Below, one piece after another: positions 1-42,175 of a DNA stretch of 42,175 nucleotides (its first letter is position 1; every line of letters starts with the position of its first letter). The notes under the pieces were generated by a model. That model was not told the origin of the DNA, ran no database searches, and was given only the letters and a program-made list of their open reading frames with translations. A program made the translations under genes and the position numbers. The DNA is taken from assembly GCA_003131315.1 (NCBI GenBank), contig PKUV01000107.1, positions 1,012 through 43,186 of the forward strand. Direction: 5' to 3'. This stretch comes from Acidobacteriaceae bacterium (GTDB taxonomy: Bacteria > Acidobacteriota > Terriglobia > Terriglobales > Acidobacteriaceae).

Positions 1-39
1 TTTCTCTGTGTCTCTGTGACTCTGTGGTGAATTGACATT

Positions 40-81
40 GTAGAGACGGGGCAAGGGAGACGCGGCAAGCCGCGTCTCTAC
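40..81. repeat. REP-like palindrome of the GTAGAGACGG family
   Basis: The element opens with GTAGAGACGGGGC and closes with GCCGCGTCTCTAC, so its ends are reverse complements. The same GTAGAGACGG...CCGTCTCTAC core recurs near 4200, 11797 and 18321, with a related form at 14162. It overlaps the stop codon of the minus-strand gene that ends at 78. The bases before it (1-39) are a simple CTCTGTG-type repeat without a gene. Confidence 0.75.
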
Positions 82-1010
82 TCTTTCTGTTTCACCCGCA
101 CGACGGTGATTTTCGAGAAGCCCTCCTCGAAGGTCGGAGGCTTCAACTTACTCGCCATCTTGCGCATGACATCTTCGGCGACGGCGCGGCCACGGCGCTG
201 GTGGCGTTCCATGCAAACCTCCAGCGGGACATCGAAGAACACCCCCTGCACATCATAGCCGTAATCCTTGGCCAGCTTAATCCAGCTACTGCGGTCGTGG
301 GGCGTAAGGTTCGTCGCATCCACGTAGTTCATGGGACGGCGGGCAATCAGCCTCGCCTTCAGCATGGATCGCAGGTTGGAAAACACCAGATCCTGAAAAC
401 GCTGCTCCTGCGCGTCATCGAAAAGAAGTTCGCGCAGCAGATCGCTGGAAAGCGGATGGATGCTGTGCCGTTTGAACCACGAACTCTTGCCCGATCCCGG
501 CAACCCGATCGCCAGCACTACCGTTCCCTTGCTAGCGCGGGCCGGAGCCGGCACAGCTTCCGCCGGCGCAGCTTTAGCAGGCGACGGCCCGGCAACCACG
601 GCTTCCGGGGCGGATGCTTCTGCTGCGGAGGGTTCCGCTGCGACTGCGGGTGCGGGCGCAGCCGCTACCGGCCTTGGACGAGATCCGCCACGACCTCCGC
701 GGCTGCGACGACGGCGGGGTGTTCGTGGTCTCGGTTCACCTGCCGCGGATGCTGCGGCTGCTGGTGCCGAGACGGGCTCAGGCTCGGGAGCCGGCTGCGG
801 CTGCGGTCTCGACGGGCGGCGAGACTCGACTACTGGGGCTTCGGCGGGAGCTTCGTCTGGCGCAGCGGGCTCATTATCATAGAACCTCGGCTGCAAGGGC
901 TCGGGTGCGTTGCTTGGTTCCTTGGCGGGGCCGTCTCCGGTCTTCTTGCGGCGCTTTAAGCGCTCGGTCATCCATTTGCGCATATAGCTGCTTGTAGCAC
1001 ACCGGCGCAT
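78..1010 (-). CDS. P-loop polynucleotide-kinase-like ATP-binding protein with disordered N-terminus
   Basis: The last 150 residues form a small P-loop kinase-like domain. The Walker A motif GLPGSGKSS lies at residues 169-177, and the ending resembles the AAA/polynucleotide kinase (PNK, zeta-toxin-like) fold, which phosphorylates small substrates or nucleic-acid ends. Residues 25-160 are low-complexity Ala/Pro/Glu with an Arg-rich patch near 94-114 (PRRRRSRGGRGGSR) that could bind nucleic acid. The substrate cannot be told from the sequence. A GGAGA lies about 10 bases before the first ATG, but in-frame ATGs at codons 10 and 14 are also possible. It is divergent from hemQ. Several long ORFs on the opposite strand arise from the GC-rich low-complexity region and are not genes. 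Confidence 0.8.
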   Translation of the reverse strand: MRRCATSSYMRKWMTERLKRRKKTGDGPAKEPSNAPEPLQPRFYDNEPAAPDEAPAEAPVVESRRPSRPQPQPAPEPEPVSAPAAAASAAGEPRPRTPRRRRSRGGRGGSRPRPVAAAPAPAVAAEPSAAEASAPEAVVAGPSPAKAAPAEAVPAPARASKGTVVLAIGLPGSGKSSWFKRHSIHPLSSDLLRELLFDDAQEQRFQDLVFSNLRSMLKARLIARRPMNYVDATNLTPHDRSSWIKLAKDYGYDVQGVFFDVPLEVCMERHQRRGRAVAEDVMRKMASKLKPPTFEEGFSKITVVRVKQKE

Positions 1011-1116
1011 ACTGGGGCAATCTCCGCCCCGTGGCGGCCAGGATACCCGGGGTACGCTGCCGGGGGCGGATTCAGCTCTGAACGGTACGATTTACAATAG
1101 CTGCCAAGGTAAATCC

Positions 1117-2004
1117 ATGAATCCAACGCATCCCGCAACTCTCCCGGTTGCCGCCGGGCAACTCCCCGCCGTGCCGCTGACACTTGAAGGCTACGCCACG
1201 CTTCACCAGATGATGCGCTTCCGCTGGACCGCCTGGCGCGCGCTTCCCGAGAATGATCGTCGCGAAATCGCTAACGAAGCCGCGAGACTACTGACAGAGA
1301 TGGAAGGCAAGGCCGATGGGCAGTCTGCGCTGTTCTCGTTGCTGGGACACAAAGGCGATCTGATGCTGGTCCACTTCCGCGAAAGCTTCGACCAGCTCAA
1401 TCAGGCGGAGCTCGATCTGGCGCGGCTTCGGCTCCATGACTTCCTCGAGCCCGCGACTTCATATTTATCGGTGATTGAGCTCGGGCTGTATGAGTCAACG
1501 CTGAAAACCTACAAGGCGCTCGCCGATCGCGGCGTGGAACCACACTCGGACGAATGGAAAAAGTCGATCCAGGAAACCATCGCGCGCCAGAAAGAAGCGA
1601 TGAAGCCGCGGCTGTTCCCGACGATGCCGCCGAACCGGTACCTCTGTTTTTATCCAATGGATCGCCGGCGCGGCGAAGACAAGAACTGGTACACGCTTCC
1701 CATGGAAGAGCGCCAGCGCCAGATGAACGAACACGGGCTGGTCGGACGCCGCTATGCCGGAGAGGTGAAACAGATCATCACCGGCTCCATTGGCTTCGAC
1801 GATTGGGAGTGGGGCGTCGACCTGTTCGCCGACGATCCCCTGGTTTTCAAGAAGCTGATCTACGAGATGCGCTTCGACCACGTCAGCGCCGTGTATGCGC
1901 TGTTCGGAAGTTTCTATATCGGATTGCGCTGTCCGGCGAACCGGCTCCACGACTTGCTGGAAGGAAATTTGCCAGGGCAGGGTATTGAATCATTGAGTCA
2001 TTGA
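1117..2004 (+). CDS. hemQ: Coproheme decarboxylase (chlorite dismutase family, HemQ)
   Basis: The 295-residue protein matches the HemQ/chlorite-dismutase family. In the coproporphyrin-dependent heme pathway HemQ decarboxylates coproheme to heme b using peroxide. The signature begins at the catalytic Tyr179 (CFYPMDRRR), followed by Trp191 and His206 (NEHGLVGRRY). Their spacing of +12 and +27 equals that of Tyr145, Trp157 and His172 in Bacillus HemQ, so the catalytic tyrosine and proximal heme ligand both look present. The conserved tail DDWEWGVDLFADDPLVFKK follows. The ATG has AAGG about 9 bases upstream. The last seven residues (GIESLSH) and the stop are encoded by an intergenic inverted repeat, not by the conserved domain. 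No other heme gene is in the window. Confidence 0.93.
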   Translation: MNPTHPATLPVAAGQLPAVPLTLEGYATLHQMMRFRWTAWRALPENDRREIANEAARLLTEMEGKADGQSALFSLLGHKGDLMLVHFRESFDQLNQAELDLARLRLHDFLEPATSYLSVIELGLYESTLKTYKALADRGVEPHSDEWKKSIQETIARQKEAMKPRLFPTMPPNRYLCFYPMDRRRGEDKNWYTLPMEERQRQMNEHGLVGRRYAGEVKQIITGSIGFDDWEWGVDLFADDPLVFKKLIYEMRFDHVSAVYALFGSFYIGLRCPANRLHDLLEGNLPGQGIESLSH

Positions 2005-2075
2005 GGTATTGAATCATTAAGGTTCTATGACTAAATGATTCAATGGCTAAATGATTCAATGCCTCAATGATTCAA
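1984..2075. repeat. Inverted repeat of ATTGAATCATT units between convergent genes
   Basis: Repeated TTGAATCATTGAG units on the left half are answered by CTCAATGATTCAA units on the right half, giving a long imperfect hairpin. It holds the stop codons of both flanking convergent genes (hemQ and the alkyltransferase-like gene). It may act as a bidirectional terminator, although there is no clean T-run. Confidence 0.8.
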
Positions 2076-2418
2076 AGTGGAACTCGTGCAGTTTCATATC
2101 CACGCGCGCCCCGCGGAAGGTTACGCCCTCCATGCGCAGGCGGAATATTTGTTCAGCGGCATTTTCTCCGCCCAGCTTGATGGCGCCGCCCGAGCCAACC
2201 ACGCGGTGCCAGGGCAATCCCGGAACCTGTTGCAGGATTCGCACCACTTGACGCGCGGCTCCGGGCCAGCCCGCAGCCTTGGCTAAAGCTCCGTAACTCG
2301 ACACCGTTCCCGCCGGCAAAGCCCGAATGCAGCGCGCGACGCGGGCACGCTTATCCTCCGGCGCGCTTCCAGACTTGGATTGAGATTGCCGATTCACAAA
2401 TCCATGTTTAACGGACAA
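2056..2418 (-). CDS. Alkyltransferase-like protein (ATL; MGMT DNA-binding fold, no active Cys)
   Basis: The 120 residues correspond to the C-terminal DNA-binding half of O6-alkylguanine-DNA alkyltransferase: the winged helix GTVSSYGALAKAAG, the Arg-finger region AARQVVR, and the loop PWHRVVGSGG. In true MGMT/Ogt this loop is PCHRV and the Cys takes the alkyl group. Here residue 70 is Trp (P69-W70-H71-R72-V73), the hallmark of ATL proteins. ATLs bind and flip O6-alkylguanine without repairing it and pass the lesion to nucleotide excision repair. The first codon is TTG, and the GTG seven codons later is an alternative; neither has a strong ribosome site. It converges on hemQ, and its last six codons (ESLRH plus stop) lie in the shared inverted repeat. 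Confidence 0.88.
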   Translation of the reverse strand: MSVKHGFVNRQSQSKSGSAPEDKRARVARCIRALPAGTVSSYGALAKAAGWPGAARQVVRILQQVPGLPWHRVVGSGGAIKLGGENAAEQIFRLRMEGVTFRGARVDMKLHEFHFESLRH

Positions 2419-2549
2419 TATTTACCGGTCAATCATGCTAATCTGGATTCACCAATACAAAAATTTACACAAGCCCGTAAAACCTGGGATTACGATATCT
2501 GCATCCTATATTCTTGCTCACCACCAAAACTGCCTTTTGGAGAATAAAT

Positions 2550-3293
2550 ATGTTTCGATTGTTGAAAGCCCTGCCCCTTACGTTGGCCATTGCGGCCTTG
2601 AGCATCGTTGCCATCAGTTGCGGTTCCAGTGGTCAAGCGCGGGTTCGTGTGGTCAATGCCATCCCCGACGCCTCGGCGAACTTGGATATCAATATTAACG
2701 GAACCAAGGACTTCACCAACGTAGCATTCGACAGTGTTTACCCGACTCAGACCACCCCCGCGAGCTACGTCAGTGTGCCGTCGGGCAGCGACACAATCGA
2801 AGCGTTTAATACCGGCACCACCACCAGCCCGGTCGTCAACTCTACCACCGCTAGCTTGAGCGGTTCGACCCAGTACACGGTGCTTTTGGGCAACTACCTC
2901 AACAAGAGCCCCCAAGCCTACCTCATAACCGACAACAACACGGCGCCGACGACGGGCAACGTGGAAATCCGCGTCATCGACGGGTCGGCGTTAGCCAACG
3001 CCGAATCAACCGGGATTGACGTTTATATCTACCAGACCGGGCTCCAGCCCCCTGGCACGCCTCAGATTTCTGACCTGCCCCTCGGGTCGGCGAGCAGCTA
3101 CCAAAACCTCACCTATGAAACCAACTATTCCATTGATGTTTATATACACGGCATCGGGGCGAAACAATTAACCTATAGCTTCCCTCTGGGGGGCAGTAGT
3201 ACCGCCGGACAGATTACTACCCTGGTGATCGTGGACAACCCGGGCGGTGCATCAATTGATCAGTTTCCGATAGTGATGGTTGACCTCAATTAA
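2550..3293 (+). CDS. DUF4397-domain lipoprotein, copy 1
   Basis: It begins with a lipoprotein signal (MFRLLKALPL, then a hydrophobic stretch and SCGSS, with the lipidated Cys near residue 28) and continues with DUF4397-like sequence: VRVVNAIPDASANLDININ, then a second half starting VEIRVIDGSA with VDVYIYQTG. DUF4397 domains are extracellular beta-sandwich modules of unknown role. The start at 2550 is chosen because TTGGAG lies about 7 bases upstream and the lipoprotein signal begins there; an ATG twelve codons earlier lacks these. It is the first of a tandem pair; the copy at 3438 shares both the coding start and about 30 bases of 5' leader. The function is not known. Confidence 0.88.
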   Translation: MFRLLKALPLTLAIAALSIVAISCGSSGQARVRVVNAIPDASANLDININGTKDFTNVAFDSVYPTQTTPASYVSVPSGSDTIEAFNTGTTTSPVVNSTTASLSGSTQYTVLLGNYLNKSPQAYLITDNNTAPTTGNVEIRVIDGSALANAESTGIDVYIYQTGLQPPGTPQISDLPLGSASSYQNLTYETNYSIDVYIHGIGAKQLTYSFPLGGSSTAGQITTLVIVDNPGGASIDQFPIVMVDLN

Positions 3294-3350
3294 TCGCGGG
3301 CGAGCCGCGTGAGCGAACTAGCGTCTGCTGCAACGTCAAGAAAAACGGAA

Positions 3351-3372
3351 CCGGGCCTCGACCGAGGCCCGG
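3351..3372. other. GC-rich hairpin between the two DUF4397 genes
   Basis: CCGGGCCTCG is followed by the loop-side bases AC and then CGAGGCCCGG, a perfect 10-bp stem. A T-run (GTTTTTC on the minus strand) lies only on the minus-strand side, so as an intrinsic terminator it would act on leftward transcription. On the plus strand it may instead separate or stabilise the two messages. Confidence 0.6.
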
Positions 3373-3437
3373 TGAGCTGCCTAACAAGCTGTTGACAAAC
3401 CTTCCTGCTCACCACCAAACTGCCTTGGGAGATAAAG

Positions 3438-4175
3438 ATGTTTCGCTCGTTGAAAGCCCTGCCCCTTACGTTGGCCCTTGCCGCCTTGAGCATCTTTACC
3501 ACTAGCTGCGGTTCCAGTGGTCAAGCGCAGATTCGCTTGATCAATGCCATCCCCGACGGCCAGCCCGTGGATGTCTATGTCAACGGAACGAGGATAGTTC
3601 AGTCCTTTTCATTCGGCGGTGTTTACCCGCCTCCGACCACTCCCGCAAGCTACGTGAAGGTAACTTCGGGCAGTGCCACGATGCAATCGTTTCTACCCGG
3701 AGACACCATCAACCCCGTCCCCCCCATGGGCACGATGCCCTTGAACGGTTCGACGCAGTACACGGTGGTCGCGATTGGACTTGAACTCAATGAGAGCCCC
3801 CCCTTGCTTATCACCGACAACAACACGGTACCGGCGTCGGGCAACGTGGAATTCCGCATCATCAACGCGTCGGTCAACTCACCCGCGGGCGGAGTGGATG
3901 TTTATATCGTCCCCCCCGGCACGGACATCACGAACTACACAGCTCAAATTCGCAGCCTTTCCTACACTCAGGCAAGCGACTACCCATCCGGAACCGTTGC
4001 TTTTGCGGCCAATGGTTATGCGGTGATCGTTACTGCAAGCGGGCAGAAGAAGGCACTCATTCCCCAGCCCTCCACTCCTAAAGCCGGGTCGATTACCACC
4101 CTGGTGCTCGTGGATAACGCGGGCGGTAATAATGGAATGTCGCAGACTCCGCTGGTGTTGAACGACGTCAATTAA
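3438..4175 (+). CDS. DUF4397-domain lipoprotein, copy 2
   Basis: This is the paralogue of the upstream gene. It has a nearly identical signal peptide (MFRSLKALPLTLALAALSI, then SCGSS with the lipobox Cys), the same NAIPDGQPVDVYVNGTR module, and a second half with VEFRIINASVNSPAGGVDVYIV. Identity is high in the signal and leader and much lower in the mature part, so the pair duplicated some time ago while the export signal stayed constrained, or was homogenised. TTGGGAG precedes the ATG. The product should be an anchored envelope protein of unknown function. Confidence 0.88.
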   Translation: MFRSLKALPLTLALAALSIFTTSCGSSGQAQIRLINAIPDGQPVDVYVNGTRIVQSFSFGGVYPPPTTPASYVKVTSGSATMQSFLPGDTINPVPPMGTMPLNGSTQYTVVAIGLELNESPPLLITDNNTVPASGNVEFRIINASVNSPAGGVDVYIVPPGTDITNYTAQIRSLSYTQASDYPSGTVAFAANGYAVIVTASGQKKALIPQPSTPKAGSITTLVLVDNAGGNNGMSQTPLVLNDVN

Positions 4176-4183
4176 TCGCGAGG

Positions 4184-4262
4184 GTATCAGGGCAGCCGTG
4201 TAGAGACGGGGCTTGCCCCGTCTCTACGGGAAATCAGTCTCCCCTTTGCGGGCTGGGCATCG
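4184..4262. repeat. Composite dispersed repeat: GTATCAGGGCA, GTAGAGACGG palindrome, GGGCTGGGCATCG
   Basis: It contains GTATCAGGGCA, a near-perfect palindrome at 4200-4227 (GTAGAGACGG...CCGTCTCTAC) and a trailing CGGGCTGGGCATCGA. The same three modules, in varying combinations, recur at 11797-11855 and 18321-18487. It sits between convergent genes (lipoprotein and STAS protein), as REP elements usually do. Confidence 0.75.
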
Positions 4263-4286
4263 AAAATCGACTTTCCCCGCGCTCTG

Positions 4287-4640
4287 CTAAGCCGCATCTT
4301 TCTTGAAGGACTGCGCGGCCGCTTCTTCATCGTCGAACACTTCGAAAATAGTGAGCAGCTTGGTGACCTGGAGAAGGTCGCCTACGCGCTGGCTCAGGCT
4401 CGCCAGTTTCACCGCGCCGCCAGCGTTGCGGGCAGTCGTGTAAAGCGAAACCAGCGTTCCGAGCCCTCCGCTATCGATGTAATTCACTTCGTGCAGATTC
4501 AGCACAACCTTCGGGCTCTGGGCCAGCAGTTTCTTGACGGTGTCGCGCAGGCTGGCCGACTCTTCGCCGAACACGACTCGACCGCTACAATCCACCACCA
4601 GCACGCCCTCCACCGATCGTGTGCTCATTCTCAGTTGCAT
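4287..4640 (-). CDS. STAS-domain anti-sigma-factor antagonist
   Basis: The 117-residue protein is a single STAS domain of SpoIIAA/RsbV type. Such proteins bind anti-sigma kinases when unphosphorylated and so free a sigma factor or other partner. The conserved phosphorylatable serine is Ser57 in NYIDSGGLGTLVSLY. The beta-strand start VLVVDCSGRVVFG and the strand KVVLNL before the serine fit the family. The C-terminal tail is acidic then basic (DDEEAAAQSFKKDAA). No anti-sigma kinase or phosphatase gene is nearby, so the partner is unknown. It is transcribed divergently from dnaX across 127 bases. Confidence 0.9.
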   Translation of the reverse strand: MQLRMSTRSVEGVLVVDCSGRVVFGEESASLRDTVKKLLAQSPKVVLNLHEVNYIDSGGLGTLVSLYTTARNAGGAVKLASLSQRVGDLLQVTKLLTIFEVFDDEEAAAQSFKKDAA

Positions 4641-4750
4641 AGGCGCTTCTTCTCCAATATTTCGGTAAAACTCAATTCATGAGCGTACGCCCGCCCGACT
4701 CAGCCGCGCAAGCGGTCTGCGCGAGTGCAAACCGTGCGCGCGTGAGACTG

Positions 4751-4756
4751 TATAAT
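4751..4756 (+). promoter_or_regulatory. Candidate -10 box (TATAAT) immediately before dnaX
   Basis: A perfect TATAAT ends 11 bases before the dnaX ATG. If used, transcription would begin within about 5 bases of the start codon, giving a nearly leaderless message. No good -35 box is visible at 16-18 bases upstream, so this is a candidate only. Confidence 0.4.
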
Positions 4757-4767
4757 CAGGGACTCGA

Positions 4768-6669
4768 ATGAGCTACCAGGTTCTGGCGCGCAAATACCGG
4801 CCGCAGAAATTCTCCGACGTCATCGGCCAGGAACACGTTACCCGCACCCTGCAAAATGCGATCGCGCAGGAGCGCATCGCGCACGGTTATATTTTCAGCG
4901 GCCATCGCGGAATCGGCAAGACGACGGTGGCACGCATCCTGGCGATGGCGCTGAACTGCCGCTCAGCAGAAAAGCCGGTGACCGAGCCCTGCGGCATTTG
5001 CGATTCCTGCACCGAGATTCGCGCCGGCAACTCGGTGGATGTGATCGAAATTGACGCCGCCACCAACCGCGGAATCGACGAGATCCGCGAACTGCGTGAA
5101 GCCGCGCGCTACCGTCCGGCGCGCGACCGCTTCAAAATCTACATTCTCGACGAGGCGCACCAGATCACCGACGCGGCCTTCAATGCGCTGCTCAAAACGC
5201 TGGAGGAGCCTCCCAGCCACGTGATCTTTATGATGGCCACGACGCAGCCCGAAGATATTCCCCAGACCATCCGCTCGCGCTGCCAGCACTTCAGTTATCG
5301 GGCGATGAAGTTCGAAGACATCATGGGGCAACTCCGTGACATCGTGGCGAAAGAAAAGATCCCCGCCGACGAGGGCGCGCTCGCCCTGCTCGCCGAAGCG
5401 GGCGACGGCTCGATGCGCGACGCGCTTTCCATCCTCGACCAGGCCATCGCCTCCACCTCCGAACACCTGACGCTCGATTCCGTTCGCAGCCTGATCGGTT
5501 CCGCTCCGGCAGCGGCTTTGGAAACGGTAATGCAGGCCGTCGCCGAAAGTTCGAGCGAGAAAATCCTGGTGCTGGTTGACGAGCTGATCGGCGAAGGCCA
5601 CAGTCCTACGCATTTCGCGCGCCAGTTGGTGCGCTTCCTGCGCAATGTCACCGTGGCGAAGATCGCGGGCAAGGACTCGGCGCTGCTGCAGATTTCCTCC
5701 GATGAGCGCGCCCGCGTGGGCCGCATCGCCGATCTGTTCAGCGAGGAAGAACTGACGCGGCATTTGCAGATCATGCTGCGCACCCATGGAGAACTCGGAT
5801 ACCGCCAGGAACAGCGATTCCACCTTGAACTGGGGCTTCTGAAGATGGCGCATGCGCAGCGTCTGCTGCCGATCGAGCAGTTGCTGAGCGATGCGGCGGC
5901 GTCCGCTTCTGGATCTGCCCGCACCACACCCAGGCCGGTTCTCGCTTCGCCGCCTCTCGCTTCTCATTCTCTCCCTTTGCCCACGGAAGCCCGGCGCAAC
6001 GAGCCCCCCACATCGGCGCGATCGAGTTCGGTATCGCCGTTCGCGGCCGACTCCGCGCGCAAAGGCACTCCCAAGGCGGAGTTCTCCCGAGATGCCTCGA
6101 CGTTCGCGGACAAGAGTGTCCGCGCCACACACCCTTCCGGCGGAACGAGCACTAACGTCGTCATCATGGGATCGGCCGCGCCGGCCGTTGCAGAGCTATC
6201 GCGAGCACCCGATCCACAGCCAGCCGAGCGTACCGAAGTAAGGGCCGAAGTAAAGGCCGAAGTGAGGGCCGAGGCAAGGACCGAGGTCAACGCCGACTCT
6301 CTGCGCGACGCCGTACTCAACGCGCTGGGCAATCAGCAAATGCTCGTTTCGCTTCTAGAAAGTGCGGAGTGGAGCCTAAACGGAAATGCGCTGATCGCAA
6401 AAGTAGCGGCTTCGAGCACGATGATCGAAATGTCATTCACCGCCGACGCGCGCCGCATCGCCAGCGCCGCCGCCAGCGGCCTGGCCGGAAGGCCGATCAA
6501 AATGCTGGTCGAGCCCGGCGGAGCGCCGCAGGCGGTGTCCCCGGTGCGCCGGTCTCCATCGAAAGGAAGCGCGCGCAGCCGCGCCGAACAGGACCCGATC
6601 GTGCAGCGCATGAAGGAAAAGTTCGGAGCGGAAATCCGTACGGTGATTGATTATCGGGAGAAAGGATGA
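4768..6669 (+). CDS. dnaX: DNA polymerase III subunits gamma/tau
   Basis: This is the clamp-loader ATPase subunit of the replicative polymerase. The AAA+ module shows Walker A GHRGIGKT at residues 45-52, the four-Cys zinc site C64/C75/C78/C81 (EPCGICDSC), Walker B with DEAH at 128-131, sensor 1 near 157-160, and the SRC arginine-finger motif at 170-172. The clamp-loader collar follows to about residue 370. Residues 375-510 are low-complexity Ser/Pro/Arg with a short run of EVRAE/EVKAE repeats, and the last 120 residues form a tau-like C-terminal domain. The 633-residue length is usual for a gamma/tau. It heads the dnaX-ybaB-recR operon. SD-like AGGGA lies just upstream. Confidence 0.97.
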   Translation: MSYQVLARKYRPQKFSDVIGQEHVTRTLQNAIAQERIAHGYIFSGHRGIGKTTVARILAMALNCRSAEKPVTEPCGICDSCTEIRAGNSVDVIEIDAATNRGIDEIRELREAARYRPARDRFKIYILDEAHQITDAAFNALLKTLEEPPSHVIFMMATTQPEDIPQTIRSRCQHFSYRAMKFEDIMGQLRDIVAKEKIPADEGALALLAEAGDGSMRDALSILDQAIASTSEHLTLDSVRSLIGSAPAAALETVMQAVAESSSEKILVLVDELIGEGHSPTHFARQLVRFLRNVTVAKIAGKDSALLQISSDERARVGRIADLFSEEELTRHLQIMLRTHGELGYRQEQRFHLELGLLKMAHAQRLLPIEQLLSDAAASASGSARTTPRPVLASPPLASHSLPLPTEARRNEPPTSARSSSVSPFAADSARKGTPKAEFSRDASTFADKSVRATHPSGGTSTNVVIMGSAAPAVAELSRAPDPQPAERTEVRAEVKAEVRAEARTEVNADSLRDAVLNALGNQQMLVSLLESAEWSLNGNALIAKVAASSTMIEMSFTADARRIASAAASGLAGRPIKMLVEPGGAPQAVSPVRRSPSKGSARSRAEQDPIVQRMKEKFGAEIRTVIDYREKG

Positions 6670-6674
6670 AGCAG

Positions 6675-6772
6675 ATTTGTAATTTGTAATTTGTGATTTG
6701 TAATTTGCAATTGAAAACCCCGCTGAGCGCGGGTTTGAAATTACCAATTACAAATTACCGATCACAAATTTT
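6675..6772. repeat. AT-rich long inverted repeat with GC hairpin tip, dnaX-ybaB spacer
   Basis: Left arm units of TTTGTAATTTGTGATTTG face right arm units CAATTACAAATTACCG and ATCACAAA across a GC-rich tip (ACCCCGCTGAGCGCGGGT). About 20 of 24 core positions can pair. It fills the entire space between dnaX and ybaB. A sister element fills the ybaB-recR gap. Confidence 0.8.
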
Positions 6773-6775
6773 CCT

Positions 6776-7078
6776 ATGTCCGGATTCAATTTGCAGGACC
6801 TCATGTCGCACGCCAAGCAGCAGTACGAGACGCTGCAGAAGAAGATGGAACAGACCGTGGTCGAGGCTTCGGCCGGCGGCGGCACGGTCACCGTCAAAAT
6901 GGATGGCCGCAAGCAGGTGCTCGCCATCGCGATCGATCCCGAGGCAGTCAAGGCCGGCGATGTCGAGATGCTGCAGGATCTCGTGATGGCGGCACTGAAC
7001 GAAGCTGGGCGCAAAGTGGATAAGGAAATGCAGTCCAGCATGGGTGGAATGCTGGGCGGACTGGGAGGAAATTTGTAA
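6776..7078 (+). CDS. ybaB: YbaB/EbfC nucleoid-associated protein
   Basis: The 100-residue protein is a YbaB/EbfC family DNA-binding protein, a small dimeric nucleoid-associated protein almost always encoded between dnaX and recR. Seen: an N-terminal coiled helix (LMSHAKQQYETLQKKMEQT), the central AGGGTVTVKMDGRKQVLAIAI, and a Met/Gly-rich tail (MGGMLGGLGGNL). The ATG directly follows CAAATTTTCCT of the AT-rich repeat; no Shine-Dalgarno is present. The stop codon lies in the next AT-rich repeat. Confidence 0.95.
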   Translation: MSGFNLQDLMSHAKQQYETLQKKMEQTVVEASAGGGTVTVKMDGRKQVLAIAIDPEAVKAGDVEMLQDLVMAALNEAGRKVDKEMQSSMGGMLGGLGGNL

Positions 7079-7147
7079 TTGGTAATTTGAAATTGGTAAT
7101 CTTGAGGTCTTCCAATTACAAATTACAAATCACAAATTACAAATTTT
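7070..7147. repeat. AT-rich long inverted repeat, ybaB-recR spacer
   Basis: AATTTGTAATTGGTAATTTG on the left is answered by CCAATTACAAATTACAAATC on the right. It begins in the last codons of ybaB and ends at the base before the recR ATG, with the same CAAATTTT ending as the element upstream of ybaB. Confidence 0.8.
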
Positions 7148-7747
7148 ATGTCTCGTTTTGCCGAACCGATGACCCGGCTCATCGACGAACTCAAGAAGCT
7201 GCCGGGAATCGGCAGCAAGAGCGCACAGCGCCTGGCCTTTCATATTCTGCGGTCGAGCGGGGATGACGCCGAGGCCCTGGCCTCCGCCGTTCGAGATGTG
7301 AAGGCCAAGCTGCGTTTGTGCTCGATCTGCAACAACATTACCGACGTCGATCCCTGCGTGTACTGCAGCAGTCCTACCCGGAATCAAAAGCTCGTCTGCG
7401 TGGTCGAGGAACCGACCAACATCGCCGCCGTCGAGAAAACACGGTATTTTAACGGCGTCTACCACGTGCTCCACGGCTCGATTTCACCATTGCACGGTGT
7501 GGGGCCCGAACAGTTGCGCATCGCAAACCTGATCAGCCGGGTCGCCGGCGGCGAAATCGAAGAAGTCATCCTCGCCACCAATCCCACGGTCGAGGGCGAA
7601 GCCACCGCCACCTACCTCGCCCAGCAACTGAAGCGGCAGGGACTGCGCGTGACCCGGATCGCCATGGGCATTCCGGTGGGCAGCGACATCGAATACACCG
7701 ACGAAGTCACCATGCTGAAGGCCATGGAAGGCCGGCGGGAAATGTAG
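7148..7747 (+). CDS. recR: Recombination mediator protein RecR
   Basis: RecR acts with RecO (and RecF) to load RecA at gaps. The 199-residue length is standard. Seen in order: the helix-hairpin-helix [17 protein letters not shown] (residues 18-34), the zinc finger C58-x2-C61-x8-C70-x2-C73, and the Toprim domain starting [16 protein letters not shown] and including [13 protein letters not shown]. The end [15 protein letters not shown] is also typical. It is the last gene of the dnaX-ybaB-recR operon. The ATG abuts the AT-rich inverted repeat and lacks a recognisable ribosome site. Confidence 0.97.
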
Positions 7748-7930
7748 GTTCGGCTCTTCCCGTGGGAGTGCAGGGTCGCCGGGGTGCCGAATTCACGGCC
7801 ACTTCCACACGATTCCCGTTACAAACTGGTTTCCACTCTCACTGCCTGACCCATCCTTCGCTTGACGAGCGTATGCCGCGCCTTTAAGATCAAGTTAACT
7901 TAGGGCCAAACCGTCTTCAGAAATGTTACA

Positions 7931-7990
7931 ATTCCGGCAGAAGAGCCGACATTCCGGCAGAAGAGCCGACATTCCGGCAGAAGAGCCGAG
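7931..7990. repeat. Three tandem copies of a 20-bp unit
   Basis: The unit ATTCCGGCAGAAGAGCCGAC is repeated three times without gaps; only the last base of copy three and its continuation differ. Each unit contains the small inverted repeat CGGC-N6-GCCG. It lies 45-104 bases before the start of the ORF at 8035, in a 287-base stretch after recR that otherwise holds nothing recognisable. It could be an iterated protein-binding site; this is inference from position only. Confidence 0.85.
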
Positions 7991-8034
7991 TTCCAGCCAC
8001 GAATGCGAGTCTACTTTTTGGGAGTGGATATTTG

Positions 8035-8415
8035 ATGGCGAATGGGAACCCGGTGGAACCTGAGGGCAAGCGACGAACTCAGAAAAAGCAAGCCAAAAAA
8101 ACCTGCACGAAGCCCCCATTCCGGTTCGAGCTTGTGTTTGAGACGCAGGCATTGAGCTACGGAAAGGTTGGTGGTATCTCAACAATGATCCACCAGACCT
8201 TGCACCACCGCATCGTCGAGAAGCTGGGCGGTGCCAACATCGGTGTGGTGTACAAAGCGGAAGACACGCGACTGCACCGCTTGGTTGCGCTGAAGTCCCT
8301 CCCTGAAGAACTCTCCAAAGAACCGCAGGCGCTGGCTCGCTTTCGACGCGAGACACCGGCGACCTCGGCATTGAACCATCCGAACATGAATCCCGGTAGA
8401 GGGGGCGATGCATGA
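8035..8415 (+). CDS. Chimera: RiPP-leader-like peptide fused to a truncated Ser/Thr kinase N-lobe
   Basis: Residues 1-45 are a charged short-peptide sequence ending [19 protein letters not shown], the same core as the next gene ([19 protein letters not shown]). From Met51 the frame continues as the start of a bacterial PknB-type kinase: [42 protein letters not shown] and SALNHPNM. It includes the P-loop region and the ATP-binding Lys, but it stops after about 66 residues, so the HRD and DFG catalytic motifs are absent and the kinase part cannot be active. The glycine loop is also damaged (LGGANIG). GGGAG precedes the ATG at 8035. The stop overlaps the next start (ATGA). It may be a genuine small peptide gene into which a kinase 5' end was recombined, or debris. 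Confidence 0.55.
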
Positions 8416-8612
8416 GTGTGAGTAAGGGGCAGGGTGGGGAGCCACCCCACGAGGAAGCAGTTGCGCGTGCGGAATCCAAGCCAACGCGCAGCCGAAAACC
8501 CTATCAGAAGCCGACGTTCCGGTTCGAGCGCGTGTTTGAGACGATGGCGCTCGCGTGCGGGAAGATGAACACGACGCAGTTCCAGTGCCAGTTCCACCCG
8601 CAGAATTCGTAG
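8412..8612 (+). CDS. Small conserved-core peptide, possible RiPP precursor
   Basis: A 66-residue peptide with a charged N-terminal half, then [23 protein letters not shown] (core shared with the upstream ORF; residues split here as KPYQKP and [17 protein letters not shown]) and a short Cys/Gln tail [14 protein letters not shown]. The Y-x-K-P segment and the compact Cys-bearing tail recall leader-core organisation of ribosomally made modified peptides, but no radical SAM, cyclase, protease or transporter gene is adjacent, so this is a guess from shape. The ATG overlaps the previous stop as ATGA, suggesting translational coupling. The following gene encodes a large exported protein. No function can be stated. 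Confidence 0.55.
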
Positions 8613-8819
8613 CAGGGCCGGTGTCGGCGGGGTGCGGGAACGGCGCGAGCGTCACGCGTGCGCGTTACTTAAGTTATTTTGGATTCCTGTTTTTTCTTTG
8701 CGGTTCGGATCTGGACCTTCTTACAATTGTTTTTTTCGGGGACCTGGCGAACAGGTTGGGCAGCGTGTGGTGGAGAGGTCCGCTACGGCCACTTCCCGGA
8801 TGAAAGTTGGAGGATAGAC

Positions 8820-10658
8820 ATGATGCGAGGGTGCGCATACCGTTGGTTCGGTGTAGCAGCTGGGTTGCTCCTGCTGGGCATTCCGCTTTCGGGGCAGGCA
8901 CGGATGGAGACGGAGAGGACCTCACCGGAGGCGGAGGGCGCCAGCGACGCGCAGACGCACCTGGGGTATCCGCAGGACTGGAGTTCGCGGCACTTGTTGA
9001 TGCCGGGCACGCGAGTCGAGGACGTGCTGGCGGCCGGAGTGCGCGACCCGCGGCATGTTTACAACCTGGTAATGCGGCAAGTGGCGGTGGAAAACTTACG
9101 CACACGGGTGTTCTGGCCTTCGCGCCGAATGAAGATCGACTGGGCGGTTTCGCTGGAGAACGGGTACGTGCCGCAAAACCAGTTTCCCGCGAAATATCAG
9201 TTTGGCATAGGCGCGGAGAATTGTAATTCCGATTACGTTCTGTTTGGGCTGACCGTGACTTCAGGGACGCAGGCCAACCTGGTCGGGATCAACAACCTGT
9301 ACACGACAGCGACTCCGGCGTGCCATGGCGGAACGCCGTGGGTGGCATTCGCGTACAACACGGTGACGCAAACGGGGGGGCAGATCCGAACGTCGCCGGT
9401 GCTGTCGGAAGACGGGACGAAGGTGGCATTCGTGGAAAGCACGAGCGGGGCTTCGTACTTCCACGTTCTGGTGCTGCCGAATCCGATTCCGACGCCGCCG
9501 TCGCAGACGGGAACGGTGTTGAGTCCGCAGACTCCGACTTCGTGCACCACGCCGACGACGGCGGGCTGCATGACGACGCTCACCATCGAAAGCAGCGGGA
9601 CCAATACGAATTCCCCACCATGGGTGGACTACAGCGCGGATACGGCGTACGTGGGCGCCGACAATGGCTTGCTGTACAAGATCACGCCGGTATTCGGCGG
9701 CGGGGCGCCGGCGCTGGTCAGCAATACGGACTGGCCGGTCACGGTCTCGACCCAGACCACCAAGGTGTTGACCGCTCCGATTGTCGATACGAAGTCGGGC
9801 AGGATTTTTCTCGGAGATTCGTATGGATACTTGTACGCGGTCAGCCTGACCAGCCCGGGTCACACGTACGCGGCGCGGCAGACGATCGGGTGGGCGGGGA
9901 ACGGACCAGGGACCGGGATTGTGGATCCGCCGATTGTGGTCAACGATTCCGCTAGTCCCACAACCGACCAGGTGTTCGCGTTTACGGGATGCAGCCAGGT
10001 GCTGGGTATCGGCGGGGCGGTCAGCCAGATTGCGGCGAACTTCACGAATTCCAGTACGTACACAACCGTGGACCTGGGGTCGGGGAGTGGGAACGGGGAC
10101 TGCACAACGGGCAACGTACACTCCGGGACCTTTGATAACGCGTTCTGGCTAAATGGGACGGCGACTGGGCATATGATCGCGTGCGGATTCGTGCAGGGGT
10201 CGTCAAGCAAGCCGCTGATCCCGTCGAATCCACAGATGTATTTCTTCCCATTCGACACGAATCACCTCATCACGAGCACGGGTTCGTCGACGTATGTTGT
10301 GGATACTACGAAGGGGGACGAGTGTTCGCCGCTGACCGAGTTTTACAACGGAACGACCGACCGGATGTTCTTCGGAGTGGGCGGCACAACCGACGGATTC
10401 CTGCAGAGCTCGACGATTACAAGTTCGTTGACGACACCGGCCTGCACCAGCGTACCGACATCGAGTTGTGTGAAGGCCCCGATCGCTCTCGGAGGGACCA
10501 GCGGGATCGTGATCGACAACCAATTGTCGAACGGCGGGACGAACATCTACTTCACGACCCTGGCGGTAGGGTCGGTGAACGCCCAGAAGTGCAATGTAAC
10601 AGGCGGAACTGCAAATCCCTATTGTGCGGTGAAGCTGACCCAGTCGGGGTTGAACTAA
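8820..10658 (+). CDS. Secreted beta-propeller-like protein
   Basis: The 612-residue protein starts with a Sec signal (GCAYRWFGVAAGLLLLGIPLSGQA). The start at 8820 is chosen because GGAGGA lies 5 bases upstream. The N-terminal 100 residues carry PQDWSSRHLLMPGTRVEDVL and RDPRHVYNLVMRQVA. The rest is Gly/Thr/Ser-rich beta sequence with PQQ-propeller-like repeats: ADNGLLYKITPVFGG and SKSGRIFLGDSYGYLYAV-type strands (VGADNGLLYKI, FLGDSYGYLYAVSL). Many paired cysteines appear in the second half, suggesting disulfides outside the cytoplasm. A binding or structural role in the envelope is likely but not shown. It follows the two small peptide ORFs by 207 bases and may be co-transcribed. Confidence 0.82.
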   Translation: MMRGCAYRWFGVAAGLLLLGIPLSGQARMETERTSPEAEGASDAQTHLGYPQDWSSRHLLMPGTRVEDVLAAGVRDPRHVYNLVMRQVAVENLRTRVFWPSRRMKIDWAVSLENGYVPQNQFPAKYQFGIGAENCNSDYVLFGLTVTSGTQANLVGINNLYTTATPACHGGTPWVAFAYNTVTQTGGQIRTSPVLSEDGTKVAFVESTSGASYFHVLVLPNPIPTPPSQTGTVLSPQTPTSCTTPTTAGCMTTLTIESSGTNTNSPPWVDYSADTAYVGADNGLLYKITPVFGGGAPALVSNTDWPVTVSTQTTKVLTAPIVDTKSGRIFLGDSYGYLYAVSLTSPGHTYAARQTIGWAGNGPGTGIVDPPIVVNDSASPTTDQVFAFTGCSQVLGIGGAVSQIAANFTNSSTYTTVDLGSGSGNGDCTTGNVHSGTFDNAFWLNGTATGHMIACGFVQGSSSKPLIPSNPQMYFFPFDTNHLITSTGSSTYVVDTTKGDECSPLTEFYNGTTDRMFFGVGGTTDGFLQSSTITSSLTTPACTSVPTSSCVKAPIALGGTSGIVIDNQLSNGGTNIYFTTLAVGSVNAQKCNVTGGTANPYCAVKLTQSGLN

Positions 10659-10689
10659 CGGGTCTGCCCGGGCGCTCCGTGTTTCCGGG

Positions 10690-10710
10690 TCCCGCAAGCA
10701 ATTTGCGGGA
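10690..10710. other. Hairpin after the propeller gene
   Basis: TCCCGCAA, five loop bases, then TTGCGGGA: a perfect 8-bp stem 32 bases after the stop. No T-run follows, so it would be at best a Rho-assisted or weak terminator. Confidence 0.45.
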
Positions 10711-10747
10711 ATCGCAATCCACCGTCGTTGCGCCCTTGCACCCGATA

Positions 10748-10965
10748 CTGTGCAATACTTTGAAGCACTCCGGTGTGAGCAACCTTGAAACGGCCCGCGC
10801 TAATTAATGAAATACATCTTTTAACTATGTGTATTTTCTTTAATTTGCAGCTACAATTGAAACCAGTGCACGAAACCTGACACTGGCAACACGGTTGCTT
10901 CCTCGCTTACGTCTGTCTCCTCGCTCCTTTTGAACGCTTTGCTGGCGCGAGATGCACAAGCGGAC
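10748..10965. repeat. Direct repeat, left copy (218 bp)
   Basis: The last 136 bases (10830-10965) are identical to 11530-11665 except for one base. The first about 60 bases (CTGTGCAA, TTTGAAGCACTCCGGTGT, AGCAACC, AACGGCC) are about 80-90% alike, with about 20 unrelated bases between the two blocks. The copies are exactly 700 bp apart in the conserved block and bracket two small ORFs. On the minus strand both copies encode the same 40-residue ORF tail, which is a by-product of the repeat. Confidence 0.9.
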
Positions 10966-11026
10966 TCGTCCAAAAACACGATCGTAACTTCCGGATCCAA
11001 ACCAACTGGCCATATCCTCTAGGACA

Positions 11027-11278
11027 ATGACCAAAGACGAGGTAGTGCAGGCATTCACCGAGTTGTATCAGAATACGGTGCAGAGGGAAAAAGACCTAGA
11101 AGCCGCAGACGAGGTTTGTAAGATGCTCGGCCAACTACATGGAGCAGAACGCCTGGAGGCAATCAGTGAAATTGCTAGGGTTGTAGGAGAGGACTATGAA
11201 CAGATGAGTGGAGCCGCGCGTGAGGCCTTTGACTGGAACCTGGCTCTTTTACTTCTCGGGAGATTGCCATGCAGATAA
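11027..11278 (+). CDS. Small acidic helical protein of unknown function
   Basis: An 83-residue, Glu/Ala-rich, probably all-helical protein (VVQAFTELYQNTVQREKDLEAADEV and a Leu-rich end), not recognised. AGGA sits immediately before the ATG. It lies between the two direct-repeat copies and its base composition is noticeably less GC-rich than neighbouring core genes. Its stop overlaps the start of the next ORF by 10 bases. Toxin-antitoxin or phage-type small genes would fit the size and arrangement, but there is no sequence evidence for that. Confidence 0.55.
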   Translation: MTKDEVVQAFTELYQNTVQREKDLEAADEVCKMLGQLHGAERLEAISEIARVVGEDYEQMSGAAREAFDWNLALLLLGRLPCR

Positions 11279-11580
11279 AGAAGACTCATGCCAAGGAAAT
11301 GAAACTGCGAGCAGAACTCAACCGGCTCAAGGCTGTGCGAGATCCCCAGCGAATAGAACTCTCCTCCGCCGGAATTATACAGTTCTGTGCTCTTAAGCTG
11401 AAAGATCATTTTGGGGCACTTGCCGGGTTGAGGATTTGCCGGAAAGAACTGTGCAACAGTTTGAAGCACTCCGGTGTAAGCAACCCTGGAACGGCCGCGC
11501 CCAGCCCGCGAACACAGTGGATAACTAGCTGTATTTTCTTTAATTTGCAGCTACAATTGAAACCAGTGCACGAAACCTGA
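11269..11580 (+). CDS. Small basic protein running into the right direct repeat
   Basis: Starts ATG CAG with GGGAGA 6 bases upstream, overlapping the preceding ORF. The first 60 residues (MQIKKTHAKEMKLRAELNRL, then RDPQRIELSSAGIIQF) look like real coding sequence, with a basic helix. From about residue 60 (ELCNSLKHSGVSNPGTA) the frame is the direct repeat itself, so the C-terminus is probably not native and the gene may be truncated by repeat insertion. Not recognised. Confidence 0.4.
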   Translation: MQIKKTHAKEMKLRAELNRLKAVRDPQRIELSSAGIIQFCALKLKDHFGALAGLRICRKELCNSLKHSGVSNPGTAAPSPRTQWITSCIFFNLQLQLKPVHET

Positions 11581-11665
11581 CACTGGCAACACGGTTGCTT
11601 CCTCGCTTACGTCTGTCTCCTCGCTCCTTTTGAACGCTTTGCTGGCGCGAGATGCACCAGCGGAC
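11449..11665. repeat. Direct repeat, right copy (217 bp)
   Basis: Partner of the copy at 10748-10965; see that entry. The junctions differ on both outer sides, so only the repeat itself is shared. Between 11666 and 11796 no gene is seen. Confidence 0.9.
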
Positions 11666-11796
11666 GTGAACCGCGCCCGCGCAATTCTCCGAGCCAGCCG
11701 GCGCCGGGCTGCGATGTAACCGCATCTCAACCGACGCTTCCCGAAACCGGGCCCAACCGCCCGGTTTCATTTTTTTGTCGGGAGAAGTTCTTCCCC

Positions 11797-11855
11797 GTAG
11801 AGACGGAGCTTGCCGCGTCTCTACGAAAATCAGATTTGACTTTTGGGGGCTGGGC
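11797..11855. repeat. Composite dispersed repeat (GTAGAGACGG palindrome plus GGGCTGGGCATCG)
   Basis: The palindrome spans 11797-11824. It is followed by AAATCAG and then GGGGGCTGGGCATCG, the same order and spacing as at 4200-4262. It is adjacent to the 3' end of the minus-strand gene at 11874. Confidence 0.75.
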
Positions 11856-11873
11856 ATCGCGAACTCCGCATTC

Positions 11874-12425
11874 TCAGTCGCCCGCCGTTCCCAGCAGAAA
11901 TCCGTTGGCTTCCTCTTCCTCGGCAACCAGTCCTTCGGGCAGCCTGCCCCGGTTGTACTCTGCCATGCGGTTTTTCCACTTGAGAAAATCGGTAATGCTC
12001 TCGGGTTCAATGCGGATTTCTACCCGCCGCAAACTCGCCAGCAGAAGATTCATCTCGTTTTGGAACCCAATCTCGGAACGCAGGTTCTTCGCCGACGCCT
12101 GGACCCGCTCGATCTCGCGCCCCCACACCTCCAGCAGTCCCCAGCCCGAGGGAAGTTCCTCGGTCCGTATCAGACCCCGCGGCGCCAGGTAATACCGCTC
12201 ACAGCCGACGCCGATTTCCAGCTTCTGCCGGAATGGCTTGTCGCGATCGGCCAGGAAATCTGCGCGCGATACCTTGCTCTCTACCAGCACCGAATGGCAC
12301 GCCTTTTTCCAGCCAATGGCGTCTGGCATCTCGCCACTGACGCAGGCCTGTTCGCTGAGCACCACTCCGCAGCGATAGCGCCGCAACCAGTGCACTGCCA
12401 TCGAAACTAGTTTTGCATGGGTCAC
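11874..12425 (-). CDS. MmcB-like protein with possible nuclease-type fold
   Basis: The 183-residue protein resembles the MmcB/DUF-type DNA-repair-associated family. The central part HSVLVESKVSRADFLADRDKPFR contains an E-x-K-x-S-RADFLADRDK signature like the PD-(D/E)xK strand of those proteins. It is followed by GVGCERYYLAPRGLI and WGLLEVWG, as in MmcB (RFYF...GLI...GLLV). The C-terminal 70 residues are helical and charged and not recognised. The likely role is nucleic-acid binding or cleavage, unproven. The first codon is GTG, with an in-frame ATG seven codons on. No partner gene (imuB, dnaE2) is in the window. Confidence 0.65.
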   Translation of the reverse strand: MTHAKLVSMAVHWLRRYRCGVVLSEQACVSGEMPDAIGWKKACHSVLVESKVSRADFLADRDKPFRQKLEIGVGCERYYLAPRGLIRTEELPSGWGLLEVWGREIERVQASAKNLRSEIGFQNEMNLLLASLRRVEIRIEPESITDFLKWKNRMAEYNRGRLPEGLVAEEEEANGFLLGTAGD

Positions 12426-12481
12426 AAATAAAGTTTGGAAGAGGAACGTCGTTCTGAGAAGTGTCAGAGTAGCTTCTGCGC

Positions 12482-12523
12482 TTTTAGCTTTTAGCTTTTA
12501 GCTCTTAGCTCTTAGCTTCCAGC
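12482..12523. repeat. Six tandem 7-bp units (TTTTAGC / TCTTAGC)
   Basis: TTTTAGC x3, TCTTAGC x2 and TTCCAGC follow without gaps. The stop codon and last codons (EAKS) of the minus-strand CHAD-HD gene are inside the array. Confidence 0.85.
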
Positions 12524-14130
12524 GCGCGTCCCGCGGGTTTGCCGCCTCCTGCGGAACTACGCAATGTCCGCACCAGCACTGGCCGGCGCAGCACGGTCTC
12601 CAGTAAATGTCGCGCCGCGGCAACGTCTTCCGCCGAACGGTCCAGCGCCGAGTATCCCGCCGCCCGCACCAGTACCGAACGGTCCTGCGAACTAACCTCG
12701 AGCCGCGGTGCGTTCTCGTTCTCGCTCCCATTGCGCCCATGACGCATGTCCAGCGCGTTTGCCAGACGCAAAATGCCGGCCAACTCCATGGCTATGCGTC
12801 GATCCGGCAGTTCCAGCAGTTGCATGGTCTTTCCCCGCGGACGCGGCAATGCCCCACGGTGATAGCGCGCCACCACCGCCGCCAGTTCCAGTTCTCGCGC
12901 ACTCCATCCCAGAGGCCGCGCCAGCCCGCGGATCATCCGGTACGAATTCTTTTGGTGATTTTCCGCGCCCTTCGCTTTGCCGACGTCATGCATGAGCGCT
13001 GCCGCCTGCAGCACCGCTCGCGAGTCGTGGTCCAGATTCAGCGGCACCAGGTTCCCCGCTCCAATGTTCGGCGCCTCAGGGCTCGGCGTCACCAGCCCCG
13101 CATCCTTCAACCCGTCGTACAAAAAAAGTGCCAACTGGGCTACGCGCTGGGAATGCGGAAAATCGGGATCCAGATATCCGGCCCATACCCGAAGACGGCT
13201 CATCGCCGCTGCGCGCAGCCGCGAGCCCGACGGCAACTCCGCCCGCCAGACGCGCCATAGCGACCGCCGGCCCACCATCTTCTCGCGATAGCGCCCGATC
13301 CTCCTGGCGCGCTCCACGTTCAACTTCTCACGCCAGCGGCTGCGGCTTTCCACGTCAGGGAACGCACTTACATCGCCCTCGACGGCCATGGCCCACAGCA
13401 CATCCAGATCATGCACCTCTCCCAACAGATCCTGAAGTTCCTTCAGATCGTCGCCCCATAACGCGTGCTGGCGCGGCAGAAAATTTTCCACCGTGTAACG
13501 GAAGCGTTTGATGCCGATCCGCAGTTCGTGCCAGCTAACCTGCGACCGCGTCCGCAGAGCGTTCTTGTGCAGGTCGTAGGCGGCTGTCCACTTCTCCAGC
13601 GCCAGATGCAGATACACCACGCTCCCCGGACGCACCCGCGACGCGCGCTGCGGCAGAGTTCTGCTCCACTGCCGCCATTGCTTGCGGTCAAACTGATTGA
13701 GGTCTTTGAAGGCATGCTGCTTGCATTCGGCTTCGCGCGCATGCACATGATCGAGCAGCTTGACCGCCACTGGGTCACCCGACAAACGATCGCCAGCCGA
13801 ATCGCTCGAAACGCTCAACTTCTCGATCCACTCCTGCATCACATGCATGTCGCGCAACTCACCCAGCGCCTGGAAAAGCTTCCTCCCCGCCTTCTTCATG
13901 TCCTTCCATGAAGAATCAGGATCGATCGCCATCAATCCATCGGCCAGAGAACGGCAGCGCCGCAGCGCAACGCGCAGATCGTGCACCGGGTCGGCCTCGA
14001 AACCCACGGCCGCCCGATCGCACTCCACCAGCACGCGTTCCATCCAGGCACGCAGCCCAAGTTTCGGATTGGAAGTCCTCGCCGTCTTTGCGTTGGATGG
14101 TGCGCCGGATTTTGCGTTACCTTCCGCCAT
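12505..14130 (-). CDS. CHAD domain plus HD (Ppx-like) domain protein
   Basis: The N-terminal half is a CHAD domain, a helical module that binds polyphosphate: DPVHDLRVALRRCRSLADGL, repeated positively charged helices, and WHELRIGIKRFRYTVENF. The C-terminal third is an HD-type domain as in Ppx/GppA C-termini: HSQRVAQLALFLYDGL, AAALMHDVGKAKG (the HD pair), ARYHRGALPR and RLANALDMRHG. A fusion of the two suggests polyphosphate or phosphohydrolase metabolism. The start at 14130 (MAEGNAKSG) is preferred over an ATG 39 codons upstream because the extra codons read through the palindromic repeat at 14162-14190. The stop is in the 7-bp repeat array. Substrate not known. Confidence 0.82.
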   Translation of the reverse strand: MAEGNAKSGAPSNAKTARTSNPKLGLRAWMERVLVECDRAAVGFEADPVHDLRVALRRCRSLADGLMAIDPDSSWKDMKKAGRKLFQALGELRDMHVMQEWIEKLSVSSDSAGDRLSGDPVAVKLLDHVHAREAECKQHAFKDLNQFDRKQWRQWSRTLPQRASRVRPGSVVYLHLALEKWTAAYDLHKNALRTRSQVSWHELRIGIKRFRYTVENFLPRQHALWGDDLKELQDLLGEVHDLDVLWAMAVEGDVSAFPDVESRSRWREKLNVERARRIGRYREKMVGRRSLWRVWRAELPSGSRLRAAAMSRLRVWAGYLDPDFPHSQRVAQLALFLYDGLKDAGLVTPSPEAPNIGAGNLVPLNLDHDSRAVLQAAALMHDVGKAKGAENHQKNSYRMIRGLARPLGWSARELELAAVVARYHRGALPRPRGKTMQLLELPDRRIAMELAGILRLANALDMRHGRNGSENENAPRLEVSSQDRSVLVRAAGYSALDRSAEDVAAARHLLETVLRRPVLVRTLRSSAGGGKPAGRALEAKS

Positions 14131-14161
14131 ATCTATAGCTGCTGTCGTTCCTTCGACTCCT

Positions 14162-14190
14162 GTGGAAGCGGGGCAAAGCCCCGTCCCCAC
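14162..14190. repeat. REP-like palindrome (GGACGGGGC / GCCCCGTCC form)
   Basis: GTGGAAGCGGGGCAAAG followed by CCCCGTCCCCAC: an imperfect palindrome related to the GTAGAGACGGGGC family. It lies upstream of the CHAD-HD gene. Confidence 0.6.
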
Positions 14191-14287
14191 ACAATGAATC
14201 TCAGGAATCCACGACGACCAGTGTACAGAAACAAATTGCCAGCCCATGTCGAGGCTGGCAACTGAGAACTGGGAACCGAGAACTGTT

Positions 14288-16699
14288 TTACGTGCTCAGC
14301 ACCTTCTCGCGCTCCTCGGCATCCTGGAGCTCCTCGCGAGGCGAAGCCGGCAGCGCAAACTCCAACACCTCGTCGATGGTCTTGACGTAGTGGGGCGTGA
14401 GTCCCAGCAACTGCTCGGGGGTCAGGTCTTCCTCGAGATTGGTTTTGTTTTCGGCGGGCAGGATCACGTCATGCACACCGGCGCGTTTAGCGGCCAGCAC
14501 TTTCTCCTTGATGCCACCCACCGGCAGTACGTTTCCGCTCAGCGTGATCTCGCCCGTCATCGCCGTCAGCGGACGCACCTGCTTGCCCGACAGCAATGAC
14601 ACCAGGGCGGTCACGATCGTGACGCCCGCCGAAGGACCGTCTTTCGGGATCGCTCCCGCTGGCACGTGGATGTGGATGTCATGGTTGGCGAAGAATTCTT
14701 CGTCGATGCCCAACTGCTTCGCGTTCGAACGCACCCAGCTTAACCCGGCCTGCATGGACTCGCGCATCACGTCTTGAATCTGGCCGGTGATGGTCAGCCC
14801 ACCTTTGCCTTTCATCTGGTTGGCTTCGACGAACAACACGTCGCCGCCCGATGGCGTCCATGCCAGTCCCACCACCACCCCCGCGCGTTTGGTGCGCTCC
14901 GCAATTTCGCCTTCGCTGCGGACCTTGATGCCGCCCAGAAACTCCTGCACGACCTCCTTGGTAATGACCAGCTTGTCGCTCTTCCCTTCCGCCAACCGGC
15001 GCGCCTGCTTACGGCAGATGGTGCCGATGGTGCGTTCCAGGTTGCGCACCCCCGCCTCGCGCGTGTAATGACGGATCACGTAGTTGACCGCCTCTTCCGG
15101 AAATTCGATCTGCTCTTGCGTGATTCCGTTTTCCTCGATCTGCCGCGGGATCAGGTACTGGAAGGCGATGTGAACTTTCTCTTCCTCGGTGTACCCCTGA
15201 AGTTCGATAATCTCCATGCGGTCGCGCAGTGGCTCGGCGATCGGATCGAGCATGTTCGCGGTGGTAATGAACAACACCTTGGAGAGATCGAACATCACGT
15301 CCAGATAGTTGTCGCGAAACGTCGCGTTCTGCTCCGGATCGAGCGCTTCCAGCAACGCCGACGCCGGATCGCCACGGAAGTCGCGCCCCACCTTGTCAAT
15401 TTCGTCGAGCATGAAGACCGGGTCTTTCGTCTCCGCCCGCCGTATCCCCTGAATGATCTGCCCCGGCAAGGCCCCGATGTAGGTGCGCCGGTGGCCACGA
15501 ATTTCCGCTTCGTCGTGCACTCCGCCCAGCGACAGACGCACGAACTTGCGTCCCAGCGCGCGCGCTATTGATTTGCCCAACGAAGTCTTGCCCACGCCCG
15601 GAGGCCCGACGAAACACAGAATCGGCCCTTTCATGTTGGGCTTCAACCGCCGCACCGAAAGGTAGTCCAGTATGCGGTCTTTCACTTTCTGCAAGTCGTA
15701 GTGGTCGGTATCGAGAATCTCTTTCGCTTTCAGGATTTCAATCTCTCCACCCGAAGTCTTCGCCCAGGGCAGCACCGCCAGCCACTCGATGTAGTTCCGT
15801 GTGACCGAATAATCCGCCGCCATCGGCGACATGCGCGCCAGCCGCCCCAGTTCCTTCAGCGCTTCTTTCTTCACATCGTCGGGCATGCCCGCGGATTCGA
15901 TCTTTTGCTTCAGTTCGTCGGTGTCACGCTGGCCCTCGTCCTGCTCGCCCAGTTCTTTTTGGATCGCCTTCATCTGCTCGCGCAAGTAGTACTCGCGCTG
16001 CGTCTGCTGCACGCGATCCTGCACTTCCGACTGGATCTTGTTCCGCAGTTGCTGCACTTCCAGTTCCTTGGCCAGGTGCTGATTGATTTTCCCCAGCCGC
16101 ACCCGGACGTCGCTCGTCTCCAGCGTCTCCTGCTTGTCGGCCGTCGACAGCGATGGCAGCGACGAGGCGATAAAGTCCACCAGCCGTCCCGGTTCTTCAA
16201 TGTTCATCGCCACCGTCGAAAGCTCGTCCGAGAGCGTCGGCGAACCGGCCACGATCTGCTGGAACAAGGTCAGCACATTGCGCTGCAGCGCTTCCACCTC
16301 GGAATCCTTCGGCGGAATCGTCTCCGGAATCGTGGTCACCCGTGCCCGCATGAACGGCGAAAGCTGCGCAAAATCCGCCAGCAGCACCCGCTCCAGTCCT
16401 TCCGCAAAAACAAACAGGCTCTGGTTGGGCATCTTGACAACTTTGTGCACCACCGCCAGCGTTCCGATGGAGTACAGATCGGTTGGCTGCGGCAAGTCCA
16501 CGCGCGCCTCGCGCTGCGCCACCACCACGATGGTCTTGTCTTCGCCCAGCGAGTTAATCAGCTGCACCGAACTTTCCCGCCCCACCGTCAGAGGAAGCAC
16601 GGCGTGGGGGAACAGGACCGTGTCGCGCACCGGCAGAATCGGCAGCGACCGCTCGGTGGTTTCGTAAGAAGTGAGCTCGGTAGAAATAGGATCTCCCAT
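14288..16699 (-). CDS. lon: ATP-dependent Lon protease (LonA type)
   Basis: Lon degrades misfolded and regulatory proteins in the cytosol. From Met at 16699 it is 803 residues. In order: the N-terminal LAN domain (LPILPVRDTVLFPHAVLPL), a coiled middle (REQMKAIQKELGE), the AAA+ module with Walker A GPPGVGKTS near residue 365 and Walker B VFMLDEIDK, and the protease domain with catalytic Ser690 in PKDGPSAG and Lys733 in GGIKEK, the same 43-residue spacing as Ser679/Lys722 in E. coli. A GTG 8 codons upstream is in frame, but it would lie inside a near-perfect HAIR operator, so the ATG is chosen. The C-terminus (SPREELQDAEEREKVLST) is short and unconserved. Likely heat-shock regulated. Confidence 0.97.
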   Translation of the reverse strand: MGDPISTELTSYETTERSLPILPVRDTVLFPHAVLPLTVGRESSVQLINSLGEDKTIVVVAQREARVDLPQPTDLYSIGTLAVVHKVVKMPNQSLFVFAEGLERVLLADFAQLSPFMRARVTTIPETIPPKDSEVEALQRNVLTLFQQIVAGSPTLSDELSTVAMNIEEPGRLVDFIASSLPSLSTADKQETLETSDVRVRLGKINQHLAKELEVQQLRNKIQSEVQDRVQQTQREYYLREQMKAIQKELGEQDEGQRDTDELKQKIESAGMPDDVKKEALKELGRLARMSPMAADYSVTRNYIEWLAVLPWAKTSGGEIEILKAKEILDTDHYDLQKVKDRILDYLSVRRLKPNMKGPILCFVGPPGVGKTSLGKSIARALGRKFVRLSLGGVHDEAEIRGHRRTYIGALPGQIIQGIRRAETKDPVFMLDEIDKVGRDFRGDPASALLEALDPEQNATFRDNYLDVMFDLSKVLFITTANMLDPIAEPLRDRMEIIELQGYTEEEKVHIAFQYLIPRQIEENGITQEQIEFPEEAVNYVIRHYTREAGVRNLERTIGTICRKQARRLAEGKSDKLVITKEVVQEFLGGIKVRSEGEIAERTKRAGVVVGLAWTPSGGDVLFVEANQMKGKGGLTITGQIQDVMRESMQAGLSWVRSNAKQLGIDEEFFANHDIHIHVPAGAIPKDGPSAGVTIVTALVSLLSGKQVRPLTAMTGEITLSGNVLPVGGIKEKVLAAKRAGVHDVILPAENKTNLEEDLTPEQLLGLTPHYVKTIDEVLEFALPASPREELQDAEEREKVLST

Positions 16700-16707
16700 G
16701 ATTTTTT

Positions 16708-16728
16708 CTTGAGTGACTTTCACTCAAC
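16708..16728. promoter_or_regulatory. HAIR-type operator (candidate HspR site) for lon
   Basis: CTTGAGT-N7-ACTCAAC matches the HspR-associated inverted repeat CTTGAGT-N7-ACTCAAG at 13 of 14 positions, with the exact 7-base spacer. It ends 8 bases before the lon ATG (minus strand). HspR, a MerR-family repressor, is known to control dnaK, clpB and lon in streptomycetes through this element. Confidence 0.8.
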
Positions 16729-16780
16729 CTTGGATGAACTCAACTGCCAAAAAGATGCAGTCTTCGTGCTAGGTTGTTGA

Positions 16781-16808
16781 ATTCTATACCTTTTTTGGCC
16801 TTTTGCAA
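16781..16808 (-). promoter_or_regulatory. Candidate sigma-70-type promoter for lon
   Basis: On the minus strand TTGCAA, a 16-base spacer and TAGAAT form a -35/-10 pair. The predicted start would be near 16774, so the HAIR site would lie about 45-65 bases downstream, in the leader. Confidence 0.5.
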
Positions 16809-16917
16809 GACACAGAAGGGATTCGGCCCCCCGCCGGGGCTGGTTCTTCCGGGAACGTGCCTCCCCTCCTGCACCCGCCCGTCAAATCGGCTACTTTCTC
16901 GTGTTTCCCGCCTCCAA

Positions 16918-17289
16918 CTAAAACACGTGCTTCGCGCGATCGCCTTTGAACACCATCTCTTGCAGAACTCGCTCGTTCGCCGCATTCAAGACGTAAATCT
17001 TCTGATCCTCATTGGCCTTCGCGCCCAACGGAACCAGTGTGCACTTCGCGCGCACCTCAACCGGCTTCTTCGTCCCTAGCTGCCGGAACACCATGATGTG
17101 ATCCGAGCCCTCCATCACGTGACGGATCTCGTAGTTCCCCATCGGCAACAGCGTGTCCGCCACCCGGACATTCTCTGAAAAGTTCACCCGATAGCTGTCT
17201 CTGATTCCCATCTGATTCTCGGCCACCGAAAACGCGCCCAGTATAAAGACACACATCAATACAAGAATCCCTGCAAAGACCTTACGCAT
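16918..17289 (-). CDS. Small exported protein of unknown function
   Basis: A 123-residue protein with a Sec signal (MRKVFAGILVLMCVFILGAFS, cleaved after SVA). The mature part is beta-rich: YRVNFSENVRVADTLLPMGNYEIRHVMEG, then HIMVFRQL and VRAKCTLVPLG. The pattern resembles small acidobacterial secreted domains that start with a strand and the phrase LPxGxYxI. Not otherwise recognised. The start is chosen because AGGAGG lies 7 bases upstream; an earlier ATG twelve codons up has none. The gene precedes lon by about 200 bases, in the same direction. Confidence 0.82.
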   Translation of the reverse strand: MRKVFAGILVLMCVFILGAFSVAENQMGIRDSYRVNFSENVRVADTLLPMGNYEIRHVMEGSDHIMVFRQLGTKKPVEVRAKCTLVPLGAKANEDQKIYVLNAANERVLQEMVFKGDRAKHVF

Positions 17290-17468
17290 ACAAGCCCTCC
17301 TTGGCTTCGGGCCAGACCGGCCCACTTTCAGGCTAGACCGAAGGTGCGGTTCCCGCTGTGCACCGCCTCACAGCACGTTGTGACGAATAGCCGGGAGGCA
17401 CCGACCCCGTGGGCCAGGCCGAGGCGAGCATCCCTCGGGTAACTGGGTACTGGCCACTGGCCACCGCC

Positions 17469-18284
17469 TCACGCTTCCGGATAAATTCCCAGCACCTTCA
17501 CCAGCTCCGCCACCTCGCTTAAATGCCGCAGGGCATTGCGCGAATCTTCATCGTCGCCGCGCAGCAGATCCACAAAAAACACGTATTCCCACGGACGCCC
17601 GCGCATGGGCCGCGACTCGATCTTGCTCAAACTGATGTCGCGCAGCGCAAACACGCTAAGCGCCTTGAACAACGCCCCCGGAATGTTCTTCACGCTGAAT
17701 GCCAGCGAAGTCTTCTCCGCATTGTCATTGTCCGCCGCCCGCGGCTTTCCCCGCTTGATCAGAAAGAAGCGCGTAAAGTTCTTCTTGTCATCCTCAATCC
17801 CGGCCTTCAGAATCTTTCCCGCATACACTTCGGCGGCCCGCCGGCTGGCAATGCCTGCCGCATCGCGCAAGCCCTCCGCAACCACATACTTCACACTTCC
17901 CGCCGTGTCGTAGAACGGCACCGGCTCCAGCTTCGGATTCTTGGCAAACAGGTCGCGGCACTGATCGAGCGCGACAGGATGAGAGAACACGCGCCGCACA
18001 TCGCCGAGTTTCGTCCCCGGCAGCGCGATCAGATTGTGCACGATGCGCAGGCGAAACTCGCGCACGATGTGAACGTCGCGGCCCAGCAGCAAATCGAAAT
18101 GTTCGGCGACCGAACCCGCCAGCGAGTTCTCAATCGGAATCACCGCGCCGTCCACCGTTCCCCGCTTCACGCGGTCGAAGACCTCAAGCGAACGTGCACA
18201 TGGCACCACCTTCGCCCGCGGCAACATCGCTTCCGCCGCCTCGTGGCTGAAAGAACCAAGTTCTCCCTGGATCGCAATCTTCAT
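17469..18284 (-). CDS. pheA: Prephenate dehydratase (with ACT domain)
   Basis: Prephenate dehydratase converts prephenate to phenylpyruvate in phenylalanine synthesis. The 271-residue monofunctional form starts MKIAIQGELGSFSHEAA and carries the two catalytic-site landmarks: the ENSLAGS loop (PIENSLAGSVAEHFD) and KNFTRF with the conserved TRF. From about residue 190 an ACT domain follows with IPGALFKALSVFA and the ESRP motif (KIESRPMRGRPWEYVFFVD), which binds phenylalanine for feedback inhibition. The ATG at 18284 is chosen over one 7 codons earlier because AAAGGGCTTG precedes it. No other aromatic gene is nearby. The 3' end abuts a GTAACTGGGTACTGG-type simple repeat (about 17440-17465). Confidence 0.95.
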   Translation of the reverse strand: MKIAIQGELGSFSHEAAEAMLPRAKVVPCARSLEVFDRVKRGTVDGAVIPIENSLAGSVAEHFDLLLGRDVHIVREFRLRIVHNLIALPGTKLGDVRRVFSHPVALDQCRDLFAKNPKLEPVPFYDTAGSVKYVVAEGLRDAAGIASRRAAEVYAGKILKAGIEDDKKNFTRFFLIKRGKPRAADNDNAEKTSLAFSVKNIPGALFKALSVFALRDISLSKIESRPMRGRPWEYVFFVDLLRGDDEDSRNALRHLSEVAELVKVLGIYPEA

Positions 18285-18320
18285 CAAGCCCTTTCCTTTT
18301 CCCACCGCGAATTCTCACCC

Positions 18321-18487
18321 GTAGAGACGGGGCTTGCCCCGTCTCCCAAGGCGCGGCAAACCGCGGAAAAACTCAAGTTTCGTATCAGAGCATCGCTATA
18401 GCAACACCGGATTCGTATCAGGGCATCGCTTTAGCGATGCCGAAAGATCCTCTAAACCCGATGCCCCTTTAGGGGCTGGGTATCGAC
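18321..18487. repeat. Composite dispersed repeat upstream of pheA
   Basis: Contains the GTAGAGACGG palindrome (18321-18346), two direct copies of TTCGTATCAG(A/G)GCATCGCT, a palindrome GCATCGCTTTAGCGATGC and GCCCCTTTAGGGGCTGGGTATCG. The same modules occur at 4184-4262 and 11797-11855. No gene is seen. Confidence 0.8.
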
Positions 18488-18526
18488 ATCTAACTTTTCC
18501 GCCGCCCGTCAAAATTCGCTGCGAAC

Positions 18527-19033
18527 TCATCCCACCGGCGACCGCGCCAGCTCTTTCGTCATAACCAAAGCGTCTAGCTGGCCAGAATAGTATCCGGCGG
18601 CCGTCTTTTCCACGAAATACCCTTTCTGCTTGTAGAAGCGGATCGCAGCTTCATTATTCACCGGCGTCTCCAGCGCCACCGCGCCCGCGCCCGCCCGCAG
18701 CAACCGCTCTTCCGCAGCCCGCAGCAAAGCCGAGCCGACGCCCGTCCGCCGAGCCTCTGCGACAACATCGATAGTAATAATGTGCCCACTCTTCCGGCGA
18801 GTCTCCGCCACAATGAAGCCAAGAATGACGAAACCCGGACTCCCTGCCAGCAGGCTCCCGTTGCCGGCCTCACCGCCTTCGCCTTCGGCCACCAGAGTAA
18901 ACGACCCGGGCCGGCGCATATAGAAGGCCATTTCCGGTCGCGAGTACGCCAACTGCGGATCGAAGCAGTCCTGGTCAATCCGCCACAGCGTATCAAAATC
19001 GCCCTTCTCAAATTTGCGGATTCGGAACGACAC
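18527..19033 (-). CDS. GNAT N-acetyltransferase (RimI-like)
   Basis: A 168-residue GNAT-fold acetyltransferase. The beginning FRIRKFEKGDFDTLWRIDQDCF is that of RimI-like enzymes. The central strand GFIVAE and HIITIDVVAEARRTGVGSALL carry the acetyl-CoA pyrophosphate-binding RRTGVGSALL (motif A, R/Q-x-x-G-x-G/A). Motif B (AVALETPVNNEAAIRFYKQKGY) follows. RimI and its relatives acetylate protein N-termini, but the substrate cannot be read here. The start is GTG. A few charged residues follow the domain. Confidence 0.9.
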   Translation of the reverse strand: MSFRIRKFEKGDFDTLWRIDQDCFDPQLAYSRPEMAFYMRRPGSFTLVAEGEGGEAGNGSLLAGSPGFVILGFIVAETRRKSGHIITIDVVAEARRTGVGSALLRAAEERLLRAGAGAVALETPVNNEAAIRFYKQKGYFVEKTAAGYYSGQLDALVMTKELARSPVG

Positions 19034-19267
19034 GCCGCCATTGTAACGAGATTGTCGCGGCCGCGTGGCGGAAGACGACGCTCGACGGGGCCAGCTGCGG
19101 GCACGATTTCGCCGGTAACCGCACCAAGACCACTTACCTCAACCGGATCTCGTCGAATTACCGCTGTGATGCGATCTACGAAACTGGCGCAGCCAACTAA
19201 TGCCCCGGCAGGGAAATGCCGATATTTAGCATTGTCGGCTCATTCTTTGCATTCGGAGAGAAAGATC

Positions 19268-21202
19268 ATGTTTTCCCGCTTACACCGCACCCTCGCTGTC
19301 TTGATGTTGGCTTGCTGCCTGTTTGTTGGGGGCTGCTCGAATTCCAGTTCGCCGACTACGCCGTCGCCAGGCGCGCCACAAGCCTCCCTGAGTCCGGCAG
19401 CGCTGAGCTTCGCCGGCCAGTCCCTGGGGACCACCAGTGCCACCCATGCACTGACGCTATCGAATGGCGGAACGGCGGCGCTGACGATCACCAGTATTGC
19501 CGCGTCGGGAGACTTCGCGCAGACCAACACATGTGGCTCGACGGTTGCGGCGGGCGGCAGTTGCACGATTTCGGTGACCTTCGCCCCAACCGTCGTCGGC
19601 ACTCGCAACGGCAGCGTGAGTGTCACCGACAACGCTTCGGGTTCGCCGCACTCTGCCAGCCTCAGCGGGTCCGGGATCGCTTCCACGGGTACGGCAGGGT
19701 GTGCGGAAACTGGAACCTCCAATTTCCCCGGGTGTTTCTCCCTAAGTTCGCCGACGGCGCTGGTCGCCGCCGCGTCCCAAAGCTCCTCCCGCAAGGCAAA
19801 GCGCGCCGCCCGCCTTCATCGTCAGGGTACGGGCAGCAGCAGCTTTCAAACCCAATTTGCCGCCCAAACGGCGCAGATAGCGGCCCTGCTTGACGGTACC
19901 GACCCAAATCCCGGACAGACCTTGGCCACTCTCGGAGGCGCGGTAATCGATACAACTGTCGGCAACATATCGCCGTCACCCGATTTCTGCTTTGGCCCGG
20001 CCATGTACTATGCCAACGATCCGGACGGCATCAGCAACTCTACGGGCAGGTGGCCACCCGGCGACTTCGGTATTTGGTTGCCCACGGACACGCAAGGTCA
20101 GGCTTGCTCTGCCGCTGAACTGAATTACCTGTTGACCTCGGATTCGGGCAAGACTCAACTTACGCTTGCCATAGCGGCCGAAGTGCAGTACCTGGCCGGG
20201 GCGAACTTCCCCACCACGGCCGGGGCCAGCTATGACGCCACCTCCGCCATTGTGCAACTGTTCTCGAACGCGGGTGCGCCGGCATCCATTACTTCGGTCA
20301 CGGTAAGCTTTGACGGCACCCGTTATCTCTATGGCGCGCAGTTCAGTGCGCCGAACGTGATGGCAGAGACCACCGCCTGCACCCTATCGCTGAAACACAC
20401 GCCAGGGGCAGATCCGTATTCCTACTCCGGAGTAGCACAGTACGGCTTCGACGATGGCACAAATCTGCTGGCGGGAACCACTCGCTACCAGCGCACCAGT
20501 CAGACTCATCTCGACATCAGCGCTCGCGACTCGTTCTATCCCACCGGATCGACTCCTCTATTGGACGCCAATGGCGAACTCGATCCCTCCGATCCTAACT
20601 TCTACATGCGTTTCTCTCGCGTGGGCGCAAGTTTCGATCCCACTTCCGCGACCATCCCTGGCAGTTTCTTGTATGTGCTCCAGATCAACACGCAGGGAGC
20701 CTCAGGCCCCGGATTGGCGCAAGGTCTAACCGATGTGCTTCAACTGGTTCTTCCCGGAGATGGCACGGGTAGCGCCTTCTACGGATTTGGCGGCGCGGCC
20801 ATCGACCAGCCGCTGGTGGGAACGATCGACGATATGTACTGTTTGCGAGAGAGCGGCGTTTCTCGGACCTATGCGCAATTCCAGCCCATCGGCTACAACA
20901 GCTCAGACGGCCAGTACGAGCCCAGTTTGACGCTCGCGGCCCAGATCCGATTTGCGCCGACCAGCACTTGCACCTGGACCGTCGCGCAATGGAACAACGG
21001 CGATCCCAGCGGCTTCTGGTACGACCGCACGTTGCAGTATTCGAATAGTCAATCGCAGCCAACTACTCCGAACCCGATTCCCGAAAACGTAGTGGCGGAC
21101 CCGGCTAGCTCGGATTACCCCTTCAACCTGTTTGGCGACGGCGCCACGCAGCCGCAAACCCTGATCGACGCACAGGGCTACACCTTCCCAGTGCTGTACT
21201 GA
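19268..21202 (+). CDS. Large lipoprotein with ASPM/SPD-2/Hydin-like (choice-of-anchor) domain
   Basis: A 644-residue protein. It opens with MFSRLHRTLAVLMLACCLFVGGC, a lipoprotein signal with Cys near residue 23, then a Ser/Pro linker. Residues 40-140 are one Ig-like repeat of the choice-of-anchor D / ASH type: LSPAALSFAGQSLGTTSATHALTLSN, FAQTNTCGSTVAAGGSCTISVTF and the GSVSVTDNASGSPHS end. The remaining 480 residues are not recognised and are rich in Asp, Gly, Thr and aromatic residues (DPNPGQTLATLGGAVIDTTVG and similar). The start is chosen for the lipobox and the GGAGA about 9 bases upstream. Function unknown; expected to be surface-anchored. Followed by a strong terminator. Confidence 0.82.
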   Translation: MFSRLHRTLAVLMLACCLFVGGCSNSSSPTTPSPGAPQASLSPAALSFAGQSLGTTSATHALTLSNGGTAALTITSIAASGDFAQTNTCGSTVAAGGSCTISVTFAPTVVGTRNGSVSVTDNASGSPHSASLSGSGIASTGTAGCAETGTSNFPGCFSLSSPTALVAAASQSSSRKAKRAARLHRQGTGSSSFQTQFAAQTAQIAALLDGTDPNPGQTLATLGGAVIDTTVGNISPSPDFCFGPAMYYANDPDGISNSTGRWPPGDFGIWLPTDTQGQACSAAELNYLLTSDSGKTQLTLAIAAEVQYLAGANFPTTAGASYDATSAIVQLFSNAGAPASITSVTVSFDGTRYLYGAQFSAPNVMAETTACTLSLKHTPGADPYSYSGVAQYGFDDGTNLLAGTTRYQRTSQTHLDISARDSFYPTGSTPLLDANGELDPSDPNFYMRFSRVGASFDPTSATIPGSFLYVLQINTQGASGPGLAQGLTDVLQLVLPGDGTGSAFYGFGGAAIDQPLVGTIDDMYCLRESGVSRTYAQFQPIGYNSSDGQYEPSLTLAAQIRFAPTSTCTWTVAQWNNGDPSGFWYDRTLQYSNSQSQPTTPNPIPENVVADPASSDYPFNLFGDGATQPQTLIDAQGYTFPVLY

Positions 21203-21240
21203 ATCGGCGGCCGGAGTAGCCAATTTCGGGGTGTTGGGTG

Positions 21241-21276
21241 CCCCACTTCTCGCGCTTTTCGAGAAGTGGGGCTTTT
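21241..21276 (+). terminator. Intrinsic terminator after the large lipoprotein gene
   Basis: CCCCACTTCTCG, seven loop bases, then CGAGAAGTGGGG and CTTTTC: a perfect 12-bp stem with a short T-run, 38 bases after the stop. Confidence 0.85.
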
Positions 21277-21524
21277 CGCTGCGATTGCCCGATTCGTCGT
21301 TCAAAACTCTCTTCATCACCGTAGCGATACCGTCAGCTCTTCGAGATCAGACCCCCTTTAAGCCGCGATCTGCGAACAAACAGGATGAACTGGTTGCTCG
21401 AAGCCCGTAGCCATCGCGGGCATCGACAATCGTTTTTTTCCACACCTCGCCGCGCTCTTTTTTCCTCATCTCCCCCCTTGCGTACCAGCATCCATAAGAA
21501 GTACGATTTCTCCGCAGAGGCATC

Positions 21525-22196
21525 GTGGGGCGTTTCATTCTCATCGACGTAGTCGCAGCGCTCGCGCTCTCCTTCCTCTGGTATGCCTGGTTTGTCCGTT
21601 ACAACCGGCGGCGAGCAGGCAACGTGCTGCAGTGGGTTCAGGCGGCATGCCTAGGAAAAGGCCGCGTAGGCGATCTGCGCTGGCACGCCAACAGTTCCCG
21701 GCTAAAGGCCACTCTTCATCTTTCCTCGCGTTGGTTTGAGGACGCCCGTCTCACCATCCGCCTGTTGCCGCGCCCGCTCCCCGTGCAGTGGGCCCTGAGC
21801 CGCTGGCGCCAGCAGCAGGAAACGCTCACTTTCGAAGCCGACATGGGATTCCCCCCGGGCTTCCATCTCGACGTCATCCGTCACCGCTGGTCGGGCCGCA
21901 CGGGAGCGAAAAGCTCGGGGGCAAAAAGCTCGACTCGCACTCGCGCCTGGACCATCACCCGCCCCGGCCCTGTCATCCTGACCACCAAGGAAGACTGGCC
22001 CGTCGAACTCAGCCCGGTGGTGAATGCGCTGGCCTCCTGGCGCGACAAGGATTTCGTCGGCGTCCGCTTCAACTCCACGTCGCCGCACTTCACGGCCACG
22101 GTGGCGCTAGAAAACCTCTCCGATCAGAAAGCCGCAGCCGCGTTGCTCGGCCTCTTTCGCGAACTCGCCGCCAGTTCATCCGCCAAACAGCACTGA
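21525..22196 (+). CDS. Membrane-anchored protein of unknown function
   Basis: A 223-residue protein with one N-terminal membrane segment (FILIDVVAALALSFLWYAWFV) and a following Arg-rich cytoplasmic anchor. The rest is soluble, with RPLPVQWALSRW, FPPGFHLDVIRHRW and GFPPGF-type beta elements, and ends ENLSDQKAAAALLGLFRELA. The start codon is GTG with AGAGG 7 bases upstream. Not recognised; the shape suggests a conserved acidobacterial envelope protein. Confidence 0.75.
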   Translation: MGRFILIDVVAALALSFLWYAWFVRYNRRRAGNVLQWVQAACLGKGRVGDLRWHANSSRLKATLHLSSRWFEDARLTIRLLPRPLPVQWALSRWRQQQETLTFEADMGFPPGFHLDVIRHRWSGRTGAKSSGAKSSTRTRAWTITRPGPVILTTKEDWPVELSPVVNALASWRDKDFVGVRFNSTSPHFTATVALENLSDQKAAAALLGLFRELAASSSAKQH

Positions 22197-22730
22197 GAAA
22201 AGCAACTGCCCAAGGAGAGTAGAACCGTGTGCAGCGGTCGCTGGTGAAATGGATCGAGAATGGCGTTTCTCGTGCTCGGTTATCACGCGATTGATTCGCC
22301 TGCCCAGAGAACCAGATTTCCAAAGCCGGACCACCTGCAACCTGCTTGCGCAGCTGCGGGCTCACCATTTTTTGCGACCATCGCCTGCAACGCCCGTTTG
22401 TCGCTTAGCTCACGACATGAGCTATTCTGCTCAGTATTGCGCTCGTAAATGAGCGAACCTATTGATGCTTCAAGAAAGCAGTTTTGCGCGTCAAACCAGG
22501 CAGCCGATCTTCTCTCTTGAGGCGGTCCGGCCCAGGCAGCGTGTTCTTGCGCCGTTGCCGGTCATCTTCATCAGCCAGAGTCTGCCACCCAGACCCGCCG
22601 GTTCGGATCGCGGCGAAACCAACGTACTGAGCCGAGCCCCTTAGTTCCGTTCACCCGGCGGGGTTGCGTGATCTGTGAATCCGTGCGTAACTTAGGTATC
22701 ATATTCCGACTAACATTAAAGGAGAATTGA
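22197..22730. other. Gene-free stretch
   Basis: About 530 bases with no convincing coding sequence on either strand; the short ORFs here lack ribosome sites and family resemblance. The last 12 bases hold AAGGAG for the gene at 22731. Confidence 0.6.
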
Positions 22731-23015
22731 ATGAAATCCAAGAAGCTATTGGCTGTTGTCTTCGGGTCGCTCGTCGTGCTTGCACTGTCGCTGCCGGTAA
22801 TGGCACAGGACACCACGCAATCCACCACCACGACGACACAGACTCCCGCTCAGCCGCAAACCCAAACCACTCAGACGAACGAGAGCACCACGAAGTACAA
22901 GCACCATCACAAGAAGGTGAAGAAGGAGAAGCAAACAACGACTACAACCACGACCCCAGCCCAGCGGGAGCATACTGAGACGACGACCACTACCACGACT
23001 CCGCCGCAGCAGTAA
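22731..23015 (+). CDS. Small exported Thr/Gln-rich, Lys/His-patch protein
   Basis: A 94-residue protein with a clear signal peptide (KSKKLLAVVFGSLVVLALS, cut after VMAQ) and a wholly low-complexity mature part: Thr/Gln/Pro runs either side of a basic KYKHHHKKVKKEK segment. The His/Lys cluster could bind polyanion or metal, but nothing proves it. AAGGAG precedes the ATG by 6 bases. A 7-bp hairpin (ATGGGTG-GCT-CACCCAT, 23040-23056) lies 25 bases after the stop. Confidence 0.75.
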   Translation: MKSKKLLAVVFGSLVVLALSLPVMAQDTTQSTTTTTQTPAQPQTQTTQTNESTTKYKHHHKKVKKEKQTTTTTTTPAQREHTETTTTTTTPPQQ

Positions 23016-23300
23016 TTCCGGGAATCGGTCTGAATGCTCATGGGTGGCTCACCCATTCAGTCATGGTAAAGAAAACGTGTTCGTGCACATTGTTGTTTAG
23101 CAGCATAGTGTGAGTATTAAGCCGCGTCGCCATGAGAGTCGTGGCGGCGCGCATCTTTTCGGAGCTCAATACCCACCCCACCTATTCCCCTGTTTACGCT
23201 TCGCGGTGCACCTCGCGGTGCGCCAACGCAAAACTTCGGGGCCGAGTGGATCGGTAGTCCTTTCTCGTGAGACTTTGGCATTCTCTGCTTCATGCCGGTT

Positions 23301-24116
23301 GTCGGGTAAGGCAATGGCGCGGACCGGGCTTCGAATGATGCCGACGTTTCCATTGCCTCCCCTAAAATTCCGTACGGCGGGTTTTCCCCGGTACGGCTTC
23401 AAGGCCGGACTATCAGACGAGGCCTTCCCAGTGAACTGGTTTGCCATCGTCCTTCGTGCGCCCTCTGCTGTCACCGTGTATTCCCTGCTCTGTGTCAGGG
23501 ACGATGCGCTGATGTGCACCTCCGTGCGAGCGGTACCTGCCGCTCTACCCCAGGGGCCCTCGCTCCGGTCCGGGTTATGCTGTCCCGGTCCATCTTCACT
23601 TAATCGGCCCCATCCGCCCCACTCGCGGGCACATCCCGATTTCACCGACTCGCGGCTTATACGAGATGCCTTCGCTGTGCCTATTCGCCTAGGCCTAGGC
23701 AACCCACGACTGGTTCTGAGCTTTCACTGATGCTCTTTCACAACCTGTCGTCCTCTGAGACCACGGGGAACTTTTCGGCTGCTTTTTCCCAGTACTTCAC
23801 CGAAAACACTGGCCTTCAACTTGGGATAAAAGTTTCGGCATTCCCTTCATCCTCACACTCCGATTCTGGTGAGGTGTGCGTTTTCGAGGCTTGACTACGG
23901 TTCCCTCACGCTACGACCTGTTGCTTTGCTTGCCCTCCTGTCGGAGCTGACCAGACTTACATCCAGCCAACGAGGACGTTTACATCCGGGCTTCCGACGG
24001 TTTGGTCACCCGCCCCGTCGCCGGATATCACTACAGTGCCAACTGGGTAACTTGCACTGGCGGGACTTTCACCCGCTAGACCATCAATTTAGCTTCACTG
24101 CACTATCCCGGCGCAC
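23301..24116 (-). mobile_element. ORF-less group II intron
   Basis: Read on the minus strand, the element begins GTGCGCC (5' consensus GTGYG) at 24116, passes an AGCGGGTGAAAGTCCCGC hairpin typical of bacterial domain I, and continues about 700 bases to a domain V hairpin at 23366-23400. A domain VI stem (GGCAATGG...CCATTGCC) follows with an unpaired A in TTACCC, and the element ends CCCGAC, giving the expected AY end at 23301. At 816 nt it has no room for, and no trace of, a reverse-transcriptase/maturase; splicing or mobility would need help in trans. A 178-residue ORF in this region is an accident of the structured RNA, not a protein. Confidence 0.8.
23366..23400 (-). ncRNA. Group II intron domain V catalytic hairpin
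   Basis: On the minus strand GAAGCCGTAC-CGGG-GAAAA-CCCG-CC-GTACGGAATT: a lower stem, a bulge, an upper stem and a GAAA-type loop, the standard 34-35-nt domain V plan. The usual AGC triad corresponds to AAGCC at its 5' side. Confidence 0.75.
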
Positions 24117-24603
24117 TAAAGGCGATGTTACGACAACAATCGGGCCTAAGGACTTCGAAAGCTTCTGCCAAAACCCCGTTCAAGCCCACAGAATCATCCG
24201 ACAAGTCTTTGACGGGCGGTGGGATAAAAAGAAAAACCCGCCCAGACATCAGGCGGCATATTAGCTCACGTTCCATTCTGCCCCGCTGCGTTCAGGGCGT
24301 GACGGTGAATGTTGTTTTGCTGCTCGCACTCCCTCGCGCGGTCGTCACGCCGAGGCCAGATTCTGATGGCCAGATTATGATCGCCAACCCTCTGGCCGAA
24401 AACCACCAACCTGGTGGAACCGGGCCACCGGAGCCCCGCGAATCGCCGGTTGTCCAAGCTGTCCTGTCTCCTCTTAACTTGCTAAGAACAACGCAATTAA
24501 GGAAATTGCCGCTCGTCGCTCGACATTGGCACTCTGCCTGCATTCTTTCAGGCAGACCTGTTTCCCGAGCAAGGTGGAGGTACCTATTGAGACGGAGGTA
24601 AGA
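24117..24603. other. Gene-free stretch between intron 5' exon and barrel gene
   Basis: Holds the intron's 5' flank (GACATTCCGATT-free, ending CGCCTTTA), a GGGCGG...CCGCCC hairpin at about 24217-24246, and no convincing gene. GGAGG for the next gene is at 24594. Confidence 0.5.
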
Positions 24604-25197
24604 ATGAAGCATCTTGTTTTGTCGGCAGTTCTCGTTCTCTGTTTTGCCAGCCCGAATTTCATATTTGCCCAAGCAATGAAAGGTGACCATGTGGAAGTGG
24701 GCGCATTCGCGGACTATTTCCACGTCGACCGCACCAGTCCAAGCATCAACTACGCGGGTCTCGGGGGCCGTCTTGCTTTCAACCTGCGGCCCAGTGCTCA
24801 GATCGAAGCTGAAATGGCCTACGACTTCGATCGCAGCTACACCAACGTATTTACCAACGGAGTCACGCAGCAACTCGTCCCGTCCAAGACGCACGTTTTG
24901 CACGGCCTGTTCGGTCCCAAGTTCCAGACAGGGTCGGGACCGTTTCGCTTTTTCGTCACGGGCAAGGCTGGGCTCATCAGCTTCACTACCAACAGCCAGA
25001 ACGCTCCGCAGGGATTCAAGAGTGCCCTCGGGGCGGTCGGCAACGGCGACGCCAAATTTGCTCTCTACCCAGGGGGCGGGGTCGAAGGATTCGTGGGACC
25101 GGTTGGACTGCGGCTGGAGGTCGGTGACGACATCTACTTCGACAACGGGGCACGCAACAACCTCCGCGTGACGTTCGGCCCCACCATCCGGTTCTAG
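24604..25197 (+). CDS. Outer-membrane beta-barrel protein (OmpA-like barrel)
   Basis: A 197-residue protein with a Sec signal (LVLSAVLVLCFASPNFIFAQ) and alternating beta-barrel strands: GAFADYFHVDRT, GLGGRLAFNLRP, AQIEAEMAYDFDRSY, LHGLFGPKFQTG, FRFFVTGKAG, LYPGGGVEGFVGP and LRLEVGDDIYF, ending with the C-terminal Phe typical of barrel proteins (TFGPTIRF). GGAGG lies about 5 bases before the ATG. A small 8-strand porin-like barrel with unknown ligand. Confidence 0.85.
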   Translation: MKHLVLSAVLVLCFASPNFIFAQAMKGDHVEVGAFADYFHVDRTSPSINYAGLGGRLAFNLRPSAQIEAEMAYDFDRSYTNVFTNGVTQQLVPSKTHVLHGLFGPKFQTGSGPFRFFVTGKAGLISFTTNSQNAPQGFKSALGAVGNGDAKFALYPGGGVEGFVGPVGLRLEVGDDIYFDNGARNNLRVTFGPTIRF

Positions 25198-25220
25198 CAG
25201 TCGATCGAAAGAAGCTAGAG

Positions 25221-25355
25221 ATGACAGCTTCGACCGGCACGCTCGCGAAGGTACCAGTGTCGTTGTTGTGCGCGATCGCGTTTCTCGCCGTGACCTACCT
25301 GTTGCTGGTACAGGCCGTTAAGTTCTGGTTCTATCGGCGGCACGCGCTACTTTGA
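25221..25355 (+). pseudogene. Short membrane ORF resembling the tail of a P-type Mg2+ ATPase
   Basis: A 44-codon ORF just after the barrel gene has one hydrophobic helix (LLCAIAFLAVTYLLLVQAVK) and ends FWFYRRHALL, resembling the last transmembrane helix and YRR tail of magnesium-transporting P-type ATPases. Nothing else of such an ATPase is present, and the SD is weak. Probably a fragment, possibly a stand-alone small membrane protein. Confidence 0.4.
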
Positions 25356-25491
25356 CACATACGACCGTGCGTTTTAGCGATGACATGATGCTTCCAGACC
25401 CCGTTGCACGGTTGTTGCATGGTAGAGCCATTTGGTAGAGGGACGGTGAGGCGGGACTCTAGCGGATGGCCAGACTACTTTTGGCCGCTCG

Positions 25492-25660
25492 ATGAAGACC
25501 CTTACCCCAATTCCTAAATCACAGGTGTGCCCCTTTCAAGTTTTCAATAAGGGGAAGTGCGGCACGGGTCGCGAAGAGCGCAAGAAGGCGCAAGAGTCGT
25601 TCAAGCACGACCCGGAAGTACAGGTGCTTATTGCAACGGCGCGGGCCGGGCGGAGGCGTC
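25492..25660 (+). pseudogene. Helicase C-terminal domain fragment
   Basis: The frame reads KCGTGREERKKAQESFKHDPEVQVLIATARAG; the ESFKHDPEVQVLIAT segment is that of superfamily 2 (SNF2-like) helicase motif V, normally followed by DAAGEGINLQ. Here the next residues are RARAGRRRRLQLRH, suggesting a frameshift at the motif. The ATPase half is missing, and the region runs into the 3' end of the convergent Sel1 gene. Gene debris. Confidence 0.5.
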
Positions 25661-27259
25661 GGCTTCAGCTGCGGCATTCGCAGTTACAAAATCGCCTGCC
25701 GCATCAAGTTTGGCCAGCATGTCTTTTGCTGGGGCATAGCCTCGAGCGGCTGCCTTCTGTAGCCATGATCGAGCAGTCGCAAGATCCTTCGAAACGCCGT
25801 AGCCCTGGTAATACATCATGCCAAGGTCCCATTGCGCAACGGGGACACCCGCCTCAGCCGCTCTTCTAAACCACGTCGCTGCTTCCGTGAAATCGCGTAT
25901 CACTCCCCAACCGTGAAAATAAAGTCCACCGATCATCCATTCTGCCACCGCAGATCCCTGGTCAGCCGCATTACGGTACCAATGCATAGCTTCGCCGTAA
26001 TTTTGGGACGTGCCCTGCCCATCGCGATACATGGAGCCTAGATTCACTTGAGCTTGCCGATATCCATGTTCAGCTGCCTTTCTCATCCAGTGCATCGCCT
26101 CACCGTAGTCCAGCGGAACGCCCTTTGATTGGAGGTAGGCATTAGCCAGATAAACGTGCGCCATTAACCATCCTGCCCGTGCAGCGGCGGACTCCATATC
26201 CACACCGCGCTTATACCACCTCTCCGCCTCGCGGGTGTCCTTGGGAACGCCGTTGCCGCCGGCATACATATCACCAATTCGGAAATTTGCGCCGGCTACG
26301 GCCCCGGCCTCAGAGCGAAGATCGCTCCACTGACCCAGCAAATCCGGATCCCCGATGGATGCGACTTTCATGTACCAGCGCAGTGCTTCAGTTGGGCTCT
26401 TGTCGACACCGATCCCATGTTCGTGCATTCTCGCAACGTTGTATGTTCCCCACGCGGAGCCCATTTCAGAGGCCTTCAGGTAATGCATATATGCTTCGCT
26501 CGGGCTGGGATCACCGATCAAACCACTCTCTGCGAATTGACCCAAATAGTCCTCAGCATACGCATCGCCGAGACGGGCCGCAGCCTGAAGGTATCGCAAC
26601 CCGTTCGCGAGATCTTGAGCAATATCCAAACCATTTTTCAGCGTCACGCCAAGGTCGCACTCGGCCCGAGCGTAGCCCTGGCGCGCTGCCTTCTCCAGCC
26701 ACGCCCGTGACCCAGCGGGGTCGCGCGCCACGCCACGTCCATCGAACAGGGCCTCGGCAAATCTCGTCTGCGCCTCTGCGTTACCCATCTCGGCTGCTTG
26801 GCGATACAACTGGGCAGCTTTGGCTTCGTCCCGGTCCACACCGGAACCGAGCCGGTACTTGTCAGCCTGCTGGAGTAGATCCTTCGCGGCCGGTTGAGGG
26901 TGGGTGGTGCGGGGCGTGTTTACCGACCGGCGCCCGTGAGCACCGACCGCAGGTCCAGTCAGCCTTTCCACTGAGTTGCCACCTACCCGGGCTCGCGAAC
27001 GGCCAATCTGCAGAATAAGGCTGTCGCTCGCTCTCGCGCTTCGAAGCTGCTCCTCGACCACATCGGTCAACTCGAAATCAACTCCGTACTGTTTCACCAG
27101 TGCAGCCATGCGTGCGTTCGGCACTCCGGATTTAAGACCGTGTTCTACGTCGGCGGCCGAAAGGGGCCGCGGAGCATTTTGTGCCGTTATCGTCCGACCC
27201 GCGGTACTCCCCACCAGGAATAGCAGTATGCAGCCGACTAGTACCGTCGTAGCGCGCAT
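25628..27259 (-). CDS. Secreted Sel1-repeat (TPR-like) protein
   Basis: A 543-residue protein with an N-terminal signal (LVGCILLFLVGSTAG) and then, from about residue 130, ten or more Sel1-like repeats of about 36 residues: AAQLYRQAAEMGNAEAQTRFAEAL, AMHWMRKAAEHGYRQAQVNLG, EAATWFRRAAEAGVPVAQWDLG and the like. Sel1 repeats form solenoids for protein-protein contacts. A small N-terminal domain (residues 30-90) with VLEQLRSA-type helices precedes them. GGAGG lies in the end of the upstream FecR gene, whose stop is 2 bases before this start: an operon, probably with shared export or scaffolding. The C-terminal Ala-rich tail overlaps the helicase debris. Confidence 0.88.
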   Translation of the reverse strand: MRATTVLVGCILLFLVGSTAGRTITAQNAPRPLSAADVEHGLKSGVPNARMAALVKQYGVDFELTDVVEEQLRSARASDSLILQIGRSRARVGGNSVERLTGPAVGAHGRRSVNTPRTTHPQPAAKDLLQQADKYRLGSGVDRDEAKAAQLYRQAAEMGNAEAQTRFAEALFDGRGVARDPAGSRAWLEKAARQGYARAECDLGVTLKNGLDIAQDLANGLRYLQAAARLGDAYAEDYLGQFAESGLIGDPSPSEAYMHYLKASEMGSAWGTYNVARMHEHGIGVDKSPTEALRWYMKVASIGDPDLLGQWSDLRSEAGAVAGANFRIGDMYAGGNGVPKDTREAERWYKRGVDMESAAARAGWLMAHVYLANAYLQSKGVPLDYGEAMHWMRKAAEHGYRQAQVNLGSMYRDGQGTSQNYGEAMHWYRNAADQGSAVAEWMIGGLYFHGWGVIRDFTEAATWFRRAAEAGVPVAQWDLGMMYYQGYGVSKDLATARSWLQKAAARGYAPAKDMLAKLDAAGDFVTANAAAEADASARPAPLQ

Positions 27260-27261
27260 GT

Positions 27262-29289
27262 TTACCTCCGATCGGCTATGATCTCGTTTTCCGCTTGCAT
27301 CGCCCGACGGGCGCGCCCCAGGCGGGCTTTAGCAGCGGTGCTATTCCCGTCGACTTGCAAAGCCTGTTTATAGTTAGCAATTGCCGCCGTGTAATTGCCC
27401 TTGTCCATCTGTCGGTTGGCCGAATCTACGTAACTCTGTGCGGTACGTGCCGTAGCTCCGCGAGACCCAGGTGCCAGTGTCGTCATTGGGCGTGCCGAGG
27501 TCGACTTCGAACTCAGAATCCTTGAAGACGGTGTAGTACGCGAGCCACTGCCCGACCTGGACGCGGTACGTGCCGTAGCTCCGCGAGACCCAGGTGCCAG
27601 TGTCGTCATTCGGCGTGTCGATGTCGACTTCGGCCTCCGAATCCTTGAAGACGGTGCAGTACGCAAGCCACTGCCCGACCTGGGCATGGATCTGCGTCCG
27701 CTCTGTGCATTTCTGGCCGGCTGGACGGTTCTTTCAATGCCGCTCTCTGACGGCATGGGTCGCGCCGTGCCGGCCGAATCGAGCTGCGTGACCTCCCGGA
27801 CCGGAATGACATGGCCATCCCCCTGGATGCCTTCCTGCACCTGCGCCGCCTGCTTATCGAGGGACTGCGGCGCCGCTGCCGGCTGCCTCTTCGTGAAGAA
27901 CCGCTCCTGCTGTCCGCCGCGCATCATCGAGGAGGGGCTCGCCGGGCGATTCGTCGCCGAAAGGGTTTCCCTGTTTGGAACGATGGGCAGATTTCCGGTC
28001 ATCATGCACCCGTCACGAAAAGCGTCGCGGCTCACCGCTGTCGGCGCAGAGCGTCCGGTGCCGAAGTGATCTGCCGGAAGCGTCGAGACCGCCTTGCGGA
28101 CCCGCACGTCGCTGGCGGCCAGCCGCACATTGGAGAAACGGTTGCCGCTGTGCAGCGGGGCGACGCCGTCGAATCCGCGATTGATGTTCGTGATGTTGGT
28201 CGCGTCGGTGACATTGACCACGTTGAAGTGAGAACCGTACCGTCCGTACCAGGGGTAGAAGTGATCGCCCGGACCGATCGGCAGCCAGCCCACCGATCCG
28301 AACCCGAAGCCGACGGAAACTCCCCGGTGGCCGCCGAATCCGAAGAACGACACGTAGGCCGGCGCCCACTCCGGCCGATAGTTGCCATAGCCGTCAACCG
28401 GTCCCGGCCACCACATCCAGGAACTGCCATAGAGGAACCAGCGGCCGTAGTGGTAGGGTGCCCAGCCCCAAGGTTCGTACGAGACCCACGTCCAGCCCCA
28501 GTATGGCTCCCAGACCCAGCGGCCGGCGCGATAGGGAGCCCAGCCCACGGCGACGGTCGGCGACCACACCTGGCCGTAGTCCGGCACGTTGACCCAGTGT
28601 CCGTAGGCATCGAGATCTTCGCTCCCCACGTAGTAGCGGTTGGTGTGGTTCCACGATTGAGCGTTGCGGATCACTCCGTCGCGGTCGTTGTTCCAGGAAT
28701 CCCAGCTGTCCTCCGAAGGCGCGCCGCCGAGCACGTATCCCGCCTCGTCGGCGGTGCCACGCACAGTCGCGGCTTGGCCCTTCTCCACGCGGGTGCTGCC
28801 CTGGGGCGTGGAAATGTCCGCCGCTCCTGTGCGCACTATCACTTGCGTCTCGTAGCCGTTCACCTCGATGCGGTAAACGCCTTCCTTGGACGTGGGCCGG
28901 ATGGCCACATTCGGCGTGTCGATCTCGACTTCGGCCTCGGAATCCTTGAAGACGGTGTAGTACGCGAGCCCCTGCCCGACCTGGACCTGGATCTGCGTCC
29001 GCTCCACGGTTGCGATCTTTGCTTGCGCGTTGTTACCGAGACGAAGGATGTTCGCATGGTCGAGTTGCAGCTCGGCCTGGGAACGGTCTCCTGTCGAGAT
29101 CCTGTCGCCACCGACCTGGGGCTGATTCAGCGCCGCGGCTGCCCAGTCACCCGTGTCGCCGCGCTGCGTCGAAACGTCGCCCTGGATCAGGCTGATGCGC
29201 GCCACTCCGGGCGAAATGTCCACCTGCGCGCTGGCCAGTACAGTGAAGAATCCAAGTAAGAAGACCGACAGCAGAAAGTTGCGTTTCAT
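27262..29289 (-). CDS. Secreted FecR-domain protein with repeat-derived tail and TPR
   Basis: A 675-residue protein. Signal peptide (FLLSVFLLGFFTVLASA) is followed by a FecR domain (about residues 30-170: VARISLIQGDVSTQRGD, LRLGNNAQAKIATV, AAVRPTSKEGVYRIEVNG) and a Trp/Tyr/Gly-rich middle (residues 205-340: WVWEPYWGWTWVSYEPWGWAPYHYGRW) of the DUF6600 type. Residues 537-618 are two 41-residue repeats (GSRTTPSSRI, KSTSARPMTTLAPGSRGATARTA), which are out-of-frame copies of the gene's own FecR DNA. A TPR-like motif closes the protein (MDKGNYTAAIANYKQAL). The start at 29289 has AGGTGG upstream; a GTG two codons earlier is possible. The next gene follows by 2 bases. Confidence 0.85.
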   Translation of the reverse strand: MKRNFLLSVFLLGFFTVLASAQVDISPGVARISLIQGDVSTQRGDTGDWAAAALNQPQVGGDRISTGDRSQAELQLDHANILRLGNNAQAKIATVERTQIQVQVGQGLAYYTVFKDSEAEVEIDTPNVAIRPTSKEGVYRIEVNGYETQVIVRTGAADISTPQGSTRVEKGQAATVRGTADEAGYVLGGAPSEDSWDSWNNDRDGVIRNAQSWNHTNRYYVGSEDLDAYGHWVNVPDYGQVWSPTVAVGWAPYRAGRWVWEPYWGWTWVSYEPWGWAPYHYGRWFLYGSSWMWWPGPVDGYGNYRPEWAPAYVSFFGFGGHRGVSVGFGFGSVGWLPIGPGDHFYPWYGRYGSHFNVVNVTDATNITNINRGFDGVAPLHSGNRFSNVRLAASDVRVRKAVSTLPADHFGTGRSAPTAVSRDAFRDGCMMTGNLPIVPNRETLSATNRPASPSSMMRGGQQERFFTKRQPAAAPQSLDKQAAQVQEGIQGDGHVIPVREVTQLDSAGTARPMPSESGIERTVQPARNAQSGRRSMPRSGSGLRTAPSSRIRRPKSTSTRRMTTLAPGSRGATARTASRSGSGSRTTPSSRILSSKSTSARPMTTLAPGSRGATARTAQSYVDSANRQMDKGNYTAAIANYKQALQVDGNSTAAKARLGRARRAMQAENEIIADRR
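27440..27703. repeat. Two 123-bp tandem units derived from the FecR-coding DNA
   Basis: Units start at 27440 and 27563 (GCGGTACGTGCCGTAGCTCC). Each holds a copy of the DNA that, at 28908-29004, encodes part of the FecR domain; the copy at 27607-27703 matches it at roughly 90% by eye. The copies are read in a different frame from the source. Confidence 0.85.
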
Positions 29290-29380
29290 GCCCACCTAAC
29301 CCGGGGGAACCCCGTTACTGAGGGATTCGCGGATTTATAGCACTGCAGGTGCCGTGCCAGACTTGCAGCCCCGCTGCGCC

Positions 29381-29877
29381 CCGCAACTCCTTTGCTTCCA
29401 TGAAGCGCACGATGCCGATTATGCGTTCGTGGAGGATGGACTGGCCGACCTCGGCCATGAGTGGTGGTTTTCGGCCACCTGGCCGCGCTAGGTGAGGGCC
29501 GACACATGCTTGTTCCGCATCCACTTCACGTTCGCGTTGTCGAGCCGACTCTCCTAGAGTGGACAGAGGTCGAGCCCGGATGTTCTGAACCGCATCGATG
29601 GCTCGGCGGATACGAGCATCTGAAGCGTGCCATCGAACTTGCACCCGACGACGAACTAGCGCGACGGAAGTTGGTGGTTCTAATTTTGGGCCGCGTGGGT
29701 TTTGCCTCGTACGAGTTGCCCGTTGGGTACTTGGGCGCGGCCCATGAGGATTTGGCGGCCCTCAGCGAGGCGGAGGTACTATTGCAAGGCTTGTCAAGCG
29801 CCGACGACCGCAGACAGCTTGCTGCCGAGATTGCAGAGGAGCGGAGATTGATTCAAGAGTATTTGCGCAATCGATAG
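29381..29877 (+). pseudogene. Frameshifted hypothetical gene
   Basis: One frame reads FHEAHDADYAFVEDGLADLG, HEWWFSATWPR and, after an in-frame TAG at 29489, FRIHFTFALSSRLS; another then takes over as LEWTEVEPGCSEPHRWLGGYEHL and continues through ELAPDDELARRKLVVLILGRVGF to EERRLIQEYLRNR and a stop at 29877. Together they look like one protein of about 165 residues with a TPR-like C-terminal half, broken by one stop and one frameshift. Not recognised. Confidence 0.6.
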
Positions 29878-30129
29878 CCGGTTGAGCATTGTTGGTGAAA
29901 CATTGCACCAACAATCCTCCATTGGTGTAAACGGAAATCGTCTGAGCCGTGCGGATTGCGCCCGGATCACGGGCAAACAGGAAGGAACCGAATTACTTCT
30001 CGTTTGCCGACTAACCGCCCACTGGCACGCAAAATAAGGAGTTGTGGAGCAAGCACCATAACCTCTGAACCCTTGAAAGTAGTTGGCGCCGCGCGGCGTT
30101 GGCGGCAAATAAACGCCGACGGTTTTGAA

Positions 30130-30966
30130 TCACGGCTTGCCCGCTGCATCAACGCGCGGGATGCGGGACCATCCGGCGGGCGTGCGCTGGAATTGCGCGG
30201 TTACGAAGGGGAAGAAGGAACTACGCTCGCGGTTCCAAGTGAGGCATTGGATGGCAACGGATGAGCGATCCACTTGAATGATATTAAATGAATTTAGTTC
30301 GCCGCGAGCGCGCGTTGAGGTGGCGGTTCCGGCGTGGATGACGAGTGCGGAGTGGCCTGGAATTTTGTAACGCGCTGCGCTTTCGCTGGTGCGACTGATA
30401 TGCAAATGGCCGGAGAGGATTAGATCTATACGGCAGCGCGCAAAGCCAGCCATAGCCATGTGCGCGCGTCCGACCAAACCGTGAACCTCGTGGGTTTCGG
30501 GCAAATCGAAGGGATGATGGGAGACGATGACGCGCGTACGATTCCCGCCGCATGTTTCGAGCCGCGCGCAACTCCGGGCGACCTGCTGGTGGTTAATGCG
30601 GCCATTCTTAAAGGTGAGCGAGCGGGCGGTATTGATGCCTACGATCGCGATTTCATCGTCGCAGTAAAACGGCTCCAGCTCCTTGCTGATGTAGCGCTGG
30701 TAATTTAGAAGGGGTTTTAGGGCGCGGGCCAGAACGTTGTACAAAGGCACGTCGTGATTGCCCGGGACCACAATTTGCGGTGAAGGGAGAGCCTCCAGAA
30801 ACTGACGGGCTTCCTGAAACTCGCGCTCTTTCGCGCGCTGGGTAAGATCGCCCGAAACTACCACGATGTCAGGCCTGGCTTCGGTGACGGTGGCGATCAA
30901 TGCTTGTACAGTGGCGCGCTCGATACGACCGAAGTGAGGGTCCGATAGGTGGGCGATGGTGCGCAT
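30130..30966 (-). CDS. Calcineurin-like metallophosphoesterase
   Basis: The 278-residue protein has all the metal-binding blocks of the metallophosphoesterase fold in order: D-x-H (HLSDPHFG, residues 7-13), GDLTQR, GNHDVP, HHPFD and GHLHISR. Related enzymes include CpdA cyclic-AMP phosphodiesterase and nucleotide or lipid phosphatases; substrate not determinable. The C-terminal 40 residues, FVTAQFQRTPAGWSRIPRVDAA, are unrelated to the active site. It is 15 bases after the lipid-kinase gene and probably co-transcribed with it, so a lipid- or nucleotide-phosphate role is attractive but inferential. Confidence 0.9.
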   Translation of the reverse strand: MRTIAHLSDPHFGRIERATVQALIATVTEARPDIVVVSGDLTQRAKEREFQEARQFLEALPSPQIVVPGNHDVPLYNVLARALKPLLNYQRYISKELEPFYCDDEIAIVGINTARSLTFKNGRINHQQVARSCARLETCGGNRTRVIVSHHPFDLPETHEVHGLVGRAHMAMAGFARCRIDLILSGHLHISRTSESAARYKIPGHSALVIHAGTATSTRARGELNSFNIIQVDRSSVAIQCLTWNRERSSFFPFVTAQFQRTPAGWSRIPRVDAAGKP

Positions 30967-30981
30967 TTTATTTAGAGTGAG

Positions 30982-31908
30982 TTAAGCGCTGCTCCCCGGG
31001 ACGTTTTTTACGGGCACGATCACGCGCAGAGCACCGGGATGGGTGAGGTAATTCAACGGAGTATTCATTTGATTTACTTCGCCGTCCGTGGAAACGCTTG
31101 TCCGGGGTCTCCGCGTCTCGATCGAGAATTGTTTTGTAATCAGAGCATCGAAATCGCCGCCTTCGTGCAATCGTCCAAAAAGTGCCAGAAAGGCCAGTCG
31201 CACCAGGTCAACACGGCCAGCGCGATTTGCCACAAAGAGGCAGAGCTCGCCCGCGTCGAGCCTTCTGCGCTCGCCGATATTCAAACCTTCCATTTCATAT
31301 CTATTATTGCCGATGAATACCAATGGCGTCTTGCGCAAAAGCTCCTTCCCATCCAAGAGCAGGCGAACGCGAAGAAGCGAGTAGTGCCTCAGAACCGAAA
31401 GGGAGGCTTGGGCAAAAGCTACCCACTTGTTGCGGCCTTTCTTCTTTTTCTCCTTCTGCTCCTCGCAGTGGCGCACGATGCGCGGATAGATGCCCAGGCT
31501 GGAATTGTTGAGGAAAATGCGGCCGTTGACTTCACCGACATCCACGGGTATAGCGCGGCCAGTGATGAGATTGCGAGCTGCGCCTTCGAGATCCTGTGGA
31601 ATGTGCAAATCCTTCGCGAAATGATTTAAGGTCCCAAGCGGAAGAACACCCAGCGTGATGGATGATCCCATGAGCTCGTTCGCCACGGCATTTACGGTGC
31701 CGTCACCGCCACCGGCCACGATGATTTGGCTATTTTCTTTCACGGCGCGGCGAGCCAGCTCGGGGATTTCAGCGCCGCTGGACGCGAGGAGGATGCGCGC
31801 CGGCATGCCATTTTCAGCAAATATTCGGGAGAGCTTTTCGCGCAGTTCCGGACCCGGGTGGCAACCCGAAGTGCTATTGAGGATGCAGGTTAAACCGGAA
31901 GACGCCAC
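30982..31908 (-). CDS. Diacylglycerol kinase family lipid kinase (YegS/DagK type)
   Basis: A 308-residue DAGK-catalytic-domain protein. The GGDGTVNAV motif (residues 65-73, in IIVAGGGDGTVNAVANEL) binds the nucleotide, and PLGTLNHFAKDLHIP follows with the family's N-x-F-A-x-x-L pattern. The C-terminal beta domain has DVGEVNGRIFLNNSSLG and TDGE. These enzymes phosphorylate lipid diacylglycerol or related lipids with ATP. GTG start. The following metallophosphoesterase is 15 bases away. Specific substrate unknown. Confidence 0.9.
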   Translation of the reverse strand: MASSGLTCILNSTSGCHPGPELREKLSRIFAENGMPARILLASSGAEIPELARRAVKENSQIIVAGGGDGTVNAVANELMGSSITLGVLPLGTLNHFAKDLHIPQDLEGAARNLITGRAIPVDVGEVNGRIFLNNSSLGIYPRIVRHCEEQKEKKKKGRNKWVAFAQASLSVLRHYSLLRVRLLLDGKELLRKTPLVFIGNNRYEMEGLNIGERRRLDAGELCLFVANRAGRVDLVRLAFLALFGRLHEGGDFDALITKQFSIETRRPRTSVSTDGEVNQMNTPLNYLTHPGALRVIVPVKNVPGSSA

Positions 31909-32005
31909 GTGGTTTCACTGTTTTCAGATCGCAGAACTCTATCTCTGCACGATGCGTTTGAGCGCTGGAATCAGCAGCAGCGAAGAAAAGTCTACCACAC
32001 ACATG

Positions 32006-32355
32006 TCACCCATCGAGCGGCGGTGCACGAGCTTGATATTGGCGCTCGCACCCGATTACGGGCGGGTGACGGGCTATCCGGAAATAATCCACTTGCTCGG
32101 TTAACGGGCATCTATTCGGAGAGATGAATCTGCCAGCCACCTCTGGTCTCCGATAGTGTGTCCGCAGATCCGATCGCGGCCACATAACAGCCATGGCCCG
32201 CTCAACCGATTCCGTCAGCTTGTGCACGTAACGCTGGCTGACGGTGATCGAAGAATGCCCCATCAGTTGCTTGATCACGTGGGCACTCGCGCCAGCTTCA
32301 CCGAGCCTGGTTCCGAAGGTATGCCGGAAGGAATGAAGACTCAAGAAGAGCTTAT
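32006..32355 (-). pseudogene. Truncated tyrosine recombinase / phage integrase (C-terminal remnant)
   Basis: Starts abruptly at LHSFRHTFGTRLGEAG (catalytic H-x-x-R of box II), then HVIKQLMGHSSITVSQRYVH (box with the second catalytic His and Tyr nucleophile). The first 200 or so residues, including box I Arg, are missing; a stop lies just upstream in frame. The rest (AMAVMWPRSDLR) is not conserved. It lies 9-20 bases beyond the NRPS-PKS stop, suggesting the biosynthetic gene came in with, or next to, a mobile element. Confidence 0.7.
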
Positions 32356-32364
32356 GTCATGAGA

Positions 32365-35300
32365 CTAATGCGTGCTAACGAGTTCCAAACTAGGTTCGTG
32401 CACAGCAATTTTCGGATTTTCTATCGCCCGGTCAAGGCAACCGCGCAAGATGGCAGCAAGTTGCCCAACATAGGGCTCTACGAGGCTGCCGCGGGGACTG
32501 ATTGGAAGCGAGAAGAGCCGAACGCCGCCTTGCGCAACCTCTCCCCAGCCACCCAAATGAGCGTCAAAACCCGCCAGATGACGCTCCGCCAAGAAGAGAG
32601 TCAATTCTCCGGGGTAGGGCCTGACCTCGTATTGACCAAGGGCTGCTTCGTAGATATCCGCAATTTTGGCTGGAGGCGTGGCCGCAGCGGCATCCGGCAG
32701 GAGGCGATGCCGAAGACGGGCCCAACCAAAACGAGCGGATGCTTCGATTCGGGTAATCTCGACGCGCAGTTTTTCCATGAAAAAGGCGTGTTTACCTGCA
32801 CCCTCCGCAGCGACGAGATTCTGGAGGTGATAATAGGGGTTGAGGATGAAACGATTGATAAACCTCTGGTGCAACGGGAGCGGCCAGCACATGGAGCGGA
32901 TATTGTAAATCTCAATGAGGGCTACGAGGCCCACGGTCTCGCCCGATTCGACGAGTTGCCGTGCCATTTCCAGGGCCAGAGTGCCACCCAGGCAGTACCC
33001 GCCAAGCATGTAGGGACCATGCGGTTGTACTTGGCGGATCTCGTCGACATAGCGGCGTGCCACATGTTCGAACCGGCCATCGACCGGAGAACGCCCATCG
33101 AGACCGGCGGATTGCAAACCGAAGACGGGCTGATCGGCGCCGAGATGGGCAGCCAAGGAACGATAGAGCAAGACGTTGCCTTCCGCGGCGTGCACGAGAA
33201 AAAGCGGCGGCCGATCGCCGGATCGATTGATCGCCACGAGGGATTGCCAATCTTCCGCTTTGCTGCCCCGGCTCAGAACGCTCGCCAGCATCCGCGGGGT
33301 AGAGGCGTCGTAGAGGGTCGCGAGCGGGGCGGTGCACCCCAACTCGCGCTGGATCAGGTCGAACAACTGCGCCGCAGCGATGGAGTGGCCACCCAAGGCA
33401 AAGAAATCATCGTCTGGCCCAATCTCGCGGATATCCAATACGCGCTGCCAAAGCGGGAGCAGCGCTCGGAGCAATGCGGGCTCCGCCCTCATGGAGTTTG
33501 CCGGCGAATCTGAGAATTGCCGTGGCAGTTCTGGAGCCGAAGTCGAAACGGTCGAAAGGAATTCGTGAGCAGCTTCCCGGTTTGAGATGTGAGTGTAAAC
33601 AATTTCAGTTGCAGGAGAAGCATCGGCACGCTTGAGCCTAGCAAGATCCAGAACTTCCCGCGAGGGATCTGCCGCAAGGTCCTGAAAGATGGAACCAAGC
33701 GTTGCGAGCCATTCTCGTATGGTGAGGTCCTCAAAAAGCTTAATGTCGTAGTGACAGTGAAGCTCCAGGTTCTCTTCCATCTCGACCGCATTCAAATACA
33801 GCTCGAACGATTCGTAGGCTTTGGGGTTGGCATCGTAGTCGACGGCAAATCCGGATTGCGGCAATTCGTTTGGCTTGAACTTCTTGACGTTGGTGAGGCC
33901 AGTCGAGATCGGGGAAATGCCGAGCGCAGGCACGACTGGACGCAGGTCTTCCAGCAAACTGACCATCGTGAAGATGGCATGGTCTTGGGCAGCAAGAAGC
34001 TCGCCCTGTACTCTCTGGAGAAAAGCGCCGACTGCTTCGCCTTCGCGCAACTCCACAGCGAGGGGGAGAAGATTTACACAGTGTCCGACGAGGCCGGGCT
34101 GGCCGATGGCGGGTTGTTCCGCGGTCGGCAGAGCGATAACGAAACGACGCTGCTGTGAAACCCGAGCGAGAAGGATGGCCAAGGAGCCGAGAAGGACAGT
34201 GAAGAAGCTGCAGCCCTGTTTTGCTCCTGCCGCTCTGAGGTTTTCGACCACCGGGGCGGGAATGAGGCGATCGAGACGGCGCGCGCTGAATTCACGCCGC
34301 GCGCTCCGAGGGTGATCGGTCGGAAGCACGAGCACGGGAAAACCATCTTTGAATTTCGAATGCCAATAGCTGCCCGCTTCCTTGAATTCGTCGCAGCGGT
34401 GGCGCCGGGTTACGCTCTGTACGTAATCGACGTAACTCTTCGCTTGCTCCAGGGATGCGGGTGCGCCCGAGATTTCTTCTGAATAGAAAGCGCAAAGATC
34501 GTAGATCAGGACATCCAACGACCAACCATCGCAGATGATATGGTGCGCCGTGAGGATAACCGCCGCGCGATCGGGGCCGAGCAAAACCATTTGGCAGCGG
34601 AACAACGGACCCGCGGGCAGGGGGAATGGTAAGGATGTCTCATCGGCAATCAGTCTGCGAAGACGCTCCTCTTGCCGGGTTGGCTCGTTGGTCGAAGCTT
34701 CGATCGAAGAAAGATCGGTTACCGGCATGGCGATTCTCTGCGCCGGGGCGATCTTCATCATCCGGCCGGCTTCATCGAAGCTGGCGCGAAGAGCATCGTG
34801 CCGCCCAACCAAGCGTTCCATGGCGCGCGCCATTTTCTCGATCGAGATCTTGCCGGTAAAACGCACCGTCATGGATTCGTTGTAAGAAACCGACAAACGT
34901 TCGGAAAGACGCGAAGAGGCATAGATGCCACGCTGCGGAACAGTAGATTCAACCTCAAGCGGGCCGGAAGCCGCCGGAGCGGGGGCCGGTGAGTTGTCTT
35001 TCGGCAGTGTGGTAACCAAGGGTGTTCCGGCATCGGTAGGGGCGGACGCAGTTGGATAATTCATGCCGGCCTTTTCGAGAAGGGTAACCAAGCGGGCGAT
35101 GGTGCGTGCTTGATCGGCAACAACTCCCTCGAGCGTGCTGTCCTTCGGCCGGACATCCGCAGCAGGAGGCGCAGCGGGTGGGGGAGGAACAGGCAGAGAG
35201 GCCGGGATGGCAGGAGTCTCCGCAAGAATGTCAGCAGGCAGGGTGGCGTCAAGATGCGTCGCAAGCATGTCAACGCTGGGCCACTGATTCATGAGCTGAC

Positions 35301-38300
35301 TGAAGCTGACCTTGGCGGAAAACTCCTTGCGGATGGCAAAAGCGACCTGCGTCAAGGATAACGAGTCGAATCCCTGCTCCATGAACGTGGCGGAGGTGCC
35401 GATTTGTGAGCGTTCGCGTCCGGAGACTGGTACGAGGAGGTCAACCAGACGCGAAGCGATGCGGTCTTTGCGTGAAGCTAACGAACTTCCTGAGATAACG
35501 CTCTCTCGCGGCGCGGAGGAAGCCAATGGCTCAACTGAGGGACGAGTGGCCGAAGCGGAACTCGCGGCCTGGAGGCTTTGTGCAGCGGGTACCACTGGGG
35601 CAGGATCTACCCAGAACCGCTGCCGCTCAAAGGGATAAGTTGGCAAAGGTATGCGCCGGCGGTCTTCGTTGGCGTAGAAGGCATCCCAATCAATGGACAC
35701 GCCGTTCTGCCAGAGAGACCCTAGGGCGAAAAGCAGGGTCGCCCACTCGGTGTTGTTCTCATGCGTATCGGCAAACGTAGGAATGGCGGTGCAGGGATGG
35801 TCGGGCGTGAACTGCTGGCGAGCCAACGAACACAGTGTGGAACGCGGTCCACATTCAAGGAAGAGGTCGTATCCCTGGTCCTTGAGATACTGGATTGCTT
35901 TCGAAAACTCCACGGTTGCACGGGCCTGATGGGCCCAATAAGCGGGATCGGTGGTTTCTGCAGCGGTGATGGGGCGTCCCGTGACCGTCGAGACCAAGGG
36001 CCTCACCGGAGGGCGCAACTGGATTTTGGCGACGGCCTCGCGCAACGGCTCAACCATGGGATCCATCATCGCGGAGTGGAAGGCATGCGAGGTATGCAGG
36101 TGGCGACAGACGATGTTTTCCGCTTCGAGTTGCTTCTGGAATTGGCCGACATCCGCTTCCGGCCCCGACACGACACATAGAGCCGGAGCATTATTGGAAG
36201 CGATCTGAAGCGCAGCGGGAAGAATTTTCGCGATCGAATCTGCGCTGCCGCTCACCGCCATCATGGAACCACGCGGGAGGTTCTGCATTAAGCGCCCCCG
36301 CAGAGCGATGATGTGCAGAGCGTCCTCAAGCTCCCACACGCCAGCGAGCGTGGCGGCGACAAATTCTCCGATGCTGTGTCCTGCCATCATGGCAGGCTCG
36401 ATGCCCAGGCTCTGCCAGAAACGCGCCAGAGCGTATTCGATCACGAAAATGGATGGCTGGGTGAAAAACGTGTCCTGCAGGGAGATCTGGGCCGTCTTTT
36501 CATCTCCACTCGGGGGATAAAGAAGTTCACGCAAATCCCTGCCGAGATGAGGCTTGAGATATTCGCAACAATCGTCCACGACAGCGCGGAAAAGAGGCTC
36601 GTCCCGATAGAGGTTCACGCCCATGTTGACGTACTGGGTGCCCTGACCACCGAAAAGGAAGACGACGGGAGGATCCCGGCGTTCACAGCGTTTGCTGCTG
36701 CAGCGCAAGGGATTGGGTTGCAGGAGAAGTCTGGCTGTTTCGCTGGAATCGGCGGCGACAACGAAACGCCGATGAGCCATCTGCTTGCGCCCGGTTTGAA
36801 ACGTGTAGGCCGCATCCGCAAAAGCTTCCGGCGCGGCACTGCCGAGATGCTCCGCCAACGCGCGGCTGTAGGCATCGAGGGCCGCCGGACTCTTGGCGGA
36901 GAGAGGCAAAAGCTGCAGCGGACGCGAAGCGCTTGCGCCCTTCGGCGCGGGCGCCTCTTCCAGGATGACGTGGACGTTTGTCCCGCCAAAGCCAAAAGAG
37001 CTGACGGCTGTGCGGCGGACTTCCTTTCCCCGAGGGAAGGGGATGAGCTTGTCGGTCATGAGGAAGGGGCTGCTGGCGAAATCGATCTTGGGATTGGGCT
37101 TTTTGAAATGGAGGGTCGGAGGGATTTCTTCGTGATGGAGAACGAGAGCCGCTTTGATCAGGCCCGCAACTCCCGCGGCATTGGTCGGATGCCCAATGTT
37201 TCCTTTGATGGAGCCGATATAGCAGAACTGTTTCTTTCCGGTCTTGCTCTCAAAAACTTTCCGCAGCGCTTCGAATTCAATGGGGTCGCCGACAGGGGTG
37301 CCCGTGCCGTGCGCCTCGATGTAGCGAATGGTCTCGACGGGGACGTTTGCATTGGACTGGGCCAGGGCAATGGCATCCGCCTGGCCGTCCACGCTGGGGG
37401 CCAGGAAGGAAGCAGGGCGCGCACCGTTGTTGTTCTTACCGGTACCGCGAATGAGGGCATAAATGGTATCGCCATCGGTCAGAGCATCGGCGAGCCGCTT
37501 GAGGATGACCACGCCGGCGCCGTCACAGAACATGGTTCCCGTGGCGTCGGCATCAAAAGGACGGCAGTGGCCATCCTTTGCAAACGTGCCTCCCTCTTGA
37601 TAGAGGAAACCGCTCTTTTGCGGGACAGTGATGTCAATGCCGCCGGAGAGTGCGATGTCACACTCATAGTCGAGGAGCGAGCGGTAGGCCTGGTCCACCG
37701 CCAAGAGAGTGGTCGAACAGGCGGTATTGAGGCTGATCGCGGGCCCACGGAGATCCAGGAGATAGGCGGTCCGAAGAGCGATGTAGTCCTTCTGATTGCC
37801 GTACTCGACGGCGAGCTTTCCGGCCATGGCCAACAGATCGGGGTGGGTCAAGAGGTTGGTTGTGTAGTAGTGGTTGTCGCCGATGCCCGCAAACACGCCG
37901 ATGCGCCCTTTATAGCGCTCTGGGTCGTACCCTGCGTTTTCGAGCGCCTGCTGGGCGAGTTCGAGAAAGACGCGCTGTTGCGGATCCATGACCCTGGCCT
38001 CGAGCGGATTGATACCAAAGAAGGCGGCATCGAAAAGATCCGCCCCCTCGATCAAACCTCGAGCGCGGATGTAGTCCGGATCATTGCGAAGATGTTCTTC
38101 AATGCCGGGGCCCAGCTCCTCGGGTGTAAAAAAGGAAATTGATTCGACGGAATTGCAAAGGTTGCGCCAGAGTTGATCGAGATTGGCCGCGCCCGGGAAG
38201 CGGCCGACCATGCCGATCACCGCGACGGCATCGCGTGCACTGTGGTTCCCGTTGTGCGGATTGCGCTGGTGACGGGCCCGGTTTTCGACTTCGGCAAGAA

Positions 38301-40101
38301 AATCGGACTTGGTCTCGCTCTCTTCCAGGAATCGCGAGAGCTTTGCGATCGTGGGGTATTGAAAGACTTTGACCGGGTGAATCTCACACCCGAAGCGAGT
38401 GTGATAGTGACTCACCATGCGGACCGCTGCCAGCGAATTACCGCCAAGATCAAAGAAGCTGTCGTCGATGCCAACTTCTTCCAGTTGCAGCAAGTCGCAC
38501 CAGAGATTTGCCAATTGCTTTTCTGTCGCTGTCCGCGGGGCGATAAAGTCCTGGGCGAGAAGTGGCCGTTTGCCTTCTGGCCGGGCCAGAGCCTTGCGAT
38601 CGAGTTTGGCATTCGGAGTCAGGGGGAATTTCTCCAAACGCAGGAAGACTGAGGGGATCATGTAGTCCGGCAGGGTGGCTTTGAGGGCCTGAAGCAAAGA
38701 GGTAGAACTCAAGTCGGCACGGCCCGTGTAGTAGGCGACCAGGCGTTTATCACCGGGACGATCCTCTCGAAGGATGACGACGGCCTGTCCGATTCCCTCG
38801 ATATTCGCAAGTACGCTCTCGATCTCGCCCAGTTCGATGCGAAAACCGTGGAGCTTCACCTGCTGGTCGAGACGCCCCAGAAATTCAAGAGTGCCATCGG
38901 GGCGGTAGCGGACCTCGTCTCCAGTACGGTAGAGACGTGCATCAGGACCCTCACTGGTGGGATCGATAACGAACCTCTCGGCAGTCAGCTCAGGACGCTT
39001 GAGATACCCGCGAGCCAAGCCCGTGCCGCCAATCCAGAGCTCGCCGGGCATGCCCAGAGAAACCGGCTTGTGGTTCTCATCGAGAACATGGAATTGCGTA
39101 TTGGCAATGGGCGGACCGAGGGAGATGTGGTCGGCAGAGGTGAGGTGTTCGGTGGAGGACCAGATCGTGGTTTCGGTCGGCCCATACATGTTCCAAAGTT
39201 CGCGGCAACGAGGGAGCAATTGACGAGCGAGGTCTGCGGTCAGGGCCTCACCTCCGCAAAAGATTCGCAGGTCGCTCTTTCCTTCCCAGCCGCTTTCGAG
39301 CAGCATGCGCCAGGTCGTTGGCGTTGCCTGCATCACCGTGACCGCGTGCTGCCGAAGCAAGCGTTGAAGCTCGCGGGCGTCCGAAGACTGTTCCGCAGTG
39401 GCGATGACGATCTGGGCGCCGCGCACAAGGGGGAGAAGGAATTCCAGGATCGAGATGTCAAAAGAAGTTGTAGTAACCGCCAAGTGTGTATCGGACGTAG
39501 CCATCCCAGGCGTTTCCGCCATGGACAAGAGGAAATTGACGAGTGCACGCCGCGGGATCATGACTCCCTTGGGCTTTCCGGTGGAGCCCGAAGTGTAAAT
39601 GAGGTAGGCGAGATCTTCGGGGTTGCTGCTTAAGGGGAGGTTCGTCACTGGGGCCTTGGAAAGTGACTCGTTTTCTCGGTCAAGCAGAACAACTCGGGCG
39701 GTTGTTTCCGGCAGACTTTCCCGCTTAGAAGAATGTGTTAGGAGGAGTGAGACTTCGGAGTCCGCCAGCATGAACGCCAGACGGTCTTTCGGAAACTTCG
39801 GATCCAGCGGCAGGTAGGTCCCACCGGATTTGAGGATGGCGAGGAGGCTCACAACCGAATCAAACGAACGATCGAGACACACACCAACTAGGCTCTCGAG
39901 ACCGACTCCTTGCTCACGAAGGAAATGTGCCAGGCGGTTCGAGCGGGAATTCAGCTCCCGGTAGGAAATCTGCTCCGGGCCCAGGGTCAGGGCGGGAGCA
40001 TCAGGCGTGCGCTCGACTTGGTCTTCAATGAACTCGTGCGGGCCTCGCCTCAGGGGGTAGTCCCGCCGGGTATCGTGAGGGTAGATCACTCGTGTTCCCA
40101 T
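32365..40101 (-). CDS. Hybrid NRPS-PKS, A-T-KS-AT-T-C-T-TE
   Basis: One 2578-residue megasynthase. Adenylation domain (1-510) with IYTSGSTGKPKGV; read by eye, the specificity pocket is D-I-L-Q-I-C-M-I-W-K, close to the Gly code DILQLGLIWK. Carrier 1 Ser556. Ketosynthase (620-1040): active Cys795 in NTACSTTLL, HGTGT, KGNIGH. Acyltransferase: GHSIGE with Ser1243 and HAFH, predicting malonyl-CoA. Carrier 2 Ser1580. Condensation domain 1670-2100 with intact HHIICDG (His1853/1854). Carrier 3 Ser2240. Thioesterase with GYCLGG: nucleophile is Cys2370, not Ser. No ketoreductase, and no adenylation domain in the last module. The N-terminal A domain lacks a C domain, so it is a loading module. No tailoring, transport or PPTase gene is nearby. 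Confidence 0.95.
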   Translation of the reverse strand: MGTRVIYPHDTRRDYPLRRGPHEFIEDQVERTPDAPALTLGPEQISYRELNSRSNRLAHFLREQGVGLESLVGVCLDRSFDSVVSLLAILKSGGTYLPLDPKFPKDRLAFMLADSEVSLLLTHSSKRESLPETTARVVLLDRENESLSKAPVTNLPLSSNPEDLAYLIYTSGSTGKPKGVMIPRRALVNFLLSMAETPGMATSDTHLAVTTTSFDISILEFLLPLVRGAQIVIATAEQSSDARELQRLLRQHAVTVMQATPTTWRMLLESGWEGKSDLRIFCGGEALTADLARQLLPRCRELWNMYGPTETTIWSSTEHLTSADHISLGPPIANTQFHVLDENHKPVSLGMPGELWIGGTGLARGYLKRPELTAERFVIDPTSEGPDARLYRTGDEVRYRPDGTLEFLGRLDQQVKLHGFRIELGEIESVLANIEGIGQAVVILREDRPGDKRLVAYYTGRADLSSTSLLQALKATLPDYMIPSVFLRLEKFPLTPNAKLDRKALARPEGKRPLLAQDFIAPRTATEKQLANLWCDLLQLEEVGIDDSFFDLGGNSLAAVRMVSHYHTRFGCEIHPVKVFQYPTIAKLSRFLEESETKSDFLAEVENRARHQRNPHNGNHSARDAVAVIGMVGRFPGAANLDQLWRNLCNSVESISFFTPEELGPGIEEHLRNDPDYIRARGLIEGADLFDAAFFGINPLEARVMDPQQRVFLELAQQALENAGYDPERYKGRIGVFAGIGDNHYYTTNLLTHPDLLAMAGKLAVEYGNQKDYIALRTAYLLDLRGPAISLNTACSTTLLAVDQAYRSLLDYECDIALSGGIDITVPQKSGFLYQEGGTFAKDGHCRPFDADATGTMFCDGAGVVILKRLADALTDGDTIYALIRGTGKNNNGARPASFLAPSVDGQADAIALAQSNANVPVETIRYIEAHGTGTPVGDPIEFEALRKVFESKTGKKQFCYIGSIKGNIGHPTNAAGVAGLIKAALVLHHEEIPPTLHFKKPNPKIDFASSPFLMTDKLIPFPRGKEVRRTAVSSFGFGGTNVHVILEEAPAPKGASASRPLQLLPLSAKSPAALDAYSRALAEHLGSAAPEAFADAAYTFQTGRKQMAHRRFVVAADSSETARLLLQPNPLRCSSKRCERRDPPVVFLFGGQGTQYVNMGVNLYRDEPLFRAVVDDCCEYLKPHLGRDLRELLYPPSGDEKTAQISLQDTFFTQPSIFVIEYALARFWQSLGIEPAMMAGHSIGEFVAATLAGVWELEDALHIIALRGRLMQNLPRGSMMAVSGSADSIAKILPAALQIASNNAPALCVVSGPEADVGQFQKQLEAENIVCRHLHTSHAFHSAMMDPMVEPLREAVAKIQLRPPVRPLVSTVTGRPITAAETTDPAYWAHQARATVEFSKAIQYLKDQGYDLFLECGPRSTLCSLARQQFTPDHPCTAIPTFADTHENNTEWATLLFALGSLWQNGVSIDWDAFYANEDRRRIPLPTYPFERQRFWVDPAPVVPAAQSLQAASSASATRPSVEPLASSAPRESVISGSSLASRKDRIASRLVDLLVPVSGRERSQIGTSATFMEQGFDSLSLTQVAFAIRKEFSAKVSFSQLMNQWPSVDMLATHLDATLPADILAETPAIPASLPVPPPPAAPPAADVRPKDSTLEGVVADQARTIARLVTLLEKAGMNYPTASAPTDAGTPLVTTLPKDNSPAPAPAASGPLEVESTVPQRGIYASSRLSERLSVSYNESMTVRFTGKISIEKMARAMERLVGRHDALRASFDEAGRMMKIAPAQRIAMPVTDLSSIEASTNEPTRQEERLRRLIADETSLPFPLPAGPLFRCQMVLLGPDRAAVILTAHHIICDGWSLDVLIYDLCAFYSEEISGAPASLEQAKSYVDYVQSVTRRHRCDEFKEAGSYWHSKFKDGFPVLVLPTDHPRSARREFSARRLDRLIPAPVVENLRAAGAKQGCSFFTVLLGSLAILLARVSQQRRFVIALPTAEQPAIGQPGLVGHCVNLLPLAVELREGEAVGAFLQRVQGELLAAQDHAIFTMVSLLEDLRPVVPALGISPISTGLTNVKKFKPNELPQSGFAVDYDANPKAYESFELYLNAVEMEENLELHCHYDIKLFEDLTIREWLATLGSIFQDLAADPSREVLDLARLKRADASPATEIVYTHISNREAAHEFLSTVSTSAPELPRQFSDSPANSMRAEPALLRALLPLWQRVLDIREIGPDDDFFALGGHSIAAAQLFDLIQRELGCTAPLATLYDASTPRMLASVLSRGSKAEDWQSLVAINRSGDRPPLFLVHAAEGNVLLYRSLAAHLGADQPVFGLQSAGLDGRSPVDGRFEHVARRYVDEIRQVQPHGPYMLGGYCLGGTLALEMARQLVESGETVGLVALIEIYNIRSMCWPLPLHQRFINRFILNPYYHLQNLVAAEGAGKHAFFMEKLRVEITRIEASARFGWARLRHRLLPDAAAATPPAKIADIYEAALGQYEVRPYPGELTLFLAERHLAGFDAHLGGWGEVAQGGVRLFSLPISPRGSLVEPYVGQLAAILRGCLDRAIENPKIAVHEPSLELVSTH

Positions 40102-40532
40102 CTTGAGACCTATTTAACGGGCAATTCACACGCCAATGACAGGCACCATTTCGGGTTCCGGTTGCAGTGTAGGCCTTTTGTTCCTAATATGTCATGAGAG
40201 GAGCCAGTAGGTTTGTGACGTCGGTCACCGTTTCCATTGGCGGTATTGTAACGTCCCTCCCGCGAGAGAACTACCTAGGAGCGGAGGAGATTTCATACCA
40301 AGGAGAAACGAAGCAGCAAGACGGTTGTTGGAGAGGGGTACCCCGTCAACGTGTGCCCGGTTCAAGCCGAGGGAATCAAGGCAGTCGGAGTCACCGGACG
40401 TATTACGGCCAACTCTTCCACAATCCGGTTATGGAAGAGTCGCCGACAGTTCGGGAGTTATCGCATGGAAGCTCGAATCATGCCGAGTGTGGTTTCTTGT
40501 ACGTGTAGGGGCACAGAGACGCACTCCCTACC
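40102..40532. other. Region upstream of the NRPS-PKS, no gene seen
   Basis: About 430 bases. It has a small inverted repeat GTGAC-GTCG-GTCAC (40215-40228) that could be an operator, and short ORFs without ribosome sites or family match. A GTAGGGGC...CCCTAC imperfect palindrome ends it (40504-40530). The NRPS-PKS promoter should lie here but no clear -35/-10 pair is seen. Confidence 0.5.
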
Positions 40533-41840
40533 TCAGTTGTTGAACCCGGGCAGGTCTACGCGTTTCGCAATGTGATCCTTAATCCAGTGGCTGTCCCACC
40601 ATTCCTTCGGGTCAATCTGGACGCCATCGAGCTGCATGCCGAAGTGAATATGGTCGCCTCCGGCCATTCCGGTCTGGCCGCTCGTGCCCATGACTTGGCC
40701 TCGTTTCACAATGTCGCCTTCGTGCACATTAATCTGGCTAAGGTGGCCGTAGATCGTCTGTAGCCCGTACCCATGGTCGACCACGATGCAATTGCCGTAG
40801 ATGCCCAGCGGAGCCGCATATACGACCCGGCCATCATTGGACGCCTCCACGCCAACATGCTGCGTAACCGCGAGATCATATCCAAGGTGCACCTGCCGAT
40901 CGATCTTGTTCCCTTTGTATATATAGTTCCGCGTGTCCGCAAAGGTCGCTTCCGCCTGGGAATGAGACTGCCGCATGAAAGGCTGCGACCATAAGAACCT
41001 GTCTGCGGTCTTGAAGCGCAGATCCGAAAGTGCCTTGTTGTTGGCACGCCGCATTTCGCTATTGATCTTTACAAAACGCGGCACGGGATCGCCCGAGCCA
41101 TTCGGGTCAAGCTCGCCGACTACCTTCTGAATGAACCGGTCGTTCACCTGCAAGTCGTGTACGGTGTACTTCGGCTGCTCCTTTTTGGGAAACTGGAACA
41201 CGATCGGGCCGGTCACGTCGTTTCCCACGCCATTGGAGGCGTAAACCAGCGGGACTGTGCTGGACGGCATATCCCAAGCAAAGGCGAAGAGCGAAAAGAA
41301 GCCAGGCTTGCCGCCGGGCATAGGCCAGGCCCGAAATGTTTGATCGCCGACACGCACGCCCGATTCCGTCCAAGTGCCGGAGACATTGAAGGTCGCCAGA
41401 TCAGCCATGCCCAGGTATAGGTAGTGTTGGTCTGAATCGACACTGACGATTGGCGGTCGCGTCACCACCGTCACCTCGCGCTCCCAGCGTGCTGTCTTCC
41501 GAAGCAAACCGTTCGAGGTAGCTTCAACGATCAATTTTGCCTTGCCCTCTTTGAGCTGCGGCGTGGCGTTGATGCCGGCCGTAAAGTTCCATGTGCCGTG
41601 CGTCACGCGCGAAGGTTGCGCGGCCTCCCAGACGCGATACCGGGCGCCGTTCTGCTCGACAAACGCTGCGAGCCTACGAACACCACGAGGATCGCGAACG
41701 TCGACGGTAATGGGAGTGGCCTGGCCGAGGGTGGTGACTGGAGATGGCAGGTCCACAACGGGCCTTGCTGATAGTGCCAATAGAAGCGCAATCGGCAACA
41801 AGACTACGATAGCAATAACGACAGCAAAGACTTTTCGCAC
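40533..41840 (-). CDS. M23 metallopeptidase (LytM/endopeptidase family), membrane-anchored
   Basis: A 435-residue protein with an N-terminal membrane anchor (VFAVVIAIVVLLPIALLLALSA) and an unrecognised 230-residue beta-rich ectodomain (PVTTLGQATPITVDVRDPRG, VSVDSDQHYLYLG). The C-terminal lysostaphin-type domain has the zinc and catalytic pattern: H318-x3-D322 (HLGYDLAV), H366 in GHLS, and the HIH pair H397/H399 in DHIHFGM. This is a peptidoglycan cross-link endopeptidase or a relative. It is exported to the periplasm by the anchor. GTG start. It runs towards the NRPS-PKS with 430 bases between. Confidence 0.92.
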   Translation of the reverse strand: MRKVFAVVIAIVVLLPIALLLALSARPVVDLPSPVTTLGQATPITVDVRDPRGVRRLAAFVEQNGARYRVWEAAQPSRVTHGTWNFTAGINATPQLKEGKAKLIVEATSNGLLRKTARWEREVTVVTRPPIVSVDSDQHYLYLGMADLATFNVSGTWTESGVRVGDQTFRAWPMPGGKPGFFSLFAFAWDMPSSTVPLVYASNGVGNDVTGPIVFQFPKKEQPKYTVHDLQVNDRFIQKVVGELDPNGSGDPVPRFVKINSEMRRANNKALSDLRFKTADRFLWSQPFMRQSHSQAEATFADTRNYIYKGNKIDRQVHLGYDLAVTQHVGVEASNDGRVVYAAPLGIYGNCIVVDHGYGLQTIYGHLSQINVHEGDIVKRGQVMGTSGQTGMAGGDHIHFGMQLDGVQIDPKEWWDSHWIKDHIAKRVDLPGFNN

Positions 41841-42175
41841 AAGTTATTGTAGCTCCCAATAAGCGATTCGAAGATCGGTGTTTGAACAATTTGGGAACCA
41901 CTTTGTTCTGCTGAATTTCTGTCAGAGACACCTGGTTATCAGTTTTACAAGCGGTGACCAGTTGTCGCTCATGTAACCGAATTCCCGTCGGATGACGGGC
42001 AACACCGAAACTTATGGTGCCGTTCGCCAAAATCCCTGTGCGCTCTAGAATCAGCGCTTTAGGAGATGGCGTTCTAGGATAGAAGCACGCCATGCTCGAT
42101 CTGTTTCGGCTCTGGTTGGGAGCTACCAAGTGCCTCTTTTCATCTCGCAAAATCTGTTACTTGACAATTTGGCTC
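41841..42175. other. Right-end gene-free stretch
   Basis: 335 bases with no convincing coding sequence, and no tRNA or terminator visible. A minus-strand ORF that overlaps the M23 gene here is a shadow. Confidence 0.5.

Follow-up and report, generated by a model that had tools for sequence, protein, structure and literature searches.

A conserved single-protein NRPS-PKS hybrid of Acidobacteriaceae with an A-less last module and a Cys/no-His thioesterase

We analyzed a 42,175-nucleotide stretch of Acidobacteriaceae DNA (the window) and confirmed that positions 32365..40101 of its minus strand form a single intact open frame encoding 2578 aa from ATG in the domain order A-T-KS-AT-T-C-T-TE. This gene is best explained as a functional, conserved NRPS-PKS assembly line contained in one protein. 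We estimate a probability of roughly 40% that the line makes a Gly-malonyl-Gly beta-keto amide with its one A domain used twice. The A domain would load glycine (or a very small amino acid) onto T1, and KS-AT would add one malonate without reduction to yield 4-amino-3-oxobutanoyl on T2. The C domain would then join this group to an amino acid on T3, which would be charged by a second action of the same A domain, either within the chain or across a dimer. Finally, the resulting Gly-(C2)-Gly chain, of about 174 Da as the free acid, would be taken over and released by a TE with a Cys nucleophile and without the canonical His. The class of TEs to which this domain belongs (Cys/no-His) is the part most deserving of specialist attention; if our reading of it is true, widespread releasing domains do without a residue regarded as indispensable at its usual site, and the products predicted for clusters with such TEs need revision. 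The single 7.7 kb gene, its small predicted product and the lack of evident helpers in the window make both questions tractable, i.e., how one A domain serves two carriers and how a chain is released without His.

Domain order and conservation of the gene

The Pfam scan agreed with the domain order proposed in a first-pass annotation of the window. AMP-binding matched residues 26–367 (with AMP-binding_C), ketoacyl-synt 624–873 (with C-terminal parts), Acyl_transf_1 1147–1452, PP-binding three stretches, Condensation 1720–2154 and Thioesterase the region from 2299. The A-domain model TIGR01733 scored 450.9 bits (cut-off 317.4) and was the only one to exceed its cut-off among the 25 NCBIfam families listed of 121 matching. 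With A, T, KS, AT and C domains in one frame and their motifs intact, the protein is an NRPS-PKS hybrid. All domains are encoded on the minus strand. The A domain (aa 26–505; 38587..40026) retains its core motifs and is followed by the T1 carrier (about aa 525–598; 38308..38529; GGNSL). The KS domain (aa 624–1115 including a C-terminal extension; 36757..38232) carries the Cys-His-His set in TACST, HGTGT and NIGH, and the AT domain (aa 1147–1452; 35746..36663) carries GHSIG and HAFH, the latter of which we take to be a malonyl-type signature. Pfam detected no KR, DH or ER in the gene product, which bears out the annotated single unreduced extension module. The T2 carrier (about aa 1545–1620, bounds set by eye; 35242..35469; GFDSL) precedes a C domain (aa 1720–2154; 33640..34944) with an intact HHIICDG. 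The T3 carrier (about aa 2206–2280; 33262..33486; GGHSI) lies in a module lacking its own A domain, and the serines of all three carriers are present. The TE (about aa 2295–2570; 32392..33219) ends the protein.

The C domain ends near residue 2154 and T3 starts near 2206. This linker of about 51–52 aa (33487..33639), which is 36–56 residues long in the complete orthologs, is too short for an A domain, whether intact or degraded. That is, a degraded A domain before the last carrier, which would have undone the annotation of an A-less last module, is excluded, and the module is A-less as annotated. The literal string A-T-KS-AT-T-C-T-TE did not appear in the open-licence PMC papers searched, an absence that carries little weight.

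Six further complete copies with the same domain order were 69.8–90.1% identical to the window gene. Four came from same-genus genomes (G014, 90.1%; G008, 84.3%; G012, 81.3%; G021, 80.3%), with the copies of G014, G021 and G008 counted once each, and two from a scan of named genomes (L056 of the Acidobacteriaceae MAG fen_409, 72.9%; L051 of a Terriglobia MAG, 69.8%), which also yielded the partial copy L050. The catalytic motifs and the domain order were retained in all seven complete copies, with KS the best conserved domain and the linkers the least. C-domain matches at E 1e-60 occurred in six of 24 same-genus genomes, our own included; those in our own genome, G014, G008, G012 and G021 were close (77–100%), that in G018 reached only 35%, and the C-T-TE part as query returned the same five genomes. 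Seven intact copies of one eight-domain order are far beyond chance and rule out a chance arrangement or a pseudogene.

Substrate of the A domain and charging of the last carrier

Mapping of the pocket positions on GrsA (1AMU) gave the code DILQFGMIW for the window A domain. Orthologs G014 and L056 have DILQLGMIW, with Leu at position 299, and L051 has DILQLGVIW, with Val replacing Met at 322; DILQ[F/L]GMIW is found in six of the seven complete orthologs. A survey of 2051 A domains reports DILQLGMIWK as the code of four domains that activate Gly and are accompanied by a MOX domain (PMC12283262). The window code shares eight of nine letters with this Gly code (F for L at 299), and those of G014 and L056 share all nine. 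The glycine-like pocket read by eye in the annotation is therefore upheld by a Gly-type code, and our best guess at the substrate is Gly or something very small. The presence of Phe rather than Leu at 299 suggests that the window pocket may not be strict for Gly.

The last carrier is A-less, as the annotation had stated, and its further statement that this carrier must be charged in trans was too strong; charging by the protein's own A domain would be the simpler reading. We counted A domains over the TIGR01733 cut-off in the five ortholog-bearing same-genus genomes: four in our own (plus a tandem frame that passes the cut-off when counted with its neighbors), three in G008, two in G012, three in G014 and four in G021. 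G012 is recorded at completeness 100 and contamination 5, and G008, G014 and G021 at 72–85% completeness. The two A domains of G012 are that of the ortholog itself and one in a C-A-T-TE protein. The search for a stand-alone A domain suggested in the annotation found no A or A-T above the cut-off that all five genomes share, and zero in G012; since G012 lacks one, no stand-alone loader is common to all five, and a dedicated loader is unsupported.

A split module, in which a separate A or A-T protein charges T3 with or without a shuttle in the manner of SyrB1/SyrC, seems possible but rather unlikely. Syringomycin SyrE has the same A-less terminal C-T-TE and is served by SyrB1/SyrC (PMC8949500); further precedents are CmaE and the type II TE LgnA (PMC8748450). 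Stand-alone A-T proteins do occur in some genomes (e.g., L044:6738-8684 and L035:4378-6306), and the A domain of the C-A-T-TE protein in G012 could load T3 in trans. However, the window gene differs from SyrE in being a KS-AT hybrid, and the zero count in G012 speaks against a general partner of this kind. In a variant of the split module, the terminal Cys TE might itself act as the shuttle. An A domain stands directly before the last T in 26 of 66 Cys/no-His TEs among the matches listed, and with so many in modules that have their own A domain, loading is not the function of the class per se.

Overall, the protein's one A domain probably supplies the last carrier as well as its own. In capreomycin biosynthesis, CmnA-A1 serves its own T and the T of the A-less CmnI (PMC12400406). 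The likeness lies in one A domain for both carriers; capreomycin involves two proteins and no PKS module, whereas here one protein would charge twice and a TE follows.

The yersiniabactin HMWP2/HMWP1 system is a hybrid line in which an upstream A domain serves a terminal A-less module; it differs in having Cy rather than C, methyl transferases and two proteins. The larger number of A domains in our own genome counts against our best reading, as do the neighbors that might take part at six of eight ortholog loci.

A thioesterase lacking the canonical histidine

The TE nucleophile is Cys2370 in GYCLGG (32992..32994), confirming the annotated Cys. The model of the domain (mean pLDDT 89.9) has a predicted alpha/beta-hydrolase TE fold, and the structure search with it returned TE structures throughout the matches listed. 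The uncharacterized AB3403 (4ZXH), whose A domain also matches that of the window protein, differs in being a four-domain terminal NRPS module. The remaining catalytic positions depart from a canonical type I TE. Glu2397 in ALIEIYN (32911..32913) occupies the position after strand 6 where Asp is usual, with Glu in all seven complete orthologs. His is missing from the loop after the last strand, the expected catalytic-His site, which reads LPISPRGSLVEP in the window (32473..32508) and the same or a close variant in all seven. This loss makes ordinary TE hydrolysis doubtful. Two other His residues are candidates for an alternative base. One is the lid His2425 in YYHLQN (32827..32829); the other, in the loop after strand 7 (ERHLAG), is retained in all seven orthologs and not class-wide, as Tyr or Phe is common at that position in the wider class.

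The annotation had linked the Cys nucleophile to TEs that form strained rings, and this kinship did not hold. Obafluorin ObiF and sulfazecin SulM TEs share the Cys nucleophile and the TE fold. PMC11298585 describes Cys-Asp(position II)-His in both and Gln-Cys-Asn in SulM, whereas the window TE has none of these; its position II loop, after strand 7, has no Asp conserved over the seven orthologs. Position II and the missing His lead us to reject a beta-lactone or beta-lactam TE, and a strained ring is further disfavored because a terminal Gly would offer no beta nucleophile.

The predicted Gly-malonyl-aminoacyl beta-keto amide thioester would be a natural substrate for tetramic acid closure, and the TE could be an in-line Dieckmann cyclase whose product is a small 3-acyl tetramate, of 156 Da when the chain holds two Gly. 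Free-standing bacterial cyclases of the TrdC/NcmC type take beta-keto amide thioesters as substrates; they resemble TEs and have a Cys nucleophile, and replacing Cys89 of BpdE by Ser gave a variant that did not restore production (PMC10956176). These cyclases use Cys-Asp-His, whereas the window TE shares the Cys, has Glu for Asp and lacks that His. In addition, members of this TE class also occur after aminotransferase-containing modules and KS-AT-T modules, which would offer no beta-keto amide, so cyclization is not the reaction that the class shares. We consider this explanation unlikely.

We surveyed related TEs using clade-seeded searches, with the best 80 matches kept, plus loci from further genome searches, one of which scored up to six candidates per genome and may miss copies. 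Near-copies were dropped only where the core stretch was identical (143 to 126), so that orthologs count several times in the set. A script took the nucleophile and His states from a single MAFFT alignment, and three incomplete and three other TEs were set apart from the class counts. Cys/no-His accounted for 66 of the 126 TEs among the matches listed. Also among these matches, 61 of the 66 and one Arg variant form one clade spread over many phyla; such TEs occur in Acidobacteria, Desulfobacterales, Geobacter, Verrucomicrobia, Ignavibacteria, Anaerolineae and others. Judging from the alignment, Cys without the canonical His is a trait of a TE family.

Among the matches listed, His occupies the lid column in 63/66 Cys/no-His, 22/40 Ser/His and 4/14 Cys/His TEs. 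Because so many Ser/His TEs share it, the idea of the lid His as a new compensating gain is weakened. A Phe/Tyr-His pair is more specific (63/66, 4/40 and 4/14, respectively, among the same matches). Where A or C directly precedes the last T, it is C for 18 of 44 Cys/no-His TEs versus 6 of 39 others (p = 0.015 among the matches listed, with kinship ignored), and the TE tree needs nine changes of the A-less state. A link of His loss to A-less modules thus appears weak.

The TE could also be catalytically dead, with the chain leaving spontaneously (e.g., as a tetramic acid from T2 or T3) or via another enzyme. The missing canonical His in all seven orthologs would fit, one clade member (L108) has Arg for Cys, and PMC8748450 proposes the same for TE0 of PacP. 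However, a large clade strongly conserves the Cys, its GYCxGG surroundings and the lid His, which is not what drift would do, and we regard a dead domain as very improbable.

The Arg variant itself, at L108:9554-10825, has GYRMGG and is probably catalytically dead; its locus also encodes a second T-TE protein, of the Ser/His kind. Loci L073, L074 and L075 each hold a pair of small T-TE proteins, one Cys/no-His and one Ser/His. The open-licence PMC papers searched held no pertinent report on the catalytic histidine in Cys-nucleophile NRPS TE domains, although this absence is weak.

Gene neighborhoods and polysaccharide loci

The window gene is surrounded by M23 peptidase, DAGK-like, metallophosphatase, FecR/DUF6600 and Sel1 genes, and the G012 ortholog by SpoIIE/HAMP protein, GGDEF/HD and subtilase genes. 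The neighbors scanned, 10 proteins in the window and eight in G012, included none of sugar or NRPS/PKS type, as expected of a self-sufficient gene. The window also contains a 659-aa open frame at 8679-10658 with no Pfam match at E 0.001.

The other ortholog loci look different. In G008, an Sfp-like PPTase, the ortholog and a WecB-type epimerase follow one another on one strand; G014 has FemAB, WecB, PPTase and SLBB export genes, and G021 a truncated WecB. Listed by locus, polysaccharide-type genes stand at L035/L036 (WecB, FemAB-type, SLBB export), L038 (WecB) and L041 (WecB truncated by the contig end). L051 has PPTase, glycosyltransferase and DegT genes, and L056 a sugar transferase, RND efflux genes and a CE4-like deacetylase from a family without a Pfam assignment, which L050 shares. 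The members of this family (L043:1661-3142, L050:1962-3410 and L056:11053-12567) carry the motifs HDV[ED] and HxLxHDG; Pfam gave no match (E up to 0.1 for L050 and L056), and a structural model (mean pLDDT 72) resembles CE4/NodB polysaccharide deacetylases.

These loci suggest that the Cys/no-His TE may be an acyltransferase to an amine, e.g., of an exopolysaccharide amino sugar freed by a deacetylase, with the assembly line as an accessory of a polysaccharide locus. Six of the eight ortholog loci have sugar or polysaccharide genes in their vicinity. Within the fetched stretches, deacetylase relatives were found at 11/52 Cys/no-His versus 0/22 other TE loci, FemAB relatives at 9/52 versus 0/22, and either at 17/52 versus 0/22 (Fisher p = 0.0017), although the compared genes were picked after the loci had been seen, and the loci themselves lack independence. 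Those with a deacetylase or FemAB relative were entered by hand, and L073, L074 and L075, which have both TE kinds, were counted as Cys/no-His. A tally of neighbor families, which took in 130 of 204 and 87 of 106 listed ORFs, showed no clear difference in Glycos_transf_1 (7/130 versus 3/87), arguing against a general sugar-locus bias of the class.

We then reversed the comparison, starting from the deacetylase, which was found in 18 of 396 phylum genomes at 19 places (four candidates were scored per genome, and copies may be missed). We searched the 18 places outside our own genome, about 9 kb on each side or to the contig end, plus two stretches from G014 and G012; four of the 20 were shorter than 19 kb. 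A TE occurred in 0/20 stretches (0/18 without the two additions) and a FemAB match in 16/20 (15/18). FemAB in 15 of 18 and a TE in none point to a standing polysaccharide locus, and the CE4-like deacetylase is rejected as a dedicated partner. At most, the synthetases are optional guests of polysaccharide loci. With this result and no sugar gene among the scanned neighbors of the window and G012, transfer to an amine by the window TE seems doubtful.

A broader proposal is that Cys/no-His TEs form a separate catalytic type in which the base is lost or moved (to the lid or post-strand-7 His) and the chain passes to an amine, such that small NRPS-PKS lines across phyla, the window gene included, decorate exopolysaccharide amino sugars with short aminoacyl-ketide chains. 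We hold this to be quite improbable. The open-licence PMC papers searched contained no report of a TE/NRPS gene cluster acylating an exopolysaccharide amino sugar, nor of NRPS together with exopolysaccharide, FemAB, exosortase and deacetylase genes; both absences are weak.

In our own genome, about 14 kb separate the deacetylase from the C-C-T-TE gene on contig C14. That contig holds a second hybrid cluster (L042:7290-19549) with KS-AT-T-AMT-C-A-T followed by the A-less C-C-T-TE. In this C-C-T-TE protein, the first C domain carries HHSVIDY and the TE belongs to the Cys/no-His class; G018 and G021 encode relatives (L010 and L026). On contig C29 of the same genome (L044:511-8684), a stand-alone A-T adjoins a KS-AT-KR-DH-T-TE PKS with a Ser/His TE.
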